A stretch of 64,000 bases of DNA from Fodinicurvata sp. EGI_FJ10296 (GTDB lineage: Bacteria > Pseudomonadota > Alphaproteobacteria > DSM-16000 > Inquilinaceae): NCBI RefSeq assembly GCF_040712075.1, contig NZ_JBFCVL010000002.1, forward strand, positions 62,001-126,000, given 5' to 3'. A program made the translations under genes and the position numbers. Shown here piece after piece: positions 1 through 64,000 of this stretch; position 1 is the stretch's first letter; the number at the start of each line of letters is the position of its first letter. Under the pieces are notes generated by a model, which was not told where the DNA came from, ran no database searches, and saw only the letters and a program-made list of their open reading frames with translations.

Positions 1-1429
1 CGTTGATCGCCCGGGCCACGATCACGCCCGGATTCCAGTTCCACAGGAAGTCGGTGATCCAGCTCAGGGCGGCGCCGGCCGTTTCCTTGACCCACGCCCA
101 CATCCCGGCGAACCACGCGCTGATCGGTTCCCAATGCTGGTAGATCAGATAGGCCGCCCCGGCAACGGCGGCGATGCCGGCGGTGATCCAGCCGATCGGG
201 GTCATCATGAACGCGACCCCGGCCCGGATGGCGGCAAGCGCCATGGCGCCCAACCCGGTCACGACGGTCGACAATGCCCCGGCCAGGCCGATCAGCCCGG
301 TCGCCAACGACACCGTTGCCGCAATCACCGGGGTCAGGACATACCCACCAAGCGCCAGCAATGCCCCGTTCAGCGGCCCGCCGACGACCTCGGAGACGCG
401 GGAGAAGGCGTCCCAGGCCGTGGCCAGACCGTCGGTCAGTTCAGCGATGCGCACGCGGATGTCGCTGGCCGGATCGGCCAGATCGGCCATGACCTGGGCG
501 AAGCGTCCGACCCAGGCTTCGATGCGGGACTGGATCAGATCCTGGTTGGCGGCCAGCCACCCGCCCAGCCGCTCGATGACATCCTGGATGACCGGCATCA
601 GTTCCAGGCCGAGCCGGTTGCGCAGGCCCGTGACCCGGTTGGACAGGTCGCCCAATGCTCCCTGATACGCCTGGGCGGAGTCCAGCGCGTCATCGCTGAA
701 GATGTTGCCGGTTTCCTCGGCCTGTCGGCCCAGGTCTTCCAGCCCCGCCGACCCGTCGGCCATCATGTCGACCATGGCCCGGCCGGACCGGCCCATCAGC
801 TGCTGGGCGAGATAGGCCCGGCGGGTCGGATCCTCGATCGCCGCCAGGGCATCGGCCATCTCGTAGAGCAGCTGGTCGGTCTCGCGGATGTTGCCCTGCT
901 CTTCCTGGACCCGGACGCCCAGTTCGCCAAAAGCCGCGCGCAGATTGTCGTTGCCCTCGATCGCCTGCTGGGACGATCGGCCAAGACGCTCGATGGATCG
1001 GTCGAATGTAGCGACACCGACGCCGGTTTCCTCGGCCGCGAAGCGCAGGCGTTGCAGGGCATCGGTGCCCATGCCGAGGCGCCGGGCGGCGATGATAAGT
1101 TCATCGCCCTGCTCCGACACCCGGTTGGTCAGGGTGAAGAGCGCGGCCGCAGCCCCACCGCCACCAAGCCCGGCGATCGCGGATAGCTGCCCCAGCCGGC
1201 CGATCGACTGCTGGACGCCGGCGCCTAGCCCCATCAGCCGGCGCTGAACGTCGGCGACCTGGGCACCCAGCCGGGAAAACCCGGTCTCCCGCGAAAGGGC
1301 GCGGACGGATCGGGTCAACCGCCCGATCGGACTGGTCATCCGCTGGATGGCGTCGTTCATCCGACGCACCGGGGCCGACAGCCGATCGAGCGCCGCGATC
1401 TCGATCGTGGCGGTGGTCCTGGAAGACAT
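1..1429 (-). CDS. phage tail tape measure protein (partial, 3' end outside window)
   Basis: An open minus-strand frame runs from ATG at 1429 off the left edge, giving at least 476 residues. It begins MSSRTTATIEIAALDRLSAP, followed by a long helical stretch rich in Ala, Arg, Gln and Leu with regularly spaced hydrophobics, typical of the N-terminal part of P2 gpT-like tape measures. The protein would set tail length and fill the tube lumen. It starts 9 nt after the stop of the frameshifted E' chaperone, with a GAGG ribosome site inside that gap. This E-E'-T order is diagnostic for contractile-tail phages. The membrane-active and C-terminal domains are not in the window. Confidence 0.85.
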   Translation of the reverse strand, partial: MSSRTTATIEIAALDRLSAPVRRMNDAIQRMTSPIGRLTRSVRALSRETGFSRLGAQVADVQRRLMGLGAGVQQSIGRLGQLSAIAGLGGGGAAAALFTLTNRVSEQGDELIIAARRLGMGTDALQRLRFAAEETGVGVATFDRSIERLGRSSQQAIEGNDNLRAAFGELGVRVQEEQGNIRETDQLLYEMADALAAIEDPTRRAYLAQQLMGRSGRAMVDMMADGSAGLEDLGRQAEETGNIFSDDALDSAQAYQGALGDLSNRVTGLRNRLGLELMPVIQDVIERLGGWLAANQDLIQSRIEAWVGRFAQVMADLADPASDIRVRIAELTDGLATAWDAFSRVSEVVGGPLNGALLALGGYVLTPVIAATVSLATGLIGLAGALSTVVTGLGAMALAAIRAGVAFMMTPIGWITAGIAAVAGAAYLIYQHWEPISAWFAGMWAWVKETAGAALSWITDFLWNWNPGVIVARAIN

Positions 1430-1438
1430 GGATGCGCC

Positions 1439-1842
1439 TCACATGCGGGGACTGAGCGCCTTGTGGCAGGCGATCGCCCGGTCGGCCCAGGCGACCAGCT
1501 CGGCCGGGGTCAGCTGGTCGATCTCCGACAGCGGCCAGTGGAAGACCGCCGCAACAACCGCGATCAGCGCTTCGAGGCCGCGCGACCCGATGGTTTGCCG
1601 CGCTTTCCCAGCATTCCCTCGATCGCCAGGGCGATGGCCTCGAAGTCCTCGACATCGATCTGATCAACTTCTTCGGGACCCAATTCAGCCAGCTGGCCGA
1701 CCAGATAGAAGGTCTGTTCGGCCTGATTGCCGTACTCCTGCATACGGCGCAGATCGCCGGTGCGCGGTCGGCGCAGGCGCAAACTCGTGCGCCCGTCATC
1801 CAGCGGATGGGACAGGGTGATTTCCGTGACGGCTTTGGTCAT
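1439..1842 (-). CDS. tail assembly chaperone E+E' fusion made by programmed -1 frameshift
   Basis: The E frame (1842 to 1564) shifts to the -1 frame at GGGAAAG (1609 to 1603) and then reads to TGA at 1439. This gives 80 residues of E joined to 54 new residues that include ALIAVVAAVFHWPLSEI and end in LSPRM. The -1 frame has no independent start codon with a ribosome site. The heptamer is in the correct X XXY YYZ phase (CTG GGA AAG). In P2 and lambda the minor frameshift product binds the tape measure during tail assembly. The frameshift is inferred from the sequence and the conserved position between tube and tape measure genes. Confidence 0.75.
1564..1842 (-). CDS. phage tail assembly chaperone E
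   Basis: This 92-residue protein starts MTKAVTEITLSHPLDDG and ends GRAASKR. It has the features of the P2 gpE / phage tail assembly chaperone family: a short N-terminal beta segment with L-x-x-P and an acidic helical centre (GPEEVDQIDVEDFEAIALAI). It lies between the tail tube gene and the tape measure gene, as in P2. It is the unshifted product; a fraction of ribosomes should produce the longer E+E' form. It is expected to act in the cytoplasm on the tape measure protein and be absent from virions. Confidence 0.8.
   Translation of the reverse strand: MTKAVTEITLSHPLDDGRTSLRLRRPRTGDLRRMQEYGNQAEQTFYLVGQLAELGPEEVDQIDVEDFEAIALAIEGMLGKRGKPSGRAASKR
1603..1609 (-). promoter_or_regulatory. -1 ribosomal frameshift slippery site GGGAAAG
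   Basis: On the minus strand the sequence reads CTG GGA AAG in the E frame, so the heptamer is G GGA AAG. It is the same heptamer used for the lambda gpG/gpGT tail chaperone shift. The -1 frame stays open for 54 codons past it, while the zero frame stops 39 nt downstream. P2 uses a T-rich slippery site at the equivalent place. Confidence 0.7.
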
Positions 1843-1893
1843 CGCTCAGGCTCCAACGGGTTGTGATAAGGGGGGAATAGCAATGGGGGTGGT

Positions 1894-2391
1894 TCAGATG
1901 CCGAGGATCTCGCGCCGCTCGGCCAGATGGTCGACACCGTCGATGCGGCGGACCGTGTTCATGATGTCGATATAGGCGGCTTCGCGGCCGTCGATGGTCA
2001 GCTTGTAGAAGGTCAGCGTCCCCTCGCCCGACAGCTTGCCGGGGGAGCCGGGCTGCCAGGCGCCGGCATCGACCTTGGTGAACATGCCGCGCATCTGGGC
2101 CAGGACGGCCCGGCTGGGCTCGCCCTGGGCCTGGATCTCGCCGCGCACGGTAATGGGCAATTCCGGCTTGGCGAACACCCGGTGAACGCGGTCGTCGAAA
2201 TCCTTCAGCCCCAGCGAAACCCGCAGCTTGTTCATGCCGATATCGATATCGACCGGGGCGTCCATGCCGGCGCCGCGATACTCGTCGGTGTTCAGCTCCA
2301 GCACCGGCAGCGTCACCTCCTCGGCGCGGCCGATATAGCCTTCGCCGTCGATGAAGAGATTGAAGTCCTTCAGGACACGCGGGTGTTTCAT
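1894..2391 (-). CDS. major tail tube protein (P2 FII-like)
   Basis: This 165-residue protein starts MKHPRVLKDFNLFIDGEGY and ends RREILGI. The N-terminal pattern of an inner-tube protein followed by EVTLPVLELNTDEYRGAGMD matches the P2 FII / contractile-tail tube family (phage major tail tube). It polymerises inside the sheath to form the DNA conduit. The ATG at 2391 overlaps the sheath stop codon as ATGA, which implies translational coupling. The open frame continues upstream, but that part is a shadow of the sheath gene; the coupled ATG and family length set this start. Confidence 0.88.
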   Translation of the reverse strand: MKHPRVLKDFNLFIDGEGYIGRAEEVTLPVLELNTDEYRGAGMDAPVDIDIGMNKLRVSLGLKDFDDRVHRVFAKPELPITVRGEIQAQGEPSRAVLAQMRGMFTKVDAGAWQPGSPGKLSGEGTLTFYKLTIDGREAAYIDIMNTVRRIDGVDHLAERREILGI

Positions 2392-3581
2392 GCGACCAGT
2401 TCCTCCAGATAGCCGTCGGTCATCATCGACCGGAACGTGATGTGTTCGGCCGGATACGGCGCGGTGAAGTCGAAGTTGAAGTAGACCTTGCCCTGGGAGA
2501 TGTTGGCGGGCGTGTTGAGGTCGGGATCGGGCCAGCACTCGCCGCCCAGGATCGCGCCGCGGGCCTTGAGACTGCGCAGATAGCCGTTCACGCCTTCGGT
2601 CACGTCCTCGATGTAGGTCCGGGAGATGGCGCGATCGACGGCCCAGAGATGCGCGCGCTGGACCGACTCGTTGACCATGTCGGCGGTGCGCCGGACGCTG
2701 AGGAACGCCCAGCGCGGATCCGACGAACAGGTGCGGTTGCCCCACAGCCGATAGCCGTTCTCGCGGATGACGGTGGCGACGTCGTTCTCGTTCAGATAGT
2801 TGGCGCGTGCGTTGCGGTCGCCGAGCCGGAAGTCCACCGGCCGCGCGGTGCCGATGATGCCGAACAGCTCCTGGTTCGATGGGCTCCACCAGAAGCCGCG
2901 CTCGGCGTCGATGCGGGCGATCAGCCCGGCCACGGCGGCGCTGACCGGGACCGTGCGGATCCCGCCGCGATCGACCCTGACATGCGGATCGACCAGGAAC
3001 ACGCGCGCGCTGCCCCAGTCGCCGCGATACCCGATCGCCGCCTCATCGGTCGTGTCCGGGCCGTCCGCGATGATGGCGGCGCGCAGCTGCTTCGCGATCG
3101 CCTGCAGGGCGGCGACCACCGGGTTGGCCAGCAGCCGGTCGGGATCGTCCGGGTCGGGCGGGCGCTGATGGGTGAAGCCCGGCGCGATCAGCAGGCGCGG
3201 CGTCAGCCCCAGCCCGGACTGGGCGGCCTTGAGCGCATGCACGCCGGTATAGGCGTCGGTCTCGGCGTCGACCCCGCCGATGACGTTGGCGCGGGTGTCG
3301 CTGTCGTCACTGCCCTCGGCCACCCGGATGACCACCACCATCGCGCCGACCTGGTCGAAGATCGAGGCAAGCGCGTCGGGCAGCGTGCCGGCCTCGCCCA
3401 GTCCGGCCGCCTCGCGGCGACTGCCGGCGACGAGCACCGGCGTGTCGAGGGGAAAGACTTGCGCATCGGCGTCGGGCGCGGTGCCGACAACGCCGATGAC
3501 GCTCGAGCGCACCGTGCGGATCGGGCGTGGGCCGTGGTCGATCTCGACGACCTCGACGCCGTGAAGAAAGGAATTAGGCAT
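2388..3581 (-). CDS. contractile tail sheath protein (P2 FI-like)
   Basis: This 397-residue protein starts MPNSFLHGVEVVEIDHGPRP and carries the sheath-family start (HGVxVxE...GPRxI), a central domain with VIGVVGTAP and the C-terminal region GVNGYLRSLKARGAILGG...YFNFDFTAPYPAEHI typical of FI sheaths. It forms the contracting outer tail tube. An AGGAGAT ribosome site lies about 6 nt upstream of the ATG at 3581. An upstream in-frame ATG at 3671 exists but would translate through a terminator hairpin, so it was not used. Downstream the gene overlaps the tube gene by 4 nt. Confidence 0.92.
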   Translation of the reverse strand: MPNSFLHGVEVVEIDHGPRPIRTVRSSVIGVVGTAPDADAQVFPLDTPVLVAGSRREAAGLGEAGTLPDALASIFDQVGAMVVVIRVAEGSDDSDTRANVIGGVDAETDAYTGVHALKAAQSGLGLTPRLLIAPGFTHQRPPDPDDPDRLLANPVVAALQAIAKQLRAAIIADGPDTTDEAAIGYRGDWGSARVFLVDPHVRVDRGGIRTVPVSAAVAGLIARIDAERGFWWSPSNQELFGIIGTARPVDFRLGDRNARANYLNENDVATVIRENGYRLWGNRTCSSDPRWAFLSVRRTADMVNESVQRAHLWAVDRAISRTYIEDVTEGVNGYLRSLKARGAILGGECWPDPDLNTPANISQGKVYFNFDFTAPYPAEHITFRSMMTDGYLEELVA

Positions 3582-3601
3582 ACGATCTCCTGTGGTTGAG
3601 C

Positions 3602-3626
3602 AAAAAAAACCCGCTCGCTGGCGGGT
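3602..3626 (-). terminator. intrinsic terminator upstream of the sheath gene
   Basis: On the minus strand ACCCGC, a 6-nt loop and GCGGGT form a GC-rich hairpin followed by eight Ts. It lies only about 10 nt before the sheath ribosome site, so it separates the fibre-assembly gene transcript from the sheath-tube-tape measure genes. On the plus strand the same hairpin lacks a trailing T run. Confidence 0.65.
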
Positions 3627-3671
3627 GGTGTTAGGAAGGCGCACGAGTGATGGACCCACGGAGACGAACAA

Positions 3672-3947
3672 GTGCCTGATGACCGCGAACTGTCGCTCGC
3701 CGAAGCCATTCGCCGGAGCGTCGATCAGTTGACGCCGGCTGCGGTTTCACGACGGGTGAACGCCGGTGAGAACCCGGTGCGGGTGTGGCGGGAGCATCGC
3801 CGTATGACGCTTGAGGCCCTGGCGGCCGCCGCCGGTGTCGACGCGGCTGACCTGTCGGCAATTGAGTCGGGCCAGAAAGACGGCAGCCAGTCGATGATGG
3901 AAGCCATCGCCGGGGCCTTGAAGGTCGATCTCGACGATATCGTTTAG
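3672..3947 (+). CDS. orphan Xre-type helix-turn-helix protein inserted in the tail operon
   Basis: This 91-residue protein has a GTG start preceded by GGAG. It contains an HTH_Xre domain (MTLEALAAAAGVDAADLSAI, about residues 45 to 64) after an N-terminal segment NAGENPVRVWREHR that is typical of antitoxin-like HTH proteins in Alphaproteobacteria. It is on the strand opposite to all surrounding tail genes and its stop overlaps the end of the fibre-assembly gene by 4 nt. No toxin gene is adjacent. It is likely a moron-type cargo regulator or solitary antitoxin; its DNA target is unknown. Confidence 0.7.
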   Translation: MPDDRELSLAEAIRRSVDQLTPAAVSRRVNAGENPVRVWREHRRMTLEALAAAAGVDAADLSAIESGQKDGSQSMMEAIAGALKVDLDDIV

Positions 3948-4303
3948 CCGTCAGTCACCGAAGGCGGATCCGGCCAGACAACCGCCGCCGGGTCGTTGAA
4001 GGCGTCGGTGATGTCGCGCAGGGCCTTGCGATAGCCGCGCCAGGCCTCTCGTTCCGCGTCGCTCAGATCGGCGTCGGGCAATTGGGTCCAGTCGCTGGCG
4101 ATCAGGCGGTCGTCGCGCTCGCGGCGGATCGCGGGCCAAGTGACGGTTCCGGCATCAGTTGGGGGCGGGGCGAAGACCGTGCCGTCATGGTGCCAGCCGA
4201 CCTCGGCCGCCTCGGGCGCGTCGACCCAGTGAAGCGGGGCCGCCACCGGGAACGCTTCGCCTTCGATCTGTTCGATCCGGCCGTTATGGATCAGTGCTTT
4301 CAT
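3944..4303 (-). CDS. tail fibre assembly-like protein (P2 G-like position)
   Basis: This 119-residue protein starts MKALIHNGRIEQIEGEAFPV. The C-terminal half, with RRERDDRLIASDWTQLPDAD and EAWRGYRKALRDIT, matches the phage tail fibre assembly chaperone family, in which RdxLLxxsDWTxLpDa and WxxYRqaLRDI are the conserved motifs. It follows the collar/fibre gene with a 4-nt overlap (stop of the fibre at 4300, ATG at 4303). It likely assists fibre folding or trimerisation. It is followed by the terminator before the sheath gene. Confidence 0.82.
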   Translation of the reverse strand: MKALIHNGRIEQIEGEAFPVAAPLHWVDAPEAAEVGWHHDGTVFAPPPTDAGTVTWPAIRRERDDRLIASDWTQLPDADLSDAEREAWRGYRKALRDITDAFNDPAAVVWPDPPSVTDG

Positions 4304-5604
4304 GCCAAAGCCTCCAGTTCGATCAGCATCATCAGCCCGTGGGCGCCGCGACCGCCCCGGCCATGGGCGTTCTTGTAGTTCGTGCTTGCCCCGCCGCCAC
4401 CGCTCCCGGGCGCGGTGCCGTCAGTGCCGTCGATCACGACATAGCTGTTCATCCGGCTGATACCGCCACCACCCCAGAAGCCGGCGCCGCCGAAGCCGCT
4501 GGGAACGCCGCGCCCCCGGATCACCGGTGCCGATCCGCCTGCCTGACCGCCGAGATTGAGGTCGCCGCCATGGGCGCTGCCACCGAGCCCGCCACTGCCG
4601 CGCCCCGTCCCGCTATCACGGTTGACGGACCCGCCACCGCCGCGCCCGCCGGTCGCCGTGGCGTGGGCGCCAAACGACGTCGCCCCGCCATGACCGCCCT
4701 GATCGTGGCCGTATCCGCCGGGTCCGCCCCAGCCGACCCGGATATTCTCGGCCGTGTTCAGGGCCGTTGCCGGCCGGCGCCGGAGAAAGGTGCCGCCGGC
4801 GCCGCCGCCGGAGCCGACCGCTTCGCCGCCCGCCCCGGCTTCAGTGCCGCCGCCCCCGCCGCCGGCGGCCGTACCGATCGCCCAGACTTCGCGCAGCCAG
4901 ACGGGCTTGCGATAGCTGTGATCGCCCGGATTATCGAGGATGGTCACCCGGCGCGGCCGCAGGCCGGCGGCAAGCGCGTCGTTGACGGCGGCGATCACGG
5001 CGGCGGCCGTGGGCAGGCCGGCGGTGGACGGGTCCGCTTTGTCGATCGCGTCGATGACCGGCCGCCAGGCGGCGTCATCGAGATCATCGGCCAACGTCCC
5101 GATCGCCTGCGTCAGATCACCGGCCATCGCCCCGACCGTCTGGTCGACATAGGCGCGACTGGCCGTGACCACTGTCGGGTCGATCAGCAGTTCGACCGAA
5201 TCCGCGTTGACCACCTCCAGGATCACCCGGATGATCAGGTCGGAGCCGGTACCGGCGATCAGCGTCGGCTTGTAGGTCGGCGGGAACTTGGCGATCGCGA
5301 TCAGGGCGCCGTCGCTGTCGATCAGCCCGACCTCGCGCACGTAATGCCCGCCGACCGACATCGGCACCACCACCTCGACCACCACCCAATGCGGGTTGGC
5401 GGGATCGACGGTGATCCGGTTGACCGGCCGGCGATGCCATTCGCCGACCAGTGCCGTCTGGTCCGGCGTCGGGTCATAGCTCGTCCCGCCGCCATCGCCC
5501 AGCGCCGCCTCGGCAATGCCCAGCGGGCTATCGTCGGCCATGGCGGCGGCCAGCTCGGCCCGGCCGGCATCGGTCAGGATGGTGTAATAGTCCTGGTCAG
5601 GCAT
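4300..5604 (-). CDS. phage tail-collar fibre protein
   Basis: This 434-residue protein starts MPDQDYYTILTDAGRAELAA. Residues 1 to about 150 match the tail-collar fibre domain (DUF3751; YVREVGLIDSDGALIAIAKF and the VVEVVVP strand). From about residue 230 it becomes Gly/Ala/Ser-rich with many GGxGG runs, like the compact glycine-rich tips of tail fibres that bind host receptors. Its ATG lies inside the 3' end of the upstream tail protein I gene (8-nt overlap). It is probably the receptor-binding fibre and a target of rapid variation. Confidence 0.85.
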   Translation of the reverse strand: MPDQDYYTILTDAGRAELAAAMADDSPLGIAEAALGDGGGTSYDPTPDQTALVGEWHRRPVNRITVDPANPHWVVVEVVVPMSVGGHYVREVGLIDSDGALIAIAKFPPTYKPTLIAGTGSDLIIRVILEVVNADSVELLIDPTVVTASRAYVDQTVGAMAGDLTQAIGTLADDLDDAAWRPVIDAIDKADPSTAGLPTAAAVIAAVNDALAAGLRPRRVTILDNPGDHSYRKPVWLREVWAIGTAAGGGGGGTEAGAGGEAVGSGGGAGGTFLRRRPATALNTAENIRVGWGGPGGYGHDQGGHGGATSFGAHATATGGRGGGGSVNRDSGTGRGSGGLGGSAHGGDLNLGGQAGGSAPVIRGRGVPSGFGGAGFWGGGGISRMNSYVVIDGTDGTAPGSGGGGASTNYKNAHGRGGRGAHGLMMLIELEALA

Positions 5605-7846
5605 AAGTATCCTCGTTGTGGGGGGCCTCATGGTGAGCGGGCACGGTGACGGCCGTGACGGTGTGGACCGCACCCGCCCCGGCGGCGGTGCCGGCGATCG
5701 GTCCGGGCGGATCCCAGATCGGGGCGACGGTGACCGCCTGACCGGCGAGTGCGGCCGGGGCGGCATGAAACGGCGTCGCGGCCATGGGCACGACCAGGGT
5801 CAGCCGGGTCATGTGGCTGCGGGTGTTCTTGGAGGCGGCGACGGCGCGGCCGAGATTGCGGGTCAGCCCGCGCTCGATACCGCCGGCGCGGGTGACGGTG
5901 GCGCGAAAGGTGTAGGGCGGCCCGGCAGGGTCTTCCTCGAACCATTCGGTCAGTACCGAGTCGTCGACGCCGAGGCTGGCGAGTGCCGATTCCACCGCCG
6001 CCGGGGTGCCCCGGATGCGGTGGGTGGCGATGGCGCGGCCCGAGACCGCGCGCTTGGTGGCGTCGGGCCAGGTCGTGTCCCAGATATCGACGGCGCGCTC
6101 CCAGGCCTGCCAGGGCAGCAACTGCGAGCGGACCCGCTCGGGATCGGCGTTGTGTCGGTGCAGTGCCGGCAGATCGGTGGTGCGAACGGTCACGGCCTCG
6201 AGCGCGCGCATTTCGTTGGTGGCGCTCGACGGCAGCAGCGTCGGGCGCGGCTTGGCGGTTGCGATCGCCGCCCGGCCCCGGTTGCCGATGCGCGATCGGG
6301 CCCGGCCGTAGTGGGCGGCGGTCGTGGTGGCATTGCCGCTGCCGATTGCCCGTGTTGAGGCAACGGTGACCCTAAGGCCGGTTGTCGCGGCGCGCCCGGT
6401 GCCACCGGCAACAGTTCCGGCGGCGCCCCGCCGGTACGGTCGACCGTGCCCGGCGATCCCGAATGTGAAAGCGGTCGCCCCGGTGCGGTCGGCCCGCTTG
6501 TGGCCGGTGCTGGCCAAGGAAACGTCGACCCGCGATCCCGCCCCACCACCGGCGATCCGGCCGGCTGAGACATCGAGGGTTGCCCCTGCCGTGACGGTGA
6601 CGTCGGCGGTTACAATCTGCGGCTCGGCCGGCGCGTCCGTGATCGCCACGCCGGCGGCTCCGACGGTTACGTCCGTCTTGATCGTTGCCGGTGTCCGGAT
6701 CAATCTGAAGGCAGCCGCTGGAAGATCTACGGCGGCCCGCACGTTGCCGACGACGCGGGCTGTTCTCGCGGCTGCGGCGGCCCCGATCACCCCCACCGTC
6801 AGGGCCGCCGCCTCCCCCGATCGGCGCGCGACCATCGGAGTAACCCTGGCCGTCGAGACGATCCCGCCGCCACCGCCGGTTCGCTTGCGGGCGACGGCCG
6901 CAAGCGTCGCCGCAGCCCGGGCGTGCGCCGCCCGTTCGGCCTCGTGGCGCCAGTGTCCACCGCCGCGCACGCCCGGTGCGGCCGCCGTCGAGGCGGCGCG
7001 GTCGAAGCTGTCATCGGTCCAGATCACGGCGCCGGTACCGGCGTCGAGCAGCGCCGCTTTGGGGCCAATGCCCCAGGCGCCGGCGGTCAGCACGGTCCCG
7101 TCCGGCGTCACCGACAGGGCGCGGATCTGGCCCGGGTCGCCTGCAGTGCTCGACCAGACGACCTCGCCGTCGCCGGTGTACTGACGGGCGACGATGCCGG
7201 CATCGGGGGCGCCGCCGACCGTGACATGGCCGCGATCATCGACCGCGACGGCCCAGATATAGGGGGCCGAGCCGAACGATGCCGACCAGCGCGGGGCGCC
7301 ATCGGCGTCATAAGCCGTCAGATGCCGGCCATCGCCGTCGGCGCTGCCGGTGGCGATGACCCCGCCGGCTGAGGTCAGCGCGACCGCGATCGCGGCGGCG
7401 CCCCGCTCGACCGCCCAGATCAGGGCACCGCCGGCGTCGCGGCGCTCGACCCGGCCATCGACCCTGGCCAGCGCAATGCCGCCGTCGCGGTCGATGGCAA
7501 CGCCCCAGACGTCCGAATTACTCTCTATCGTCCATAGCGGCGCGCCATCGGCGTCGAAGGCGGCCACACCGCCGGCGGTGGCGGCGACCACGGTTCCGGC
7601 CAGGTTGACGGCGACGGCGCGCAGGGTGCCGCCGGCCTCCGCCGACCAGATCTCGGTCCCGTCGGGGTCGAGACGACGGACACGGCTCGCACCACCGGCG
7701 ACCAGCCAGCCGTCGCGATGGCGGGCCAGCGCCGTCGCCCGGACCTCCCGCGCCCAGAGCGGGGTGCCGTCGGCCGCGAATCCGCGCAGACCGGTCCCGT
7801 CGGTCAGCTGATCGCTGCCGACAAGATAGGGCGCGGGTTCGGTCAT
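5597..7846 (-). CDS. tail protein I with N-terminal seven-repeat beta-propeller
   Basis: One continuous 749-residue frame. Residues 1 to about 285 hold seven repeats ending in a D-x-DG-x-x-x-W motif (for example DPDGTEIW, DADGAPLW, DAGGALIW, DADGAPRW), characteristic of PQQ/WD-like beta-propeller blades. About residues 285 to 535 are Thr/Ala/Gly-rich with predicted beta strands. The last 210 residues match P2 gpI (tail protein I): LLPSSATNEMRALEAVT, LLPWQAWERAVDIW and ATKRAVSGRAIATHR. gpI normally is about 180 to 200 residues and sits in the baseplate between J and the fibre, exactly its place here. The propeller may be a displayed adhesin. No internal start with a good ribosome site was seen at the gpI boundary. 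Confidence 0.78.
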   Translation of the reverse strand: MTEPAPYLVGSDQLTDGTGLRGFAADGTPLWAREVRATALARHRDGWLVAGGASRVRRLDPDGTEIWSAEAGGTLRAVAVNLAGTVVAATAGGVAAFDADGAPLWTIESNSDVWGVAIDRDGGIALARVDGRVERRDAGGALIWAVERGAAAIAVALTSAGGVIATGSADGDGRHLTAYDADGAPRWSASFGSAPYIWAVAVDDRGHVTVGGAPDAGIVARQYTGDGEVVWSSTAGDPGQIRALSVTPDGTVLTAGAWGIGPKAALLDAGTGAVIWTDDSFDRAASTAAAPGVRGGGHWRHEAERAAHARAAATLAAVARKRTGGGGGIVSTARVTPMVARRSGEAAALTVGVIGAAAAARTARVVGNVRAAVDLPAAAFRLIRTPATIKTDVTVGAAGVAITDAPAEPQIVTADVTVTAGATLDVSAGRIAGGGAGSRVDVSLASTGHKRADRTGATAFTFGIAGHGRPYRRGAAGTVAGGTGRAATTGLRVTVASTRAIGSGNATTTAAHYGRARSRIGNRGRAAIATAKPRPTLLPSSATNEMRALEAVTVRTTDLPALHRHNADPERVRSQLLPWQAWERAVDIWDTTWPDATKRAVSGRAIATHRIRGTPAAVESALASLGVDDSVLTEWFEEDPAGPPYTFRATVTRAGGIERGLTRNLGRAVAASKNTRSHMTRLTLVVPMAATPFHAAPAALAGQAVTVAPIWDPPGPIAGTAAGAGAVHTVTAVTVPAHHEAPHNEDTYA

Positions 7847-7877
7847 GAGGGCCTATGGAAGGGAGCGGGGCAGCAGA

Positions 7878-8336
7878 TCAGGCAGGCGGCTGGCCGGAGG
7901 CGATGGCGTCCCGGCGTTCGGCGGTCAGCAGATCGCGGGCGACCAGCCAGTCGAGCAGGTCGGCCACCGCCGGATCGTCGAGGGTGACGGTCTCGCGGTC
8001 GAAAACGTCTTCCCAGAGGATGGCGAGATCGGCGGCCCCGGCCACGTCCAGACCGTCGGCAAGCTTGATCGCCCGGCGCTCGGCATGGGTGAACAGCGCG
8101 CGAACGCGGCGCGGATCGACCGGCCGGGCGACCGGGCGATACTCGACGACACCGGTCTCGACCTGCACGAAAGCGGTATGGGTGCGGAATTCGGTGTCGG
8201 CGGGCGGATCCCAGGTGTCGACTTCGATGCCCTGCGCCCGGCGCTCGGGCGCCAGGTCGTCCGGGCGGTGATGGGCGGCGACCACCGGCGCCCAGCCCTC
8301 GGCGTCGGGCTCACCGGGAAAGACCAGCGCGGTCAT
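7878..8336 (-). CDS. hypothetical protein of the baseplate/fibre region
   Basis: This 152-residue acidic protein starts MTALVFPGEPDAEGWAPVVA. No recognised domain was identified. The C-terminal half (ADLLDWLVARDLLTAERRDA) is helical. It overlaps the preceding gene as ATGA at 8333 to 8336 and is followed 31 nt later by the tail protein I gene, so it belongs to the baseplate/fibre transcription unit. It may be a chaperone or a small structural protein of the baseplate; this is only positional inference. Confidence 0.6.
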   Translation of the reverse strand: MTALVFPGEPDAEGWAPVVAAHHRPDDLAPERRAQGIEVDTWDPPADTEFRTHTAFVQVETGVVEYRPVARPVDPRRVRALFTHAERRAIKLADGLDVAGAADLAILWEDVFDRETVTLDDPAVADLLDWLVARDLLTAERRDAIASGQPPA

Positions 8337-8704
8337 GCGCCACCCCCGTCACCGGATACGGGGCAGTCGCCGACGGTCAGCGTCAGTTCGGTCACGCGGT
8401 ATTCGCCGGCCGAGCCGAACATCTCTTCCGGCACGCTGATCTTCGCCAGAAAGCCGCCGGTCTCCGACCACAGGCCGATATGGGAGACGACAGCACCGGC
8501 CGGCACCTCGAAGCCGATCGTGCCGGTGGCGGCAACCGCGCCGTTCTCCGGCGCGCTCCAGGTCACCGGGCGGCGGGCATAGTCGCCGCCGTCGATCTCC
8601 TGGGCGCCGTCGGCGCCGGGATCGTCGCCGTGCAGCGACAGGGAGGTCGCGGCCGCCGCCAGCGCGGCAACGGCGGTGTCGGTGCCAAGGGGTGTCAGGG
8701 CCAT
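8333..8704 (-). CDS. tail fibre/adhesin-like small structural protein
   Basis: This 123-residue protein starts MALTPLGTDTAVAALAAAAT. The motif IGFEVPAGAVVSHIGLWSET resembles the short phage tail fibre-like family in which a VtHigLwda segment follows a valence of beta strands. A GGAGG ribosome site lies 10 nt upstream, and the start is 4 nt after the stop of gpJ. The longer frame upstream is a shadow of gpJ. The exact role is unknown; position between J and I suggests a baseplate component. Confidence 0.65.
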   Translation of the reverse strand: MALTPLGTDTAVAALAAAATSLSLHGDDPGADGAQEIDGGDYARRPVTWSAPENGAVAATGTIGFEVPAGAVVSHIGLWSETGGFLAKISVPEEMFGSAGEYRVTELTLTVGDCPVSGDGGGA

Positions 8705-8708
8705 GGGG

Positions 8709-9623
8709 TCAATCCTCCAGAGTGATGGTGACGGCTTCGCACCACGCCGCCTCATGCGCCGTGGGCAGGATGTGATCGGCCGGGCTGTCGAGCGTGACCA
8801 GCTGAACCCCCGACGGCGACAGCGCGGCAAAGAGGCCCGACCGGGCGACCGGATCGCCCAGCCGGTGACGGGCGGCGACGTAAGCCCGCAGGCGCTTTTC
8901 GGCCTCGGCGCGCACCACCTCGGCGTCGGGGCCGTCATAGACCCGCAAGCGCGCCTCGACCCGGTACGCGATGATCGCGGCGGCGCGCACCTCGACCCGG
9001 TCGGTCAGCGGCCGGACGTCGCGGGCGGACAGCGCCGCTTCCACCGCCGCCAATACTTCCGGTCCCGGCACGCCCCGGCCCTCGCGGGTCAGCACGGTGA
9101 CGATCACCCGGCCCGGTTCCGGACTGGCGACCGAGGCCGACTTGATCGCCGGATGCGCATCGCGGGCGGCGGAGATATAGGCGTTGTCCGGCCCGGCCAC
9201 GCTCAGCCGGTAGAGCGCCAGCTGGGCCCGTTCGCGCAGGGCGTCGTCCTCTTCCCAGACCGGTTCGACCGGCGGCAGGGCGTCGGGATCGCCGGGCTCG
9301 ATCAACAGCCGTTTGGTCTGCGACAGGTCCCAGGCCTTGCGGTCGAGATCCTCACTCCGGGCGCTGGCCAGCAGGGTGGCGCGCGAGGCCTCGTTGATAC
9401 GCTGGCGCAAGAGCAGCTCGCGCCAGGCATTGGCCTGCAACAACGCCGAGACCGGATCGGACTCGACCATGGCCGAGTAATCAGGATAGCGCCGGACGAA
9501 CTCGGCGCGCATCTCGGCATAAATCGCCTCGAAATCGCCCTCGTCGACGATCGGCGGCGGCGTGAACGAAGCCAGATCGACCCCGGCATAGGCGCGCACC
9601 GGCGGGATATCGAGGTCGGTCAT
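8709..9623 (-). CDS. baseplate assembly protein J
   Basis: This 304-residue protein starts MTDLDIPPVRAYAGVDLASF. It shows P2 gpJ-family features: an N-terminal ESDPVSALLQANAWRELLLR RINEAS region, a central LYRLSVAGPDNAYISAARDA segment and the C-terminal VARSGLFAALSPSGVQLVTL. It forms the wedge edge of the baseplate. Its start overlaps the stop of gpW by 4 nt (9620 to 9623). The neighbours V, PAAR and W upstream and I and fibre downstream reproduce the P2 baseplate order. Confidence 0.9.
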   Translation of the reverse strand: MTDLDIPPVRAYAGVDLASFTPPPIVDEGDFEAIYAEMRAEFVRRYPDYSAMVESDPVSALLQANAWRELLLRQRINEASRATLLASARSEDLDRKAWDLSQTKRLLIEPGDPDALPPVEPVWEEDDALRERAQLALYRLSVAGPDNAYISAARDAHPAIKSASVASPEPGRVIVTVLTREGRGVPGPEVLAAVEAALSARDVRPLTDRVEVRAAAIIAYRVEARLRVYDGPDAEVVRAEAEKRLRAYVAARHRLGDPVARSGLFAALSPSGVQLVTLDSPADHILPTAHEAAWCEAVTITLED

Positions 9624-9961
9624 GGCGACAGCTCCACGGTCAGGGAAACGGATTGATTGTCGGCGACCACCCGGCCGGACAGGCTCAACACCACCTGGCC
9701 GGGACGCGATCCGGCGACCGCCTGGACCCGGGTCAGGCGCAGGCGTGGCTCCCACCGGCGCAGGGCCCTGGCGGTGGCGGCATAGAAATCGACGACGGTC
9801 GCCGGCGTCAGCGGGGCGTCGACCAGACGCGGCAGGTCCGAGCCGTACGCCCGCCTCATCACCCGCGTGCCGACCCGCGTGGTCAGGATGTCGCGGATCG
9901 ACTGGGCGAGATGATCCGTTCCGGCCACAGGCTGGCCGGTGATGGCGTTCATGCCTTGCAT
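9620..9961 (-). CDS. baseplate protein W (gp25-like lysozyme family)
   Basis: This 113-residue protein contains the GPW/gp25 signature: GTDHLAQSIRDILTTRVGTR followed by MRRAYGSDLPRLVDAP. It is a wedge component that nucleates baseplate assembly. The ATG at 9961 has a GAGGG ribosome site at 8 nt; a second in-frame ATG at 9952 is possible. The open frame upstream is a shadow of the PAAR gene. Confidence 0.9.
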   Translation of the reverse strand: MQGMNAITGQPVAGTDHLAQSIRDILTTRVGTRVMRRAYGSDLPRLVDAPLTPATVVDFYAATARALRRWEPRLRLTRVQAVAGSRPGQVVLSLSGRVVADNQSVSLTVELSP

Positions 9962-9975
9962 GGGAAACCCTCGGT

Positions 9976-10272
9976 TTATCCGCCGATGCGCACCGTGGCG
10001 GCGCCGGTCGCGACCGCCGAGCCGCAACTCACAGGGTCGCCGATCCGACCGGCCGGGCGGCCGTTGATCCGCACGGTGCCGGACCCGGCCGCCAGAACCC
10101 CGGCATGGCAATCGCTCGACCGGTCGACGCAGCAATGCACGTCCCAGGCGTCACCAACGCGATGCGCGGCCTTCCTCTCGATCCGGACATCGCCACTACC
10201 CGCGACCGACGGCCGGGACGGCCAGCAGTCATGGCCGGTGCAGAGATCGCCGAGGCGGGTGGCTGGGGGCAT
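9976..10272 (-). CDS. PAAR-type tail spike tip protein
   Basis: This 98-residue protein starts MPPATRLGDLCTGHDCWPSR. It has repeated short strands ending in GSGxVRINGRPAGRIGD and SCGSAVATGAATVRIGG, the PAAR pattern, with Cys/His residues (C-x-G-H-D-C, HCC, CHAG) that could ligate the metal ion of the cone. PAAR proteins sharpen the gpV/VgrG spike. It lies 15 nt before gpW. The gene is separated from the spike gene V by an AT-rich insertion, although the two products act together. The upstream in-frame ATG at 10332 lies in AT-rich foreign DNA and was not used. Confidence 0.85.
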   Translation of the reverse strand: MPPATRLGDLCTGHDCWPSRPSVAGSGDVRIERKAAHRVGDAWDVHCCVDRSSDCHAGVLAAGSGTVRINGRPAGRIGDPVSCGSAVATGAATVRIGG

Positions 10273-10447
10273 AGAATTGACTCGTAGGATCAGCAGCGAG
10301 AGACCAACGTGTTTGATACAAAAAATCGGCACTCAATCAGTATCTTCCGAGAATCGGTCTTTGTAATATTTCATCCTACGAACGGATCGTGATTTCAATT
10401 TATTAATACTATTATCCATATAATAGTAGGCAAAATATTATAGTAGG

Positions 10448-11311
10448 TTAAAAGTATTTTTTTAATCTTCTTCTAGAATTACTTTTCATTCTATAAAACT
10501 CTGCTTTTTGTTCGCGTTCCATATACATCTGTTCACAATCTTCAATTAAATCTTTCGCTCTGTTGAAATCAATCATCTTTTCGTAAGACATTATTTTTGC
10601 GAGGCTATCTAATGCAAACAACTTTGCGTTCTCTAATTCTCTATTTTCCTCTCTTTTCACTCTCTCTCTCGAAACGCTATTTAAAGATTTTGGTAGTGGA
10701 AAAATAATAAATATAGATCCGATGAACGCAATCACCATGATAATATAAATTTCAAAATGAAATCCCACTCCAAACATTAGAAACAGAAACAATCCGTATT
10801 TACCCCGATTATGAATCGTTTCCTGAAATTCTGTATTATGATTTTCAATATCCTCTTTTGTGGCGCTCAATTCATAATTTACTTTCGTCATATATACGTC
10901 GATGAATTCTTCTTGACGACTTCTTTTTAGATTGAGCGCGTAGGTCAGTAATCCGACTTCGGGTCCCTCGGCGCGGCTTTTAGAGTTGTACCCTTCTAGA
11001 AAACTATTAAGTTTGTCGATCCAAAATTGCTCTTTATTTCGCAACGTTTTTATATCTGAATCATTTGTTAATTCTTCAAGAATTGAAACTGACAATCCAG
11101 AGCTATTTTTATTGAATTCCGACTGTAGTTTGACAGAGTGATGCTTATTATTTATAAGCTCATAATAGTGCTTACGTATTCTGTCATACAGATTAGTCGT
11201 TGATCCAACGTAATTTTTTCCATCATCAGAATGGATAGAGTAAACGCAATACCCATATCGTTGTTTCGACATATTATGATCACGACAGAATTCATCTATG
11301 TTCTTGCTCAT
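10448..11311 (-). CDS. AT-rich GIY-YIG domain protein with membrane hairpin (cargo gene)
   Basis: This 287-residue protein starts MSKNIDEFCRDHNMSKQRYG. Residues 19 to about 100 match a GIY-YIG nuclease fold: GYCVYSIHSDD, then KNYVGSTTNLYDRIRKHY with the expected Tyr, Gly and Arg, and a helical NKEQFWIDKLNS. About residues 165 to 205 hold two hydrophobic segments (GLFLFLMFGVGFHFEIYIIM and VIAFIGSIFIIFPL) that could form a membrane hairpin; a basic helical tail follows. An AGAGGA ribosome site precedes ATG 11311. The gene and its flanks (about 10,300 to 11,360) are strongly AT-rich in GC-rich tail DNA and separate spike V from the PAAR tip. Function is unknown; a membrane-anchored nuclease for exclusion or defence is one possibility. 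Confidence 0.75.
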   Translation of the reverse strand: MSKNIDEFCRDHNMSKQRYGYCVYSIHSDDGKNYVGSTTNLYDRIRKHYYELINNKHHSVKLQSEFNKNSSGLSVSILEELTNDSDIKTLRNKEQFWIDKLNSFLEGYNSKSRAEGPEVGLLTYALNLKRSRQEEFIDVYMTKVNYELSATKEDIENHNTEFQETIHNRGKYGLFLFLMFGVGFHFEIYIIMVIAFIGSIFIIFPLPKSLNSVSRERVKREENRELENAKLFALDSLAKIMSYEKMIDFNRAKDLIEDCEQMYMEREQKAEFYRMKSNSRRRLKKYF

Positions 11312-11364
11312 TTCATCCTCTAGGCGAGAATTATTGACACAAGTAAAATTAGTATCACCGTAAA

Positions 11365-11862
11365 TTAATTAATATCCACCGTCGCCCCATTGATCGTGAT
11401 CGGCCCCTCGGCCCGGATCGCGATCGCCCCTTTCGAGCGTAGCGTTATGTCCCCCTCGGCTTCAACCCTGACCCGCCCCTTGGCGGCGATGCGGGTCAGG
11501 CCCTGGGCGCGGTCATGCTCGACGACGGTGCCGTCGGCATATTCGGTACGGTGGATATCGGCACTGTCGGCCGGGGGCGGATGGGCGGCGCGGTAGAGCG
11601 AGCCGACCACGCAGCCCTGATTGAGATCGCCACCGGGACAGATCACTACCACCTGTTCCCCCACCTCCGGCGGGTGCCAAGTCCGGTCCTGCCCGGCGCG
11701 CGCCGTGGCGAAGGGGATCCAGTTGCTGGTGACCGGCCCGGTCGAGACGCGCAGGCGCGGCGGGTCGTAGCTGGCCTCGGTCACCACGGCGTACTGGACC
11801 AGCCCGGCGATCCGGCGTTCGGCCTCAGACAGGTCGCGATCGAGGGTCGGGCGTTCGGCCAT
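11365..11862 (-). CDS. baseplate spike protein V
   Basis: This 165-residue protein starts MAERPTLDRDLSEAERRIAG. It has the gpV/VgrG-like OB fold region (LVQYAVVTEASYDPPRLRVS...GEQVVVICPGGDLNQGCVVG) and a C-terminal beta-helix (TEYADGTVVEHD...GDITLRSKGAIAIRAEGPIT). It pierces the outer membrane during contraction. It starts 4 nt after the stop of the preceding gene. Stop TAA at 11365 lies at the junction with the AT-rich cargo block. Confidence 0.9.
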   Translation of the reverse strand: MAERPTLDRDLSEAERRIAGLVQYAVVTEASYDPPRLRVSTGPVTSNWIPFATARAGQDRTWHPPEVGEQVVVICPGGDLNQGCVVGSLYRAAHPPPADSADIHRTEYADGTVVEHDRAQGLTRIAAKGRVRVEAEGDITLRSKGAIAIRAEGPITINGATVDIN

Positions 11863-11866
11863 GGGC

Positions 11867-12691
11867 TTATCCGTTGCGAATCAGGGCTTCGTAGTCCGGC
11901 TCGTGCGCCGGGCCGATTTCCGGGGCGTGGCCGAGATAGACGGTGTCGGGCCGCTGTGCCGGATCGGCCCCCACCGGCCAGGCCGGATGCACCGTGATCC
12001 AGCTTTGCCGGACAACGACAAAAGGGGTTGCGGCATCGGGGTCGTGGGCGGTCGGATCGAAGCTGTCGCCGTCGCTGGCCGGATCCGGGGCATCGGCAAC
12101 ATAGGCCTCGACCGCTTCCAGACGTCTGGCGGCGACACGGCCCATATCGGGATCGGCCGGCAGCCGCTCCCGGACCAGGGCGGTGATGGCGTCCGTGGTC
12201 ATTGCTTCGCTCAGGACCGGCGCGGTGTCGGGAACGCGCCGGTCGGCCGTGCGATAGACGATGTCCCACATCTGGGTCATGACCAGGAACGGCATTTCGC
12301 CGGGCTCGCCCTGGCCGTGGATGCCGAGTTCGGTCTCGCTTGAGCGGTAGTCCAGCGATTCGGCCAGACCACCCAGCGTCGGATCCCGGACCAGCGCGGT
12401 CTCGGCTTCCTCGGCGATCCAGTCGGCGTGATCGTCAGCCCGGGGGCCGGCGGTATAGATCTCCACCGCCAGCGACAGACGCCGCCGATCGGGACCGCCG
12501 GGCCAGGCCTCGCGTTCGCGCGTCTCCTCGCGGGTGTAGACCAGGATGATCGGGAAGTCGCCGGGATGCGCGGCGACGGTGTGGCTGGCCCAGACACGCC
12601 CTTCCGCCCGGGTGGCATAGGCACCGCCCTCGCTGTCCCCCACCAGCCGGTCGCGCACCGCACTGCGGATCGCCTCACGGGCGGCGCGCAT
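11867..12691 (-). CDS. tail terminator-like protein, two-part
   Basis: This 274-residue protein starts MRAAREAIRSAVRDRLVGDS. The first half (RLSLAVEIYTAG...DWIAEEAETALVRDPTLGGL...QMWDIVYRT) resembles the lambda U-like tail terminator family. The second half, from about residue 164 (MTTDAITALVRERLPADPDM), has no recognised match and may be a separate domain of the head-tail connector. A good ribosome site before the internal ATG at 12202 was not found, so it is kept as one protein. It lies between the head-tail joining protein and the spike. Confidence 0.6.
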   Translation of the reverse strand: MRAAREAIRSAVRDRLVGDSEGGAYATRAEGRVWASHTVAAHPGDFPIILVYTREETREREAWPGGPDRRRLSLAVEIYTAGPRADDHADWIAEEAETALVRDPTLGGLAESLDYRSSETELGIHGQGEPGEMPFLVMTQMWDIVYRTADRRVPDTAPVLSEAMTTDAITALVRERLPADPDMGRVAARRLEAVEAYVADAPDPASDGDSFDPTAHDPDAATPFVVVRQSWITVHPAWPVGADPAQRPDTVYLGHAPEIGPAHEPDYEALIRNG

Positions 12692-13061
12692 GGGGGCCTC
12701 CCCCGCTGCCGGCGCCGGCGCCGACGCCATCCGCGTCCCGGTGCAGCCGCAGTGTCCGTCCATCGCCGGCGCTGTCGGGCTGCACGTCGATGGCCTTGTA
12801 CTGCTGGCCGTCCACCGTCACGCGGTCACCCCGCACCGGCTCCCGGCCGAGCGTCGAGACCCGCACGGCCAGCGTCGGTTCCGCCGTGCTGATTGGCACC
12901 GTGCCGGCGGCGGTCAGGTGACCCGGCTCGTTGTCGAATATCGCAACGACCGTCAGCGGCGGATCGCCCGGCTCGGCCCCGGCCGGGCGGTAGGTCACCT
13001 CCCGGCCGAAGGCCGCCTCGCAGACGTCATTCGCCATGGCGACATGATCGGCCCAGCTCAT
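12675..13061 (-). CDS. head-tail joining protein (lambda FII-like)
   Basis: This 128-residue protein starts MSWADHVAMANDVCEAAFGR. The core (VTYRPAGAEPG, AIFDNEPG, VSTLGREPVRGDRVTVDGQQ YKAIDVQPD) matches the lambda FII / phage head-tail attachment family, a small beta barrel that joins portal ring and tail. ATG 13061 overlaps the capsid stop (ATGA). Its 3' end overlaps the next gene by 17 nt. Confidence 0.8.
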   Translation of the reverse strand: MSWADHVAMANDVCEAAFGREVTYRPAGAEPGDPPLTVVAIFDNEPGHLTAAGTVPISTAEPTLAVRVSTLGREPVRGDRVTVDGQQYKAIDVQPDSAGDGRTLRLHRDADGVGAGAGSGGGPHARRP

Positions 13062-14065
13062 GCCGATACCTTGCCGGTCAACAGCACCTCCGGGCGGGTG
13101 CAGATATGCAGCGGATAGCTGGTCAGCTCGTACTGGGACCATTCATCCCGGTCGCGGTCGAGGATGACCCGGGCATAGAGTTCCTGGGCCTTACGGTTTA
13201 CGGCGTCATAGGATTCGCCGGGCGCGAAGCCGACCTGGAACAGATCGGGCACACCGACAGGGAAGAACCGCGCCTCGTCGGTGGGGATCGCCACCGTCGA
13301 CTGGTCGTCGGTGCCGCGATAGTTCACGAACTCGATATTGCCGTAGGTAAACCGGTCATAGGCCTTGCCCTCGCGCAGCTCGGCCGCCGCCGAGTGGTTC
13401 AGATAGGTGCGCTCGACCTCCGGGTGGCTGATCAACTTGTCGAAGAAGCTGTCGCCCGTCAGTGCGACGATGCGCACATCCTCGCCGAACAGCCCTTTGG
13501 CCGCCCGCGCCATGCGCCGGCGGATATCCATGCATTGCAGGCGCACCTTGGCTTCGGCCGTGTCGAGGTCGAGGACGATCGCCTCGGGCCGCTCGATGCC
13601 CCAGGCCTCGAACCAGTCGATCAGCACCGTCTCGCCATCGGCGTCGAGGACGATCCCCTGCACCGCCCCGACGCGGTGATGCTCCATGGTCAGTTCCAGA
13701 TTGTCGCGGGGCTGAAGCTTGCGCTCGGCGAACTCGCGCTGGACGTCGGCCAGCTCGTTCGACGCGAACTGGCGGATATTCTGAAGCTCGTCGGCATAAA
13801 GGGTAAAGCCGTCCTGGAGCCGGGGTGGTTCGAAGAACTGGATCTCGCGCTTGCCGCCCGGGGAGTGCTGGTGCGGCGCCCCGCGCGGCGAGGTCGGCAC
13901 CAGGCGCAACACGCCGTCGCGGCGCTCGACCTTCAGCACGGTAGTAAAGCTGTGCTTGTGCTGGAAGAGCCCCATCTGGCCGAGCAATCGCGGCCGGAAC
14001 GGGATCTTCGAGGCGGCATGGGTCAACGAGGCCTGGGAGAAAGCCTCGTGCTGGAAGATATCCAT
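13058..14065 (-). CDS. major capsid protein (lambda E-like)
   Basis: This 335-residue protein starts MDIFQHEAFSQASLTHAASK, near the usual length of the lambda gpE family. Typical segments are IPFRPRLLGQMGLFQ, the E-loop region, VKVRLQCMDIRRRMARAAKG and the C-terminal FFPVGVPDLFQVGFAPGESY. It forms the HK97-fold shell. The long upstream open frame is a shadow of the decoration and protease genes. A GAATCCGAACAG leader precedes the ATG. Confidence 0.9.
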   Translation of the reverse strand: MDIFQHEAFSQASLTHAASKIPFRPRLLGQMGLFQHKHSFTTVLKVERRDGVLRLVPTSPRGAPHQHSPGGKREIQFFEPPRLQDGFTLYADELQNIRQFASNELADVQREFAERKLQPRDNLELTMEHHRVGAVQGIVLDADGETVLIDWFEAWGIERPEAIVLDLDTAEAKVRLQCMDIRRRMARAAKGLFGEDVRIVALTGDSFFDKLISHPEVERTYLNHSAAAELREGKAYDRFTYGNIEFVNYRGTDDQSTVAIPTDEARFFPVGVPDLFQVGFAPGESYDAVNRKAQELYARVILDRDRDEWSQYELTSYPLHICTRPEVLLTGKVSA

Positions 14066-14094
14066 CTGTTCGGATTCCTTGGTCGGGAAAGGGC

Positions 14095-14472
14095 TCAGCG
14101 CAGGATCAGGCCGCGCGCGGCCAGGGTATCGGTCATGGCGTCCCTGTCTTCGGCCGACACCGCGTCGGGCCAGATCAGGGCGTGGGCGGCCAGTTCGGCG
14201 TCGCGGGTGATGGCCGTGACCTTGACGGCGTGGCGCGCCGCCCGGGCGGCATAGGCCAGCACCCCGGCCGGATCCTGCGAGCCGTCCTCGGCCGCCGGAT
14301 CGACCGGGACCGCCCGGCCGGTCACCGTCCTGATGCCGAACACGGTGCCGGGCTCCAGATCGAAGCCTTCCTCGACCGTGACCACGGCGCGCGAGCGGCG
14401 GCCCGAGGCCTCGGACACCAGGAAGGCCAGCGGGCGCGGGCCTTCGGAAAGGGGGGTATCGAGCATGACCAT
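14095..14472 (-). CDS. head decoration protein (lambda D-like)
   Basis: This 125-residue protein starts MVMLDTPLSEGPRPLAFLVS. The pattern of an N-terminal LxFLvSEaxGxrSRe segment, a central ...VFGIRTVTG...GVLAYAARA and a C-terminal region AVKVTAITRDAEL is that of the lambda gpD family, trimers that stabilise the expanded capsid. It starts at the end of the protease/scaffold gene and ends 29 nt before the capsid gene. Confidence 0.82.
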   Translation of the reverse strand: MVMLDTPLSEGPRPLAFLVSEASGRRSRAVVTVEEGFDLEPGTVFGIRTVTGRAVPVDPAAEDGSQDPAGVLAYAARAARHAVKVTAITRDAELAAHALIWPDAVSAEDRDAMTDTLAARGLILR

Positions 14473-14912
14473 CAGCCAGCCTCCGACTTACCGGCCACAC
14501 CCGACATGGCCGCGTCCCAGCCCTGCCCCGGCGCGGGCTGGTTCGGGGCATCCACCGGCCGGGCGGTGACGATCGCCGGCGCGGCGGCCGCGGCATTGGC
14601 GGCGGCGTCCAGCACCGCCTGGCGCAGGGCGCCGGGATCGACGCCCTGCTCGATCGCCGCCATGGCATCGACGGTGACGTTCAACATCCGCGCCTGTTCG
14701 GCCACACGCATGACCGCGGCCGCCTGACGGCGGATGGCGGCGGTGTCGCCTGCCGGAGCACTGGGCTGCGTCGTTGCGGCGGCGCGGGCGCCGACGATGC
14801 CGGGCGGGACGGCGGGCGCCTCGGCCGGGGCGGCGGGCACCGGAGCGGGACTGGCTGCGGGATCGGCGGTCATAGCGGGATCAGCGTTCGGTTGGGGACT
14901 GGGATCGGGCAT
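14472..14912 (-). CDS. probable internal-start scaffold protein (Nu3-like)
   Basis: An in-frame ATG at 14912 inside the protease gene starts MPDPSPQPNADPAMTADPAA and has AAAGGA six nt upstream. It would make a 146-residue Ala/Pro-rich protein with a C-terminal helical region (AAIRRQAAAVMRVAEQARML). This is the same nested arrangement as lambda C and Nu3. The internal start is inferred. Confidence 0.5.
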   Translation of the reverse strand: MPDPSPQPNADPAMTADPAASPAPVPAAPAEAPAVPPGIVGARAAATTQPSAPAGDTAAIRRQAAAVMRVAEQARMLNVTVDAMAAIEQGVDPGALRQAVLDAAANAAAAAPAIVTARPVDAPNQPAPGQGWDAAMSGVAGKSEAG

Positions 14913-15548
14913 GGGAATCCTTTCGGGCTGGTGGGAAGGGGACAGGCAGAGCGCCAGATCCCGGGGCGGGTCGGCGAAGTAGCGGCCGGCCTCGAACCGG
15001 GCGGTGACGGTGACCGGGTCGAGCACGGCATCGGCGAACCCGGCGGCCACGGCCTCTTCGGCCGTCATCCAGGTTTCGGCGGCCATCAGCGACCGCACCG
15101 ACTCCGGCGTCTGGCCACTGCGCTCGGCATAGACCGCGACCACGCCGTCGCGGATGCGGGACAGGCCTTCGGCCATCTGGCGCATCTGTTCCGGCCCGCC
15201 GGCGACGGAGCCGGCCGGGTCGTGGATCATCATCAGCGCGTTACCCGGCATCTCGATCCGGTCGGCGGCCATGACAATCAGCGAGGCGGCCGAGGCGGCC
15301 ACGCCTTCGATCCGGGCGGTGACCGTGGCCGGGTGACGGCGCAGGATGTTGTGGATGGCGATCGCGTCGAACACCGCCCCGCCCGGGCTGGTGACGCGCA
15401 GCGTGATCGCGTCCACCTCGCCCAGCGCGGCCAGGTCGCGGGCGAAGCCGGCGGCCGAGACGCCGAAGGCCCCGATCTCGTCCAGGATCCAGATCTCCGC
15501 CGCGCCGGCGGCGGTGGCTGTCATCGTGAACCAGCTGCGTGCGGTCAT
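14472..15548 (-). CDS. ClpP-type head maturation protease with C-terminal scaffold
   Basis: This 358-residue protein has a ClpP/S49-like domain over residues 15 to about 190: ITLRVTSPGGAVFDAIAIHN, the nucleophile Ser86 in EGVAASAAS and the catalytic His109 in ALMMIHDPAG. Residues 213 to 358 are Pro/Ala-rich then helical, as in scaffolds. An internal ATG (14912) with AAAGGA upstream could produce a separate scaffold, as lambda C/Nu3 does. It cleaves and assembles the prohead. ATG 15548 overlaps the portal stop (ATGA). Confidence 0.88.
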   Translation of the reverse strand: MTARSWFTMTATAAGAAEIWILDEIGAFGVSAAGFARDLAALGEVDAITLRVTSPGGAVFDAIAIHNILRRHPATVTARIEGVAASAASLIVMAADRIEMPGNALMMIHDPAGSVAGGPEQMRQMAEGLSRIRDGVVAVYAERSGQTPESVRSLMAAETWMTAEEAVAAGFADAVLDPVTVTARFEAGRYFADPPRDLALCLSPSHQPERIPMPDPSPQPNADPAMTADPAASPAPVPAAPAEAPAVPPGIVGARAAATTQPSAPAGDTAAIRRQAAAVMRVAEQARMLNVTVDAMAAIEQGVDPGALRQAVLDAAANAAAAAPAIVTARPVDAPNQPAPGQGWDAAMSGVAGKSEAG

Positions 15549-17041
15549 GGGGCGTCGTCCTTGGTGTCGGAATCGGGGGCGGCATCGGGATCGGGAGCCG
15601 GGAGTTGCGGCTGGGCGAGGCCGGCCTGGCTCACCTTCCGGCCATCGGTGTCGAGCACCAGCCCCAGCGCGTCGGCCCGGGCATAGTCCTCGGCGATCTC
15701 GGCATCGATCTGGCCGGGGTCGTAGCCGCGCTCGGCGATCGCCTGGGTCCGGGACTTGAGACCGGCGCGGATCTGCTGGATTTCAGCGGCACTGTCGCGG
15801 CCGGGGTCGATCCAGTCCCAGCGCGGCGGCAGCCATTCGGCATAGCGCAGCCGACGGCGCGCCATGCGCCCGGCCGGCAGGGTCAGCGCCCCGGACAGAT
15901 CTCCGGTAGCCAGCCAGCGATGCCAGATCGGCCGACAGAGCTGGTGGACCAGCACCGAGAACTGGAACGACTGCATCCGGCGGCGGAAGTCGATCAGCGA
16001 CGTCCGGCTGTTGGAGTAGTTCGCCTTCAGCATATCGCCCGACACATAGGCGTAGGGCATGCGTACCGCCGCCGCGATCTGCGCCAGCGTGCGGTACTGG
16101 AACGGTTCGAAGCTCGACCCGCTTTCGGCCGGCTGGCTGAAGGTGACCTCTTCGCCCTCACCCAGCCGCTGGATCAGGCCCGGCGTCAGCGGCAGGAGCG
16201 GCATCGGCGCCGGCGCGGCGCCCGAATTGGCCGAGTCCGGTACCGAGCGTTCCTCGGGCTGCTCGTCATTGGCCGCCCGTTGCACGAAGGCGGTGAACAT
16301 GGCCGCCATCTTCTTGCGGTCGAGTTCGGCATCGTCATAGGCATCGAGCGTGAACAGCTTGACCACCGCCGGCGCCAGACGGCTGACGCCGCGGAGCTGG
16401 CCGACCTCGTCGGCATCGAAGACATGTATCATCTCTTCCGCCGGCACGCGCGCCGTCTCGGCCGCACTTGCCGCACCGAAGGCACCGCCCCCGCGCCCGG
16501 GATGATGACGATGGACGTGATAGGCGACCCGCCGGCCCTGGCCGTCGAACTCCACACCATTGCGCACCGCATTGCCGCCCGGCAGATCCTCCGACCTGTC
16601 GAGCGGGACCATTTCGGAAGGAACCAGCTGGATCTGCAGCGGCACCGCCAGCAAGTCCGGCGCCGGACGCGGGATGAAGCGCAGGAACACTTCGCCGGCC
16701 ACGAACACCTCGTGCGCCACCTGACGCTGCAGCCCGTAGAAGTCGGTCCGGCCGTCCGCGTCGGCCTCGTCGGTCCAGTAGCGCCACAGTTCCAGCAGCT
16801 GCTCGCGCTTGCGGCCCTTGGCCTCCGGGTTGGGCTTGATCCCCTCGCCGACCGCATGGGCCGCCCAGGCATCGGCGGCATTGGCGGCATAGCCGTTGTT
16901 GCGGACCAGCCAGCGCGCCCGCGCCAGGACGGTCGCCCCGGTCGCGGCGATCATCTCGTTGACATGCGCGCGGCTGGGCTGGAAGGCGCGCAGGCGCTGG
17001 CTTGCGCCGGCCGCCTCGAATCCGGGGGTGTGACCGGCCAT
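15545..17041 (-). CDS. portal protein (lambda B-like)
   Basis: This 498-residue protein starts MAGHTPGFEAAGASQRLRAF. Family features include the N-terminal NEMIAATGATVLARARWLVR NNGYAANA segment, the central MIHVFDADEVGQLRGVSRLAP (the VxQvRGvPxlap motif) and AAVRMPYAYVSGDMLKANYS NSRTSLIDFRR. It forms the dodecameric DNA entry ring and attaches the terminase. It starts right after the gpW-like gene and ends in the protease ATGA overlap. Confidence 0.93.
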   Translation of the reverse strand: MAGHTPGFEAAGASQRLRAFQPSRAHVNEMIAATGATVLARARWLVRNNGYAANAADAWAAHAVGEGIKPNPEAKGRKREQLLELWRYWTDEADADGRTDFYGLQRQVAHEVFVAGEVFLRFIPRPAPDLLAVPLQIQLVPSEMVPLDRSEDLPGGNAVRNGVEFDGQGRRVAYHVHRHHPGRGGGAFGAASAAETARVPAEEMIHVFDADEVGQLRGVSRLAPAVVKLFTLDAYDDAELDRKKMAAMFTAFVQRAANDEQPEERSVPDSANSGAAPAPMPLLPLTPGLIQRLGEGEEVTFSQPAESGSSFEPFQYRTLAQIAAAVRMPYAYVSGDMLKANYSNSRTSLIDFRRRMQSFQFSVLVHQLCRPIWHRWLATGDLSGALTLPAGRMARRRLRYAEWLPPRWDWIDPGRDSAAEIQQIRAGLKSRTQAIAERGYDPGQIDAEIAEDYARADALGLVLDTDGRKVSQAGLAQPQLPAPDPDAAPDSDTKDDAP

Positions 17042-17260
17042 CTACAGCCCCTTCCCGATATAGACCGCGCGGTCGAATCGCGGCCGGCCCCGGCCCTCGG
17101 TGCGGGCGATACGATCATCGAGGTCGCGGATGGCCCGGGCGAGGTCCTCGTCGGACCGGAACTGGGTGTCCTTGTTGCCGTGCTTGACCCGGGACGCCCC
17201 GCCGTAACGGATTCCGGCCAGGCGGGCGCGCCGCGCTTTCAGCTCGTCCAGCGATTCCAT
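17042..17260 (-). CDS. small head-tail joining protein (lambda W-like)
   Basis: This 72-residue basic protein starts MESLDELKARRARLAGIRYG. Its helix-turn-helix hairpin with GGASRVKHGNKDTQFRSDED LARAIRDLDDRI fits the gpW-like connector family between terminase large subunit and portal. Its stop at 17042 directly adjoins the portal ATG at 17041. The longer upstream frame is a shadow of the terminase. Confidence 0.75.
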   Translation of the reverse strand: MESLDELKARRARLAGIRYGGASRVKHGNKDTQFRSDEDLARAIRDLDDRIARTEGRGRPRFDRAVYIGKGL

Positions 17261-17283
17261 GGATGCCTCGTCAGGAAAGGTGG

Positions 17284-19317
17284 TCAATAGGTGCTGTAAA
17301 CAGCCTGCCCGGCCGTTGATGGCGGGCGCACGGGCTTGATCAGCCCGGCTTTGCGTTTGGGGGTCGGCGCCGCGTTGCCGTCCGGCGTCGACGTCTCGCC
17401 CGCGTCCGGTGCCGGATCCGCGATGGCCGCGCCGGGCGGCAGCGGTTCGCATTCGCCGGCGGCATCCCGGATCTGGCTTTCCAGCCGCGCCCAGATCCGC
17501 TCCTGCCATCGATCGGCACCCAGGATCGCCGCCGCCGCCCGGGCATAGACCCGGCAGTCCAGTGTCTCGTTTCGGTCGCGGCGCTTCTGCCATTGCAGCT
17601 TGCCGTGGCGCCCCTTGGTGCGGACCAGTTCCTCGGCCACCAGCTGCTTGAGTGGTTCGGCGCCGATATGCCGGGGGACATGCACCGTGCCCGGCGGATC
17701 GACGACGCCCTCGGCGCGTTCCTCCTCTGTCGGCCGCGCCAGGCGCAGCCAGTCATAGGTCTCGACCTTGAACGCGCTGGAGGCGACCTTCCACAGCCGG
17801 ACGCCCCGGCGGCGCTTGACCCCGGCTTCGGTCACGTCGACATAGGTCGGCCCCCAGACCGGCACGACCTGGCTGAAACTGTCGATCCCCTTGACGGCGA
17901 TGATCTTGCCCGACCGCCGCCGGCGCACATAGGCGTAGACGGCATTGGTGAACTCGCCACTGTCGATGGCGGTCATGGCGGCTTTCAACGGCGCACCGTC
18001 GGCCGTCACCCAGTTGCGATCCAGATACGCGGTCAGCGCGTCCCAGGCCTCCGGCGTGTGCGGGCCGTGATCGATGACGTGATGGTCGAGCCACCAGGAC
18101 TCCAGCCCCCGCCCCCAGCCCCAGACCGAGAGTTCCAGCCGGTCGCCCTGGACGTCGACCCCGATCGTGATGACCAGGACGCCCGCCGGTACGGCCGCCG
18201 CCCACTCTTCCCGGCGATCATAGAGCCGTTCCCATTCCGGGGCTTCGCCCTTGACCTGGAAGGTCAGGCCGAGCGCGGTGTTGAAGAATACCTTGCGGCC
18301 CTCGTCGGTGGTCGCGGCTTCCCATTTGCGCGCCAGATCGGCCCAGCTTTCCCAGCCGGCGGGGCTGTAGAGCGCATTGATGTGATAGCCGGCCGTCGCC
18401 GGATCGTTGCATTCCGCCGTCGCCCGCCAGACGCCGTCAGCCAGCATCGCCGTCTTGTGGCGTTCCGGGATCAGCGTGCCGCAGTCCGCGCAGGCATAAG
18501 CCGCCGTCTCCGGTCGACCCGGATCCCAGCGCAGCTGCGCGAACACCAGATGCTGGCAATGGCCGCAGTCGGGGCACGGCACGAAGTAGCGCCGCTGGTC
18601 CGAAGCCTCGTATTCGCTCTCGATCTTCGACGCCCCGGTGATTGTCGGCGACGACACCAGGAACACCTTACGCCGGGCCCGGTACGTCTTGGTGCGGACC
18701 TCGGCGATCTGGACCGGGTCGCCCTCGTCGTCGACGTCGCCCGGATAGGCGTCGACCTCGTCGAGCATCAGATAGCGCGCCGGCATCGAGCGCAGCGCCG
18801 AGGCCGAATTCGCGCCCGTCAGCACCAGCACCCCGCCGGGGAATTCCTTGGACAGTTCGGTATTGCCGCTGTCGCGCTCCCGTGGCGGGCGGATCAGCTC
18901 CGACAGCACCGGCGTTTCCTCGATCAGCGGCTTGATTCGTTGGCGGCCGTTGCGCTTGGCCATCTGGACGGTGGGCGACACGGCCATCATCGGCCCGGGC
19001 GCGCGGTGGACGACATAGCCGATCCAGTTGTTCCCGGCCTCGGTGCCGCCGACCTGGGACGATTTCATCAGGATGATCCGCTGCACCGGGCTGGTGGTCG
19101 ACAGTTGATCCATGATCTCGCGCAGATACGGCGTGCGCCCGGTATCCCAGCGGCCCGGCTCGGCGCTCGCCCGGCTGGACAGCCGGCGATACTGCTCGGC
19201 CCATTCGGTCACCGTCACACGCGGTTCCGGGCGCACGCCCCGGACCGCCGCCTTCAGCAGCGAGTCGACATCCGCCAGCGCCGGGTCGGTCCCGCTATCC
19301 CATGTCAAATTCAGCAT
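17284..19317 (-). CDS. terminase large subunit (GpA-like)
   Basis: This 677-residue protein starts MLNLTWDSGTDPALADVDSL. It has the GpA ATPase region with RIILMKSSQVGGTEAGNN (Walker A-like, about residues 80 to 97), Walker B RYLMLDEVDAYPG, and a Cys finger CPDCGHC...CADCG. The nuclease domain has ITIGVDVQGDRLELSVWGW. It packages DNA and cleaves at cos in lambda-like phages. ATG 19317 overlaps the small subunit gene by 23 nt. The C-terminal 60 residues are Pro/Asp-rich. Confidence 0.93.
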   Translation of the reverse strand: MLNLTWDSGTDPALADVDSLLKAAVRGVRPEPRVTVTEWAEQYRRLSSRASAEPGRWDTGRTPYLREIMDQLSTTSPVQRIILMKSSQVGGTEAGNNWIGYVVHRAPGPMMAVSPTVQMAKRNGRQRIKPLIEETPVLSELIRPPRERDSGNTELSKEFPGGVLVLTGANSASALRSMPARYLMLDEVDAYPGDVDDEGDPVQIAEVRTKTYRARRKVFLVSSPTITGASKIESEYEASDQRRYFVPCPDCGHCQHLVFAQLRWDPGRPETAAYACADCGTLIPERHKTAMLADGVWRATAECNDPATAGYHINALYSPAGWESWADLARKWEAATTDEGRKVFFNTALGLTFQVKGEAPEWERLYDRREEWAAAVPAGVLVITIGVDVQGDRLELSVWGWGRGLESWWLDHHVIDHGPHTPEAWDALTAYLDRNWVTADGAPLKAAMTAIDSGEFTNAVYAYVRRRRSGKIIAVKGIDSFSQVVPVWGPTYVDVTEAGVKRRRGVRLWKVASSAFKVETYDWLRLARPTEEERAEGVVDPPGTVHVPRHIGAEPLKQLVAEELVRTKGRHGKLQWQKRRDRNETLDCRVYARAAAAILGADRWQERIWARLESQIRDAAGECEPLPPGAAIADPAPDAGETSTPDGNAAPTPKRKAGLIKPVRPPSTAGQAVYSTY

Positions 19318-19924
19318 CGGCCAGCGATTCCAGATGATCGTGGAGGACCCGTTCCAGGGCGACCACCAGCGGGCCTTCGGCCACGCCCAGCTCGGCGGCC
19401 AGCGGCCCGGCAATGCGCGCGGGCAGATTGACCAGGGCATCGCGGTGCTGGCGCAGGACGGAGAACAACAGCTTCTCCGCCGCCGCGCGGCTCACCAGCG
19501 TGCCGCAGGTCTGGTCATAGTCGAGCTGGGCCTTCTTGGCCTTGAACAGTTCGGTCGCCGTCTTGGCCCGCAGATAGGCGGTGGCGGCATCCTCACCACC
19601 GGCAATCGTCGGCAGTCTGACCGCGTCCGGGTCGAGCGCGTCGCCGACCGCCTCGACGACCGCTGCCGGCGGATGATCCGGAGGCGCCGCCTGCCCCCGT
19701 CGCTGCTTGCCGGCAAAGCCCGAGCCGGGACTGGCCGCGGCGCCTGCCTCGTAGGCCGGATTGACCGTTGCGCCGCGCCGGGCCAGCGACGCCTCGACGT
19801 CGATCGACCCGTCGGGATGCAGGACCAGCCGCCCGGCCTTCTTGTCCTTGCCGACCATGGCCGCGCTGACGCCGGCGGCGTCGGCGTATTCGCGCACGCT
19901 GGCGCCTTGTCGCTGTCGGGCCAT
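19295..19924 (-). CDS. terminase small subunit (Nu1-like)
   Basis: This 209-residue protein starts MARQRQGASVREYADAAGVS, which gives an N-terminal winged HTH region (YADAAGVSAAMVGKDKKAG) for cos binding. Later residues (YLRAKTATELFKAKKAQLDY DQ) form the dimerisation/large-subunit-binding helix. Length fits the Nu1 family (about 180 to 210). The upstream non-coding block holds palindromes that could be its binding sites. Confidence 0.85.
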   Translation of the reverse strand: MARQRQGASVREYADAAGVSAAMVGKDKKAGRLVLHPDGSIDVEASLARRGATVNPAYEAGAAASPGSGFAGKQRRGQAAPPDHPPAAVVEAVGDALDPDAVRLPTIAGGEDAATAYLRAKTATELFKAKKAQLDYDQTCGTLVSRAAAEKLLFSVLRQHRDALVNLPARIAGPLAAELGVAEGPLVVALERVLHDHLESLADAEFDMG

Positions 19925-20229
19925 GGATCGGGATCATCCCTTCAAGGGGCGCCCTCGGCTGTCCGGTCACCGCTGTTCACCTGGGGTGTACACCCAACTG
20001 TTCACTGTTCACCGGTGTACACCTGCGGTGGACACTTTTTTGCCCACAAAATCAATGATTTGGCCGATGCTTAGGTTTCGAGTGTACAGTTTTGTCAACC
20101 GAAATTCGGGGCCTGGAAGCACCGAAAACCCGCAGTCGCACCCCCGCACCTGCCGACCCGGCCCGGGAGTACCTGAAGGGGTGGGGCCCCCCGGGCGCCC
20201 CTATACCCCCTGGGCGGCCCCCGGCCCGG
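19925..20229. promoter_or_regulatory. non-coding region upstream of terminase genes: candidate cos / terminase-binding or operator region
   Basis: 305 nt without a credible gene. It holds two perfect palindromes, GGGTGTACACCC (19984 to 19995) and GGTGTACACC (20014 to 20023), 29 nt apart, a degenerate third copy GGTGGACAC at 20027, and GTGTAC at 20082. The octamer CTGTTCAC occurs at 19973, 19998 and 20005. A GC-only tract around 20179 to 20225 has G- and C-runs that could form the cohesive-end site. In lambda, cos lies directly before nu1, which matches this position. A late promoter is also possible here. Function is inferred. Confidence 0.45.
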
Positions 20230-20871
20230 CTAAGGGCGGCGGTTGCGCGCGGCGGCCCGCGCATGGGCAGCAGCCAGGCCCTGTTTCTGGGCGGCGCGGT
20301 CGGCCATGTAGAGTTCGCGGTCGATCTCGCGCGACAGGGCGCGCGGCAGGCGGTCGGCCACGACGGCGGCGAAGGTCTCCTCGACATGATCCTCGACCAT
20401 GGCGCTCGGGATGCTCGGGCCATACAACTCGCGGATCTTCAGGCGGCCGACCTTCTTGCCGCCGCCCCCGACAACGCGGGCGCGAGTGAAGATGCCGACA
20501 TGGCCATTGGTCATCATGGCAACAAACGCCCGGTCGAATTTCTTGCTCTGGCCATAGGCCTTGCCCCGCACCCCCGTCTCGGTCTGGCGTACCCGCTTGG
20601 CGGCCTGATGGAGCGGGAGCGGACGGCCGGTACCGGTGACGGTCGAGACCGGATCATCCGGCGAGGCGTTCTTCAGTTCCATCGCCCGGCGGACGCCGCC
20701 GACCTTCAGCCCCGTGAACTTGGCCACATCGCGGGAGACATGCGTGCGCACCGTCCGCGCCGTCGCCGTAACCGCCCGGCTGATCGCCCGCTTCGCCCGG
20801 TACGGATCCAGCACGGCATGGGCCGAATCAAGCTGCGCGGCGACGCTGATATCGAAATCGGGACGGGACAC
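20230..20871 (-). CDS. prophage minor tail protein Z-like
   Basis: This 213-residue protein starts MSRPDFDISVAAQLDSAHAV. The pattern KRAISRAVTATARTVRTHVS, LKVGGVRRAMELKNASPDD and FDRAFVAMMTNGHVGIFTR ARV matches the GPZ (prophage minor tail protein Z) family. Its unusual place is upstream of the terminase genes rather than in the head-tail joining region. It lies on the same strand as the late genes, and the region between holds the candidate cos site. Confidence 0.75.
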   Translation of the reverse strand: MSRPDFDISVAAQLDSAHAVLDPYRAKRAISRAVTATARTVRTHVSRDVAKFTGLKVGGVRRAMELKNASPDDPVSTVTGTGRPLPLHQAAKRVRQTETGVRGKAYGQSKKFDRAFVAMMTNGHVGIFTRARVVGGGGKKVGRLKIRELYGPSIPSAMVEDHVEETFAAVVADRLPRALSREIDRELYMADRAAQKQGLAAAHARAAARNRRP

Positions 20872-20981
20872 CGTTGGGGCTCCATCGTGAACGACAAAGC
20901 CCGCTCGGGGCTGCCGGCGGGCTTCAATGTTTCGTATTGCGATGATGGAGAAATGCTACTTTTTGGCCGTACGGCTGTCAA

Positions 20982-20998
20982 CTGCTACGTTTTGTTCC
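20982..20998 (+). repeat. target site duplication, left copy (17 bp)
   Basis: CTGCTACGTTTTGTTCC immediately before the left end of the insertion sequence; an identical copy follows the right end. An extra matching A precedes the copy but is also the last base of the element's right end, so 17 bp is the minimal duplication. Confidence 0.85.
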
Positions 20999-22376
20999 TG
21001 TCGGTGACACGTGATCTGTCCGTGGTTTGTAACAAGTGATCTGTCCGGTTTAATGGCCACCCTTGGCATTGAGGTGTGGGCGCATGAGACGGACGGAGGT
21101 GTTGCAAGGGATCCGGGAGATGCGGTTCGAGGAAATCAGAGATCGCTTTGTCGGTGGTCGTTTGAGTTCGGCGGAAGCGGCCGAATGGCTTGGGGTAACG
21201 GAGCGGACGTTCCGCCGCCATCGTGCTCGGTTTGAGTCGGAAGGTCCTTCAGGGCTCTTGGACCGTCGCCTGGGCAAAGTGAGCCCGCATCGGATCGGCG
21301 CGGATGAAGTGGATCGGGTGGTATCGCTGTATCGGGATCGTTATGGCGGGTGGACGGTGAAGCACTTCCATGAGCGGGCTCGCGAGAAGCACGGTCTGAC
21401 GGCCAGCTATGGCTGGACGAAAAGTGTTTTGCAGGCCTCGGGTTTGGTTCGTCCGGCGGCGAGGCGTTCAGCCCACCGCAAGAAGCGAGCGCGCAAGCCG
21501 GTCCCGGGAATGATGTTGCACCAGGACGGCTCTCGACACCTTTGGGTAGCGGATCTGGGGCGGCAGATAGATCTGATCGTGACGCTGGATGATGCGACCA
21601 GTACGATCTATTCGGCGTTTCTGGTGGACGAGGAGGGAACGGCTTCCAGCTTCAGGGGTGTGCAGCAAACCATTCTTGGCCACGGCTTGTTCTGTTCCCT
21701 CTACACCGACCGGGGAAGCCATTATTTCTACACGCCCAAGGCCGGAGAAGCGGTCGATAAAACCCGCCTGACCCAATTTGGCCGCGCCCTGAAGCAGTTG
21801 GGCATCCGCCATATTCCGGCTTATTCGCCGGAGGCGCGAGGCCGGTCGGAACGCATGTTCGCGACCCTGCAAGACCGTCTGGTGAAGGAGCTGGCCGATG
21901 CCGGGATAACAACGATCGAGGCGGCGAACCGGTTTATCGAAGACATCTATCTGCCGGCACACAACCAGCGCTTTGCCGTTGAGGCAACAGAGCCAGGCAC
22001 CGCACTGTTGCCGTGGGCGGGCGCCGATCTTTCGGAGATTCTCTGCCTGCAGGACGACCGCATCGTCGGCAATGACAACACCGTCAGCTATGGCAAGCTC
22101 AAACTCCAGATCGAACCCAGCCCATGGCGGGCGCATTTCGTAAAGACGACCGTTCAGGTTCGGCGCTATGCCGACGATACCATCGCGATCTTCTACGGGC
22201 CGAGATGCATCGGGCGCTATTGTCCGGATGGCACATTGATCGGCCACCAGGAGCAGGCGGCGTGACACGCTTCCACGCCGCCGATCCGGTCCGGGGGCAT
22301 GCCCCCGGACCGGATCGTGAACGAAGCGGACAATTGACGTGTTACAAAAGCCGGACAACTTAGCTTGTTACCGACA
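20999..22376 (+). mobile_element. insertion sequence of the ISNCY / IS1202 type, 1378 bp
   Basis: The left end starts TGTCGGTGACACGTGATC and the right end, read inward, starts TGTCGGTAACAAGCTAAG; the match continues for about 48 nt with scattered differences. Each end contains two tandem copies of a unit like GTAACAAGTGATCTGTCCG, likely transposase-binding sites. One transposase gene fills the element. A 17-bp duplication flanks it. Long duplications are known for IS1202. The element appears intact. Confidence 0.85.
21084..22265 (+). CDS. ISNCY-family DDE transposase
   Basis: This 393-residue protein starts MRRTEVLQGIREMRFEEIRD. It has an N-terminal HTH (LSSAEAAEWLGVTERTFRRH) and a DDE catalytic core: Asp in LHQDGSRHLW or LIVTLDDATS, Asp in SLYTDRGSHYF, and Glu in EARGRSERMFATLQ. 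The C-terminal segment has NDNTVSYGKLKLQI. All expected catalytic regions are present and the frame is uninterrupted, so the element may be active. A TTG start at 21063 would add seven residues but is less likely. Confidence 0.88.
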   Translation: MRRTEVLQGIREMRFEEIRDRFVGGRLSSAEAAEWLGVTERTFRRHRARFESEGPSGLLDRRLGKVSPHRIGADEVDRVVSLYRDRYGGWTVKHFHERAREKHGLTASYGWTKSVLQASGLVRPAARRSAHRKKRARKPVPGMMLHQDGSRHLWVADLGRQIDLIVTLDDATSTIYSAFLVDEEGTASSFRGVQQTILGHGLFCSLYTDRGSHYFYTPKAGEAVDKTRLTQFGRALKQLGIRHIPAYSPEARGRSERMFATLQDRLVKELADAGITTIEAANRFIEDIYLPAHNQRFAVEATEPGTALLPWAGADLSEILCLQDDRIVGNDNTVSYGKLKLQIEPSPWRAHFVKTTVQVRRYADDTIAIFYGPRCIGRYCPDGTLIGHQEQAA

Positions 22377-22393
22377 CTGCTACGTTTTGTTCC
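22377..22393 (+). repeat. target site duplication, right copy (17 bp)
   Basis: CTGCTACGTTTTGTTCC directly follows the right end of the insertion sequence. It contains the stop codon of the HNH-like gene read on the minus strand, so the insertion left that gene complete. Confidence 0.85.
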
Positions 22394-23075
22394 AATCGGG
22401 AACCAGCGCATTGATCTCGACCGAGTCGTAAATAACCATTCTTATCAATAAACTATTACCACAGTAAATAAAATATCTAAACAACCATGGACAATCTGAA
22501 TTAAACTGAACGTGACATTCTAATAATCTCGAAAGGCTTTCAATCTTCTCGTATTTTTCATCATTATAAATTGAACCACCATTTTCATTCTTAAATATAT
22601 TACTCGCGATTATCCATCTTTGAGGTAATATTTTATCGGCTGTCTCATTAAAATATATTCCGGATGCAATACAGGACACAACCATATCGAAATTATCTCT
22701 ATTAACTCTGAATGCCAAAGTTTTTTTGCCATTATTTATTATAATTTTATTATCTTTGAATACCTTATCATGGAACGTTTTACTTTCTACTAGCCTTTTT
22801 ATTCGCTTTTTGGCAATATTTTCAACTGCAGAGTTATTTTTGAATTTTGCTGCAGATACTATTTGATATATAAAAACCTCATCTAAGCTAGCTTTTTTGT
22901 TATTATGTTCATCACAAGAAGGTACCGTTTTCATCACCAAACTTCTAAATTTGTTATACCCTATTGGGGCATTTCTCATATCTGGAAATAAACCTTTGGG
23001 CGGGATATGCTCTCTTCCAATACCTATTTTATCGCAACAATAACATGTTTTATTGATTTTCGATTTTTTTCCCAT
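22380..23075 (-). CDS. AT-rich HNH-like zinc-finger protein (cargo gene)
   Basis: This 231-residue protein starts MGKKSKINKTCYCCDKIGIG. It has the layout of an HNH / His-Me finger domain at its N terminus: CYCC (Cys pair), REHIPPKGLFPD (His) and VPSCDEHNNKKASLDEVF (Cys and His pair). The remaining 150 residues are not recognised. The gene is strongly AT-rich against about 65 percent GC around it. Its TAG stop lies in the target duplication of the adjacent insertion sequence. It may be a restriction-type nuclease or a moron; no partner modification gene is visible. Confidence 0.7.
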   Translation of the reverse strand: MGKKSKINKTCYCCDKIGIGREHIPPKGLFPDMRNAPIGYNKFRSLVMKTVPSCDEHNNKKASLDEVFIYQIVSAAKFKNNSAVENIAKKRIKRLVESKTFHDKVFKDNKIIINNGKKTLAFRVNRDNFDMVVSCIASGIYFNETADKILPQRWIIASNIFKNENGGSIYNDEKYEKIESLSRLLECHVQFNSDCPWLFRYFIYCGNSLLIRMVIYDSVEINALVPDWNKT

Positions 23076-23116
23076 TGGTGGAAATCCACTAACGTTTTTG
23101 GATGAACGCGCCGGTA

Positions 23117-23665
23117 CTAAACAAACCGCGCAAGCGCGCTCAGAGCATGCCGCAAGGTGACCATGCCTGCAACTTCGGCGGGCCGGCCGGAATAGCCATT
23201 GCCCGTTGCCCAGCCGCTGGCTGTGTCGCCGAGCCCACAAACCCGGATGAGCACCGGCGACAGTTCCGGCCCGACGCATCTCAACGCGTCCAGGACGTCC
23301 CTGTGCGCTTCTGACTGGTTCCAGGTGATTTCCGCAGGCCGGTTGCCGCAATCGACCCGCAGCTTCGCCGGATCGAGCGCAGCGGCCCCTGGAGCGAGCT
23401 TCATGGACTGATAGCGCCTCCGCAGCCAGTCGCCGGCATCGAACTGTTCCTGCGTGATCTGGCCGCGCGACAGGTACCGATCGAGGGGGCCGTGATTGGC
23501 AACGCGCCGCCGATTGATGCCGGGAATGTCGCTGGCTTCCTCGACGAACTTGTCGCCGTGGTTCCAGCGCTCCGCCGGTCCGGTGTCGCGCGGCAGTGCG
23601 CCCGGAATGCCCGGGGCGGTGTCGGCGATGCGCTGTTTGCGGCTCTTGGTCTTGGTCTTGGCCAT
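23117..23665 (-). CDS. DUF6456-domain protein, probable phage regulator
   Basis: This 182-residue protein starts MAKTKTKSRKQRIADTAPGI. The C-terminal region has QITQEQFDAGDWLRRRYQSM, VLDALRCVGPELSPVLIRVC and a final HALSALARFV, which is the DUF6456 pattern common in Alphaproteobacteria and their phages, often fused to HTH domains. It is the last gene of the early run before the late head genes, a typical place for a late-gene activator. That role is inferred from position. Confidence 0.7.
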   Translation of the reverse strand: MAKTKTKSRKQRIADTAPGIPGALPRDTGPAERWNHGDKFVEEASDIPGINRRRVANHGPLDRYLSRGQITQEQFDAGDWLRRRYQSMKLAPGAAALDPAKLRVDCGNRPAEITWNQSEAHRDVLDALRCVGPELSPVLIRVCGLGDTASGWATGNGYSGRPAEVAGMVTLRHALSALARFV

Positions 23666-23736
23666 GGTGTCGGTCTCTGGCGTTTGCGGCAGTCGAAGCG
23701 TTCATGATCGGATCGCCGGCAGTCTGCCGGCTGGGG

Positions 23737-24258
23737 TCAATTCCGGTCCGTATGCGGCTTACGGATATCGTAGGCGATCGGTTCTGGAGAGCCCGGAGGA
23801 GAACCCATTCGCTGAACTCGGCGGACACGCCATTCGCGAACCATGCTCGACAGTTCTTCGGCTCGCTTTACGCCGTGTGATTTGAAAACAGCGAGTGCGG
23901 CCCCAAAGCCCTGATCGTACCCTCGGCGATAGCTTTGCTCTTCGCCCAAAGTCTGGCTGCCGCTGTCTCTGCGAAACTCCGGATCATCCGGCGCCAACAG
24001 GTTCGCCCTGAATGTTCTGGGGCTGCCATCCGACTCAAAAATCCGCGCCCAACGATGCCGGGCACAAAGTTCGATCAAGGTATATTCGACGTTCTCCGGC
24101 TTTTCGCCATAGACCTCGAAGCGCTCGACGAATTCCCGGATCAGTTCAGCCGGTGCGTTCAGTTCTTCCAGAGATTGCAGGACAGTTCGATAGGAAAGAC
24201 TTTCAGGCATGGATGATGAACCTTCGTGCTTTGGGAAAGATTCGGCCCCGGCAGTCAT
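23737..24258 (-). CDS. hypothetical protein between origin-like region and late regulator
   Basis: This 173-residue protein starts MTAGAESFPKHEGSSSMPES. A central segment (EQSYRRGYDQGFGAALAVFK) and the C-terminal MVREWRVRRVQRMGSPPGSP are basic. A second start at 24210 (MPESLSYRTVLQSLEELNAP) is equally plausible. No known domain was recognised. It lies between the primase and the DUF6456 gene on the early strand. Confidence 0.6.
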   Translation of the reverse strand: MTAGAESFPKHEGSSSMPESLSYRTVLQSLEELNAPAELIREFVERFEVYGEKPENVEYTLIELCARHRWARIFESDGSPRTFRANLLAPDDPEFRRDSGSQTLGEEQSYRRGYDQGFGAALAVFKSHGVKRAEELSSMVREWRVRRVQRMGSPPGSPEPIAYDIRKPHTDRN

Positions 24259-24329
24259 GCCATATGGCCTTGCAAGGGATGCCGGGTGGGGGAAATCGGG
24301 CGAATCTGGCAGGCTTCCGGGGCGTTGCG

Positions 24330-24600
24330 CTCTGTTACCCCCCTGTTACACCCCCAAAATTACATCTAACCCACTGATCCTATTATATATTTATATATAT
24401 GTAACATATGTAACATATATATATAGGGATATAGAGATATATAGCTGCGTTCCCGCAGGCGCGCGCGTGCGCGCGAGGATCGTTTCTGGAGCCGGAATTC
24501 GTTGCAACCGTTACATCCCTTTAATATCAATAGGTTAGATGTAACTCGCCCGTAACTCTGTAACGGGGTCGTTACGCCTAAGTCACTGATTTGCAACGAT
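24330..24600. other. candidate phage replication origin (GTTAC iterons and AT-rich tract)
   Basis: GTTAC or its complement occurs nine times here: 24334, 24345, 24401, 24410, 24510, 24541, 24552, 24560 and 24571. Several are spaced 11 nt (one helical turn) or 8 to 9 nt. A TTACATCTAACC copy (24360 to 24371) is exactly inverted at 24533 to 24544. A nearly pure AT tract (about 24381 to 24453) and a GCGCGC hairpin lie between. It directly follows the primase/helicase gene. The layout resembles a phage or plasmid origin with initiator-binding repeats and an unwinding element. Confidence 0.55.
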
Positions 24601-24604
24601 TTTC

Positions 24605-27412
24605 CTAACTCGTATCCAAAACCTCGATTGGTAAGAAGACTGCTCGGCTAACCGCCCCGGCTCCGAACCTTATGGCGTCGCTCGACTTCACTGCCCCGTC
24701 GATGCTGAGCAAACCGTTACGCCAGTTCGTCCCCCAGGGCGTATCTCGAAGAATTCTCTTCAGGGCCTGGTGCTGGTTTGCGATCCAAATCCCCGCACCG
24801 TGCCCCTTTCCGACATTGGGCGGTTCGTACCTAATGCCATGACGCCTAAGGGTTTTATTCGCCGAATCGGGTACCAAATTGTCGTCCTTTCCTCGTGCCG
24901 CGTCAACCAGCTCTCCGATTGTCCGGTCGTGTCCGGTCCCTGTCCCGGTCATCACCCGAAGCTGGTACTGCATGATCGTCGATAGAAGGCGGGTTTCGTT
25001 CTTCTCGGCCTCGACAGGCGTATGATCCGTCCAGTCCGATCGTTTGATCCAGGCGACGGCCTGGTCGAATGTCAGCCGATCATGGGCTTCCAGGGCGTAA
25101 GCCCCGGCCATCATCGTGCCGATCTGGTCGCCGATGCGCCGGTTGCCCATCACGGCGGCCACCGCGTCGGTGAATGTCCGGGCGTTGTCCAGGATTATCG
25201 GCAGAAGCCGCACCGACCGCATTAACAGCCGGTTAGAGAAGCTGGGCGTCAGAGTCGCGTTGATATCCCGCATCAGCGTCTGGAAGTGTTCCTCGGACCG
25301 AACCTTTTCTTCGTCATCCTTCGGCTCGTTCTTTTCCAGGACCAGCGGCGTAAAGCGCGTCTCGTCCTGATAGTGCTGCAGGGTCATATTGATCGAACTC
25401 AGGCACATCGCCGACCGGGCCAGATAGCCCTTGGCACCGCTCTGGTTCTGGGTGCCTTTGAAGATCAGCCCGCCCGATGACGAGATCCGGGCCAGCTCGA
25501 TCACGTTCTGAACCATCCGGCGTGAACCGTCGTCGCTCTGTTCCGGTTCATCGAAAACCACCGGCAGGGCGTCATAGTCCATGCGCTGGCGAAGACTGCT
25601 CTCGCTCGACTTCCCGTCGAAACAGAACGCTATCGGCCCAAGCGCACGCCGTACAATATCGCGGATGACCGTGGTCTTGCCGCTATGCGCCGTTCCTGTC
25701 ACCCAGATATGCGGCCGCCATTCCAGCGCGCCGGAAAGCGGGGCGATCATGATCCATCCCGCCAGCAGTTCCGCCGAGACGGGTTTCTGCCAACGCAGAG
25801 ACTGGGCGATCGTCAGAAGTTTCCGCGCCTCGGCATCGGTCAGGGGGCTTTCCATCTTGGCCGAGACCGGTTCCCCGGCTTCGTAGACATAGCGCGACCG
25901 GAACTGGTTGAACGGCATCTCCTGGCCGTCGACGATCAGGCTGTCGCCCATATTGACGACCGCATGGCCGTCTTCGATCCAGACCCCCCGGCCCCGCCGG
26001 CGGTTGGCGGGGTTAAAGAAGCCGCGGGCCTCACACGCCCGCATCAGCGAGTCGGCCGCCGTATCCCAGGCCACGCCGTTGCGCGCGAAGAACCATGTGC
26101 GCTCCCAGAACCGCGACAGACCGGCAAGGCTCATCATGCCAGATTTGTTGTGTTGCCCGGCCGAAAGGGCGGTGATCTGGCGAGTGCCGGCAGCGAGATA
26201 ATAGTAATGCGTCCGATCATACCCCAGCGGTACCGGGGCGAACTGATCCGGCCCGCCGTGCCAACCGTCGTCGGGCGGCGGATCCCCATAATCGGGCGCC
26301 CCGCGATCGCTATCGTCATTGACCAGTACGGGATCGCCATCGTCCGCCGGCGGAGGGTCGGTCGGTGGTTTGGACGGATGCCGCAATGCCCGGCGGATGA
26401 ACTGCTCGGTCTGTTCAGGCGACCAGCCCTCGGCCAATGCGTCGGCAAGATCCCAGCCCGGCGCAACGCCGTCGGGCGGTTGAACCACGCGCACGCCCGC
26501 CGCGATCGATTGCAGCTCCTGGGCGATTCCGGGTTTCCAGACGCCGTAGTTGTCCAGATAGCCGTCGAACGCATCGCAGCCGGGCCCATCGGCATCGGGG
26601 ACAACGATGACCTTGCGCCCCTTCAGCGGCGACCAGTCGACATAGCGCCAGGCCTTCGACCCGCCGGGGAACGTGACCACCACCGCCTTGGGTAACAGAC
26701 GCGCCCCGGCATCGGCGGTCTTCTCGCCCTCGACCAGAACAACGGTCGCGTCCGGCCGCGCGGCCAGCGCCTGGAGACCATAGATCGGCCGGGGCTTGGC
26801 AAAGCTGAGCCATCGCCATTCGAACTTGCCATTGTCGCCCCGGCACCACGACTGCGGGACGATTTCCTTGCCCTTGGCCTTCTCGAACCGGCAGATATAG
26901 CCCACAACCCGGCCATCGGCGTCGGTATAGGTCCACACCGCCGACGGCTCGCCGTATTCGAAATGATGATGCGACGGGCGCGGTGCGGTGTCCGGGACAG
27001 GATGGATCGGTGTCCAGGTGACCTTTTTCCGGCCACTGGCGGCCGGCTTGGCTTTGGGCGCGGGTCCGTTGGCCTTCGCGGCGGCGGCGCCATTGCTTGT
27101 CGCGGGCTCATGGCCGTTGACCAGCCCTAACTCCCCGGCCAGTTCATGGCAGGCCCTGCCCTGCTCCAGCCCACGCATGGCGGCATAGAGCGAAACGAGA
27201 TCGCCGCCGCGATGGTCGGTCGCGAAGTCGGCCCACTTCCCGGTTTCAACATTGATCCGGCAGGAATCGCCAGGATTGCCTGCAAGGTCGCCAATCGCCA
27301 GTTCCCGGCCGCTCAGCCGACCGGCCGGGAACCACTGTTGCAACAGGCCCGGCGATGCCGACAGCGCCGCCCGGGCAACGGAATCGAAATCGGGGATGCG
27401 GCGGTTGTTCAT
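24605..27412 (-). CDS. phage primase/helicase with TOPRIM and P-loop domains
   Basis: This 935-residue protein starts MNNRRIPDFDSVARAALSAS. The N-terminal zinc-binding-like part includes GDSCRINVETGKWADFATD. The TOPRIM-like domain has VVLVEGEKTADAG and VIVVPDADGPGCDAF (about residues 235 to 300). A P-loop domain in the second half has WVTGTAHSGKTTVIRDIV (Walker A) and VVFDEPEQSDD (Walker B). It should prime and unwind phage DNA. The ATG at 27412 follows a GGGGGTG site; a GTG at 27418 is an alternative. It lies beside the origin-like region. Confidence 0.85.
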   Translation of the reverse strand: MNNRRIPDFDSVARAALSASPGLLQQWFPAGRLSGRELAIGDLAGNPGDSCRINVETGKWADFATDHRGGDLVSLYAAMRGLEQGRACHELAGELGLVNGHEPATSNGAAAAKANGPAPKAKPAASGRKKVTWTPIHPVPDTAPRPSHHHFEYGEPSAVWTYTDADGRVVGYICRFEKAKGKEIVPQSWCRGDNGKFEWRWLSFAKPRPIYGLQALAARPDATVVLVEGEKTADAGARLLPKAVVVTFPGGSKAWRYVDWSPLKGRKVIVVPDADGPGCDAFDGYLDNYGVWKPGIAQELQSIAAGVRVVQPPDGVAPGWDLADALAEGWSPEQTEQFIRRALRHPSKPPTDPPPADDGDPVLVNDDSDRGAPDYGDPPPDDGWHGGPDQFAPVPLGYDRTHYYYLAAGTRQITALSAGQHNKSGMMSLAGLSRFWERTWFFARNGVAWDTAADSLMRACEARGFFNPANRRRGRGVWIEDGHAVVNMGDSLIVDGQEMPFNQFRSRYVYEAGEPVSAKMESPLTDAEARKLLTIAQSLRWQKPVSAELLAGWIMIAPLSGALEWRPHIWVTGTAHSGKTTVIRDIVRRALGPIAFCFDGKSSESSLRQRMDYDALPVVFDEPEQSDDGSRRMVQNVIELARISSSGGLIFKGTQNQSGAKGYLARSAMCLSSINMTLQHYQDETRFTPLVLEKNEPKDDEEKVRSEEHFQTLMRDINATLTPSFSNRLLMRSVRLLPIILDNARTFTDAVAAVMGNRRIGDQIGTMMAGAYALEAHDRLTFDQAVAWIKRSDWTDHTPVEAEKNETRLLSTIMQYQLRVMTGTGTGHDRTIGELVDAARGKDDNLVPDSANKTLRRHGIRYEPPNVGKGHGAGIWIANQHQALKRILRDTPWGTNWRNGLLSIDGAVKSSDAIRFGAGAVSRAVFLPIEVLDTS

Positions 27413-27474
27413 TGGCACACCCCCACGCTATAAGCGATCGGTGCTTCGACCACTCGCGGGGAAGGTTTGATCGT

Positions 27475-28530
27475 ATGCCAAGTGCGCCGTTCATCATTTT
27501 CTGGATAGTGATCGGCGTCCTTGGCGCCGCCACTATCTTCGGCTGGCCGTTCGATTGGCCGGACATGTCGGAGATAATCTCTTACCGGCCAAATTGGTGG
27601 GCGCTGATAATATTGCTGGCGCTCTTGGTATTGCCAAGCTTCATCGCAAGATGGGTGTCCGGAACGGCTGGATCGGCGCCGGAGAAGGCATCGTCGGACG
27701 ACGAAAGCGAAGCCGGACAGACGGATACAGCCAAACCAAACCAAGCGTCGATGCGGACTAAGATCCGAGTGCTCGGGGGCAAGCTTAAAGCATATGTAAT
27801 CATTGCGATTCTTGTTCTGCGCAAGAACGTTTGGCCGATCGGACAGCGCGAATGGACAATGGTAATCGCTCTTGCGCTGTTTGGTACAGTCTTGCTCTGG
27901 ACTATGCCCCCGGTGGTTAAGAGGCCACAGGAGTGGCAGGCCGCTATTGGCGCTGTAATTGGGTTTTTCGGACTGGGAGGCGCCGCGTTGTTCAATGCGC
28001 ACCTCAACAGAAAACGGGACGAATGGCTCAGGAAGAAAAATGCTGACGATATCCGGGTTGGAATCATATCCGAACTCGACCAGATCAGCGGTGTATTTAT
28101 GGATGATGTACTGGACGTAAAGCCCACGAAAACACCCCTTCGTTTTCACGGTATTAATGACAACAATACTGCATTTAATAAGAAAATCGTTTATGCTAAT
28201 AATATCGTGCAACTTACTCGAACAGATATATATGATTCTATAAAGAATAACATAACACTCCTCACTCACTACGAATGTATTGAAATAATAAACGTCTATT
28301 CTGAGATCTACAAGTTTATTGAAGAAACTTCTCAAGAAATTGAAAAATATAGAAATGATCGATATTATCGAGATAATAATATTCCATACTTTACAACAAA
28401 TGACTTTTTCCTGGAAGCTCAAGGAATAAGAAACAAAATACGCTTTATTGTCAAAGTGATGAATGACAACTCTTACACGAAAACCGCTCCTCTTGCTGAT
28501 ACGCTTTACTACATATTCAAGTTTGAATAA
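27475..28530 (+). CDS. membrane protein with AT-rich C-terminal domain (cargo gene)
   Basis: This 351-residue protein starts MPSAPFIIFWIVIGVLGAAT after a GGGGAAGG site. About four membrane segments are visible: residues 5 to 25, 40 to 60, 125 to 150 and 160 to 180 (IGAVIGFFGLGGAALFNAHL), followed by a basic NRKRDEWLRKKNADD helix and a soluble C-terminal domain. The first 200 codons have prophage-like GC; from about 28,100 the gene is AT-rich. It runs opposite to the early genes. A defence or exclusion role is plausible but not shown. Confidence 0.75.
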   Translation: MPSAPFIIFWIVIGVLGAATIFGWPFDWPDMSEIISYRPNWWALIILLALLVLPSFIARWVSGTAGSAPEKASSDDESEAGQTDTAKPNQASMRTKIRVLGGKLKAYVIIAILVLRKNVWPIGQREWTMVIALALFGTVLLWTMPPVVKRPQEWQAAIGAVIGFFGLGGAALFNAHLNRKRDEWLRKKNADDIRVGIISELDQISGVFMDDVLDVKPTKTPLRFHGINDNNTAFNKKIVYANNIVQLTRTDIYDSIKNNITLLTHYECIEIINVYSEIYKFIEETSQEIEKYRNDRYYRDNNIPYFTTNDFFLEAQGIRNKIRFIVKVMNDNSYTKTAPLADTLYYIFKFE

Positions 28531-28670
28531 ACTACATTTCGAATCGTTATAATGATTACGTGCGACATGCCTTTCCGACGATTTTAATGGAACATAAGCA
28601 CGAAATTGCTCAACCTTCGGATCGACCAACTCCCCATTGTGATGATTGTGCACGCCAATAATGCGCCCCA

Positions 28671-29354
28671 TCATTTGCACGACTCCCGCAGCACGACGCG
28701 TCCCAGGGCGATGCATTCCTCGTACACGGGCAACCCGTGCTGCGGATCGATGCCGGCATAGCGGACGACCTTGCGGTCCCCGAAGATGCCGCCGTCGTCG
28801 GGTATGTGGACCATCAAACCGTCGAGGACCATCAGCTTCGGCGTGTCATTGCCGGGCCGGGGCATCATCGCCACGATGCCGTCCTTGCAGTTGATTGATT
28901 CCAGCCGGGAGTCGAAATAGACCAGCTCGCCGCCCATGCGGATGTAGCCGAAGCCATTCAGCGGATCGGCCGGGTGGTCTTCCAGCTTTCGGGGATCTTC
29001 GGCGTCGCCCTGCCGATACGCCATGTAGACGTCGATGACTTCCTTGCGGACGGCGGCGGCCTGCGGCGTGCGGGCCAGCATGCAGATCAGCAGCGTCTGG
29101 CCTTCGTTCAGGCGGTATTCGCGGCCAGGACGGCCGCGGCCCTTGGGTTCGGTATTTTGCGCCACGGTGGCGCAAATTCCACCATAGCTTTCCAGCTCTT
29201 TGGAATGGCGCTCGACAAGCTTGCGAATGTCGCGCGGCCGATCGAAGCCAAGCCGCTCGGCGATCCTTAGATCTTCTATCCTTGGTTCGCCATCTAAGGT
29301 TGTAATATCGGATACAGAAAGTGCGGACGCAGTGGTTGCGTTGCTGCCGGACAT
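28671..29354 (-). CDS. Rha-like phage regulatory protein / antirepressor
   Basis: This 227-residue protein starts MSGSNATTASALSVSDITTL and has GAGGAG 7 nt upstream. The N-terminal part (RIAERLGFDRPRDIRKLVER) and REYRLNEGQTLLICMLARTP QAAAVRKEVIDVYMAYRQG are characteristic of Rha/antirepressor N-terminal DNA-binding domains. The C-terminal part is of a different fold (IRMGGELVYFDSRLESINC). Such proteins counteract repressors or regulate lysogeny. With a repressor that seems unable to self-cleave, an antirepressor route to induction is relevant. Confidence 0.72.
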   Translation of the reverse strand: MSGSNATTASALSVSDITTLDGEPRIEDLRIAERLGFDRPRDIRKLVERHSKELESYGGICATVAQNTEPKGRGRPGREYRLNEGQTLLICMLARTPQAAAVRKEVIDVYMAYRQGDAEDPRKLEDHPADPLNGFGYIRMGGELVYFDSRLESINCKDGIVAMMPRPGNDTPKLMVLDGLMVHIPDDGGIFGDRKVVRYAGIDPQHGLPVYEECIALGRVVLRESCK

Positions 29355-29654
29355 GGTGGCGCTCCTCGTGCCTCGAATGGCCGGAACGACACCGCTTTTG
29401 AAGGCACTGGCGCTCCGGGGGTTCAAAAACCGGCACGAGTCGGCCCAACGCGCCTTTAGGCCTAAGCCTTGGACATGCGCGCGTTGCCCCCGGAACATGG
29501 GAAATAGGTTACCGCTATCGGGGCGGGTTCCGCTCGTGTTCGGAGTTTTGAAGCTCCAAGCACGGACGGTACCCACGTCGTTTTTGGATTGCAAGCCCGA
29601 CAGCTTCGCCATCCGGCAGTTGACGTTCGAACACATGTGTTCGATGCTACGGCC
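29355..29654. promoter_or_regulatory. 300-nt divergent non-coding region between regulator and HicB-like gene
   Basis: The region holds no credible gene. It must contain the promoters of the two divergent genes. Near its right end lies a TTGACG hexamer (29620) overlapping a 16-nt perfect palindrome. The rest has no obvious repeats. Confidence 0.5.
29628..29643. promoter_or_regulatory. 16-bp perfect palindrome, probable autoregulatory operator
   Basis: CGAACACATGTGTTCG is perfectly self-complementary. It lies three nt after a TTGACG -35-like hexamer and 11 nt before the ATG of the HicB-like gene, where a repressor would block the promoter. HicB-type proteins commonly regulate their own promoter, so the neighbour is the likely ligand. 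Confidence 0.55.
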
Positions 29655-30089
29655 ATGACCAGATTTGACTATCCGTGCACGATCAAGGCGGACCCGGATG
29701 GCGGATTCCGGATCCGCTTTCCCGACATCCCCGAAGCGATCAGCGAAGCTGATACGCGGAACGAGGTCAACGCCATGGCGGTTGATGCCCTGATCGCCGC
29801 GTTGAGCTTCTATATCGATGCGCGCGAGACGCTGCCCGAACCGTCTCCAGCCCAGGCCGATCAGGTGTTGGTTGGCGCGCCGCCGCTGACTGCGGCCAAA
29901 CTGGCGCTTTACCAAGCCATGCGTGAACAGCGGGTGACGAATGTGGAACTGGCCCGGCGATTGGGCGTCAGCGAGACTGTCGTCCGCCGCCTGCTTGACC
30001 TGGATCATCGAAGCCATATTGGCCAGCTCGATCAGGCCCTGTCCGCCCTGGGGCGTCGTATGGTGGTCACGGTTCAACCGGCGGCATGA
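29655..30089 (+). CDS. solitary HicB-like antitoxin with C-terminal HTH
   Basis: This 144-residue protein starts MTRFDYPCTIKADPDGGFRI. The N-terminal half is a degenerate RNase H-like HicB fold (RFPDIPEAISEADTRNEVNA and DALIAALSFYIDARETLPEP). The C-terminal part has an HTH (TNVELARRLGVSETVVRRLL). A HicA toxin gene was looked for on both sides and not found. No Shine-Dalgarno sequence precedes the ATG, and the promoter-like elements are close enough for a leaderless mRNA. It opposes the early genes and ends 11 nt before the end of the VRR-NUC gene. Confidence 0.8.
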   Translation: MTRFDYPCTIKADPDGGFRIRFPDIPEAISEADTRNEVNAMAVDALIAALSFYIDARETLPEPSPAQADQVLVGAPPLTAAKLALYQAMREQRVTNVELARRLGVSETVVRRLLDLDHRSHIGQLDQALSALGRRMVVTVQPAA

Positions 30090-30100
30090 TCGCGATGCCA

Positions 30101-30499
30101 TCATGAAAGCGGCCCCGTGCCGTCCAGGACGGCCGCCAGATCATCGCCTTCGCGCACGACCAAGGCGAAACCGCCAAAGCGTTGAAGGGTATCCAGGAAT
30201 TGCCGCTGGGCCCTTGTCGGTCGTTGGCGGCCGGTTTTGACCTCGATCCCCGTGAATTGGGCAATCTGGGCCCCGACCATTTCCGGCGTGATCGTGACCG
30301 CACGCCACCCGACCAGATCAGGCGAGCCGACACAAAGCCCCGCGTGAAGCGGCCGGGCGTTGCGGATCAGCGCATCACCCGCCCGCATCCGAACGGAATC
30401 CCCGGTCCAGGCCTGCCCGGTGTTGTTACGGAACAGCCGGAGGTCCGGGCGGGCGCCGTGGGTGCGGAGAATCTGACTAATGCATTTACGTTCGATCAA
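30101..30499 (-). CDS. VRR-NUC domain nuclease
   Basis: This 132-residue protein starts MIERKCISQILRTHGARPDL. It has the VRR-NUC pattern: an N-terminal RLFRNNTGQAW, the catalytic Asp in VGSPDLVGWRAV, and the catalytic Glu and Lys in FTGIEVKTGRQRPTRAQRQF. Stand-alone VRR-NUC proteins are frequent in phages, probably acting on branched DNA during replication or packaging. It lies in the early replication gene run. Confidence 0.85.
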   Translation of the reverse strand: MIERKCISQILRTHGARPDLRLFRNNTGQAWTGDSVRMRAGDALIRNARPLHAGLCVGSPDLVGWRAVTITPEMVGAQIAQFTGIEVKTGRQRPTRAQRQFLDTLQRFGGFALVVREGDDLAAVLDGTGPLS

Positions 30500-30553
30500 T
30501 TTCTATCCTATACGTCATAAATGTTAGTGACCTATACCCACCGAGGAGCATTT

Positions 30554-31036
30554 ATGAGTCTTCCATCAATTCGTTCAGAGAGTGACTGGGCCAGCTTAGT
30601 ATCAATTTTAAATGCCGCTGGCGTATTGACGATATTCACAACTGTAACGCAAAACTCATATAGTCTTGATGTATTCAATTCATACAATCGCGCACTGTTA
30701 TATTTTTTTGCCGGACTTTTAATAAGCATTATTGGTCAGATTATAACAAAACCTGAGCGTAAAAATTATAATTCCAGAACTATCATTAAGACTCCAAATG
30801 GTGAGGTGCACATGGAAGACAGTGATTCAGACGGATATTCATTTTTAGGTTTCTTTCGTGGATCATGTCGTTTCTTAGGTATCTCTCTCTTCGGGCTTGC
30901 CGCTATACAGTCATACGGCGCACTGAATTTCTCTCAGGATTGCGTCTTTGCATCTGGACCGCCATTTATGCTAGACAATGTACTTTTTGATTTTCCGATT
31001 AAACCGCCACCGCTCCCTCAAGATACAGATTGTTGA
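30554..31036 (+). CDS. AT-rich small membrane protein (cargo gene)
   Basis: This 160-residue protein starts MSLPSIRSESDWASLVSILN with GAGGAG 7 nt upstream. Two or three hydrophobic segments are visible: around residues 20 to 35, ALLYFFAGLLISIIGQII, and FLGISLFGLAAIQSYGAL. It is AT-rich, on the plus strand within minus-strand early genes, and its end overlaps the helicase end by 19 nt. No family was recognised. Its own ribosome site and likely own promoter are typical of a moron. Confidence 0.65.
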   Translation: MSLPSIRSESDWASLVSILNAAGVLTIFTTVTQNSYSLDVFNSYNRALLYFFAGLLISIIGQIITKPERKNYNSRTIIKTPNGEVHMEDSDSDGYSFLGFFRGSCRFLGISLFGLAAIQSYGALNFSQDCVFASGPPFMLDNVLFDFPIKPPPLPQDTDC

Positions 31037-32409
31037 TTTATTACTTTACGCCGCCGCGCGTCACAGACCTTCTTCGCCCACACCACCGGCTGTTCATAGT
31101 TCCGGCTTTTGCCCACGGCGATCAGTTCCTCCAGCGTTCTCGCCTTGGCCTGCTCCGCTTTACGCTGGCGGCGCAGTTCTTCGGGGTCCACCTGTTGCAG
31201 CTCGCCGTCCTGCGCCTCGATTTCCCTGGTCTTGGCCTCGTAAACGTGACCACAAGCGGGGCACTTCGGCGCCGGTGGGTGGCAGGCAAAGCATTGCGGG
31301 CACTGCTTGATCGGCACGGTCGGTTCGACCTTGCGTTTCTCGCCTTTCTTCCGGCCTTCGAGCGTCCATTCGCGATCGTCGTCGGGCAGACCGTGGCGCA
31401 GGGCGTTGCCGGCATGGTCTAGGATCAGCGCCGTCTTGCCCGGCTGGGGCCGAAGGACCCGGCCGACCATCTGCAGATATAAGCCCAGCGACTGGGTCGG
31501 TCGCAGCAGGATCGCCACGTCCGCGCCGGGCACGTCGAAACCCTCGGTGAACAGTTCGCAGTTCGACAGGATCTTGATGTCGCCGCGGGCGAAGGATTCC
31601 ACGACCCGGCGCCGGCGGTGATCGTCCTCGGTCCCGTCCAGGTGTTCGGCCCGCACGCCGGCGGCGCGAAACTGGGCGACGACATGCTTGGAATGCTCGA
31701 TCGAGCAACAGAAGACGATGCCCTGCTTGCCCGGGGCGATGCGTTGATAGTGTCGGACCGCATCGCCGGTGATGGTTGGCTTGTCGATCGCCTTGGCGGC
31801 CTGGTCTTTGGCAAAGTCGCCGCCGCGCGACTTCACGCCTTCAACATCGATGCCGATCGGCGGGGCATAGAGCTGGTAGGGCGCCAGAAATCCCTGGTCG
31901 ATCAGCACCCCAACCGATGGACCCAGCACAAGTGTGTCGAAGACGTCGTCGAGGCCTCGCCCGTCCAGGCGGCAGGGCGTGGCGGTCAAGCCGACCATTT
32001 TCGCCGCCGCCCAGGCCTCGATCAGGCGCAGCCATTTCGCGGCCGCGCAGTGATGGCACTCGTCGAAGATCACCAGATCCGGACACGCCACCCGATCCAG
32101 GCGGCGAACCAGCGTGTCGATGCTGGCGATCTGGATCGCATCCCGCGTCTGTGTATAGCCCGGGGCAATAAGCCCATGCGAGACGCCCAGCTCGTCGAAC
32201 GCCCGGCTGGCCTGACGCAGCAACTCGACCCGATGAACAACGAAGACCGTCCGCTTCCCCCGCTCGGCCGCGCGGGCCGCCATGAACGACATGACGGCCG
32301 TTTTGCCGGCACCGGTCGGGGCCTGCAGAACGACGCGGCTGGCGCCGGACCGCAGTTGCTCGCGCACGTTGCCGATCATCGTGTTCTGATAGGGGCGTAG
32401 CTGGATCAT
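31018..32409 (-). CDS. DEAD/DEAH-box helicase (SSL2/UvsW-like)
   Basis: This 463-residue protein starts MIQLRPYQNTMIGNVREQLR. Superfamily 2 motifs are clear: motif I QAPTGAGKTAV, motif Ia VVHRVELLRQ, motif II VIFDECHHC, motif III GLTATPCR, motif V NCELFTEGFDVPGADVAILL and motif VI GRVLRP. A CPQCFACHPPAPKCPACGH Zn-like Cys cluster lies near residue 390. It is an early replication or recombination helicase. The in-frame upstream extension is not needed. Confidence 0.9.
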   Translation of the reverse strand: MIQLRPYQNTMIGNVREQLRSGASRVVLQAPTGAGKTAVMSFMAARAAERGKRTVFVVHRVELLRQASRAFDELGVSHGLIAPGYTQTRDAIQIASIDTLVRRLDRVACPDLVIFDECHHCAAAKWLRLIEAWAAAKMVGLTATPCRLDGRGLDDVFDTLVLGPSVGVLIDQGFLAPYQLYAPPIGIDVEGVKSRGGDFAKDQAAKAIDKPTITGDAVRHYQRIAPGKQGIVFCCSIEHSKHVVAQFRAAGVRAEHLDGTEDDHRRRRVVESFARGDIKILSNCELFTEGFDVPGADVAILLRPTQSLGLYLQMVGRVLRPQPGKTALILDHAGNALRHGLPDDDREWTLEGRKKGEKRKVEPTVPIKQCPQCFACHPPAPKCPACGHVYEAKTREIEAQDGELQQVDPEELRRQRKAEQAKARTLEELIAVGKSRNYEQPVVWAKKVCDARRRKVINQQSVS

Positions 32410-32449
32410 CGGTGGGCGATCCTCGTTTCGCAGGGCGGGTCGGATACCG

Positions 32450-33352
32450 TCAGCCGCGATCCGAAGGCGGGCGGCCCAGGATCGGCCTGATCTTCGTCCC
32501 GTGGAACGGCTTCCGGCCGGACGGATCGATGTTGGTGACGTCGTCTGGATCATCCTTGATGCCTGGAAGACCGTGCTGAATCTCGGTAAGGATGACCTTC
32601 AAGGCGAACAGCTCGGCCGGTTCGCGGCGGTGCATCTCGTAGAAGAACATCACGCCGTCGGGGGTCTTGCGATAGCGCAAGAAGCAGCGGATCGTGTAGA
32701 CGATGCCGTTGAGGAAGATCGGCGCGCGGATGCAGAACTCGAACGGGACGCGCCGGTTTTCGGAACCCTGCATGGTGCCTTCGGTCTCGATGTTACAGCC
32801 GGTCTCGGTCGTGCCCTCCTGCAAGCGGGCTTCCTGCCAATAGATGTGGCTCTCCCGAACCTGAATGCAGCGCGCCGTTCCCACGACATCCTCAACGTCG
32901 CCCTCGACGATGTCGGCCGCGTTCTCTTGCAGGAACCGGTCGAAATCGAGTTGGGTCATGACTTTGCGGTCGTAGTCGGTCCAGCGCTTCCACTCCAGGG
33001 AACGGGCCGGACGCAAAACGACCGTGTGATCGCCCCAGTTCGCCTGATTGATTTCCGGACCGGCGGGATGATCGTCGATGACGCCGACAAACTCAGGCTT
33101 GGTCAGATCGGCGTAAATGCGGGAATTCTGGTTCGAATGGTCGTTGAAGTACCGGTTGAAGCTTTCGACGTCGGCGACATGGGTCACGCCCCTTTTGCGT
33201 GCCGGGCAATGCCTGAAACTTTCCAGATTGATCGCCTTGAACCCGTCCGGAATCAACTTGAACGGGGAGAATTCCAAACTCTCTTCCATGCTGAAAGAGG
33301 CGACCGCCAAATCGCGAATGGCCTGGAGGTCCGACTTGTCGATGTCTTTCAT
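32450..33352 (-). CDS. DUF2303 family protein (YfdQ-like)
   Basis: This 300-residue protein starts MKDIDKSDLQAIRDLAVASF. The pattern THVADVESFNRYFNDHSNQN, FVGVIDDHPAG and LDFDRFLQENAADIVEG is that of DUF2303 proteins, found in many temperate phages and prophages. Function is unknown; association with recombination/early genes is typical. It lies downstream of small regulatory genes on the early strand. Confidence 0.8.
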   Translation of the reverse strand: MKDIDKSDLQAIRDLAVASFSMEESLEFSPFKLIPDGFKAINLESFRHCPARKRGVTHVADVESFNRYFNDHSNQNSRIYADLTKPEFVGVIDDHPAGPEINQANWGDHTVVLRPARSLEWKRWTDYDRKVMTQLDFDRFLQENAADIVEGDVEDVVGTARCIQVRESHIYWQEARLQEGTTETGCNIETEGTMQGSENRRVPFEFCIRAPIFLNGIVYTIRCFLRYRKTPDGVMFFYEMHRREPAELFALKVILTEIQHGLPGIKDDPDDVTNIDPSGRKPFHGTKIRPILGRPPSDRG

Positions 33353-33464
33353 AGGGCTGCCTGCTCCTGCTGGTGGTGGCTGCTACTGGGTCGACCGGAT
33401 CGTGCCGGTCGGCTGATGGGACTGGCTGGCATTGCGCGCCCTCGACCCTGTTCGTTCGGCCGGG

Positions 33465-33758
33465 TCATGCGCCCTTCCCCCACAGCACCGGCCGGACGGC
33501 CGTGCGCCGCCGGCGATAGGCCAGCAGTTCGAAGCGATCGTCGCGCCGGCTTTGGGCAAGTTCGATATGGCCGTCGTCGTAAAGGCGCCGGGCTTGCCGG
33601 ATGGTCAGGGGCGCGCCTTCCATGCTGCGCCAGGCACCTTCGTCGTCGCCCCCTCGACAAGTGCTGGCGATCGACACCCATTGCCGCTGCCGCAAGCGTC
33701 GCAGCAGGCGCATGGTGGCCAAAGTGGCGCTGGCGCCGGACTGAGCTGCCGCCGTCAT
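33465..33758 (-). CDS. hypothetical early phage protein, possible winged-helix
   Basis: This 97-residue basic protein starts MTAAAQSGASATLATMRLLR. The part LRQRQWVSIASTCRGGDDEG ... LTIRQARRLYDDGHIELAQS RR could be a winged-helix. The ATG overlaps the stop of the preceding gene (ATGA, 33755 to 33758), which sets this start over the longer open frame. No family recognised. Confidence 0.6.
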   Translation of the reverse strand: MTAAAQSGASATLATMRLLRRLRQRQWVSIASTCRGGDDEGAWRSMEGAPLTIRQARRLYDDGHIELAQSRRDDRFELLAYRRRRTAVRPVLWGKGA

Positions 33759-34357
33759 ACCTCGCGCCCTGCCCGCACCGTACGCGCGGCAGGCGGACGA
33801 CCGCCGTAGCGTCCCTGCGCTCGCAACATTTCGCTGTCGTTCGTCAGCGAAACGGTGACGGCCAGGAAGGAAAGGACTACTGCGGTCGCCTTGACGCCTC
33901 GTGCAGCGCGCGAGCGCGGGATAGCCAGAGCCTCGCCTTGCGCTGCAACTGCTCCGCACGACCGGCCATCAGCCGTGCCCCGACCCGCTGCGCGAGTCGT
34001 TTGATGGTCCGCATCGATTTCCCTCCGAAGACTTCTGACCTCGCCCGCCATGCGATCGGCGTCGGCGGCGAGCCGATCCAGCCGCATGCCGAGATCCGCA
34101 TCGCTCTCCTCCAACAGCGGCGCGAAAATGTGATGAATGAACGCCTCGCCATGAAGCGTTGCCAGCGCTTCCAGGTGGCGGACATTGGGGCTGGTCGCTC
34201 CATCGCGCCATGCCTTGATCGTCCGGGGTTCGACGGTATGACCCATGACCCTGGACAGGTCCGCCGCCAGTTCCTTGACCGGGTATCGGCTGGCCCAGTC
34301 GCGGATCTGATCGGCGACTTTCGATCCCGTGGGGGAAATCATGACCATTGTCGTCAT
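33755..34357 (-). CDS. early phage regulatory-type protein with C-terminal hydrophobic segment
   Basis: This 200-residue protein starts MTTMVMISPTGSKVADQIRD. An N-terminal HTH-like region (VKELAADLSRVMGHTVEPRT IKAWRDG) precedes a predicted coiled coil (LGMRLDRLAADADRMAGEVR) and a hydrophobic segment (GVKATAVVLSFLAVTVSL). It is coupled by ATGA overlaps to genes on both sides. It may be an early membrane-bound regulator; this is inference. Confidence 0.6.
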   Translation of the reverse strand: MTTMVMISPTGSKVADQIRDWASRYPVKELAADLSRVMGHTVEPRTIKAWRDGATSPNVRHLEALATLHGEAFIHHIFAPLLEESDADLGMRLDRLAADADRMAGEVRSLRREIDADHQTTRAAGRGTADGRSCGAVAAQGEALAIPRSRAARGVKATAVVLSFLAVTVSLTNDSEMLRAQGRYGGRPPAARTVRAGREV

Positions 34358-34545
34358 AGATCATACCCCCCGGTTTCGGCTAACAAGACAATCGCAACGG
34401 TGACGAGCAGGAACAGGCCGACGATGCGACCACCCCGGACCAATAGAGAAAGCAGCACCGTCCGGGCCAAGGTCGTGGCCGGCTTCGGCGGTGGTGATTT
34501 GACGGCCCCGCCAAGCGCGAGTAAGCCGGGATCGAATGGGGTCAT
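34354..34545 (-). CDS. small single-span membrane protein
   Basis: This 63-residue protein starts MTPFDPGLLALGGAVKSPPP and has one membrane segment (IVGLFLLVTVAIVLL) near its C terminus. It overlaps the next gene as ATGA. It lies early in the lytic transcript. No family was recognised. Confidence 0.5.
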   Translation of the reverse strand: MTPFDPGLLALGGAVKSPPPKPATTLARTVLLSLLVRGGRIVGLFLLVTVAIVLLAETGGYDL

Positions 34546-34698
34546 TCCGGGACCTCTGCCGATTGGGTTTGGAAATTGCGGAACCGCGGCACGGCAATCC
34601 GGACATGGATCGATGCCGCCGGCATTCGCGAGATGGATTGTGAAATGCGGGTGGTTGATCCTGGATCAGCTCGTCGCGAGTCCGCACTCGGTCGCCGG

Positions 34699-34956
34699 TC
34701 ATAGGCCGGCCTGTTGGGATCTGGTGGATTGCGAAGCACGAGACACCAGCGAGGCTGCGGCAATCCGGCCAAGGCGCATGAGAGTGACACCTTCGATGCC
34801 ACGGTGCTGGGCCCCATTGACCAGGGCGAGCCAGTAGGCCCCCGGAATGGAGTTCCGCTTGCACCACATCCGAGCGGCGCCGACGGTCACGCCTGCGTCA
34901 TGTGCGAACTCGGCAAGGGTGGGCCATGCCTCAGCGATGTCATAGATCGTGTTCAT
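34699..34956 (-). CDS. Cro-like DNA-binding protein
   Basis: This 85-residue protein starts MNTIYDIAEAWPTLAEFAHD. An HTH is visible in TLAEFAHDAGVTVGAARMWC KRNSIPG, followed by ...WLALVNGAQHRGIEGVTLMR L, as in Cro-like and YdaS-like regulators. It diverges from the CI-like gene across a 96-nt region with inverted repeats, so it should be the lytic-side repressor and first gene of the early operon. Confidence 0.75.
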   Translation of the reverse strand: MNTIYDIAEAWPTLAEFAHDAGVTVGAARMWCKRNSIPGAYWLALVNGAQHRGIEGVTLMRLGRIAAASLVSRASQSTRSQQAGL

Positions 34957-35052
34957 GATGCGGAACGATACGTTTCGTGCCGCCGGATAGCAACACTTTT
35001 TGCGCGAAAATCTGTCACCTATTGTGCCACACAAATAGATACGATCCGCACC
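34957..35052. promoter_or_regulatory. divergent cro/cI operator-promoter region
   Basis: 96 nt between two divergent repressor-like genes. It holds TTGTGCCACACAA (35022 to 35034; perfect 5-nt arms, 3-nt spacer), enlarged to CTATTGTG...CACAAATAG, and ACGATACGTTTCGT (34966 to 34979), an imperfect palindrome. TTTTTG at 34997 and TATTGT at 35020 with a 17-nt spacer could be the promoter for the CI-like gene, overlapping the first palindrome. Confidence 0.5.
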
Positions 35053-35766
35053 ATGACGAATTATCCAAGCACTCCGTACGACCGGCTGCAACTTGCGCGA
35101 CGCAAGGCGGGCTTTCGGTCGGCCAACGATGCGGCCCTGGCTCATGGGTGGACCATCAGCACTTATCGGTCGCATGAGAACGGCCAGCGCGGCATGAAGC
35201 TCGACGCCGCCGAAAGGTATGCCCGAGCCTACCGCGTCTCTGCTGCATGGTTGCTGACGGGTGAAGGCGCAGTTACTTCGAACTCAAACGAAAATAAATC
35301 GTCCGGCGATCAAGAAATTATAAACGAATACCTTGGCATATCCCGAGTCCCGATAATTGGCGACGCAGCGCCAGGAGTATGGTGCTCTGTATATGACGAG
35401 GGTAAAGTGGAATATCTGCATATTCCGATCGTTCCGAACAAGCCACAGCCAGATTTCGCTGTTCGGTCGGTCGGCCCGGGAATGAACCGTTCTTATAGTG
35501 AAGGAACTATTCTTGTGTGTGGCAATGCGGACGGCCCGCTTGGCCCGCCCCGCAATGGCGAGCATGTTGTCGCCGAACGCCGGGATGGCGATCTCGTCGA
35601 ACGCCGAGTCGCTCAGTACACGATAGACGGCGACGGCGAGCGCAAATGGCTGTGGCCGAATTCCGACCACCGCGACCACCAGGCGCCGCTGCCCGTCGAC
35701 CGTGACGATCTCAAGATTCGGGGAATCGTTGTTGCCGAGTACCGGCCGGTCCTGAACCGCGACTGA
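35053..35766 (+). CDS. CI-like phage repressor with altered S24 catalytic site
   Basis: This 237-residue protein starts MTNYPSTPYDRLQLARRKAG. Residues 8 to about 70 form an Xre HTH (FRSANDAALAHGWTISTYRS and AYRVSAAWLLTGEG). The C-terminal half is an S24/LexA-like fold (VPIIGDAAPGVW ... FAVRSVGPGMNRSYSEGTIL ... GEHVVAERRDGDLVERRV). Homologues have G-x-S-M at the nucleophile; here it is GPGM, with Gly143. The Lys expected near residue 183 is Glu/Arg. RecA-stimulated self-cleavage is therefore unlikely. It should maintain lysogeny. It ends 15 nt before the end of the ImmA-like gene. Confidence 0.85.
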   Translation: MTNYPSTPYDRLQLARRKAGFRSANDAALAHGWTISTYRSHENGQRGMKLDAAERYARAYRVSAAWLLTGEGAVTSNSNENKSSGDQEIINEYLGISRVPIIGDAAPGVWCSVYDEGKVEYLHIPIVPNKPQPDFAVRSVGPGMNRSYSEGTILVCGNADGPLGPPRNGEHVVAERRDGDLVERRVAQYTIDGDGERKWLWPNSDHRDHQAPLPVDRDDLKIRGIVVAEYRPVLNRD

Positions 35767-35781
35767 TCGCGGCGCAGGGCG

Positions 35782-36279
35782 TCAGTTTTCGACGGGTACG
35801 CCGAGCCGGATCGATAGTGCGCTTTCCGATACGTCCAGTTCGTCGGCAAGGCTCTTCACGGACCATTCCTGCGGCGGATGACGGTTGATCAGTTTCCACG
35901 GCATTAGAATATCCGCCGCCAATTGATTGGCTTGGGTCTCCTGGCGATTGCGCAGCGAGCTGCGATATAGGCTGTCATCGGTAATACCGTCGCCTATCAG
36001 ATCCTGATGCAGGATGTAGTGCGCGATTTCGTGGGCAATCGTAAACCGCTGCCGCTTCGGGGAATGATCGGCATTGATAAAGATGGCATAGCCACTTTCA
36101 CCGCCGCGTTTCTCATCCCGACGAATGGATCCGGAAACGTCCGGCTGCCAATCGTTCACCTTGTAAACCCGCAGCCCGAGACGATGGGCGATATCCAGCA
36201 CATTCACGGGGGCCGTGTCCTGAAACTCTTGCAGGACGCCAAGTCTGACTTGAATGGTCTGAGATGAAATCTGAAGCAT
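35782..36279 (-). CDS. ImmA/IrrE-type metallo-endopeptidase
   Basis: This 165-residue protein starts MLQISSQTIQVRLGVLQEFQ. The zinc motif HExxH is RFTIAHEIAHYILH (about residues 80 to 93), and the third ligand region is ETQANQLAADILMP. The C-terminal part (SVKSLADELDVSESALSIRL GV) is the usual ImmA tail. In ICEBs1, ImmA cleaves the repressor ImmR to allow induction. Here the gene lies tail to tail with the CI-like gene, whose own cleavage site is defective. That functional link is inferred. Confidence 0.88.
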   Translation of the reverse strand: MLQISSQTIQVRLGVLQEFQDTAPVNVLDIAHRLGLRVYKVNDWQPDVSGSIRRDEKRGGESGYAIFINADHSPKRQRFTIAHEIAHYILHQDLIGDGITDDSLYRSSLRNRQETQANQLAADILMPWKLINRHPPQEWSVKSLADELDVSESALSIRLGVPVEN

Positions 36280-36401
36280 TGTTTAAAAAAGTTGCCACCA
36301 TATCAATTCATCTAGAAAGCGAAACCCACTCATATCATCGTCAATCGAAATACTCAATTTAATACTATACTGACGGCATATAAAATGTAATGGATTCCAT
36401 T

Positions 36402-36785
36402 TTAAGTACGACCATTTAAATATGAAAATATATTTTTTGATAAAACTCGTGTATATAAATAAATTCTTACTATAATACCCATAATTCCTATTATTATAGC
36501 GGCGAAAGTCATAATCACCATATTAAAACCAAAAATTAAAGATACCAATACTGGAAAGAAGAAAATTAGTGAAGCTAAATTTACAGAATCATCAAAGTAA
36601 AATAAAAATAAGCTCATTACAATTGCGGTATATAAGCTTATAATAACGTTCATTATATATGATTCTATTGGTTCTTGACTAAATAATGCATCCACAATAT
36701 TCAATAGCGCAACCTTTATTCTCATAAATTTTTCCTCGTTTGGTGATCCATATATATAAACATTTACTGCTTTCTTTTCGGTCAT
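36402..36785 (-). CDS. AT-rich membrane protein (cargo gene)
   Basis: This 127-residue protein starts MTEKKAVNVYIYGSPNEEKF. Two or three hydrophobic stretches (IIMNVIISLYTAIVMSLFLF-like, LIFFFPVLVSLIFGFNMVIM and FAAIIIGIMGIIVRIYLY) indicate an inner membrane protein. The gene and 120 nt on its 3' side are AT-rich. No family was recognised. It lies behind the ImmA-like gene, near the switch region, where superinfection exclusion genes often are. Confidence 0.6.
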   Translation of the reverse strand: MTEKKAVNVYIYGSPNEEKFMRIKVALLNIVDALFSQEPIESYIMNVIISLYTAIVMSLFLFYFDDSVNLASLIFFFPVLVSLIFGFNMVIMTFAAIIIGIMGIIVRIYLYTRVLSKNIFSYLNGRT

Positions 36786-36800
36786 TTGTCATTGAAAAAA

Positions 36801-37031
36801 ATGAAGGTTTGGTCACCACCTCTCACTGTCAACATAGAAGGAAGGGATCATTGGATCACTTTCACACACGCTGATCATGCCCGTAGTGTGCTTCGCTGCG
36901 CAAGCGATACCGGATGCAAATTGGCATTTTGCTTATGCCATTCATGCCGCTGCAGCCGAACTAAAGGGAAACCGACCATAGGATCTCCCGACCATCGTCG
37001 GCACCATTTTCTAAAATATTCAATCGGTTAG
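36801..37031 (+). CDS. possible DUF982-like small protein
   Basis: This 76-residue frame starts MKVWSPPLTVNIEGRDHWIT. The N-terminal pattern VWSPPLTVNIEGRD followed by ITFTHADHARSVLRC resembles DUF982, a small alphaproteobacterial family. No ribosome site is seen before the ATG, and the C-terminal half does not clearly match. It is reported with low confidence as possibly degraded. Confidence 0.35.
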   Translation: MKVWSPPLTVNIEGRDHWITFTHADHARSVLRCASDTGCKLAFCLCHSCRCSRTKGKPTIGSPDHRRHHFLKYSIG

Positions 37032-37429
37032 CCATTGACAATTGCTGCCGAAGGCTCTTCCGCCGAAAAACATATTTCATCGGAATTTCGAGCGGCCGTT
37101 ACGGGACGGCCTTTTGGAACATGCGCCTTGACCAAGACTGCCAAAGGCAATCCCCATAACCTTCATCGCCGCAATTTATGACCAATCACGAGCATTCCGA
37201 ACATGCCGGTCGTTAGGTTGCACGCCTGTTTCGTATTCCCGCTCGCCTCCTAGAGGTATGACGTTTTGCATTCTTATGATCGCAGCCGATACAGAATGTG
37301 ACATTTCGTGTTGACACCCGAGGAACGCTTTTCGTATCCATTGTCACTACCATTTGTTGCGTTATCCAGAATGAGCCGCCCTCACTGGATGCAGTTGTCC
37401 AGTTTGAAGGCAAAACACAACGGCCGCCC
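37032..37429 (+). promoter_or_regulatory. non-coding region with promoter for the recombination operon
   Basis: About 400 nt with no credible gene. TTGACA at 37311 to 37316, followed 17 to 18 nt later by GTATCC/TATCCA (37334 to 37340), is a plausible sigma-70-type promoter. It supports the start of the nuclease gene at 37430 rather than at an earlier in-frame ATG (37298), which lies upstream of it. Confidence 0.4.
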
Positions 37430-38275
37430 ATGACCACAAAGATCCGCTGCAGCGCTCTGCCGGCCTATTTTGACAGTCCACGACGGGCGGCAGCGAAGCT
37501 GTTTCGCACAGAAATCCTGGCTGCGGGCTTTGAGCTTCGCGAGTTGCCGCCGACGGCCGGCGCTGCCGTAGGTACCGCCGTCCATGCGGCCGCGTGCCAA
37601 GTGCTGCAGGATCGCATCGACAGCGGGCGATATGGGCAGCCGGACGCAGCGCTTGAATTGGCGTTGGCCACATTCCGCACGGAGGTCGAGACCGGTTGCG
37701 AATGGGACGACACGACACCTGATCGCCGCTCGGCCGAAAAGCAGATCCTGCGGCTAACCAACGCCTATTGCCAGCACGCCCGAAAGCATGTCGATCCCTG
37801 GCTGGTCGAGCAGCATTTTACGGCCGACGTCGGCGACGGCTTCGAATTGAGCGGCCATGTGGACGTCATCACCATGGATGCGGGCGTCCGCGATCTTAAG
37901 ACCGGCGCCCTTCCCCGCCCCTATCAGGCGCAAGTCGGGGGCTATTCGCTCCTGGCCCGAAGCCAGGCGCAGCCAATCCAGATCCAGGCGCTGTCGATCG
38001 ATTTTCTTCGGCGAGCCCCTAAGACGAAGCCACAGGATCCGCCGCAGATCGAGCGATACGATTTGAGCGAGAGCGAGGCCGCCGCGCGCGCCACGGTGCA
38101 GCGCATGAAGGCTGATCTCGAACTGTTCCGCCGCACCGGCGACCCGTGGTCCTTCCCATGCAATCCGCTGAGCATGATGTGCGCCAGCGACCGCTACTGC
38201 CCCGCCCGCAATACCGGCTTCTGCAAGTTCGGCACCAGCCACGAAAGAGGTGACAATGACACTCCAAGCTACTGA
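37430..38275 (+). CDS. PD-(D/E)XK nuclease, RecB/Cas4-like, phage recombination exonuclease
   Basis: This 281-residue protein starts MTTKIRCSALPAYFDSPRRA. The nuclease core is AAVGTAVHAAACQVL (His), FELSGHVDVIT (Asp), VRDLKTG (Asp-x-Lys) and YQAQVGGYSLLAR (Gln/Tyr). Four cysteines near the C terminus (CNPLSMMCASDRYCPARNTG, then FC) could ligate an Fe-S cluster as in AddB/Cas4-type nucleases. Its stop overlaps the RecT start. It probably resects DNA ends for RecT. Confidence 0.82.
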   Translation: MTTKIRCSALPAYFDSPRRAAAKLFRTEILAAGFELRELPPTAGAAVGTAVHAAACQVLQDRIDSGRYGQPDAALELALATFRTEVETGCEWDDTTPDRRSAEKQILRLTNAYCQHARKHVDPWLVEQHFTADVGDGFELSGHVDVITMDAGVRDLKTGALPRPYQAQVGGYSLLARSQAQPIQIQALSIDFLRRAPKTKPQDPPQIERYDLSESEAAARATVQRMKADLELFRRTGDPWSFPCNPLSMMCASDRYCPARNTGFCKFGTSHERGDNDTPSY

Positions 38276-39344
38276 GACAAACACCGGCACGGCAATCGTG
38301 CCGATGGACCAATCCGGCCGGAACCTGCCAGATATCGGGACCGCATTTTCCGGCAGCAGCGCCTTTGAGTCGGCTCAGCGCATGGCCAAACTCCTGTCGC
38401 AGTCTCGTATGGTCCCGCAGCAATATCAAAACAACCTTCCCGACGCCCTGGTGGCGCTGGAGATTTCGCAGCGAACCGGGTCATCGCCGCTGATGGTCAT
38501 GCAGAACATGCATGTGATCCATGGTCGGCCGTCCTGGTCATCGCAATTCGTGATCGCCGCCCTGAACTCCTGCGGCCGGTTTCAGCCGCTGCAGTACCGG
38601 GTCGAGGGGGAAGGCGACGGCCGAGTATGCGTGGCCTGGACACGCGACCGGCACGGCAATGTTCTGGAGGGTCCGCCCGTCTCGATCCAGATGGCCAAGG
38701 ACGAAGGCTGGTACGGCAAGAACGGCAGCAAATGGAAAACGATGCCGGAACTCATGTTGCGGTATCGCGCTGCCAAGTTCTTCGGGAACCTCTATGCGCC
38801 CGACGTTCTCATGGGCATGCAGACCGCCGAAGAGGTCAACGAGATCGAACCGTTGGCCTCGGACATCGTGCAGTCGACGCCCCACCAAGCCGCGGTCGAT
38901 CATGTCGGCGCTCTGGCGCCACCGGCGACCAATGCGGCCGGTGAGACCACAGCTTCGGCCAACCCGGGACCGACGGACGGTGTGCCGCTGATTTCCGCCG
39001 ACGGTGAAGTCGTGCAGGAATACCGCCGGATCGGCGATCTATTGAACGCGCTGGAAAAGCTGGCGGAACAAGGCGATGCCGCGCAAGTCATTGCCGCCAA
39101 CGCCGACACACTCGATCGGATAGCCGCTGAGAAGCCGAAGGCTGCAGAACGGATTGCGGAAATCCGGCAGCGGTTCACACAGCACCCGGCATCGGCAGCA
39201 CCACATCCGGCCGCCGACGCAGCCGCCAGCGAGCAGACGATCTCAGCGGAACAGGCCGATGCGGCCGACGGCCCTCCTGCCGACACTTCAAGCCCTGCCG
39301 GTGCCGGCGCTAATCCCGATTCCAGCAACGATGATTTCTTCTAA
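38256..39344 (+). CDS. recT: RecT-family single-strand annealing protein
   Basis: This 362-residue protein starts MTLQATETNTGTAIVPMDQS after AGAGG. Residues 40 to 200 match RecT: SSPLMVMQNMHVIHGRPSWS SQFVIAALN and the strongly conserved MAKDEGWYGKNGSKWKTMPE LMLRYRAAKFFG. The C-terminal 150 residues are acidic, Ala-rich and likely disordered, ending in NDDFF like single-strand-binding protein tails. It anneals complementary strands resected by the adjacent nuclease. The genes overlap by 20 nt. Confidence 0.9.
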   Translation: MTLQATETNTGTAIVPMDQSGRNLPDIGTAFSGSSAFESAQRMAKLLSQSRMVPQQYQNNLPDALVALEISQRTGSSPLMVMQNMHVIHGRPSWSSQFVIAALNSCGRFQPLQYRVEGEGDGRVCVAWTRDRHGNVLEGPPVSIQMAKDEGWYGKNGSKWKTMPELMLRYRAAKFFGNLYAPDVLMGMQTAEEVNEIEPLASDIVQSTPHQAAVDHVGALAPPATNAAGETTASANPGPTDGVPLISADGEVVQEYRRIGDLLNALEKLAEQGDAAQVIAANADTLDRIAAEKPKAAERIAEIRQRFTQHPASAAPHPAADAAASEQTISAEQADAADGPPADTSSPAGAGANPDSSNDDFF

Positions 39345-39356
39345 AGGGGGCCCGGC

Positions 39357-41039
39357 ATGCGGATTCAAATCAACGATTTCCGGGGATTGGTGTCGGCGGA
39401 TTTTCACGTCGCCCCGATGGCGCTCATCGCCGGCAACAATGCGGCGGGCAAGACATCGCTGTGCCAAGCCCTGGGGGCGGCGGTCAGTGGATCGTCGATC
39501 CCGCTGGCGGGCCTTCGCAAATCCGATGCCGGGGCGCTTGTCCGGTCCGGCGCGGCCGATGGCAAGGTGGTGGTCGAAGGGCAGGCCGGTACCGTCACTG
39601 TCCGGTGGCCGTCCTGCAAGGTCGCCAGCGAAGGTTCCGCGCCGCAAGGGTCGACATTCGCCGCCGGCCTGCAATCGATCGTCGGCTTTTCAAAGAGTGA
39701 ACGGCCGAAGATGCTGGCGCCGTATCTGGATGCGGAACCTCAGTACACGGATCTGACCAGCGTTCTTACCGACCTGCCCGAGGACCAGCTGAGCCGGCTT
39801 TGGGAATCGATCGAGATAAATGGCTGGGATCTGGCGCACAGCCAGGCCCGCGACAAGGGGATCGAGTTCAAAGGCCGCTGGGCGCAGGTGACCGGCGAAA
39901 AGTACGGGTCGAAGAAAGGGGCCGGGTGGTTGCCCGATGAATGGGGCGATGATCTCGAAGGTGCATCGGAGCAAAGTCTGCAGGATACCCTGGCCCGGGA
40001 ACGGGAATACCTGGACGCGGCCATTGCGACCCAGGCGGTAAGCGACGACTACCGCCAGCAGCTGCAGGATAAGGTCGACTCGATCGACACGGGACGCCAG
40101 GCAGTCGACGATGCTCAGACGCGGGCGACCGATCTTCGCCAGCAGCTGACGACCGCGCAGGAACACCGCGACGGACTACCCCCCGCCGATAAGGGCGGCG
40201 GCGGTGTCCCCTGCCCCCATTGCGGGGAGCGGATCAGCATCAAGCGCACGCCCGGCGCAATTCTTCTGGAGAAGCCGCCGGGACCGATTTCGGAGACCGA
40301 AGCGAAGGCTCGCGGTTCCGCCATCGCCAAAGCGGACGGCACCCTCAGCCGCCTTAAAGGCGAGGTCGATCAATGCGAACGGGATCTGGCCGAAGCCAAG
40401 CGGCTGGTCGCTGATTCCGAGAACGCCGCAGCCGAACTGGCGTCCTTGCCCGAACCGACTTCCGACAGTCCTGACGTCGAAGCGGCCCGAGAGCGTGTCC
40501 GCCGTGCCGAGACCCGCGTGCGGGCCTATCAGCAGAAGCGCGAAGCTGATCGCATCCACCAGTCGATCGAGACGAATCAGATGATCGTAGATGCTCTGGC
40601 GCCGGAAGGCGTCCGGGCCGCGAAACTTCGGAAGGCCCTGTCGACATTCGGGGCCAAGCGCCTCGATCCGATTTCAGATGCGGCCGGCTGGGGGCAAGTG
40701 GCCCTGGACGAAGATCTCATGCCGACCTATCGCGGCCGCCCCTTTGCGCTCTTGTCGGAATCCGAACAGTACCGATGCCGCGTGGCGCTCCAGGTGGCCA
40801 TGGCACAGATCGACGGATCCGAAATCGTCATCGTCGATGGCGCGGACGTACTCGACCGAGGCGGTCGCAATGGGCTGATGAAGATGCTCGCCGGTACAGG
40901 CCTCGCGGCCGTCATTGCCATGACCGAAAGCGGCCCGGACCGCGTACCGGACCTGTCCGCCAGAGGACGGGGCATCACGCTCTGGATCGATGCCGGCACC
41001 GCGCGGCCGGTGACCGAACCGGCAAGCCGAGCCGCATAG
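39357..41039 (+). CDS. Rad50/SbcC-like AAA ATPase with zinc hook
   Basis: This 560-residue protein starts MRIQINDFRGLVSADFHVAP. The N-terminal ATPase half has Walker A LIAGNNAAGKTSLCQ (about residues 23 to 37). A coiled coil runs from about 220 to 280 and 310 to 400, separated by CPHCGE, a CxxC zinc hook. The C-terminal half has the signature-like ALLSESEQYR and Walker B EIVIVDGADVLD. This is the Rad50 layout in a compact form. It follows recT by 12 nt, so nuclease, RecT and ATPase appear to form one module. Confidence 0.85.
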   Translation: MRIQINDFRGLVSADFHVAPMALIAGNNAAGKTSLCQALGAAVSGSSIPLAGLRKSDAGALVRSGAADGKVVVEGQAGTVTVRWPSCKVASEGSAPQGSTFAAGLQSIVGFSKSERPKMLAPYLDAEPQYTDLTSVLTDLPEDQLSRLWESIEINGWDLAHSQARDKGIEFKGRWAQVTGEKYGSKKGAGWLPDEWGDDLEGASEQSLQDTLAREREYLDAAIATQAVSDDYRQQLQDKVDSIDTGRQAVDDAQTRATDLRQQLTTAQEHRDGLPPADKGGGGVPCPHCGERISIKRTPGAILLEKPPGPISETEAKARGSAIAKADGTLSRLKGEVDQCERDLAEAKRLVADSENAAAELASLPEPTSDSPDVEAARERVRRAETRVRAYQQKREADRIHQSIETNQMIVDALAPEGVRAAKLRKALSTFGAKRLDPISDAAGWGQVALDEDLMPTYRGRPFALLSESEQYRCRVALQVAMAQIDGSEIVIVDGADVLDRGGRNGLMKMLAGTGLAAVIAMTESGPDRVPDLSARGRGITLWIDAGTARPVTEPASRAA

Positions 41040-41068
41040 TCGAAGCACACGAATTCTGCAGTCCGACG

Positions 41069-41494
41069 ATGGAGCCATCGATGTTCATTCCGGCAACGTC
41101 CGAGCCAACCGTATCAGTTCAACCGAAACCCAAACCCGCTTGCGATACCGACATCGATGTCGTGATCGGCCGACGGATCCGCCTGCGTCGAACCTTGCTG
41201 GGCTACTCCCAGGAAAGATTGGGTGAGCTGATCGGAGTTTCCTATCAGCAGATTCAAAAGTACGAACGCGCGGGAAACAGGGTTTCGGCCAGCAAGCTGG
41301 TTCAGATCGCGCGCGTACTTGAATCGGATCCGGCCGACTTTCTCCCACGGCTCGGCGAGCGGTCCGACGAGCCGGACCTCGATCGCGCGCAGTTGAGCGT
41401 CGTCCAGACGCTGGCCCGGATCCGAACGCCCTACCACCTGGACGCAATCAATCGGATCGCGATCACCTTGGCCGAGGCCGGCGAGAGCGCGTGA
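41069..41494 (+). CDS. Xre-family transcriptional regulator
   Basis: This 141-residue protein starts MEPSMFIPATSEPTVSVQPK. The HTH (IRLRRTLLGYSQERLGELIG VSYQQIQKYERAGNRVSASK) resembles chromosomal Xre regulators of Alphaproteobacteria. A C-terminal helix follows. ATG 41081 is an alternative start. It lies between the recombination genes and the excisionase/integrase pair and may control them. Confidence 0.78.
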   Translation: MEPSMFIPATSEPTVSVQPKPKPACDTDIDVVIGRRIRLRRTLLGYSQERLGELIGVSYQQIQKYERAGNRVSASKLVQIARVLESDPADFLPRLGERSDEPDLDRAQLSVVQTLARIRTPYHLDAINRIAITLAEAGESA

Positions 41495-41577
41495 TCGCGA
41501 CCCAAGCCCGGCGCTACGTTCCACAGCCCGCGGCCTCCCATCCCATTCGATGCAAACCGGACGGCAATTGGTGAGAT

Positions 41578-41883
41578 ATGCCAGACGCGTCTTCCAGTTC
41601 TGAGAACCGCCTTCTTTACTCCCAGCGCGAAGCCGCCAGCCGATTGGGCGTTGGCGAAAGGATATTGCGCGATGAGGTCAAAGCGGGCAACCTAACTTAC
41701 GTTCTGGTCGGGCGTCGCCGCTTCTTTGCGGATAGTGATTTGCAATCATTCATTGAGCGGAGGCGCGTGCCATGCCCCTCTATCGACGCAAAGACTCGGC
41801 CCACTGGTGGTACAACTTCACGGTCCAAGGTCGTCGGTTTCGCGGAAGCACTGAGACAGACCAAAAAGAAGTCGCGGAGATAG
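41578..41883 (+). CDS. excisionase-like HTH protein
   Basis: This 101-residue protein starts MPDASSSSENRLLYSQREAA. The MerR/AlpA-type HTH (SQREAASRLGVGERILRDEV KAGNLTYVLVGRRRFFADSD L) is that of DNA-binding excisionase-family proteins. Its 3' end overlaps the integrase gene by 112 nt in another frame. In phages this combination drives integration and excision direction. Confidence 0.78.
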   Translation: MPDASSSSENRLLYSQREAASRLGVGERILRDEVKAGNLTYVLVGRRRFFADSDLQSFIERRRVPCPSIDAKTRPTGGTTSRSKVVGFAEALRQTKKKSRR

Positions 41884-42881
41884 TTGAGGCGCGTCTCAAG
41901 GCCCAGTTGATCGTCGATCACCACACCGGACGCAAGCCAACGATGACCCTTGACGAGGCGTTCGGCCGGTACTGGATCGAAATCGCCCATCGTCAGTCCA
42001 GCGCATCGGATACCGAGCGCCAATCCGGGGTTATTCTCAAAATCCTGGGGGGCGGGACGAATCTCGACAAGGTGAACAACGCTGCCGTCGCCCGCATGGT
42101 CGCCGAGCTGCGCGGCAAGATGTCCGACAGTTCCGCGAATCGGCACACCGAACTTCTGCGGCGCGTCCTGCGCCGAGCGCGGGACATATGGGAAGCGCAG
42201 GTTTCCATGCCGGATTGGAAATCGATGTTGCTCCAGGAGCCGGCGCCGCGCGATCGGACCCTTAGCGAATCGGAGGAATTCCGGTTGCTGAATGCGATTC
42301 GGCAGGACTTCCGCCCGATGATACTGTTCGCACTCCTGGCCGGGGTCAGGGTGTCGAACGCCCGGACACTGACATGGCGTCAGGTCGATCTCGATGCTGC
42401 CGTTATCTCGTTCAAGGTGAAGTCACGTCGTCCCGGTGGCGAGACGCATACGCTTCCGATCTCGAATGAGATCCGAGCCATTCTCTCGCGGGAGCGTGGT
42501 CGCCACGACACCTATGTCTTCACGTATGAATGCGCCAAGAACCGGCACGATCCGAAACGCGGCAAGATCCAGAAGAAGGGCGAGCGGCGCCCCTTCACGC
42601 GGGATGGATGGCGACGTGAATGGCGACGTGCTCTGGCGACGGCCGACATAGAAGATTTCCGGTTCCACGACCTGCGCCATACGTTCGGAACGCGGATGCT
42701 GCGTCAGACTGGGAACCTGCGACTGGTCCAACGCCTGCTCGGTCACCGTGACATACAGTCGACGCTTCGCTACGCGAATTCGGACCTCAATGACGCCCGC
42801 GCCGCTATGGAAGCCATGTCACGGACTCGTCACGCCGACGACAGTACAGTGGATAAAGATCAGAAGGAATCAACCGGTTAG
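41772..42881 (+). CDS. int: phage tyrosine integrase
   Basis: This 369-residue protein starts MPLYRRKDSAHWWYNFTVQG, with an N-terminal arm-binding domain, a SAM-like core and a catalytic domain. Catalytic residues are Arg in LLAGVRVSNARTL, Lys in the ISFKVKSRRPGGETH strand, His-x-x-Arg in FHDLRHTFGTRM, His in RLLGHRDIQSTLRYA and Tyr in the same segment. The stop is 18 nt before the tRNA-Pro fragment that marks the attachment site. Confidence 0.92.
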   Translation: MPLYRRKDSAHWWYNFTVQGRRFRGSTETDQKEVAEIVEARLKAQLIVDHHTGRKPTMTLDEAFGRYWIEIAHRQSSASDTERQSGVILKILGGGTNLDKVNNAAVARMVAELRGKMSDSSANRHTELLRRVLRRARDIWEAQVSMPDWKSMLLQEPAPRDRTLSESEEFRLLNAIRQDFRPMILFALLAGVRVSNARTLTWRQVDLDAAVISFKVKSRRPGGETHTLPISNEIRAILSRERGRHDTYVFTYECAKNRHDPKRGKIQKKGERRPFTRDGWRREWRRALATADIEDFRFHDLRHTFGTRMLRQTGNLRLVQRLLGHRDIQSTLRYANSDLNDARAAMEAMSRTRHADDSTVDKDQKESTG

Positions 42882-43190
42882 CCAGTGGGGACAGCCGTCT
42901 CCCAAAGCAGGCGCGCTACCAGGCTGCGCTACGCCCCGATCCCGGTACCGCGCGGAAACTAGGCTGTTTGGTCCCCATATGCAATAGCTTCCGCCCGGGA
43001 GCTTTGGCCCGGGAACCAATTTGATTTTCCAGACGTTCCTGCAATGAATTGCCCGATGAATTGCCGAAGCCGACCTCCTGCACCGGCCTCCCTGCCCCGG
43101 TTCGGGCAACATGCGGCTAATCGAGGGGCACGCCGAGAATCAGAGACTGGCGGTGGGTCGGCGACGGAAACAAAACCGGGATCAAAAGAC
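42882..43190. other. right prophage junction and tRNA-Pro promoter region
   Basis: A 309-nt stretch without a protein gene. It contains the attachment core near 42899 to 42911 and the tRNA-Pro 5' half. On the minus strand TTGCAT (42984 to 42979), a 17-nt spacer and TAGTTT (42961 to 42956) form a good promoter for the tRNA. The remainder to 43190 has no recognised element. Confidence 0.5.
42899..42938 (-). tRNA. 5' half of tRNA-Pro (TGG), interrupted at the prophage attachment site
   Basis: Read on the minus strand from 42938, the sequence has an acceptor strand CGGGGCG, a D arm TAGCGCAGCCTGGTAGCGC and an anticodon arm CCTGCTTTGGGAG with anticodon TGG. After position 42899 the expected 3' strand GCAGG is replaced by ACGG-type sequence and no T-loop GGTTCGAATCC follows. 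This is the 5' half of tRNA-Pro abutting the integrase gene, so the crossover lies in the anticodon arm. Confidence 0.75.
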
Positions 43191-44276
43191 ATGTGCCCAG
43201 AAAATGCTTTTACCACACCTGGAACGGTTCTCCTGCCCATAGCAGCGCTTGTGGCGCTGGCGGTGGCCCTTCCCGATCGTGTCGCAGCCCAGTCTGACGT
43301 TACGGGTACATACGAGTACGTTTCACCGGAAGCAACCGGCGCGCTACGCCTTGAAGCCAGCGCTGAGACCGATGGCGGTGCCCGCTCCGAATCCGGAACG
43401 GCAACGGTGCTGATCGAGACTGCCCGGGACGGCGCGAGGTGCCGCCTGCTGGGAGAAGGGCAGTTCAATGGCAACGAAGCGCGCCTTGACCTTCCTGACG
43501 GCGTTCTGACGATCCGGCTGTTCGATAACAACGCTGAGGTCGAGACCGCCGGCTCTACCCAGTCGGTGTGCGACGCGGGGGCGCGGATCGCCGGGATCTA
43601 TATCAGCACGTCCTCCAACATATCGCTGGATCGCGAGCATATCGTCGCTGCCCAGGAAAATTTGGGCAAACTCGGCCTGCCGGTTGGCCGAATCGACGGC
43701 ATCATGGGGCCGAGCACGCGGCAGGCGATGAACCGGTTCGAGGCTCAGAACAACCTGCCGCAAAACCGGAACCTCACCCTTTCAACCTTCCATCATCTGG
43801 AAATGGCGGTCGAAGGAGCCGTGGCATCGGCGGCGGAAGTTCGGCCAATTCCGGTCGAGACTGGCAATGCCGGCCTTCAACTTCGCGCGACCGTGCCCGA
43901 CCGTCATCGCGACCTGATCGACACGCTGTTCGGTGACCTCGTCGCGCCTCAGCAGATCGACTGGAACAACCCCCCGTTCGAACTCGCCTTCGTGGACCTG
44001 TCGACCGGCGAGTCAGCAGCCGATAGTGACCGACCCGACATCGTCGCCTTCTTCAACGACCGGCGTTTCTGCGAGGCCGACCGTTGCCGGCTCGACGTCA
44101 TGCAGCACGCGGGGGATCATTACGTTCCGGTGCTGGAGACCGACGCCACCGATGTCGAACTCGGCGAGCAGCGCAGCAACGGGCTGACCGACATCGTTCT
44201 CGACGGTTCGGATACCTGGCAATTCGACGGCGAGCGCTACACGCGTTCGGTCTATGAGCCGGAACCCGTGCGCTGA
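43191..44276 (+). CDS. secreted peptidoglycan-binding domain protein
   Basis: This 361-residue protein starts MCPENAFTTPGTVLLPIAAL and has a signal peptide (ALVALAVALPDRVAAQ). The centre has a PG_binding_1 domain: IVAAQENLGKLGLPVGRIDG IMGPSTRQAMNRFEAQNNLP. The C-terminal half is not recognised. It is periplasmic and likely cell wall-associated. It is the first chromosomal gene after the prophage. Confidence 0.7.
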   Translation: MCPENAFTTPGTVLLPIAALVALAVALPDRVAAQSDVTGTYEYVSPEATGALRLEASAETDGGARSESGTATVLIETARDGARCRLLGEGQFNGNEARLDLPDGVLTIRLFDNNAEVETAGSTQSVCDAGARIAGIYISTSSNISLDREHIVAAQENLGKLGLPVGRIDGIMGPSTRQAMNRFEAQNNLPQNRNLTLSTFHHLEMAVEGAVASAAEVRPIPVETGNAGLQLRATVPDRHRDLIDTLFGDLVAPQQIDWNNPPFELAFVDLSTGESAADSDRPDIVAFFNDRRFCEADRCRLDVMQHAGDHYVPVLETDATDVELGEQRSNGLTDIVLDGSDTWQFDGERYTRSVYEPEPVR

Positions 44277-44443
44277 TTACCAGTTCCCAAGGGCAACCAT
44301 ATCGGCGGCCTTGAAAGCCGAGGTTGCGGATCGAACACGATTGACCCGGCCGGCCGTCCCTGAAATGTTAGCGCGCTCTGATTGACCTGACGGCTGTTGG
44401 GCGCGATGGTAGTCGCCATCGTTGCAGAAACAAGGGATCGACC

Positions 44444-46759
44444 ATGGCAAAATTCGGTATCGGCCAACCCGTCCGTCGTTCCGAGGACCCGCGGTTCATA
44501 ACGGGCCAGGGACGGTACACGGACGACATTACGCTGCCCGGCCAGACATATGCCGTATTCCTGCGTTCCCCTGTCGCTCACGCCGAAATCACGACGCTGG
44601 ACACGGCCGAGGCCAAAAAGGCCGATGGCGTCATCGGCGTATTCACCGGGGACGATCTGCTCGCCGACGATATCGGCCCCATCCCCTGCAAGGTTAAAAT
44701 CCAGAATCGCGACGGATCGGAAATCGTTCGTCCGCCGCGCCACGCTCTGGCCGTCGGCCGGGTCCGGCATGTCGGCGAACCGATAGCGATGGTCGTGGCG
44801 ACGAGTACGTCTGCCGCGCGCGATGCCGCAGAGTTGATCGAACTGGATTTCGATACCCTGCCCGCCGTGGCGGATATGCGCCGCGCGGTCTCGCCCGGGG
44901 CGCCGGTGGTCTGGGATCAGGCACCGGACAATCTCTGCCTAGACTGGGAACTCGGCGACGGTCCGGCAGTCGACGATGCCTTTGCAAACGCGGCCCACCG
45001 GGTCAGCCTGGATCTGATCAACAACCGCGTGATCGCGAATTCGATGGAAGGCCGCGCCTGCAACGCCGATTTCGATACCGGGACCGGCCGGTTGACGTTC
45101 TATGTGTCGAGCCAGGGGGTCTACGACCACAAGTCGCAGATCGCCAAGGACATCCTGAAGATGCCCGAGGACAAGGTTCTCGTCCGGACCACTGATGTGG
45201 GCGGCGGCTTCGGTATGAAGCTGTTCATGTATCCCGAATACGTAGCGGTCGCCTATGCGGCGCGCAAACTGGGCTCCGCGGTCAAGTGGACGGCTGACCG
45301 CTCCGAGGGATTCGTCAGCGACGACCATGGCCGCGATCACCAGACCCACGCCGAACTCGCCCTCGATGCCGACGGCAAGTTCCTGGCGATGAAGGTCGAT
45401 ACGCTGTCCAATCTCGGCGCCTATCTGTCCAACGCGGCGCCCTTCGTCGCGACGCTCGCCGGTTCCCGCATGTTGGCAGGGGTCTATGATTTCCCCGCCA
45501 TTCACGTTCACGTCCGTGGTGTGTTCACCAATACTCAGCCCGTAGATGCCTATCGCGGCGCCGGCCGGCCCGAAGCGTGCTTCGTGGTCGAACGTCTGGT
45601 CGACAAGACGGCCCGCGAACTGGGATTCTCACCGGCAGACCTGCGCCGGCGCAATTTCATCAGGCCCGATGCGATGCCCTATGACACCGCCCTTGGCCTG
45701 ACTTACGACAGCGGCGACTTTGCGCGCAACATGGACGACGCCATGTCGATTGCCGATTGGGACGGCTTCGAAAAGCGGCGGGCCGCGGCGCGCGATCGCG
45801 GCCGGCTGCGCGGCATCGGCATGTCCACCTATATCGAAGCCTGCGCAGGCGGAGCAGCGGAAACCGCGCGCATCAAGGTGACGAACGAAGGGCGCGCGAC
45901 GTTGCTGATTGGTACACAGTCGAACGGTCAGGGCCACGAAACCGCCTATAAGCAAATCCTGTCGGAACGACTGGGGCTGGCGCCCGAAACGATTGACGTC
46001 GTTCAGGGCGACAGCGATCTCATCCCCACCGGTGGCGGAACCGGCGGATCAAGATCCATTCCGGTTGGCGGTCAGGCAACCTCGACGGCCGCCGAACAGG
46101 TGCTCGAACGAGCCCGCGAGCGCGCGGCCGATATGCTCGAAGCTGCGGCAGCCGATATCGAATTTGCCGACGGCCTGTTTACCATCGTCGGGACCGATCG
46201 CCGGATCAGCTTCGTGGATGTGGCGAAGGCCTCTGCAGAAGAGACGGCATTCGATGAATCGGGCGGCTTCAAACCGCCAGCTGCAACCTTTCCCAATGGC
46301 ACGCATGTATGTGAGTTGGAGATCGATCCCGAAACCGGCCAGGTCGAAATCATCACATATACGGTCGTGGACGATTTCGGGACGGTCCTGAATCCCCTGT
46401 TGGTCGAGGGTCAGGTGCATGGCGGCATCGCTCAGGGCATGGGCCAGGCGCTGTTGGAGCGAACCGTTTTCGACGACGAAGGCCAGCTTCTGACGGGATC
46501 GTTCATGGACTATTGCATGCCGCGCGCCGACCACCTGCCTTTCGTGACGTTCCGCTATAACGAGGTTCCGTGCACGACCAATCCGCTGGGCATTAAAGGC
46601 GCTGGCGAGGCCGGATCGATCGGCGCGCCGCCGGCGATTATCAATGCCCTCGTCGACGCCCTGTACGATCAGGGTATCCGCCACATCGACATGCCGGCGA
46701 CTCCCGAAATCATCTGGCGCGCCGCCCGGAATTCAATGACAGGACTGGCGGCCGAATGA
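44444..46759 (+). CDS. molybdenum hydroxylase large subunit, CoxL form II-like
   Basis: This 771-residue protein starts [20 protein letters not shown]. It has the xanthine dehydrogenase/CO dehydrogenase large-subunit organisation: a GQGRYTDDI start, [10 protein letters not shown], the active-site loop [10 protein letters not shown] (form II, not the form I AYRCSFR CO dehydrogenase loop), molybdopterin-binding [24 protein letters not shown], and the catalytic Glu in [14 protein letters not shown]. The small Fe-S and FAD subunit genes are not adjacent. The substrate is unknown, and CO is unlikely. Confidence 0.85.
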
Positions 46760-47574
46760 CCGAGATGACGGAATCTGACGGAAGGGCGCTGTTTTCTGAC
46801 GACGGCGTCCCGGATCATCACGCCCTGATGGCTCCCTTGCGGTTGCTTGCGCTGGAGGCGGGGGCCGCGATTATCAAGGTCGCCAGCAGCGCATCGGCCG
46901 ATTCCTGGGACAAAGCGGACGGAAGTCCGGTCACCGAAGCCGATCATGCGGCCGAACGGGTGATTCTTCAGGGCCTGAAGGCGATCGATGAGCGAATCAC
47001 GATCGTGTCAGAGGAGGCGTTCGCCGCCGGCTACCGCCCTGAAGCCGAGGAGACATTCTGGCTTGTCGACCCGCTCGACGGCACGCGCGAGTTCGTTTCC
47101 GGGAGTGGCGAATACACCGTCAATATCGCCCTTATCAGCCAGCGCCGGCCGGTCCTGGGCGTGGTACATTGTCCGTCGCTCGGCACATCCGCCTGGGGTA
47201 TCGTGGGTCACGGCGCCTACGAGAGCGATCCGAAGGGGAACGTTTCCCCCCTGTCGGTAAGGCGTATTCCCGACGAGGGCGCCGTTGTCATCGCGTCCCG
47301 CCGCCACGGAGACCCCGACAGATTGAAGACGTTTCTCGACGGCCGGCCCGTAGCAGAATGGCGCTCTGCCGGAAGTAGCCTGAAATTCATCGAAATCGCT
47401 GCCGGGCGCGCCGACATCTACCCAAGGTTCGGGACGACGATGGAATGGGATACAGCGGCGGGCGATGCCGTCCTGCGGGCGGCCGGCGGGAGCACGCGAA
47501 CAACGGCCGGCGAGGATCTGCTTTATGGCAAGACCGGTTACATCAATCCCGATTTTGTAGCGGCCGCAGACTAG
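46756..47574 (+). CDS. cysQ: 3'(2'),5'-bisphosphate nucleotidase CysQ-like
   Basis: This 272-residue protein starts [20 protein letters not shown]. Inositol-phosphatase-family motifs are present: SPVTEADHAAE, the metal-binding FWLVDPLDGTREFVSGSGEYTV, and the C-terminal MEWDTAAGDAVLRAAGG. CysQ hydrolyses 3'-phosphoadenosine 5'-phosphate in sulfate assimilation. ATG overlaps the CoxL-like stop (ATGA), although no pathway link is known. The inositol monophosphatase alternative is less likely given the EFVSGSGEYTV sequence. Confidence 0.82.
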   Translation: MTEMTESDGRALFSDDGVPDHHALMAPLRLLALEAGAAIIKVASSASADSWDKADGSPVTEADHAAERVILQGLKAIDERITIVSEEAFAAGYRPEAEETFWLVDPLDGTREFVSGSGEYTVNIALISQRRPVLGVVHCPSLGTSAWGIVGHGAYESDPKGNVSPLSVRRIPDEGAVVIASRRHGDPDRLKTFLDGRPVAEWRSAGSSLKFIEIAAGRADIYPRFGTTMEWDTAAGDAVLRAAGGSTRTTAGEDLLYGKTGYINPDFVAAAD

Positions 47575-47587
47575 GGGAGCGCTATCC

Positions 47588-47848
47588 GTGTCCGATTCCG
47601 AACACTCCCCGTCAGATTCCTCTCCATCTGGCGACGAGCAGAAGCGAATTGCACTCGAACGTATACTGGATGCGTGGGATGCAGCTCTGTCAGAGGGCGT
47701 TCAGCCGGAACTGCTCGCAACGACGGCCATTTTTGCGGCCTTGACGGATATGGTCGATCTTCATGGCGAGGAAGACGTAGCCTCGATGATGGCTGACCTT
47801 CCCGACCGCATCCGCAACGGAGAATTCTCGCTAAAACGTGATACTTGA
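47588..47848 (+). CDS. small conserved hypothetical acidic protein
   Basis: This 86-residue protein has a GTG start and GGGAG 8 nt upstream. It begins MSDSEHSPSDSSPSGDEQKR and then has a helical core (ALERILDAWDAALSEGVQPE LLATTAIFAALTDMVDLHGE). No function recognised. It likely forms an operon with cysQ, 13 nt apart. Confidence 0.6.
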   Translation: MSDSEHSPSDSSPSGDEQKRIALERILDAWDAALSEGVQPELLATTAIFAALTDMVDLHGEEDVASMMADLPDRIRNGEFSLKRDT

Positions 47849-47891
47849 CCAGCCCCCCCATCCGGCGACCCGCATTTCAGGCCGAACTGAT

Positions 47892-48713
47892 CTAGAGGCT
47901 TCGGCGGTTGCGACTGAGATAGTCCAGATACGCCAATTCGTCGGCCACGTCGGCTGATGGAAGATACGTCGCCAGCGTCGCGGCAGCCGCATCGCGACGA
48001 TCCGCCAAAACGTAGATCAGGGCGAGATTGCGAACGACTTTTGACGACGAGGATGGATCGGAGACGAGTTCCCGCAGGATGCCGATAGCTTCGTCCGAAC
48101 GACCGGAAAAGGCGAGCGAAAGTGCCATGTTGTTGAGCAGCGAAAGGTGGACCGGATCAATCTCAAGCCCTGCGCGGTAGGCGTCCTGGGCCTGGAGATG
48201 ATTGCCCATTGAATCGAGTGCAACACCGGCGCCGAGATAGGCGCGCAATTGCGAGGGATTGTTTCGGCGAACCCGATCGAACAGTTCAAGTGCCTCCTGC
48301 GGCCGATCCTGTTGCAACAGCACCCTCCCCAGAAGCAGAGCGGCTTCCTCGTTGTCGGGCTCACGTTCCAGGACAGGCCGCAAACTGCGTTCGGCCCGAC
48401 CGAACTGGCCCAGACCTTCGAAGCTTCGCCCCATACCGATCATTGCGGAAATGCGGCCAGGATTGGCATCGAGCGCCTGCCGGTAGAATGTCAGCGCACT
48501 GCTATAATCGCCGTCCGAAGCTGTGCGATCACCCAGATTGACGAAATGGCTGTCGCCAACGCCGTCGCTGCCAATACCGATGTTTTCCGCCCAGTCGCCG
48601 GCTCCAAGGCATGACGTGAGCGAAACAGCGGCGATCACCGGAACAGTCCGACGCAGCAGGGCACGCAGGACGGTACCGACCTGCACGGTCGATCTCACTC
48701 GGGCATTGGTCAA
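47892..48713 (-). CDS. tadD: TadD-like TPR lipoprotein of the Tad pilus
   Basis: This 273-residue frame has a lipoprotein signal (VPVIAAVSLTSC, Cys at about residue 33) and TPR repeats: YSSALTFYRQALDANPGRIS, EAALLLGRVLLQQDRPQEAL, HLQAQDAYRAGLEIDPVHL. TadD is the outer-membrane TPR lipoprotein needed for Flp pilus secretin assembly. The start is a TTG at 48713 (alternative GTG 48698). It lies upstream of tadE in the same direction. Confidence 0.78.
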   Translation of the reverse strand: MTNARVRSTVQVGTVLRALLRRTVPVIAAVSLTSCLGAGDWAENIGIGSDGVGDSHFVNLGDRTASDGDYSSALTFYRQALDANPGRISAMIGMGRSFEGLGQFGRAERSLRPVLEREPDNEEAALLLGRVLLQQDRPQEALELFDRVRRNNPSQLRAYLGAGVALDSMGNHLQAQDAYRAGLEIDPVHLSLLNNMALSLAFSGRSDEAIGILRELVSDPSSSSKVVRNLALIYVLADRRDAAAATLATYLPSADVADELAYLDYLSRNRRSL

Positions 48714-48867
48714 TGTCCTGCTTTCCTCTCGGTACGGCTGCCCCTGCCCGCCTCTACCCCTCACAACACCACACACGGCGTCCCGACGATGGTAGATGGT
48801 ATATGTACTTTTGCCAGCCACCATCATGCAACGCAAGAGGGGCCGGAAACCCAGGCGTGCCCAGCCG

Positions 48868-49293
48868 TCAATCCTGCAGCATCGAGGCGACCGTCTCTAT
48901 CCGGCGTCCGGCAAAAACGCCCAGATAGTCGCCGAAAGCGATTTCCGAAAGCGGAAGGGAAACGACGACGGATACTTCGTTGCGACCGGCCGGATCCATC
49001 TGCGTTTCGGCCTCGACATCGAACTCGACGCTCCAGCGTTCGAGCGCACTGCGCACCATGGCGACCCCGTCTTCGGTGGTGGCCTGTTGAATGGCCATGG
49101 CGCGGGCGCCTTCCCGCGCTGCGTTGGTCATTGAGTTCTGGACCACGAGAACGTAACCAAACTGCATTACCCCGAACAGTATCGATATAAATACCGGTAT
49201 AATGAGCGCAAATTCCACGGCGGCGCTTCCGCGCTCGTCGCGCATCAGCAAATTCCGGAAATATGGGACGCGGCCCGCTCGCTGGGTGCTCAT
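48868..49293 (-). CDS. tadE: TadE-like pseudopilin
   Basis: This 141-residue protein starts MSTQRAGRVPYFRNLLMRDE and has the TadE signature RGSAAVEFALIIPVFISILF GVMQFGYVLVVQNSMTNAAR. TadE/F proteins are minor pilins processed by the prepilin peptidase. An AAAGG site precedes the ATG. It is divergent from the PilZ/flp side of the locus. Confidence 0.85.
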   Translation of the reverse strand: MSTQRAGRVPYFRNLLMRDERGSAAVEFALIIPVFISILFGVMQFGYVLVVQNSMTNAAREGARAMAIQQATTEDGVAMVRSALERWSVEFDVEAETQMDPAGRNEVSVVVSLPLSEIAFGDYLGVFAGRRIETVASMLQD

Positions 49294-49491
49294 ACTCGAC
49301 CTTTCGGGACTCCCGTGTCGCACCTGCCTTAGTGGAATGGGAATCGGGAATTCGGTATTGTGCCGCGGATACGGTTAACAATTCTTAAAGATCGGGGGCC
49401 GATAATGCCCGATCGGGGTTGCCGGCTTCTATTTCATTAGGGGTGGTAGTCGATCAGATTACGCAGGCAGTCATTTGAAACGGGCACGGCC

Positions 49492-49749
49492 ATGAACAGC
49501 ACGTCAGGCACAGATCAGCGCCGCTCACCGCGACGCCGACAGTTGAAAGAAGCGACCATTGTCTTCAGTCACGGCCACTGCCGAATTGGTTGTACTGTAT
49601 TCGATCTTTCGGATCATGGCGCACGTGTACTGCCGGTAGATGGCGTCGCAATCCCTGACGAGTTTCTTCTGGATATTCGTGGCGGCGCCAAGCGTTCGTG
49701 CCGGATCATTCGATGGGACAACAAATATTTGTGCATAGAATTTATCTAG
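49492..49749 (+). CDS. PilZ-domain protein
   Basis: This 85-residue protein starts MNSTSGTDQRRSPRRRQLKE. It has the basic RxxxR region of PilZ (QRRSPRRRQ) and the D-x-S-x-x-G motif in VFDLSDHGARV, with strands that match PilZ. It likely binds cyclic di-GMP. Its place between tadE and the pilin suggests that the pilus is controlled by this messenger. Confidence 0.8.
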   Translation: MNSTSGTDQRRSPRRRQLKEATIVFSHGHCRIGCTVFDLSDHGARVLPVDGVAIPDEFLLDIRGGAKRSCRIIRWDNKYLCIEFI

Positions 49750-49950
49750 GAATTTTCCAAAAACCTGAACGCCGCGCATTAGCCTAATTTCGGTAAAATT
49801 CTCGCTAATTTTCGGACAAGTATCAACGTCCCGTAATTTGCGAGCGTCTCGGTATTATTCAATTTTGTCTACGGATCTTAACCTCGCGGTAATCTTCTGG
49901 GCTCATATTTCGTTCGTATCCACCTATCACATTTACCAGGAGGCCACGAT

Positions 49951-50151
49951 ATGTCGTTCCTTTCCATTCTCCGTAGTTTCAAAAAGAACGATTCCGGCGC
50001 CACCGCAATCGAGTACGGTCTGATCGCAGCCCTGATCGCCGTCGGTCTGGTCACCGCCCTTACGACACTCGGTACCGATCTCGGCGGCATCTTCGGCGAC
50101 GTGTCGACCGAACTCACCGGCGCGGGCGGTGGCGGTGGCGACGGCACCTGA
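49951..50151 (+). CDS. flp: Flp/Fap-type pilin
   Basis: This 66-residue pilin precursor starts MSFLSILRSFKKNDSGATAI. The prepilin cleavage region is followed by EYGLIAALIAVGLVTALTTL, the Flp-type hydrophobic domain with the Glu-Tyr at its start. The mature pilin is about 51 residues and ends Gly-rich. AGGAGG precedes the ATG strongly. It is followed by a strong hairpin before cpaB, consistent with high expression of the pilin mRNA. Confidence 0.9.
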   Translation: MSFLSILRSFKKNDSGATAIEYGLIAALIAVGLVTALTTLGTDLGGIFGDVSTELTGAGGGGGDGT

Positions 50152-50177
50152 TAATTTCACTGGTGGCACCCTGTCCT

Positions 50178-50205
50178 CGGGAGCCGGCGGGATCGTCGGC
50201 TCCCG
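50178..50205 (+). promoter_or_regulatory. strong hairpin between flp and cpaB
   Basis: CGGGAGCCG (50178 to 50186), a 10-nt loop and CGGCTCCCG (50197 to 50205) form a perfect 9-bp stem. No U run follows, so it is more likely an attenuator or 3'-end stabiliser of the pilin transcript than a complete terminator. Confidence 0.55.
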
Positions 50206-50240
50206 GCGGACGGCCCATATGATACCGACAGGATCAATCC

Positions 50241-51512
50241 ATGCGGATTTTTCTGCTGCTGTCGGCGGCCTTGATCGCGGCGGTATCAACGACATACGCC
50301 GTAATCGACAGGGCATCCCAGCCGCCACCATCCATCGCGGAGCCATCCCAACCATCCGAATCATCGATGGCTATGGTCGATGTCCTTGTGGCGGCACAGT
50401 CGCTCGCGGCCGGTTCGCTGCTCGGCGTCGACGATCTGCGTTGGCAACCCTGGCCCGAAGATAACGTCGATCCCGCTTTCGTCACCCGTCCAACGGAAGG
50501 TGCGGACGATACCGTTCAGACCTTGACCGGCAGCGTCGTTCGCCGTCCGATTGCCCCAACGACGCCCCTGACCCTCGACAGTGTACTGAAGCCGGGCGAC
50601 AGAGGCTTTCTGGCCGCGGTCCTGGCGCCCGGAAAACGCGCGATTTCCATCAGCGTCAACGAGACGACCGGACTGGCAGGGCTCGTCTTCCCCGGCGATC
50701 GTGTCGACCTGCTCCTGACCCACCGCGCGCAGGATGCCGCGGGATTCGGGGCCGTTCCCGGCAGCCGTCAGGCAAGCGAAACCGTGCTTTCCGATATTCG
50801 GGTTCTTGCTCTCGATCAGCGGTTGGAAAGTATCGATGGCGTCGCTGAACAAGCACGAACAGCGACACTGGAAGTCTCACCTACACAGGCCGAGACTGTC
50901 GCACTGGCGCGGAGCATGGGTGATCTGACCCTGACGCTCAACAGTGCGCGACCCGACGACATCGACGTCCAGCGCGAAGAAGATGGTGGTACCGGCGAAG
51001 GCGCTCCGATGGCGAGACTAATGCGTTCGTCGCCGGCCTCAGTGCCTTTCGGATTCCAGCCGACCACAGGTCCCGGACGGGCGTCACCGGTCGTCCATGC
51101 GGCCTTCGATCGCGGTTCCCCGCCTTTCGCTCAGCACCGGACGCCGTCGGACTTGCACACCGATGCCAGTGCCGATGAAGTCAGTGAAGACGTTCGGCAG
51201 CTGACGCTTCCGCCATTGGCGGCGTTGCCGACATATACCCTGGACACCGATGTCAGTCGCGTTCTCGGTCACCCGGTACCTGCACAGGCGGACGCTGCGC
51301 CGGTTGAGGACGACACGCCCGGCGATGCGGACCAGGAGGCGGAAAAAGTCAGTCATAATCTACAAGTTGTTCGCGGTTCTTCCAGTCAGATGCTAACATT
51401 CGGTGATGGTGCGTCCTCATCCACAGACGAGGACGGGATCCAATCCGGCTCGACCACGGCGGAGCGCGGTCGATCGGTGGCTAATTCTGCTGCGGGACTG
51501 CCGGGACTTTAG
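50241..51512 (+). CDS. cpaB: Flp pilus assembly protein CpaB/RcpC
   Basis: This 423-residue protein starts MRIFLLLSAALIAAVSTTYA with an N-terminal membrane anchor. The SAF domain region is MVDVLVAAQSLAAGSLLGVDD, and FLAAVLAPGKRAISISVNET TGLAGLVFPGDRVDLLLTHR is the RcpC/CpaB signature. The C-terminal 150 residues are Ala/Asp/Pro-rich and variable, with no recognised match. It assists secretin function in the periplasm. Confidence 0.87.
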   Translation: MRIFLLLSAALIAAVSTTYAVIDRASQPPPSIAEPSQPSESSMAMVDVLVAAQSLAAGSLLGVDDLRWQPWPEDNVDPAFVTRPTEGADDTVQTLTGSVVRRPIAPTTPLTLDSVLKPGDRGFLAAVLAPGKRAISISVNETTGLAGLVFPGDRVDLLLTHRAQDAAGFGAVPGSRQASETVLSDIRVLALDQRLESIDGVAEQARTATLEVSPTQAETVALARSMGDLTLTLNSARPDDIDVQREEDGGTGEGAPMARLMRSSPASVPFGFQPTTGPGRASPVVHAAFDRGSPPFAQHRTPSDLHTDASADEVSEDVRQLTLPPLAALPTYTLDTDVSRVLGHPVPAQADAAPVEDDTPGDADQEAEKVSHNLQVVRGSSSQMLTFGDGASSSTDEDGIQSGSTTAERGRSVANSAAGLPGL

Positions 51513-51587
51513 CCGTCTCCCGTATATCGAATGCTGCTGTATCCGCCGACCCGATGCCGCGGTACATGCAACAGGGGACCTGATGCC

Positions 51588-53006
51588 GTGACATCACATC
51601 GTTCATGCGTCCAGGGCGCCGAAAGTTTCCTGCCGCGCCTCCCGGCACCGTCCTTCATGCTGATGGCCATATCCCTGGTCGGTTTGTTGCTGGTCACGGC
51701 GCTGCCCGGCCGGTCGATGGCAAACGAAATCATTTCGGCCACGAGCGTCGGTTCGGTCGACATGGGACGCGGCCAGTTGATAAGACTGGAAGAGCCAGCG
51801 GCCAGCGTTTTTGTCGCCGATCCGGAAATCCTCGACGTTCAGGTCAGATCGCCCCGCCTGTTCTATATCCTCGGCACGGGCGTCGGCACGACGACGCTGT
51901 TCGCCGTGAACGAGGACGACGAGATTCTTCTCAGCCGGGACATTACGGTCACTTTCGGCGTCGGCCGGCTACAGGCGGCGATCGACCGACTGGCGCCGGG
52001 CGCCGGTGTGTCCGTGGAATCGCTCGACCGCAACCTGTTGCTGAGCGGCAATGTGGACTCGGCTGAAATGGCCGAAGATATTCGGCGGCTGGCCGAGCAG
52101 TTCGTCGGCGACGAGGAAAACCTGATCAATAGAATGACTGTCAGCGGACCCCGGCAGGTCAATCTGCGGGTCCGGGTGGCCGAGATCGCCCGGCGCGTGG
52201 ACGAACGACTGGGCATCCAGTGGCGTGAACTGACATCGTCGGACCCGGGTTCGTCGTTTTTGCAGGGGATCGGCGGCGGACAGAGCGCCGAGGCAGCCGG
52301 GAGCTTCACCATCGGCCTGGCCGGCTTGCGCGGGCCGATCGATCTGAATCTGCTGATCGACGCCCTGGCCAGCGAAGGCGTGATTTCCGTCCTCGCCGAA
52401 CCCAACCTGACCACCCAATCCGGCGAGACGGCCAGTTTTCTGGCGGGCGGCGAGTTCCCGGTCCCCGTCGCCCAGAGCGAGGGAGCCCTGACGCTGGAGT
52501 TCAAGGAATTCGGCGTCGGCCTGGAATTTACACCGACCGTGCTGGACGGCGATCGCATCAGCCTGCGCGTGACGCCCGAGGTCAGCGAACTGAACCCCAA
52601 CGACGGCATTACCGTCGGCGGCATCACGGTTCCGGCGCTGACAACACGGCGGGCTTCGACGACCGTCGATCTCGCCAGCGGACAGAGCTTTGCGATCGCA
52701 GGTTTGCTACGCGAAACAACGACCCAGGAAATTGACCGGCTGCCCGGTCTCGGCGACCTGCCGGTCCTGGGCGCCCTTTTCCGTTCGACGGCCTTCACGC
52801 GCGGCGAAACAGAACTGGTGATCATCATCACCCCCTATATCGTCGAGCCCGTCGATGGCGCTTCGCTCGCGACACCGCTGGACGATTTCGTGCCGCCAAC
52901 CGCAGTCGAGCGCATTCTCTTCGGCCGATTTTCGGGCCAGCCGGAAAGGCAGCGACCGGGGGCAAACGTATCGCCGCGCGGACCTATTGGCTTCATGCTG
53001 GAGTGA
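51588..53006 (+). CDS. cpaC: Flp pilus secretin CpaC/RcpA
   Basis: This 472-residue protein has an N-terminal signal (MLMAISLVGLLLVTALPGRS). The pilus secretin N-domain has DPEILDVQVRSPRLFYILGT GVGTTTLFAVNEDDE, and the secretin domain contains LIDALASEGVISVLAEPNLT, AGGEFPVPVAQSEG and FAIAGLLRETTTQEIDRLPG. It forms the outer-membrane pore. The GTG at 51588 is chosen; ATG 51531 is possible. It follows cpaB by 75 nt. Confidence 0.88.
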   Translation: MTSHRSCVQGAESFLPRLPAPSFMLMAISLVGLLLVTALPGRSMANEIISATSVGSVDMGRGQLIRLEEPAASVFVADPEILDVQVRSPRLFYILGTGVGTTTLFAVNEDDEILLSRDITVTFGVGRLQAAIDRLAPGAGVSVESLDRNLLLSGNVDSAEMAEDIRRLAEQFVGDEENLINRMTVSGPRQVNLRVRVAEIARRVDERLGIQWRELTSSDPGSSFLQGIGGGQSAEAAGSFTIGLAGLRGPIDLNLLIDALASEGVISVLAEPNLTTQSGETASFLAGGEFPVPVAQSEGALTLEFKEFGVGLEFTPTVLDGDRISLRVTPEVSELNPNDGITVGGITVPALTTRRASTTVDLASGQSFAIAGLLRETTTQEIDRLPGLGDLPVLGALFRSTAFTRGETELVIIITPYIVEPVDGASLATPLDDFVPPTAVERILFGRFSGQPERQRPGANVSPRGPIGFMLE

Positions 53007-53011
53007 CCAGA

Positions 53012-53755
53012 ATGCCGAATCAGGGGCTGCCCTCCTGCGCGGCTGCATCCGCCAGAACCAGACGCAGGTCACCGGCGTGGACGTTCGCTGCGTGTCTCAT
53101 AGCTTCGGTGGCGCTGGCGGCCGGCTGCACGCCCGTTCCGCAGCATGACTATGATGCGAGCGCCGCGGTAACGCAGAATCATATCGATCTGTACTTTTCG
53201 CCGGGAAGCTCCGAGTTGCAGCCCGCTGAGTCCCACCGGCTCGCGCGCTTTCTTGAGGATCACAGGGCCTCACCCGACGATGCCGTGCAGATCAGCGTCG
53301 AAGCCGGGATAGAGCCAACGCTGGATGATCGGCGGCGTCAACACATCGCACAGGTGGTGGCCGATCTCGGCCTTGATTCATGGACCGCCTCTGCACCGCC
53401 TCCCGCGAGGATGGGTTCTGCCATCGCTGGCCGGCCAATCGCCCGGAATGCGGATCGGGCGACGGTAATTCTTGCCCGCTATCATGCACACTCGCCCGAC
53501 TGCGTGCCCCCGCCGAACCGGTTGATCCGGTTTCCCGTCGATGCGTCGGAGACCACGGCTTTCGGTTGCAGCACGGCCCGAAACCTCGCAACGCAGGTCT
53601 CGCGCCCGCGCGATCTTGTCCTCGGCCGCGAAATGGGCACAACGCCCGCCGATCGCGCGGTCCTCTCGATACAGGATTATCGCGCAGGGACCGATGGTCA
53701 CAGTCCCACCGACTCCACGATGCCGGTGGGCATTTCGACGACACAGGCACCCTAG
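53012..53755 (+). CDS. cpaD: pilus lipoprotein CpaD
   Basis: This 247-residue protein starts MPNQGLPSCAAASARTRRRS and has a lipoprotein signal ending in LIASVALAAGC. The core (SHRLARFLEDHRASPDDAVQ ISVEA and DRATVILARYHAHSPDC) matches CpaD/TadD-type pilus lipoproteins. The C-terminal CSTARNLATQVSRPRDLVLG RE is the conserved CpaD motif. A TGGAGTGA site precedes ATG 53012. It may help position the secretin. Confidence 0.85.
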   Translation: MPNQGLPSCAAASARTRRRSPAWTFAACLIASVALAAGCTPVPQHDYDASAAVTQNHIDLYFSPGSSELQPAESHRLARFLEDHRASPDDAVQISVEAGIEPTLDDRRRQHIAQVVADLGLDSWTASAPPPARMGSAIAGRPIARNADRATVILARYHAHSPDCVPPPNRLIRFPVDASETTAFGCSTARNLATQVSRPRDLVLGREMGTTPADRAVLSIQDYRAGTDGHSPTDSTMPVGISTTQAP

Positions 53756-53757
53756 GT

Positions 53758-54960
53758 ATGGCCGGAAAATCCCCAGGGGGAAAGAATACGGGCGGCGCTG
53801 TCGATGATGGCCGCGACCCCTTCGCCGCCTTTGTGTCCGACGAGGAACTGCGCGCCGTCCTGACCATTGTCGCCGAACATCGGCAATGGGACCCCCGCGA
53901 CATACGTGGCGGCGGACTGGCTGCGGCGATCAGAACCACCGCTGCCTCGGCGCCTGCGCGGACGATCGTCGTCGATATATCCGGCTTGACCGTCGACGAC
54001 GCCGTCGAGGGACTGTCCGAGCTGGTTGACGGCGGATCTTCGGTCCTCGCGGTCGGCCCGGAGAACGACGTGCATCTGTTTAGACGACTGGCGGCCGCCG
54101 GCGTGCGCGACTATCTCGTCAAGCCGGTCACGGTCGATCAGGTCGATGAAGCATTGCGCACGCTGGAACGGCCTGATCCGGCGGCGGGCGTCCAGTCCCG
54201 GCTGATCATGTTCGTCGGCGCCCGTGGCGGCGTCGGGACGACGACCGTCACGACGAACATCGCCTGGCAGATCGCCGAGAGCCAGGGCCGCCGGACGGCG
54301 CTGATCGATCTCGATACCGCGTTCGGGTCGGTGGCGCTCGGCCTCGACATCGAGCCGACGCCCGCGCTGCGGGAAATTTTCGACGATCCGGAACGCATCG
54401 ACAATGTCTTCCTGAAAGGCGCCATGGTCCATCTCGGCAAATCGCTGAGCATTCTGGCCGCCGAGGAACCGCTGGGCCCGGCGCCCGGAAACCCGGCATC
54501 CGCAGGCATGATCGTGTCGAGCCTGAGAGATCATTTCGACGTCGTCGTCGCCGACGTTCCACGGTGGGCCATTGCCCAGGGGCCAGCACTCATCGAAGAC
54601 GCAACGACCGTCTGCATCGTTCTGGAGCCGACCCTGGCCGGAGTCCGAGACGCAAACAGGCTGGCGGCCCTGGTGGCAACACGCAATTCGTCGAGCGACA
54701 TTCGCGTGCTGGTCAACCGCGTTTCGCGAAAGCCGGAATTGTCCCTGCGAGAGGTCGAGAGCGGCGTCGGCCGCAGCGTGGACCTTTGGCTGGACGAAAA
54801 CGCCGAGGTGATGGCGCAAAGCGAAATCGCGGGTCGGCCGCTGGCCGACATGAAACCGCGTCATCCCTGGGTTCGTCAGCTCGGCGGCCTGGCGGTGACG
54901 CTGGCCGGCGTGCCGGTCAAACAAAAGCGCCCGATATGGAAACGGCTGCTTCGCAGCTAG
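53758..54960 (+). CDS. cpaE: CpaE/TadZ localisation ATPase
   Basis: This 400-residue protein starts MAGKSPGGKNTGGAVDDGRD. Residues 60 to 150 form a receiver-like domain (TIVVDISGLTVDDAVEGLSE ... RDYLVKPVTVDQVDEAL), and residues 165 to 360 form a MinD/ParA-type domain. The P-loop reads GARGGVGTTTVTTN, where the signature lysine is replaced by Thr, as in atypical TadZ proteins. It directs pilus apparatus to a cell pole. Start 53758 lies 2 nt after the cpaD stop. Confidence 0.87.
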   Translation: MAGKSPGGKNTGGAVDDGRDPFAAFVSDEELRAVLTIVAEHRQWDPRDIRGGGLAAAIRTTAASAPARTIVVDISGLTVDDAVEGLSELVDGGSSVLAVGPENDVHLFRRLAAAGVRDYLVKPVTVDQVDEALRTLERPDPAAGVQSRLIMFVGARGGVGTTTVTTNIAWQIAESQGRRTALIDLDTAFGSVALGLDIEPTPALREIFDDPERIDNVFLKGAMVHLGKSLSILAAEEPLGPAPGNPASAGMIVSSLRDHFDVVVADVPRWAIAQGPALIEDATTVCIVLEPTLAGVRDANRLAALVATRNSSSDIRVLVNRVSRKPELSLREVESGVGRSVDLWLDENAEVMAQSEIAGRPLADMKPRHPWVRQLGGLAVTLAGVPVKQKRPIWKRLLRS

Positions 54961-55008
54961 CGTCTTGGGGGGATAGCCGGAACGGCGAGAAAGGGTTCGA
55001 CGGAAAAG

Positions 55009-56643
55009 ATGGCCGACAACACGCATTCCGCAATCAGGGAACACGCCACGGAAAGCCGGGGCGTCGAAAGGGATGCCAGGAGCGTTGCGCGCACGGAGGT
55101 GATTGAAGCCCTGTGCCATGCTTTTCAGCAGCAGGTCGCCCCCACCGACGCGCAGAACATGGCGCGCCGTGATCTGGCCGAGCATTTCAGTGACGGCCTC
55201 GAAGCCATGCTGCCGACGCTGTCGCCGCGGCCCGGCCTGCTCGAACAGCGGCTGATCGTCGAAGGTGCCGTTGCCGCCATCCAGAACTGGATCAAGCGAT
55301 CAACGCCGACTTCGGCAGACGTCGAGGTGCTCGAACCTGACGAGGTTCCGGCGGAAAGCCACGATCGTCAGGGCGCCAATGATCGGGTTTATGCCATCAA
55401 GGGCCGGATTCTCCCCCTGCTGATGGAAAGAATAGACATTTCCGTCGCCTCCCACCTGACCGTCGATATCCTCGAAACCCAGATCGGTGAGATCGTCGCG
55501 GAGATTCTGGGTGAACTGAAGATACAGCTCAACGCCAGCGAGCAACGGCTGATGGTCCGGCTGCTCGTTGACGACATGGTTGGGCTGGGGCCGCTCGAAC
55601 CGCTTCTGGCCGACGACTCGATCACCGACATCATGGTCAACGGGCCGAAACAGATTTATGTCGAGCGTAGTGGCAAGCTGGAACTGACCGACGTGACGTT
55701 CCGCGACAATGCCCATGTCATGCATGTCGCCACCCGGATCGTGACCCGGGTCGGCCGACGGATCGACGAAGCGTCGCCACTGGTCGATGCACGCCTGCCC
55801 GACGGAAGCCGGGTGAACATTATCGTACCGCCGCTGGCGATCGACGGCCCATCGATCTCGATCCGCAAATTCGCCAAGAGAAAGATCACCCTCGACATCA
55901 TGGCCCGTCAGGGCAACATCACCGATCCCCTGGCAACCGTGCTCAAGGTGGCGGGCCGGTGCCGTTTGAACATCCTGATATCGGGTGGCACTGGATCGGG
56001 AAAGACGACCCTGCTGAACGCCATCTCGCGGCTGGTCGACCATGGCGAGCGTATCGTGACGATCGAGGATGCCGCTGAACTTCAGCTGCAGCAACCCCAT
56101 GTCGTGCGCCTGGAAACCAGGCCGCCGAACCTTGAGGGAGACGGCGAGATCTCGATGCGAAATCTGGTGAAGAATGCGCTTCGCATGCGCCCGGACCGCA
56201 TCATCATGGGCGAGGTCCGGGGCGAAGAGGCCATAGACATGCTGCAGGCCATGAATACCGGGCATGACGGGTCCATGTGCACACTCCACGCCAATACCCC
56301 GCGCGAGGCACTGACCCGGCTTGAAAACATGGTCGCCATGGCGGGATTTCGGCTTCCATCCGAAGCCGTCCGCTCGCAGATCGCCAGCGCCGTCCATCTG
56401 ATCGTCCAGATCAGCAGAATGCGCGACGGCGTACGCCGGGTTACACAGATCACCGAAGTCGCCGGAATGGAGGGCGAAGTGATCACGCTCCAGGACCTGT
56501 TCAAATTCGAATACGAAGGCGAGCGCAGCGACGGGACCCTGATGGGACGCCACATCTGCAGCGGATTCAGGCCCAGCTTCCTTCCCAAGGCCGAGTATTA
56601 CGGCCTTGGGGGCAAGCTGATGGAGGCAATGGGATGCCACTGA
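55009..56643 (+). CDS. cpaF: Flp pilus ATPase CpaF/TadA
   Basis: This 544-residue protein starts [20 protein letters not shown]. The typical long N-terminal region ([29 protein letters not shown]) is followed by the ATPase: Walker [18 protein letters not shown], His box [20 protein letters not shown] and [17 protein letters not shown]. It powers pilus polymerisation. Its 3' end overlaps tadB by 10 nt. Confidence 0.92.
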
Positions 56644-57647
56644 CACTTTCGACACTTTCATTCCACGTCTTCACAGGCGCCTTCATCGGCTTTCTGTGCC
56701 TGCTCCTGGCCATCAGCATGACGTGCGATCCCGTACGGCGCAGCCGAAAGCGCCGCCTTCACCGCGTGGCTCATCCCGATGGCCGGTCGTCGGACCGGGG
56801 CGCCCGCGCCGGCGCGCCATCGTCGCTGCGACGAAGCGAGCCCGTTCCCAAGGGGTTGCGACGGATCGAGGCGTTCTTCAACAGAATCCCGGCACTGGGC
56901 GCCGCGCGGATTCAGGCCCGGCTGCGCCGGGCCGGTCTCAACATCAGCATTACCAGCTATTTTCTGATGATTTCGATCATCGCGACGATTGCCTATCAGG
57001 CAGTGGGCGTCGCATTCTCGACAGGGCCGGCTGAAACAATAGCGGCCGCCGCCGCCGCAGGGCTGATCCTGCCGCATATGATCGTCGGGTTCATCGGCTG
57101 GCGCCGAAGTGAAAAGTTCCTGGCCGGCCTTCCCGATGCGATCGACGTCATCGTCCGCGGGATAAAGGCCGGTCTTCCCGTAATCGACAGTATTGCTGTC
57201 GTCGGAGAAGAGTTCTCCGACCCGATCGGTATCGAATTCAGAGCCGTGCGCGACAAGGTGCGCCTGGGAGAATCGATCGATCGCGCGCTGGCGGAAATGG
57301 CAGAGCGGATCGGCAAGCCCGAGGTCAGCTTCCTGTCGACCAGCATCGCCGTCCAGCGGGAAACGGGCGGCAACCTTTCCGTGGCGCTGGAAAATCTTTC
57401 GACCACTCTTCGGGACAGGCGCCAAATGAAGCTAAAAATCAAAGCGCTTTCATCCGAAGCAAGGGCGAGCGCCTATATTCTCGGCTCGATGCCTTTCATC
57501 ATGGGCGCAATCATTTATTTACTAAATCCGAATTACATTATGCCACTGTTCACCGATGAGCGCGGCCAGAATCTGGTTTACATAGGGCTGGCCAGCATCG
57601 GCTTCGGCATCGTGGTCATGGCGCGGATGATCCGGTTCAAGATCTGA
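56634..57647 (+). CDS. tadB: pilus platform protein TadB
   Basis: This 337-residue protein starts [20 protein letters not shown]. It has an N-terminal membrane helix, a basic cytoplasmic loop (RRIEAFFNRIPALGAARIQA RLRRAGL), two more helices and the T2SSF domain (LPDAIDVIVRGIKAGLPVID, TGGNLSVALENLSTTLRDR), then two C-terminal helices. TadB/TadC form the inner-membrane platform. Confidence 0.88.
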   Translation: MPLTLSTLSFHVFTGAFIGFLCLLLAISMTCDPVRRSRKRRLHRVAHPDGRSSDRGARAGAPSSLRRSEPVPKGLRRIEAFFNRIPALGAARIQARLRRAGLNISITSYFLMISIIATIAYQAVGVAFSTGPAETIAAAAAAGLILPHMIVGFIGWRRSEKFLAGLPDAIDVIVRGIKAGLPVIDSIAVVGEEFSDPIGIEFRAVRDKVRLGESIDRALAEMAERIGKPEVSFLSTSIAVQRETGGNLSVALENLSTTLRDRRQMKLKIKALSSEARASAYILGSMPFIMGAIIYLLNPNYIMPLFTDERGQNLVYIGLASIGFGIVVMARMIRFKI

Positions 57648-57701
57648 TGCTCCGGCCGCTCCGCCGATGATGGCCAACACTGTGTCCGGAGGGCCAAGGC
57701 A

Positions 57702-58658
57702 ATGGCCGAAATTTTTCCTTTCGGGTTGTCCGCCAGTTTTTTCATCGCTGCCACTGCGATGTTCGTCCTGTTTGCGCTCATGGGTTTGTGGGCGGCCGAA
57801 TGGATGACGCGCCGGCAGCGCCTTCGCTCCGTCGTTGGCGGCCGCAGCCACAGGCAGGGCGACGCCGCCGAACCGGGCGCCGGCAAGCCCAGGGCACGGC
57901 TGATCCGTTTCATGCGCGCGGTGGTCGCCAGCATCAGTTTCGTCAAGGACAAGCAGGCAAAGGCAATCAAGGGTGAGATGTACCGCGCGGGTCTCAGATC
58001 ACGCGATGCGATCATCGTCTACGCTTTCCTGAAGATCACGCTGCCGGTGGCAGGCGCGGTTGCCGGCTTTTTCGGCCTGCAAATCTTTTTCGCCGATTAC
58101 GCAACACCATTGCTTCAGATTTCAGCTGTTCTGGCCTGCTCGCTGGCCGGCAGCTACCTGCCCGACCTCTATGTGAAGCGTCGGGCCCGATCGCGGAACG
58201 CCAGCATTCTGGAGACGTTGCCCGATGCGCTCGATCTCATGGTCATCTGCGTGGAGTCCGGCATCAGCCTCGACTCGGCTTTGGAGAGGGTATCGAAACA
58301 GATTGCGAAATCTTCGTCCGCTCTCTCGGACGAGCTGGCCTATACCGGCCTGGAATTGCGCTTTCTCCCGGAGCGGCGGATCGCGCTGAATAATCTGATC
58401 GACCGCGCGGATCTGGCGTCGGTGCGGGCTCTGGTCAATACATTGACGCAGTCTGAACGCTATGGAACGCCGCTGGCAAAAGCCCTGCGCCTGCTGGCGC
58501 GGGAGCAGCGAAGCGAACGCATGATGCGGGCGGAAGAAAAGGCTGCCCGGCTGCCCGCCACCATGACGGTTCCCCTGATCGTCTTTATTCTGCCGGCGCT
58601 GTTCGTCGTTCTGCTGGGGCCGGCTGGACTGAACATCGTGGACAGCCTGTCGAGATGA
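57702..58658 (+). CDS. tadC: pilus platform protein TadC
   Basis: This 318-residue protein starts MAEIFPFGLSASFFIAATAM after a GGAGG site. The T2SSF domain appears as LPDALDLMVICVESGISLDS ALERVSKQ and TLTQSERYGTPLAKALRLLA REQRSERM, with the final helices LPATMTVPLIVFILPALFVV. It acts together with TadB. The gene is followed by the convergent cpaA gene. Confidence 0.88.
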   Translation: MAEIFPFGLSASFFIAATAMFVLFALMGLWAAEWMTRRQRLRSVVGGRSHRQGDAAEPGAGKPRARLIRFMRAVVASISFVKDKQAKAIKGEMYRAGLRSRDAIIVYAFLKITLPVAGAVAGFFGLQIFFADYATPLLQISAVLACSLAGSYLPDLYVKRRARSRNASILETLPDALDLMVICVESGISLDSALERVSKQIAKSSSALSDELAYTGLELRFLPERRIALNNLIDRADLASVRALVNTLTQSERYGTPLAKALRLLAREQRSERMMRAEEKAARLPATMTVPLIVFILPALFVVLLGPAGLNIVDSLSR

Positions 58659-58674
58659 CACCGGCTGCGCCGCG

Positions 58675-59130
58675 TCAGCTCAGTCCAACGGAAATGGTTG
58701 CGACGCCGCCAACGGCTATCGCGACAGCATAGGGCACACCGCTGGCGGCGATCCCGACCCGCACGCGGTCAAGCACGAGAATAGCACCGCTGAGAACGCC
58801 GCCTGCCAGCATGGTGATGACAAGAAATGCCGCTGCCTCGGGCACACCGAACCAAAGGATTCCCGCCGTGATCAATTTCGCGTCGCCGCCGCCCATGACA
58901 CCGAACCGGAAGGCCGTCAGCAGCAGCACGAATCCTGCCAGGGCCGCGACACAGTCGATGGCGACGGCGCCGATCCCCTCGCCCGTGAAAGCGGCGATCG
59001 AAAGGCGGGCGACGGCCATGACGGCAACGAACAGGGCCACGCTATTGGGGATTCGGCGCTCGCGCAGATCGATCGCGGCAGCCAGAAGAAATGCGGCCAT
59101 GACGGCGATGGATATCAGCGTGTCGATCAT
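58675..59130 (-). CDS. cpaA: prepilin peptidase CpaA/TadV
   Basis: This 151-residue A24-family aspartic peptidase starts MIDTLISIAVMAAFLLAAAI. The catalytic Asp residues are in AAAIDLRERRIPN (about residue 21) and FGVMGGGDAKLI (GxGD, about residue 80). About four membrane segments surround them. It cleaves the Flp and TadE leaders. It lies on the strand opposite to cpaB-tadC and divergent from tadG. Confidence 0.88.
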   Translation of the reverse strand: MIDTLISIAVMAAFLLAAAIDLRERRIPNSVALFVAVMAVARLSIAAFTGEGIGAVAIDCVAALAGFVLLLTAFRFGVMGGGDAKLITAGILWFGVPEAAAFLVITMLAGGVLSGAILVLDRVRVGIAASGVPYAVAIAVGGVATISVGLS

Positions 59131-59208
59131 GGCCCGGCTCTCGCCCTCAGAAACTGTCCGCAGATCTGCCGGATCCTACCGGCACAATCCTTACCGGATT
59201 CATTCGAA

Positions 59209-60534
59209 ATGAGACTGCAAGTCAGAATCCCGCTCAATTGCCTGAGCCAATTACGCCGGAACGTCGCGCGCTCGACAAAAAACGGATTTCTGGCCGACGA
59301 CAAGGGCGTGGTGGCAGTCTTGTTTGCAATCGTGGTGCCAGTGGCCCTGGGGTTCGGGGCCGTCGCTATCGATGGATCCAATCTGTATGTCAACCGCAAC
59401 CTGCTGCAGACCTCCGCCGACGCCGCAGCCCGGGCCGGCGTCGCGCATCTTCCCGATGGAACGGACGCCCGCGCCGCCGCACTCTACTATGGCGAACGGA
59501 ATATGCCGACGGATCGATACGGCACCGTCGTGAGCACCGAAGACGTCGTGATCGGAATCTGGAACGCGGAGGCTCGACGCTTCGAGCCGACCGCCAACGG
59601 GAATGGCAATGCCATCAGGGTGACGGCACGGCGCCAGGTGCCGTTATTTCTGGCGCGCATCTGGGGAACGGGCTGGACCGATGTGGACGCATCGGCCATC
59701 GCCGCGCTTGTGGCCGAACCCGGCAACTTCTGTGTTCTGGCATTGGGAACGCAGGCCGAGAACATCGCGTTTCAAGGCGGCAACCAGTTGATCGTCGATG
59801 CGCCCGGCTGTTCGGCCGCATCCAACTCGACCGCCGAGTCCAGCATGCGGGTTACCGGTCAGCCCAGCAATGTGACGTTCCAGTCCTTCCACGCTGTCGG
59901 CGGGGCGATCGAATCCGACCTGGAGAAAATCAACCTGCTGGAACCGGCACGCCTGAATCGTGGCCGGGCCTTCGCGGATCCCTACGCCGATTTCGACGTA
60001 CCGACCGGATTGACCTATCGCACTGTTCCTTCACAGCAAGGCAACCAGTCGGTCACGATGCAACCCGGCATTTACAGCGATCCGGTCAGTTTCCGGGGTA
60101 ATTTCGACGTCGTGCTCGACAGCGGCGTCTATGTCTTTGATAGCGGATTCGACCTCGGCGGATCGGTCACCGTGACTGGAAGTGACGTGACCATCATCGT
60201 CCGAGGAGACGTCGACATCGCCGAAGACCTCACCTTCCCCGGCAATGTGACCGTCAATCTCGTGGCACCGTCGGAGGGCGGCACCGCCGGATTGGCGTTG
60301 GTCGGCCTCGGCAATGTCGATATCCGAATGCAGGGTAATCCGAACGTCAACATCGATGGCGCCGTTTACACGCCGCAGGGCAACATCCACTTTGCCGGCA
60401 ATCCGGGCTCAGCGGGATGCCTGAACCTGATCGGAAACTCGGTTTCCATGATTGGCAGCGCCTCGTTCGCCAACAACTGCGAATCGTCTGGGACCAGTCC
60501 GATCATGACCACACGGGCTGCTTTGGTGAACTGA
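59209..60534 (+). CDS. tadG: TadG-like pilus protein with beta-rich C-terminal region
   Basis: This 441-residue protein starts MRLQVRIPLNCLSQLRRNVA. The N-terminal TadG/DUF2134-type motif is DDKGVVAVLFAIVVPVALGF GAVAIDGSNLYVNRNLLQTS ADAAARAG. Residues 250 to 440 consist of short strand repeats (NFDVVLDSGVYVFDSGFDLG, VTIIVRGDVDIAEDLTFPGN), resembling a beta-helix instead of the VWA domain usual in TadG. It is anchored in the inner membrane. Confidence 0.72.
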   Translation: MRLQVRIPLNCLSQLRRNVARSTKNGFLADDKGVVAVLFAIVVPVALGFGAVAIDGSNLYVNRNLLQTSADAAARAGVAHLPDGTDARAAALYYGERNMPTDRYGTVVSTEDVVIGIWNAEARRFEPTANGNGNAIRVTARRQVPLFLARIWGTGWTDVDASAIAALVAEPGNFCVLALGTQAENIAFQGGNQLIVDAPGCSAASNSTAESSMRVTGQPSNVTFQSFHAVGGAIESDLEKINLLEPARLNRGRAFADPYADFDVPTGLTYRTVPSQQGNQSVTMQPGIYSDPVSFRGNFDVVLDSGVYVFDSGFDLGGSVTVTGSDVTIIVRGDVDIAEDLTFPGNVTVNLVAPSEGGTAGLALVGLGNVDIRMQGNPNVNIDGAVYTPQGNIHFAGNPGSAGCLNLIGNSVSMIGSASFANNCESSGTSPIMTTRAALVN

Positions 60535-61006
60535 CTGCCATGCTGGAAAACGGCACCGACTACCGAGAGCGAGCCGAGAGCTGAATACAGTTTCAGGGGA
60601 AGGGATAGAGCGGTGACGCCGCAAAGAGTCCCCTGCCCCGGACGCAATGCAGCATGAAATGCTGCTTTGCAGAGCCGGCAACTGTGTTTATTGCCTCAGC
60701 ATCCGCCCCCTATCTCATCCCCGGAAGCACGAAGTGCTGTCCGGGGTCCACACGTTCCGCGAGAGCCCGGCCCGCGTTTCGCCCGCCGAGAGCCATGGCA
60801 CCCGATCCCGGGTCTGCAGCGCGTCACTTCGCGCCGCGCTGCGCACGGGAATTGGAGAAGGTGGAAAGCGCCCCGGACCACCTTTTCCTGCCCTGGAAGC
60901 GCGCAGCGCTATCCGGGGATGAGATAGGGGGCGGATGTCGTGTGAATTACAGAGTTGCCGGATGGCGCTTCGCGCCTCCGGGGATGTTAGTAGGAGCCAT
61001 GGATCG
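60535..61006. repeat. 472-nt non-coding region with composite inverted-repeat element
   Basis: The sequence at 60700 to 60725 is perfectly inverted at 60912 to 60937 (26 nt). Smaller hairpins lie inside each arm region: AGCACGAAGTGCT (60726 to 60738 area) and AGCGCGCAGCGCT near 60898 to 60910. A further hairpin of CCGG arms around a GCGCTTCGCGC core lies at 60958 to 60983. These features resemble a repetitive extragenic element of Alphaproteobacteria. No credible gene was found. Confidence 0.65.
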
Positions 61007-61654
61007 CTACGACTTGCCGAGCCCGACCATCCCGGCGATCTCCGCCGCCAGATCCGTGATTTCACCGGCGGCAGCGCCCCCGCGTGACCGTTCCGTAACG
61101 CCCAGCCCCTCCATCATCGCGGCGGCAAAAGGAACGCGGTTGCCGATCCGGGACCGGGCGATGGTGACGCCGTCCATATCCGCCAATGTGGCGGCGAGTT
61201 GGTCGGTCAGCCTGGAACGGGCGGGAACCCGGTTCATGACCACAAGGCCACGGCGCCCCTCTGTGCGGATCATGGCCAGCGTCGGCTCGACGGCCCAGAA
61301 ATCCAGCGGCCCCGGCTGAATCGGGACAAGGACGAGATCGGCGCTGCGGACCGCCAATCGGGCGTCGGTTTCCATATGCGGCGGGCTGTCGACCACGACC
61401 ACATCGTGATGCGCCGCCAGACGATCGACCGTCTGTGCTGTCCTCCATCCCGTCACCTGTTCGTGCACGGGATTGTCTCCTCGCCCGGCCTGAACCCGCA
61501 TCGCGTGCCACCGCGAAAGGCTGCCCTGCGGGTCGATATCCACGGTTGCGACGGACCGTCCTTCGCTGGCGAAAGCAACCGCCAGATGTGCCGCCAGGGT
61601 CGTCTTGCCGGCGCCGCCCTTCTGCTGGGCGATCGTCAATTTCGCCGCCGCCAT
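61007..61654 (-). CDS. ParA-family ATPase
   Basis: This 215-residue protein starts MAAAKLTIAQQKGGAGKTTL. The deviant Walker A is KGGAGKTTLAAHLA; Walker A' has VATVDIDPQGSLSRW; Walker B is VVVVDSPPHMETDARLAVRS AD. Its small size and lack of an HTH domain match ParA orphan/ParC- or MipZ-like ATPases, not plasmid ParA. No parB gene is next to it. It may position cellular components. It diverges from sua5, with 79 nt between their starts. Confidence 0.85.
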   Translation of the reverse strand: MAAAKLTIAQQKGGAGKTTLAAHLAVAFASEGRSVATVDIDPQGSLSRWHAMRVQAGRGDNPVHEQVTGWRTAQTVDRLAAHHDVVVVDSPPHMETDARLAVRSADLVLVPIQPGPLDFWAVEPTLAMIRTEGRRGLVVMNRVPARSRLTDQLAATLADMDGVTIARSRIGNRVPFAAAMMEGLGVTERSRGGAAAGEITDLAAEIAGMVGLGKS

Positions 61655-61733
61655 GCGCCTGCCCCTCCTGAATCTTTACAGCCGTACGACCGATAGTGCA
61701 TTGGAAAGTACGAACACGGCAAACCGAAAGACG

Positions 61734-62702
61734 ATGGGTATGGCGACGGTCACAGGTAACAGTGCGGCGGCGGTTCAAAAAGCGGGTGAAATCCTGCGGT
61801 CAGGCGGTCTGGTGTCGTTCCCGACCGAGACTGTATACGGCCTCGGCGCCGACGCGACAAACGGCCGGGCCGTGGCCCGCATCTTTGAGGCCAAGAAGAG
61901 GCCGAGCTTCAACCCGCTGATCGTTCATGTTCCCGATGAGAAGGCGGCGCGGCAGATCGCCATTTTCGACGAGCGGGCCAGCATCCTCGCCGCGACGCTG
62001 TGGCCCGGGCCCCTGACCCTGATTCTGCCGAAGGCGCAGAATAGCGGCATTTCCGACCTCGTCACCGCCGGTCTCGACACGGTCGCCGTACGCATGCCCG
62101 ACCACGATCTGGCGCGGGCGATCCTGAAAGAGGCCGGCGTTCCCATCGCAGCACCCAGCGCCAATCCCTCCGGCCGCGTCAGCCCGACAGCGCCCGGACA
62201 CGTCTCGGATGGCCTCGGCGCCGCCGTCGATCTCATCGTGGCGGGTGGCCGCACCAGCGTCGGCATCGAAAGCACGATCCTGGACCTTTCCGGCCCCCGC
62301 CCCCGGCTTCTGCGGCCCGGTGCCGTTCTGGCCGCAGACATCGAGTCCCTGATCGGTCCCATCGATCACGGCGGCTCGGATGCAGGCGACGAAGGCCGGC
62401 CGACGGCACCGGGCCAATTGCCCAGCCATTACGCCCCGCATGCGCCGGTAAGGCTCAACGCTCAATCGGCCCGACCGGGCGAGATTCTGATCACCTTCGG
62501 TCCCGATCTCCGCAAAGGCGACGGGGTCATCAATCTGAGTGAAAAGGGCGACCTGCTGGAGGCCGCAGCCAATCTGTTCGCGGCCCTGATCGCGGCTGAC
62601 CGGCCCGGCATGAGCGGCATTGCCGTAACGGAAATTCCCGATCAGGGTATCGGCCTTGCCATCAATGACCGCCTGCGCCGTGCGGCGGCACCCCGTTCGT
62701 GA
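61734..62702 (+). CDS. sua5: L-threonylcarbamoyladenylate synthase (Sua5)
   Basis: This 322-residue protein starts MGMATVTGNSAAAVQKAGEI. The YrdC domain has VSFPTETVYGLGADATN, KKRPSFNPLIVHVP, ATLWPGPLTLILPK, IAAPSANPSGRVSPTAP and VGIESTILDLSG. The C-terminal Sua5 domain starts at about residue 220 (TAPGQLPSHYAPHAPVRL). It makes threonylcarbamoyl-AMP for tRNA t6A37. ATG 61740 is an alternative start. Confidence 0.93.
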   Translation: MGMATVTGNSAAAVQKAGEILRSGGLVSFPTETVYGLGADATNGRAVARIFEAKKRPSFNPLIVHVPDEKAARQIAIFDERASILAATLWPGPLTLILPKAQNSGISDLVTAGLDTVAVRMPDHDLARAILKEAGVPIAAPSANPSGRVSPTAPGHVSDGLGAAVDLIVAGGRTSVGIESTILDLSGPRPRLLRPGAVLAADIESLIGPIDHGGSDAGDEGRPTAPGQLPSHYAPHAPVRLNAQSARPGEILITFGPDLRKGDGVINLSEKGDLLEAAANLFAALIAADRPGMSGIAVTEIPDQGIGLAINDRLRRAAAPRS

Positions 62703-62758
62703 CCAGCGACAAGGCCGTCTGCCCGGCCGATCGGGTCGCGTGAAAAGGATTGCCACAG

Positions 62759-64000
62759 ATGCCAGAGAAGAACAGCGCGACAAATCCGGAATTCATCGCA
62801 TCGCTTCAGGAAATCGTCGGCCCCAAGGGGATACGCACCGCAGATGACGACCTGTCGGTCTATCACCGGGAATGGCGGGGCTTGTATCAGGGCCGGGCCC
62901 GCGTCATCGTCCGCCCCGCCTCGACCGACGAAACGGCACGCGTCGTCGCCCGATGCGCGGCGGAATCGGTCTCCATGGTGCCAATGGGCGGCAACACCGG
63001 TCTGGTCGGAGCCGCGGTCAGTGCCGAGGATCAGGTCATCATCTCGACTGAACGCATGACGGCGATCCGGTCGATCGATCTGAACGACAACACGATCACG
63101 GTCGAAAGCGGATGCATTCTTCAGACCCTTCAGGAAACGGCGGCCGAGCACGACCGGCTATTCCCGCTGTCACTCGGCGCCGAGGGGACATGCCGGATCG
63201 GCGGCAATCTCGGCACCAATGCCGGCGGTACCGGCGTGCTGCGCTATGGCAATACGCGCGACCTGACGCTGGGGATCGAGGCGGTTCTGGCCGACGGGTC
63301 GGTCTGGAACGGCCTGCGCCGCCTGCGCAAGGACAACACCGGCTATGACCTGAAGCATCTGTTTGTCGGATCGGAAGGGACGCTCGGCATCATTACCGCT
63401 GCGGTGCTGAAGCTGTTTCCGCGCCCACGGCAGGTCGAAACGGCGTTCATCGCCGTTCCCTCGCCCGACGCCGCTCTGGACCTGTTCAACAGAGCGCGGG
63501 CCGGTTCCGGAGAGGCCGTGTCAGCCATCGAATTCATGGACGATACGGGGGTATCGTTCGCCTGCAAGCACATCAACGGCGTCACCAATCCGTTGAGCGA
63601 ACCATCCCCCTGGTACATTCTGCTGGAATTGTCGTCGACGGCCGATGACGGCACCATGCGCGGGCGCATGGAATTGATCCTTGAGGAGGCCTTCGAAGCC
63701 GCGATCGTGACGGATGCCGCCCTTGCGACCAACGAAGCTCAGGCGCGCGCCTTCTGGCATATCCGGCACGGACTGGTCGAAGCACAGCTATTCGAAGGCG
63801 GTTCGATCAAGCATGACGTTTCGGTACCAATTTCGGCGGTCCCGGCGTTTCTCGATCAGGCCATGGGCGCGGTAACGACGCTGTTGCCGGGCATACGGCC
63901 ATGCCCGTTCGGACATCTCGGCGACGGCAATATCCATTTCAATCTGTCACAGCCCGAGGGCATGGATCGTCAGGCCTTTCTCGACCGATGGCACGAGTTC
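62759..64000 (+). CDS. FAD-binding D-2-hydroxyacid dehydrogenase-like protein (partial)
   Basis: This open frame starts MPEKNSATNPEFIASLQEIV and runs to the window end (414 codons). The FAD-binding domain has VPMGGNTGLVGAAVS, GGNLGTNAGGTGVLRYGNTR and KHLFVGSEGTLGIITAAVLK. The C-terminal part contains the metal-ligand segment CPFGHLGDGNIHFNL. This is the D-2-hydroxyglutarate/D-lactate dehydrogenase (GlcD) family. The exact substrate is not fixed. It follows sua5 by 56 nt. Confidence 0.88.
   Translation, partial: MPEKNSATNPEFIASLQEIVGPKGIRTADDDLSVYHREWRGLYQGRARVIVRPASTDETARVVARCAAESVSMVPMGGNTGLVGAAVSAEDQVIISTERMTAIRSIDLNDNTITVESGCILQTLQETAAEHDRLFPLSLGAEGTCRIGGNLGTNAGGTGVLRYGNTRDLTLGIEAVLADGSVWNGLRRLRKDNTGYDLKHLFVGSEGTLGIITAAVLKLFPRPRQVETAFIAVPSPDAALDLFNRARAGSGEAVSAIEFMDDTGVSFACKHINGVTNPLSEPSPWYILLELSSTADDGTMRGRMELILEEAFEAAIVTDAALATNEAQARAFWHIRHGLVEAQLFEGGSIKHDVSVPISAVPAFLDQAMGAVTTLLPGIRPCPFGHLGDGNIHFNLSQPEGMDRQAFLDRWHEF

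Follow-up and report, generated by a model that had tools for sequence, protein, structure and literature searches.

A phage repressor stripped of its self-cleavage elements lies tail to tail with an ImmA protease proposed to belong to a RosmerTA-type cassette

The window – the whole stretch of 64,000 nucleotides that was analysed, C2:62001-126000 of a 4.83 Mb host genome – holds a prophage with genes for terminase, major head, tail and baseplate, for primase, helicase and a VRR nuclease, and for exonuclease, RecT and integrase. Within this prophage, a cI-like repressor gene diverges from a small Cro-like gene on one side and converges on the other with a gene for a stand-alone ImmA protease, the two stop codons lying 15 bases apart (Table 1). 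We examined the cI/cro gap for an operator and found a repeat that is operator-like yet not convincing. On the same strand as immA and 122 bases upstream of it, an open reading frame for a predicted membrane protein occupies an AT-rich patch of ~27% G+C; the corresponding values are 51 to 64% over cI and immA and about 58 to 65% from position 37350 onward. An IS-type transposase gene (21063-22265, +) is present between the terminase and replication genes, and a GIY-YIG nuclease gene (10448-11311, -), possibly encoding a homing endonuclease, sits amid the tail/baseplate genes.

Table 1. Positions of the discussed genes, residues and sites within the window
Feature	Position	Strand	Evidence
Rha/Ant-like antirepressor candidate, left (lytic) gene run; start approximate	28674..29393	-	profile match
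LexA-box-like site (perfect GTTC-N7-GTTC), GTTCCGCTCGTGTTC, between Rha-like and HicB-like genes	29527..29541	+	pattern scan
Small Cro-like protein, divergent from cI	34699..34956	-	carph-isopro HTH match below cut-off
cI-like repressor, 237 aa: N-terminal HTH and C-terminal S24 fold	35053..35766	+	Pfam, profile search, AlphaFold model, alignment
Pro107-Gly108 (CCA GGA) at the CI scissile pair; Ala-Gly or Gly-Gly in most relatives	35371..35376	+	alignment
Gly143 (GGA, in GPGM) at the nucleophile Ser column of CI	35479..35481	+	alignment
Ala187 (GCT) at the catalytic Lys column of CI; VERRVAQY vs VEATVKEL	35611..35613	+	alignment
Stand-alone ImmA/IrrE-type metalloprotease (Peptidase_M78), 165 aa; proposed RosmerTA-type antitoxin	35782..36279	-	Pfam, alignment, PADLOC
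HEIAH zinc-binding/catalytic motif of ImmA, H83 to H87	36019..36033	-	alignment
127-aa protein, three membrane helices (simple hydropathy rule); proposed toxin partner	36402..36785	-	hydropathy, position
Tyrosine integrase of the prophage	41772..42881	+	profile match

A first-pass annotation of this DNA had proposed that CI keeps the S24 fold while both of its catalytic residues are replaced. Consistent with a retained fold, CI matches Pfam Peptidase_S24 at 31 bits (cut-off 23.3), and its AlphaFold model (pLDDT 81.8) aligns in VIA-align with the C-terminal domain of LexA (1jhe; Z 14.2, rmsd 2.5, 119 aligned) and with lambda CI (8gmu; Z 14.0, rmsd 2.7, 120 aligned). The top Foldseek matches of the model are the lambda-186 hybrid and 186 CI, with 2fjr and 7jvt among the best structures. 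A profile search of the PDB also matched lambda CI and LexA; a PDB search with the single sequence gave no match.

The catalytic residues were assessed in an alignment of 22 rows, the window's own included, in which one row lacks the C-terminal domain and the other 21, six of them from one genus, were compared. Across these 21 rows the nucleophile serine is kept in 19, the catalytic lysine in 17 and an Ala-Gly or Gly-Gly pair in 17. The window's CI has glycine in the first of these columns and alanine in the second, so both proposed replacements were borne out; the Pro-Gly at the scissile pair is a further change that the annotation had not listed. A sequencing error at codon 143, raised there as a way out, does not account for the substitution: no single base change makes GGA a serine codon or GCT a lysine codon, so one wrong base is no explanation. 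With serine, lysine and Ala-Gly site all missing, RecA-driven autocleavage of CI would be expected to fail, as the annotation had predicted.

The genome has two further prophage-like loci, whose sibling CIs are 50 and 43% identical, as aligned, to that of the window. All three proteins have Pro-Gly at the scissile pair and alanine in the lysine column, and their serine columns read Gly, Ser and Ala. Because they make up three of the four exceptions in the alignment, the three loci appear to form one lineage that has lost self-cleavage; the fourth exception (L014) retains serine, has arginine in place of lysine and is without Ala-Gly. All three CIs share the motifs AAPG, ERRVA and HRDH unchanged despite the modest overall identity, so the C-terminal domains look to be under selection and would keep some role, presumably in dimerisation or in contact with a regulator. 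Pattern scans for CI relatives in genome contigs and in viral contigs yielded none that could be confirmed. The lineage would represent a further case of an S24 fold kept for repression after loss of the protease.

The neighbouring gene was correctly named in the first pass as an ImmA-type metalloprotease. Its product matches Pfam Peptidase_M78 at E 7.3e-21, with the HExxH motif and the third ligand intact: H83, E84, H87 and Glu114 are invariant in 16 of 16 aligned sequences. In PADLOC it scores best against CapP of CBASS (5.9e-25), which is also the nearest solved structure; RmrA matches at 2.5e-12 over the protease part.

A search for ImmA in 289 genomes of the class gave 37 with a match at E ≤ 1e-20. 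At E ≤ 2e-38 there is a clade of 18 places, the window among them (one genus contributes three places, one genome two); the window's ImmA is a full member of this clade and 57% identical to that of L024. We observed that a small transmembrane (TM) protein of one family directly adjoins ImmA in all 17 clade places besides the window. L024 and L051 have a neighbour of the same family, which brings the association to 19 of 19 close ImmA relatives.

Since the TM family was first defined from ImmA neighbours, it is the leave-one-out and reciprocal tests that count. Each of the first 14 members was recovered in leave-one-out searches, with E-values of 2.5e-11 to 2.2e-19 (test set of ~170 proteins), and members outside the profile (L025 with L075-L077, L051 and L086) were found at 3.9e-10 to 6.1e-8. 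The reciprocal search with the TM profile hit 20 places in the 289 genomes, 17 of them strongly (E ≤ 3.5e-16), and all 17 lie beside ImmA; the other three comprise one place at a contig end (2.8e-7) and two weak matches in large frames (3.6e-4 and 9.3e-4). Extending the TM-profile search to 398 genomes of the phylum returned five matches at E ≤ 1e-6, three of them new and each of these three beside ImmA. The close relatives of ImmA thus belong to membrane-protein cassettes, and the two-TM family, with all 17 strong matches in 289 genomes beside ImmA, provides a concrete candidate set of defence toxins.

More distant ImmA loci are organised in other ways. The TM family is absent from ten stand-alone ImmA loci of this kind (L088-L096 and L098), although a different small TM gene follows immA in two of them; in three, an HTH gene precedes it. 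In another ImmA clade (L033, L040/L098, L095 and L096), the protease adjoins an ~400-aa protein with a DxVGST-like start, which we take to resemble a nucleotide cyclase; for the copies at L095 and L096, neither Pfam nor PADLOC gave a family match at E ≤ 0.01.

We also surveyed viral contigs, taking the best 80 of 356 confirmed ImmA-relative loci, L051 among them; 77 of these best 80 (71 distinct cores) carry a stand-alone ImmA. Within that sample the TM family (E ≤ 1e-4) adjoins 36 of the 77 and another TM protein 29 of the remaining 41 – 65 of 77 in total, under a rule for other TM proteins that is loose enough for 72 of 247 control genes (29%) to pass. A Pfam and PADLOC scan of 14 TM partners (the window's included, seven of them two-TM) and five more of the family revealed no shared Pfam or PADLOC 2.0.0 family, only scattered weak matches of single proteins. 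At L073, L079 and L084 the gene directly after the TM-ImmA pair encodes a Beta protein (PF14350), akin to components of gop-beta-cII and PD-lambda-2; the three genes may together form a defence operon.

At two loci, L055 and L054, TM-ImmA pairs of low G+C lie between ordinary chromosomal genes; the gene directly after the pair is presumably hisB-like in L055 and glmU-like in L054. This placement suggests that the pairs have been transferred outside phages too.

In the literature covered, a description of a TM-ImmA pair was found only in PMC10440598. There, the toxins of RosmerTA, RmrT, are described as diverse and their antitoxin, RmrA, as a protein with an ImmA domain; in Gordonia phage Kita the toxin D5 depolarises membranes and is only partly neutralised by its antitoxin, and the pair shields E. 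coli from some myoviruses (PMC10440598, available part). The window's ImmA finds Kita gp32, which scores 137 bits with an ImmA profile built without it, and the adjacent gp33, 119 aa long, has two helices at its C-terminal end. By position and description, rather than by accession, we identify gp32/gp33 as RmrA/RmrT_D5. Seven TM partners from the viral contigs join gp33 by single linkage at E ≤ 1e-3.

The window's own membrane-protein gene is the weakest link in this series. Its 127 codons exceed the longest ATG-initiated frame in 500 base shuffles of the AT-rich patch (99 aa), and the protein scores 1.0 bit against the TM family (E 3.4, no better than controls) and 2.6 bits in a later test. 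It shows no link to Kita gp33, has no match at E ≤ 1 among 50,697 phage records and matches only itself among the loci collected. The gene has the position of a toxin without the sequence of one – either a very diverged member or a different toxin.

On the far side of the repressor, we identified a candidate for a regulator of CI. The Rha-like gene matches the anti-repressor family phrog_63 at 3.9e-7 and has a weak Pfam match below the cut-off. A 63% relative is found ~4 kb from the sibling CI at L002; the third dead-CI locus, L003, has no comparable Rha match nearby.

Divergent from the Rha-like gene is a HicB-like antitoxin gene (PF15919, 1e-7; 29655-30089, +). The non-coding stretch between these two genes (29395-29590, -) agrees with positions 1500-1710 of a second prophage locus, L110, at 89% over 209 bases, and its folding surpasses that of shuffled sequences (z -2.48), of which 3 in 200 did as well. 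Full-length matches to sRNA-Xcc1 score 27.5 and 29.8 bits, below the family's threshold of 53. By eye, the copies show a trinucleotide and its complement changing together at three places, CAA/TTG/CAA versus AAC/GTT/AAC.

We favour, with a probability of roughly 60%, a reading in which the locus comprises two neighbouring, functionally separate units: a CI that is dead for self-cleavage and a RosmerTA-type cassette. The first would be a master repressor of the LexA/lambda-CI fold, unable to cut itself and belonging to the lineage of three loci in this genome. It would probably be released without cleavage by an antirepressor, by analogy with phage 186, and the Rha/Ant-like gene is the best candidate for that role. 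The second would be a lysogenic-cargo cassette lying tail to tail with cI, its membrane protein acting as a putative toxin and ImmA as the antitoxin. A toxin once freed would depolarise the membrane, and the lysogen would probably be defended in this way against other phages.

An unlikely variant holds that the dead CI is SOS-inducible through LexA control of the Rha-like antirepressor, with ImmA unrelated and working alone without the TM gene. The LexA-box-like site between the Rha-like and HicB-like genes, GTTCCGCTCGTGTTC, would fit such control, as would GTTTTTGTTTTGTTC, which nearly matches it and precedes the chosen start of the host lexA by about 70 to 80 bp. However, the window contains four LexA-box-like sites against 1.84 expected, a count that 14 of 100 shuffles reach and that is not above chance, and the sibling's site has one mismatch. 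A solitary ImmA also sits poorly with the viral survey (best 80 of 356 loci), where only 12 of 77 stand-alone ImmA loci are without a TM neighbour and a contig or locus end truncates six of those 12.

The first-pass annotation had instead proposed a switch run by a separate protease, in which ImmA cleaves the dead CI and so brings about induction, like ImmA with ImmR. MpaR with the Listeria CI-like repressor would be a further parallel, but we consider the switch unlikely. The genes are directly adjacent, the active site of ImmA is intact and DUF955 proteases that cut phage CI-like repressors are known (PMC6872733, available part), but cI and immA converge, unlike mpaR and its co-directional cI-like gene, and the regular partner of ImmA is the TM protein. 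The whole genome contains a single ImmA match at E ≤ 0.001 though it has three such CIs, and both sibling loci are without one. Covariance of the two genes in related prophages, a check that the annotation had suggested, was likewise not seen: an ImmA match was found in none of the 16 other CI-relative loci, siblings included (loci of 3 to 19 kb; L007-L011 lay outside the scan).

Within the best 80 of 356 viral loci, a CI-profile match occurs at most 3.5 kb from ImmA in 11. Six of these are S24 repressors (L051, L131, L142, L146, L171 and L196), which lends the protease model some support; the rest are HTH-ImmA fusion look-alikes (L144, L147 and L155) and HTH-only proteins (L141 and L182). All six ImmA-linked S24 repressors, however, have both serine and lysine, and intact homologues beside the same protease were what the annotation itself had named as evidence against its model. 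L146 has the convergent layout of the window together with an intact CI. At L051, cI, the TM gene and immA run in one direction and are probably transcribed together, so cI and the cassette may be linked in some way. Starting from the cassettes, a CI-like gene stands beside one of the 19 TM-ImmA pairs (L051), with a weak match 3.6 kb from another (L053), in flanks of mostly 1.5 kb. There is no sign of coupling between ImmA and self-cleavage-dead CIs. An ImmA gene beside a phage repressor is not by default that repressor's inducer; in these phages the gene usually forms one half of a cassette with a membrane protein, probably a toxin–antitoxin pair.

It is quite unlikely that the prophage is simply decaying, its CI active site lost by drift once induction was no longer needed and its ImmA a stray remnant. 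The IS-like transposase inside the prophage would suit decay, and the differing serine-column letters of the three CIs are what would be expected without selection, but the frames for terminase, major head, tail/baseplate, primase, helicase, exonuclease, RecT and integrase are all open and the three shared CI motifs have been conserved. Very unlikely, finally, is a hybrid in which an ImmA of cassette origin, no longer accompanied by the TM protein that normally goes with it, now serves to remove a CI lacking self-cleavage; if true, a toxin–antitoxin imbalance during infection by another phage would also trigger the prophage.

The favoured reading of two separate units can be set beside several known systems. 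CapP of CBASS is both the best PADLOC match and the best solved-structure match of the window's ImmA, but the match spans the protease part (15-159 of 165 with the PADLOC model), and no cyclase gene was recognised among the neighbours scanned. According to the available parts of the sources, PD-lambda-2 consists of a HigB-like protein, an Xre-ImmA protein and a P4 antitoxin-related (beta-like) protein (PMC9519451), and gop-beta-cII is a defence system (PMC9122126). These systems resemble the cassettes in bringing an ImmA domain and Beta together, as Beta follows TM-ImmA in three relatives. The window differs in having neither an Xre fusion nor a HigB-like partner and in carrying cI rather than Beta on the far side of immA.

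The idea that a protease may act on a phage CI is likewise an older one: MpaR, a DUF955 protease, acts on phage CI-like repressors in Listeria (PMC6872733, in the part available). As in ImmR-ImmA of ICEBs1 and in MpaR with its CI-like repressor (PMC6872733), an M78/DUF955 gene here adjoins a phage-type repressor gene; in both of those systems the protease is co-directional with the repressor, whereas in the window the two converge. A further difference is that, among relatives, the type of repressor does not predict whether the protease is there.

On the repressor side, the closest parallels are the Gifsy and phage 186 repressors, which are released by LexA-controlled antirepressors (PMC3121763 and PMC7708051, in their available parts). 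Like the Gifsy repressors and the 186 CI with its Tum, the window's CI, judged from its residues, would not be inactivated by self-cleavage (same sources and parts). The antirepressor in the window differs in being a Rha-like candidate, and LexA control, established there, is putative here.

On the protease side, the comparison is with RosmerTA. No similarity could be detected between the window's TM protein and Kita gp33, and the TM gene is upstream of immA in the window whereas in Kita it is downstream. In both, nonetheless, a phage encodes an ImmA-domain protein that stands alone and, next to it, a small membrane protein, which in the window is predicted.
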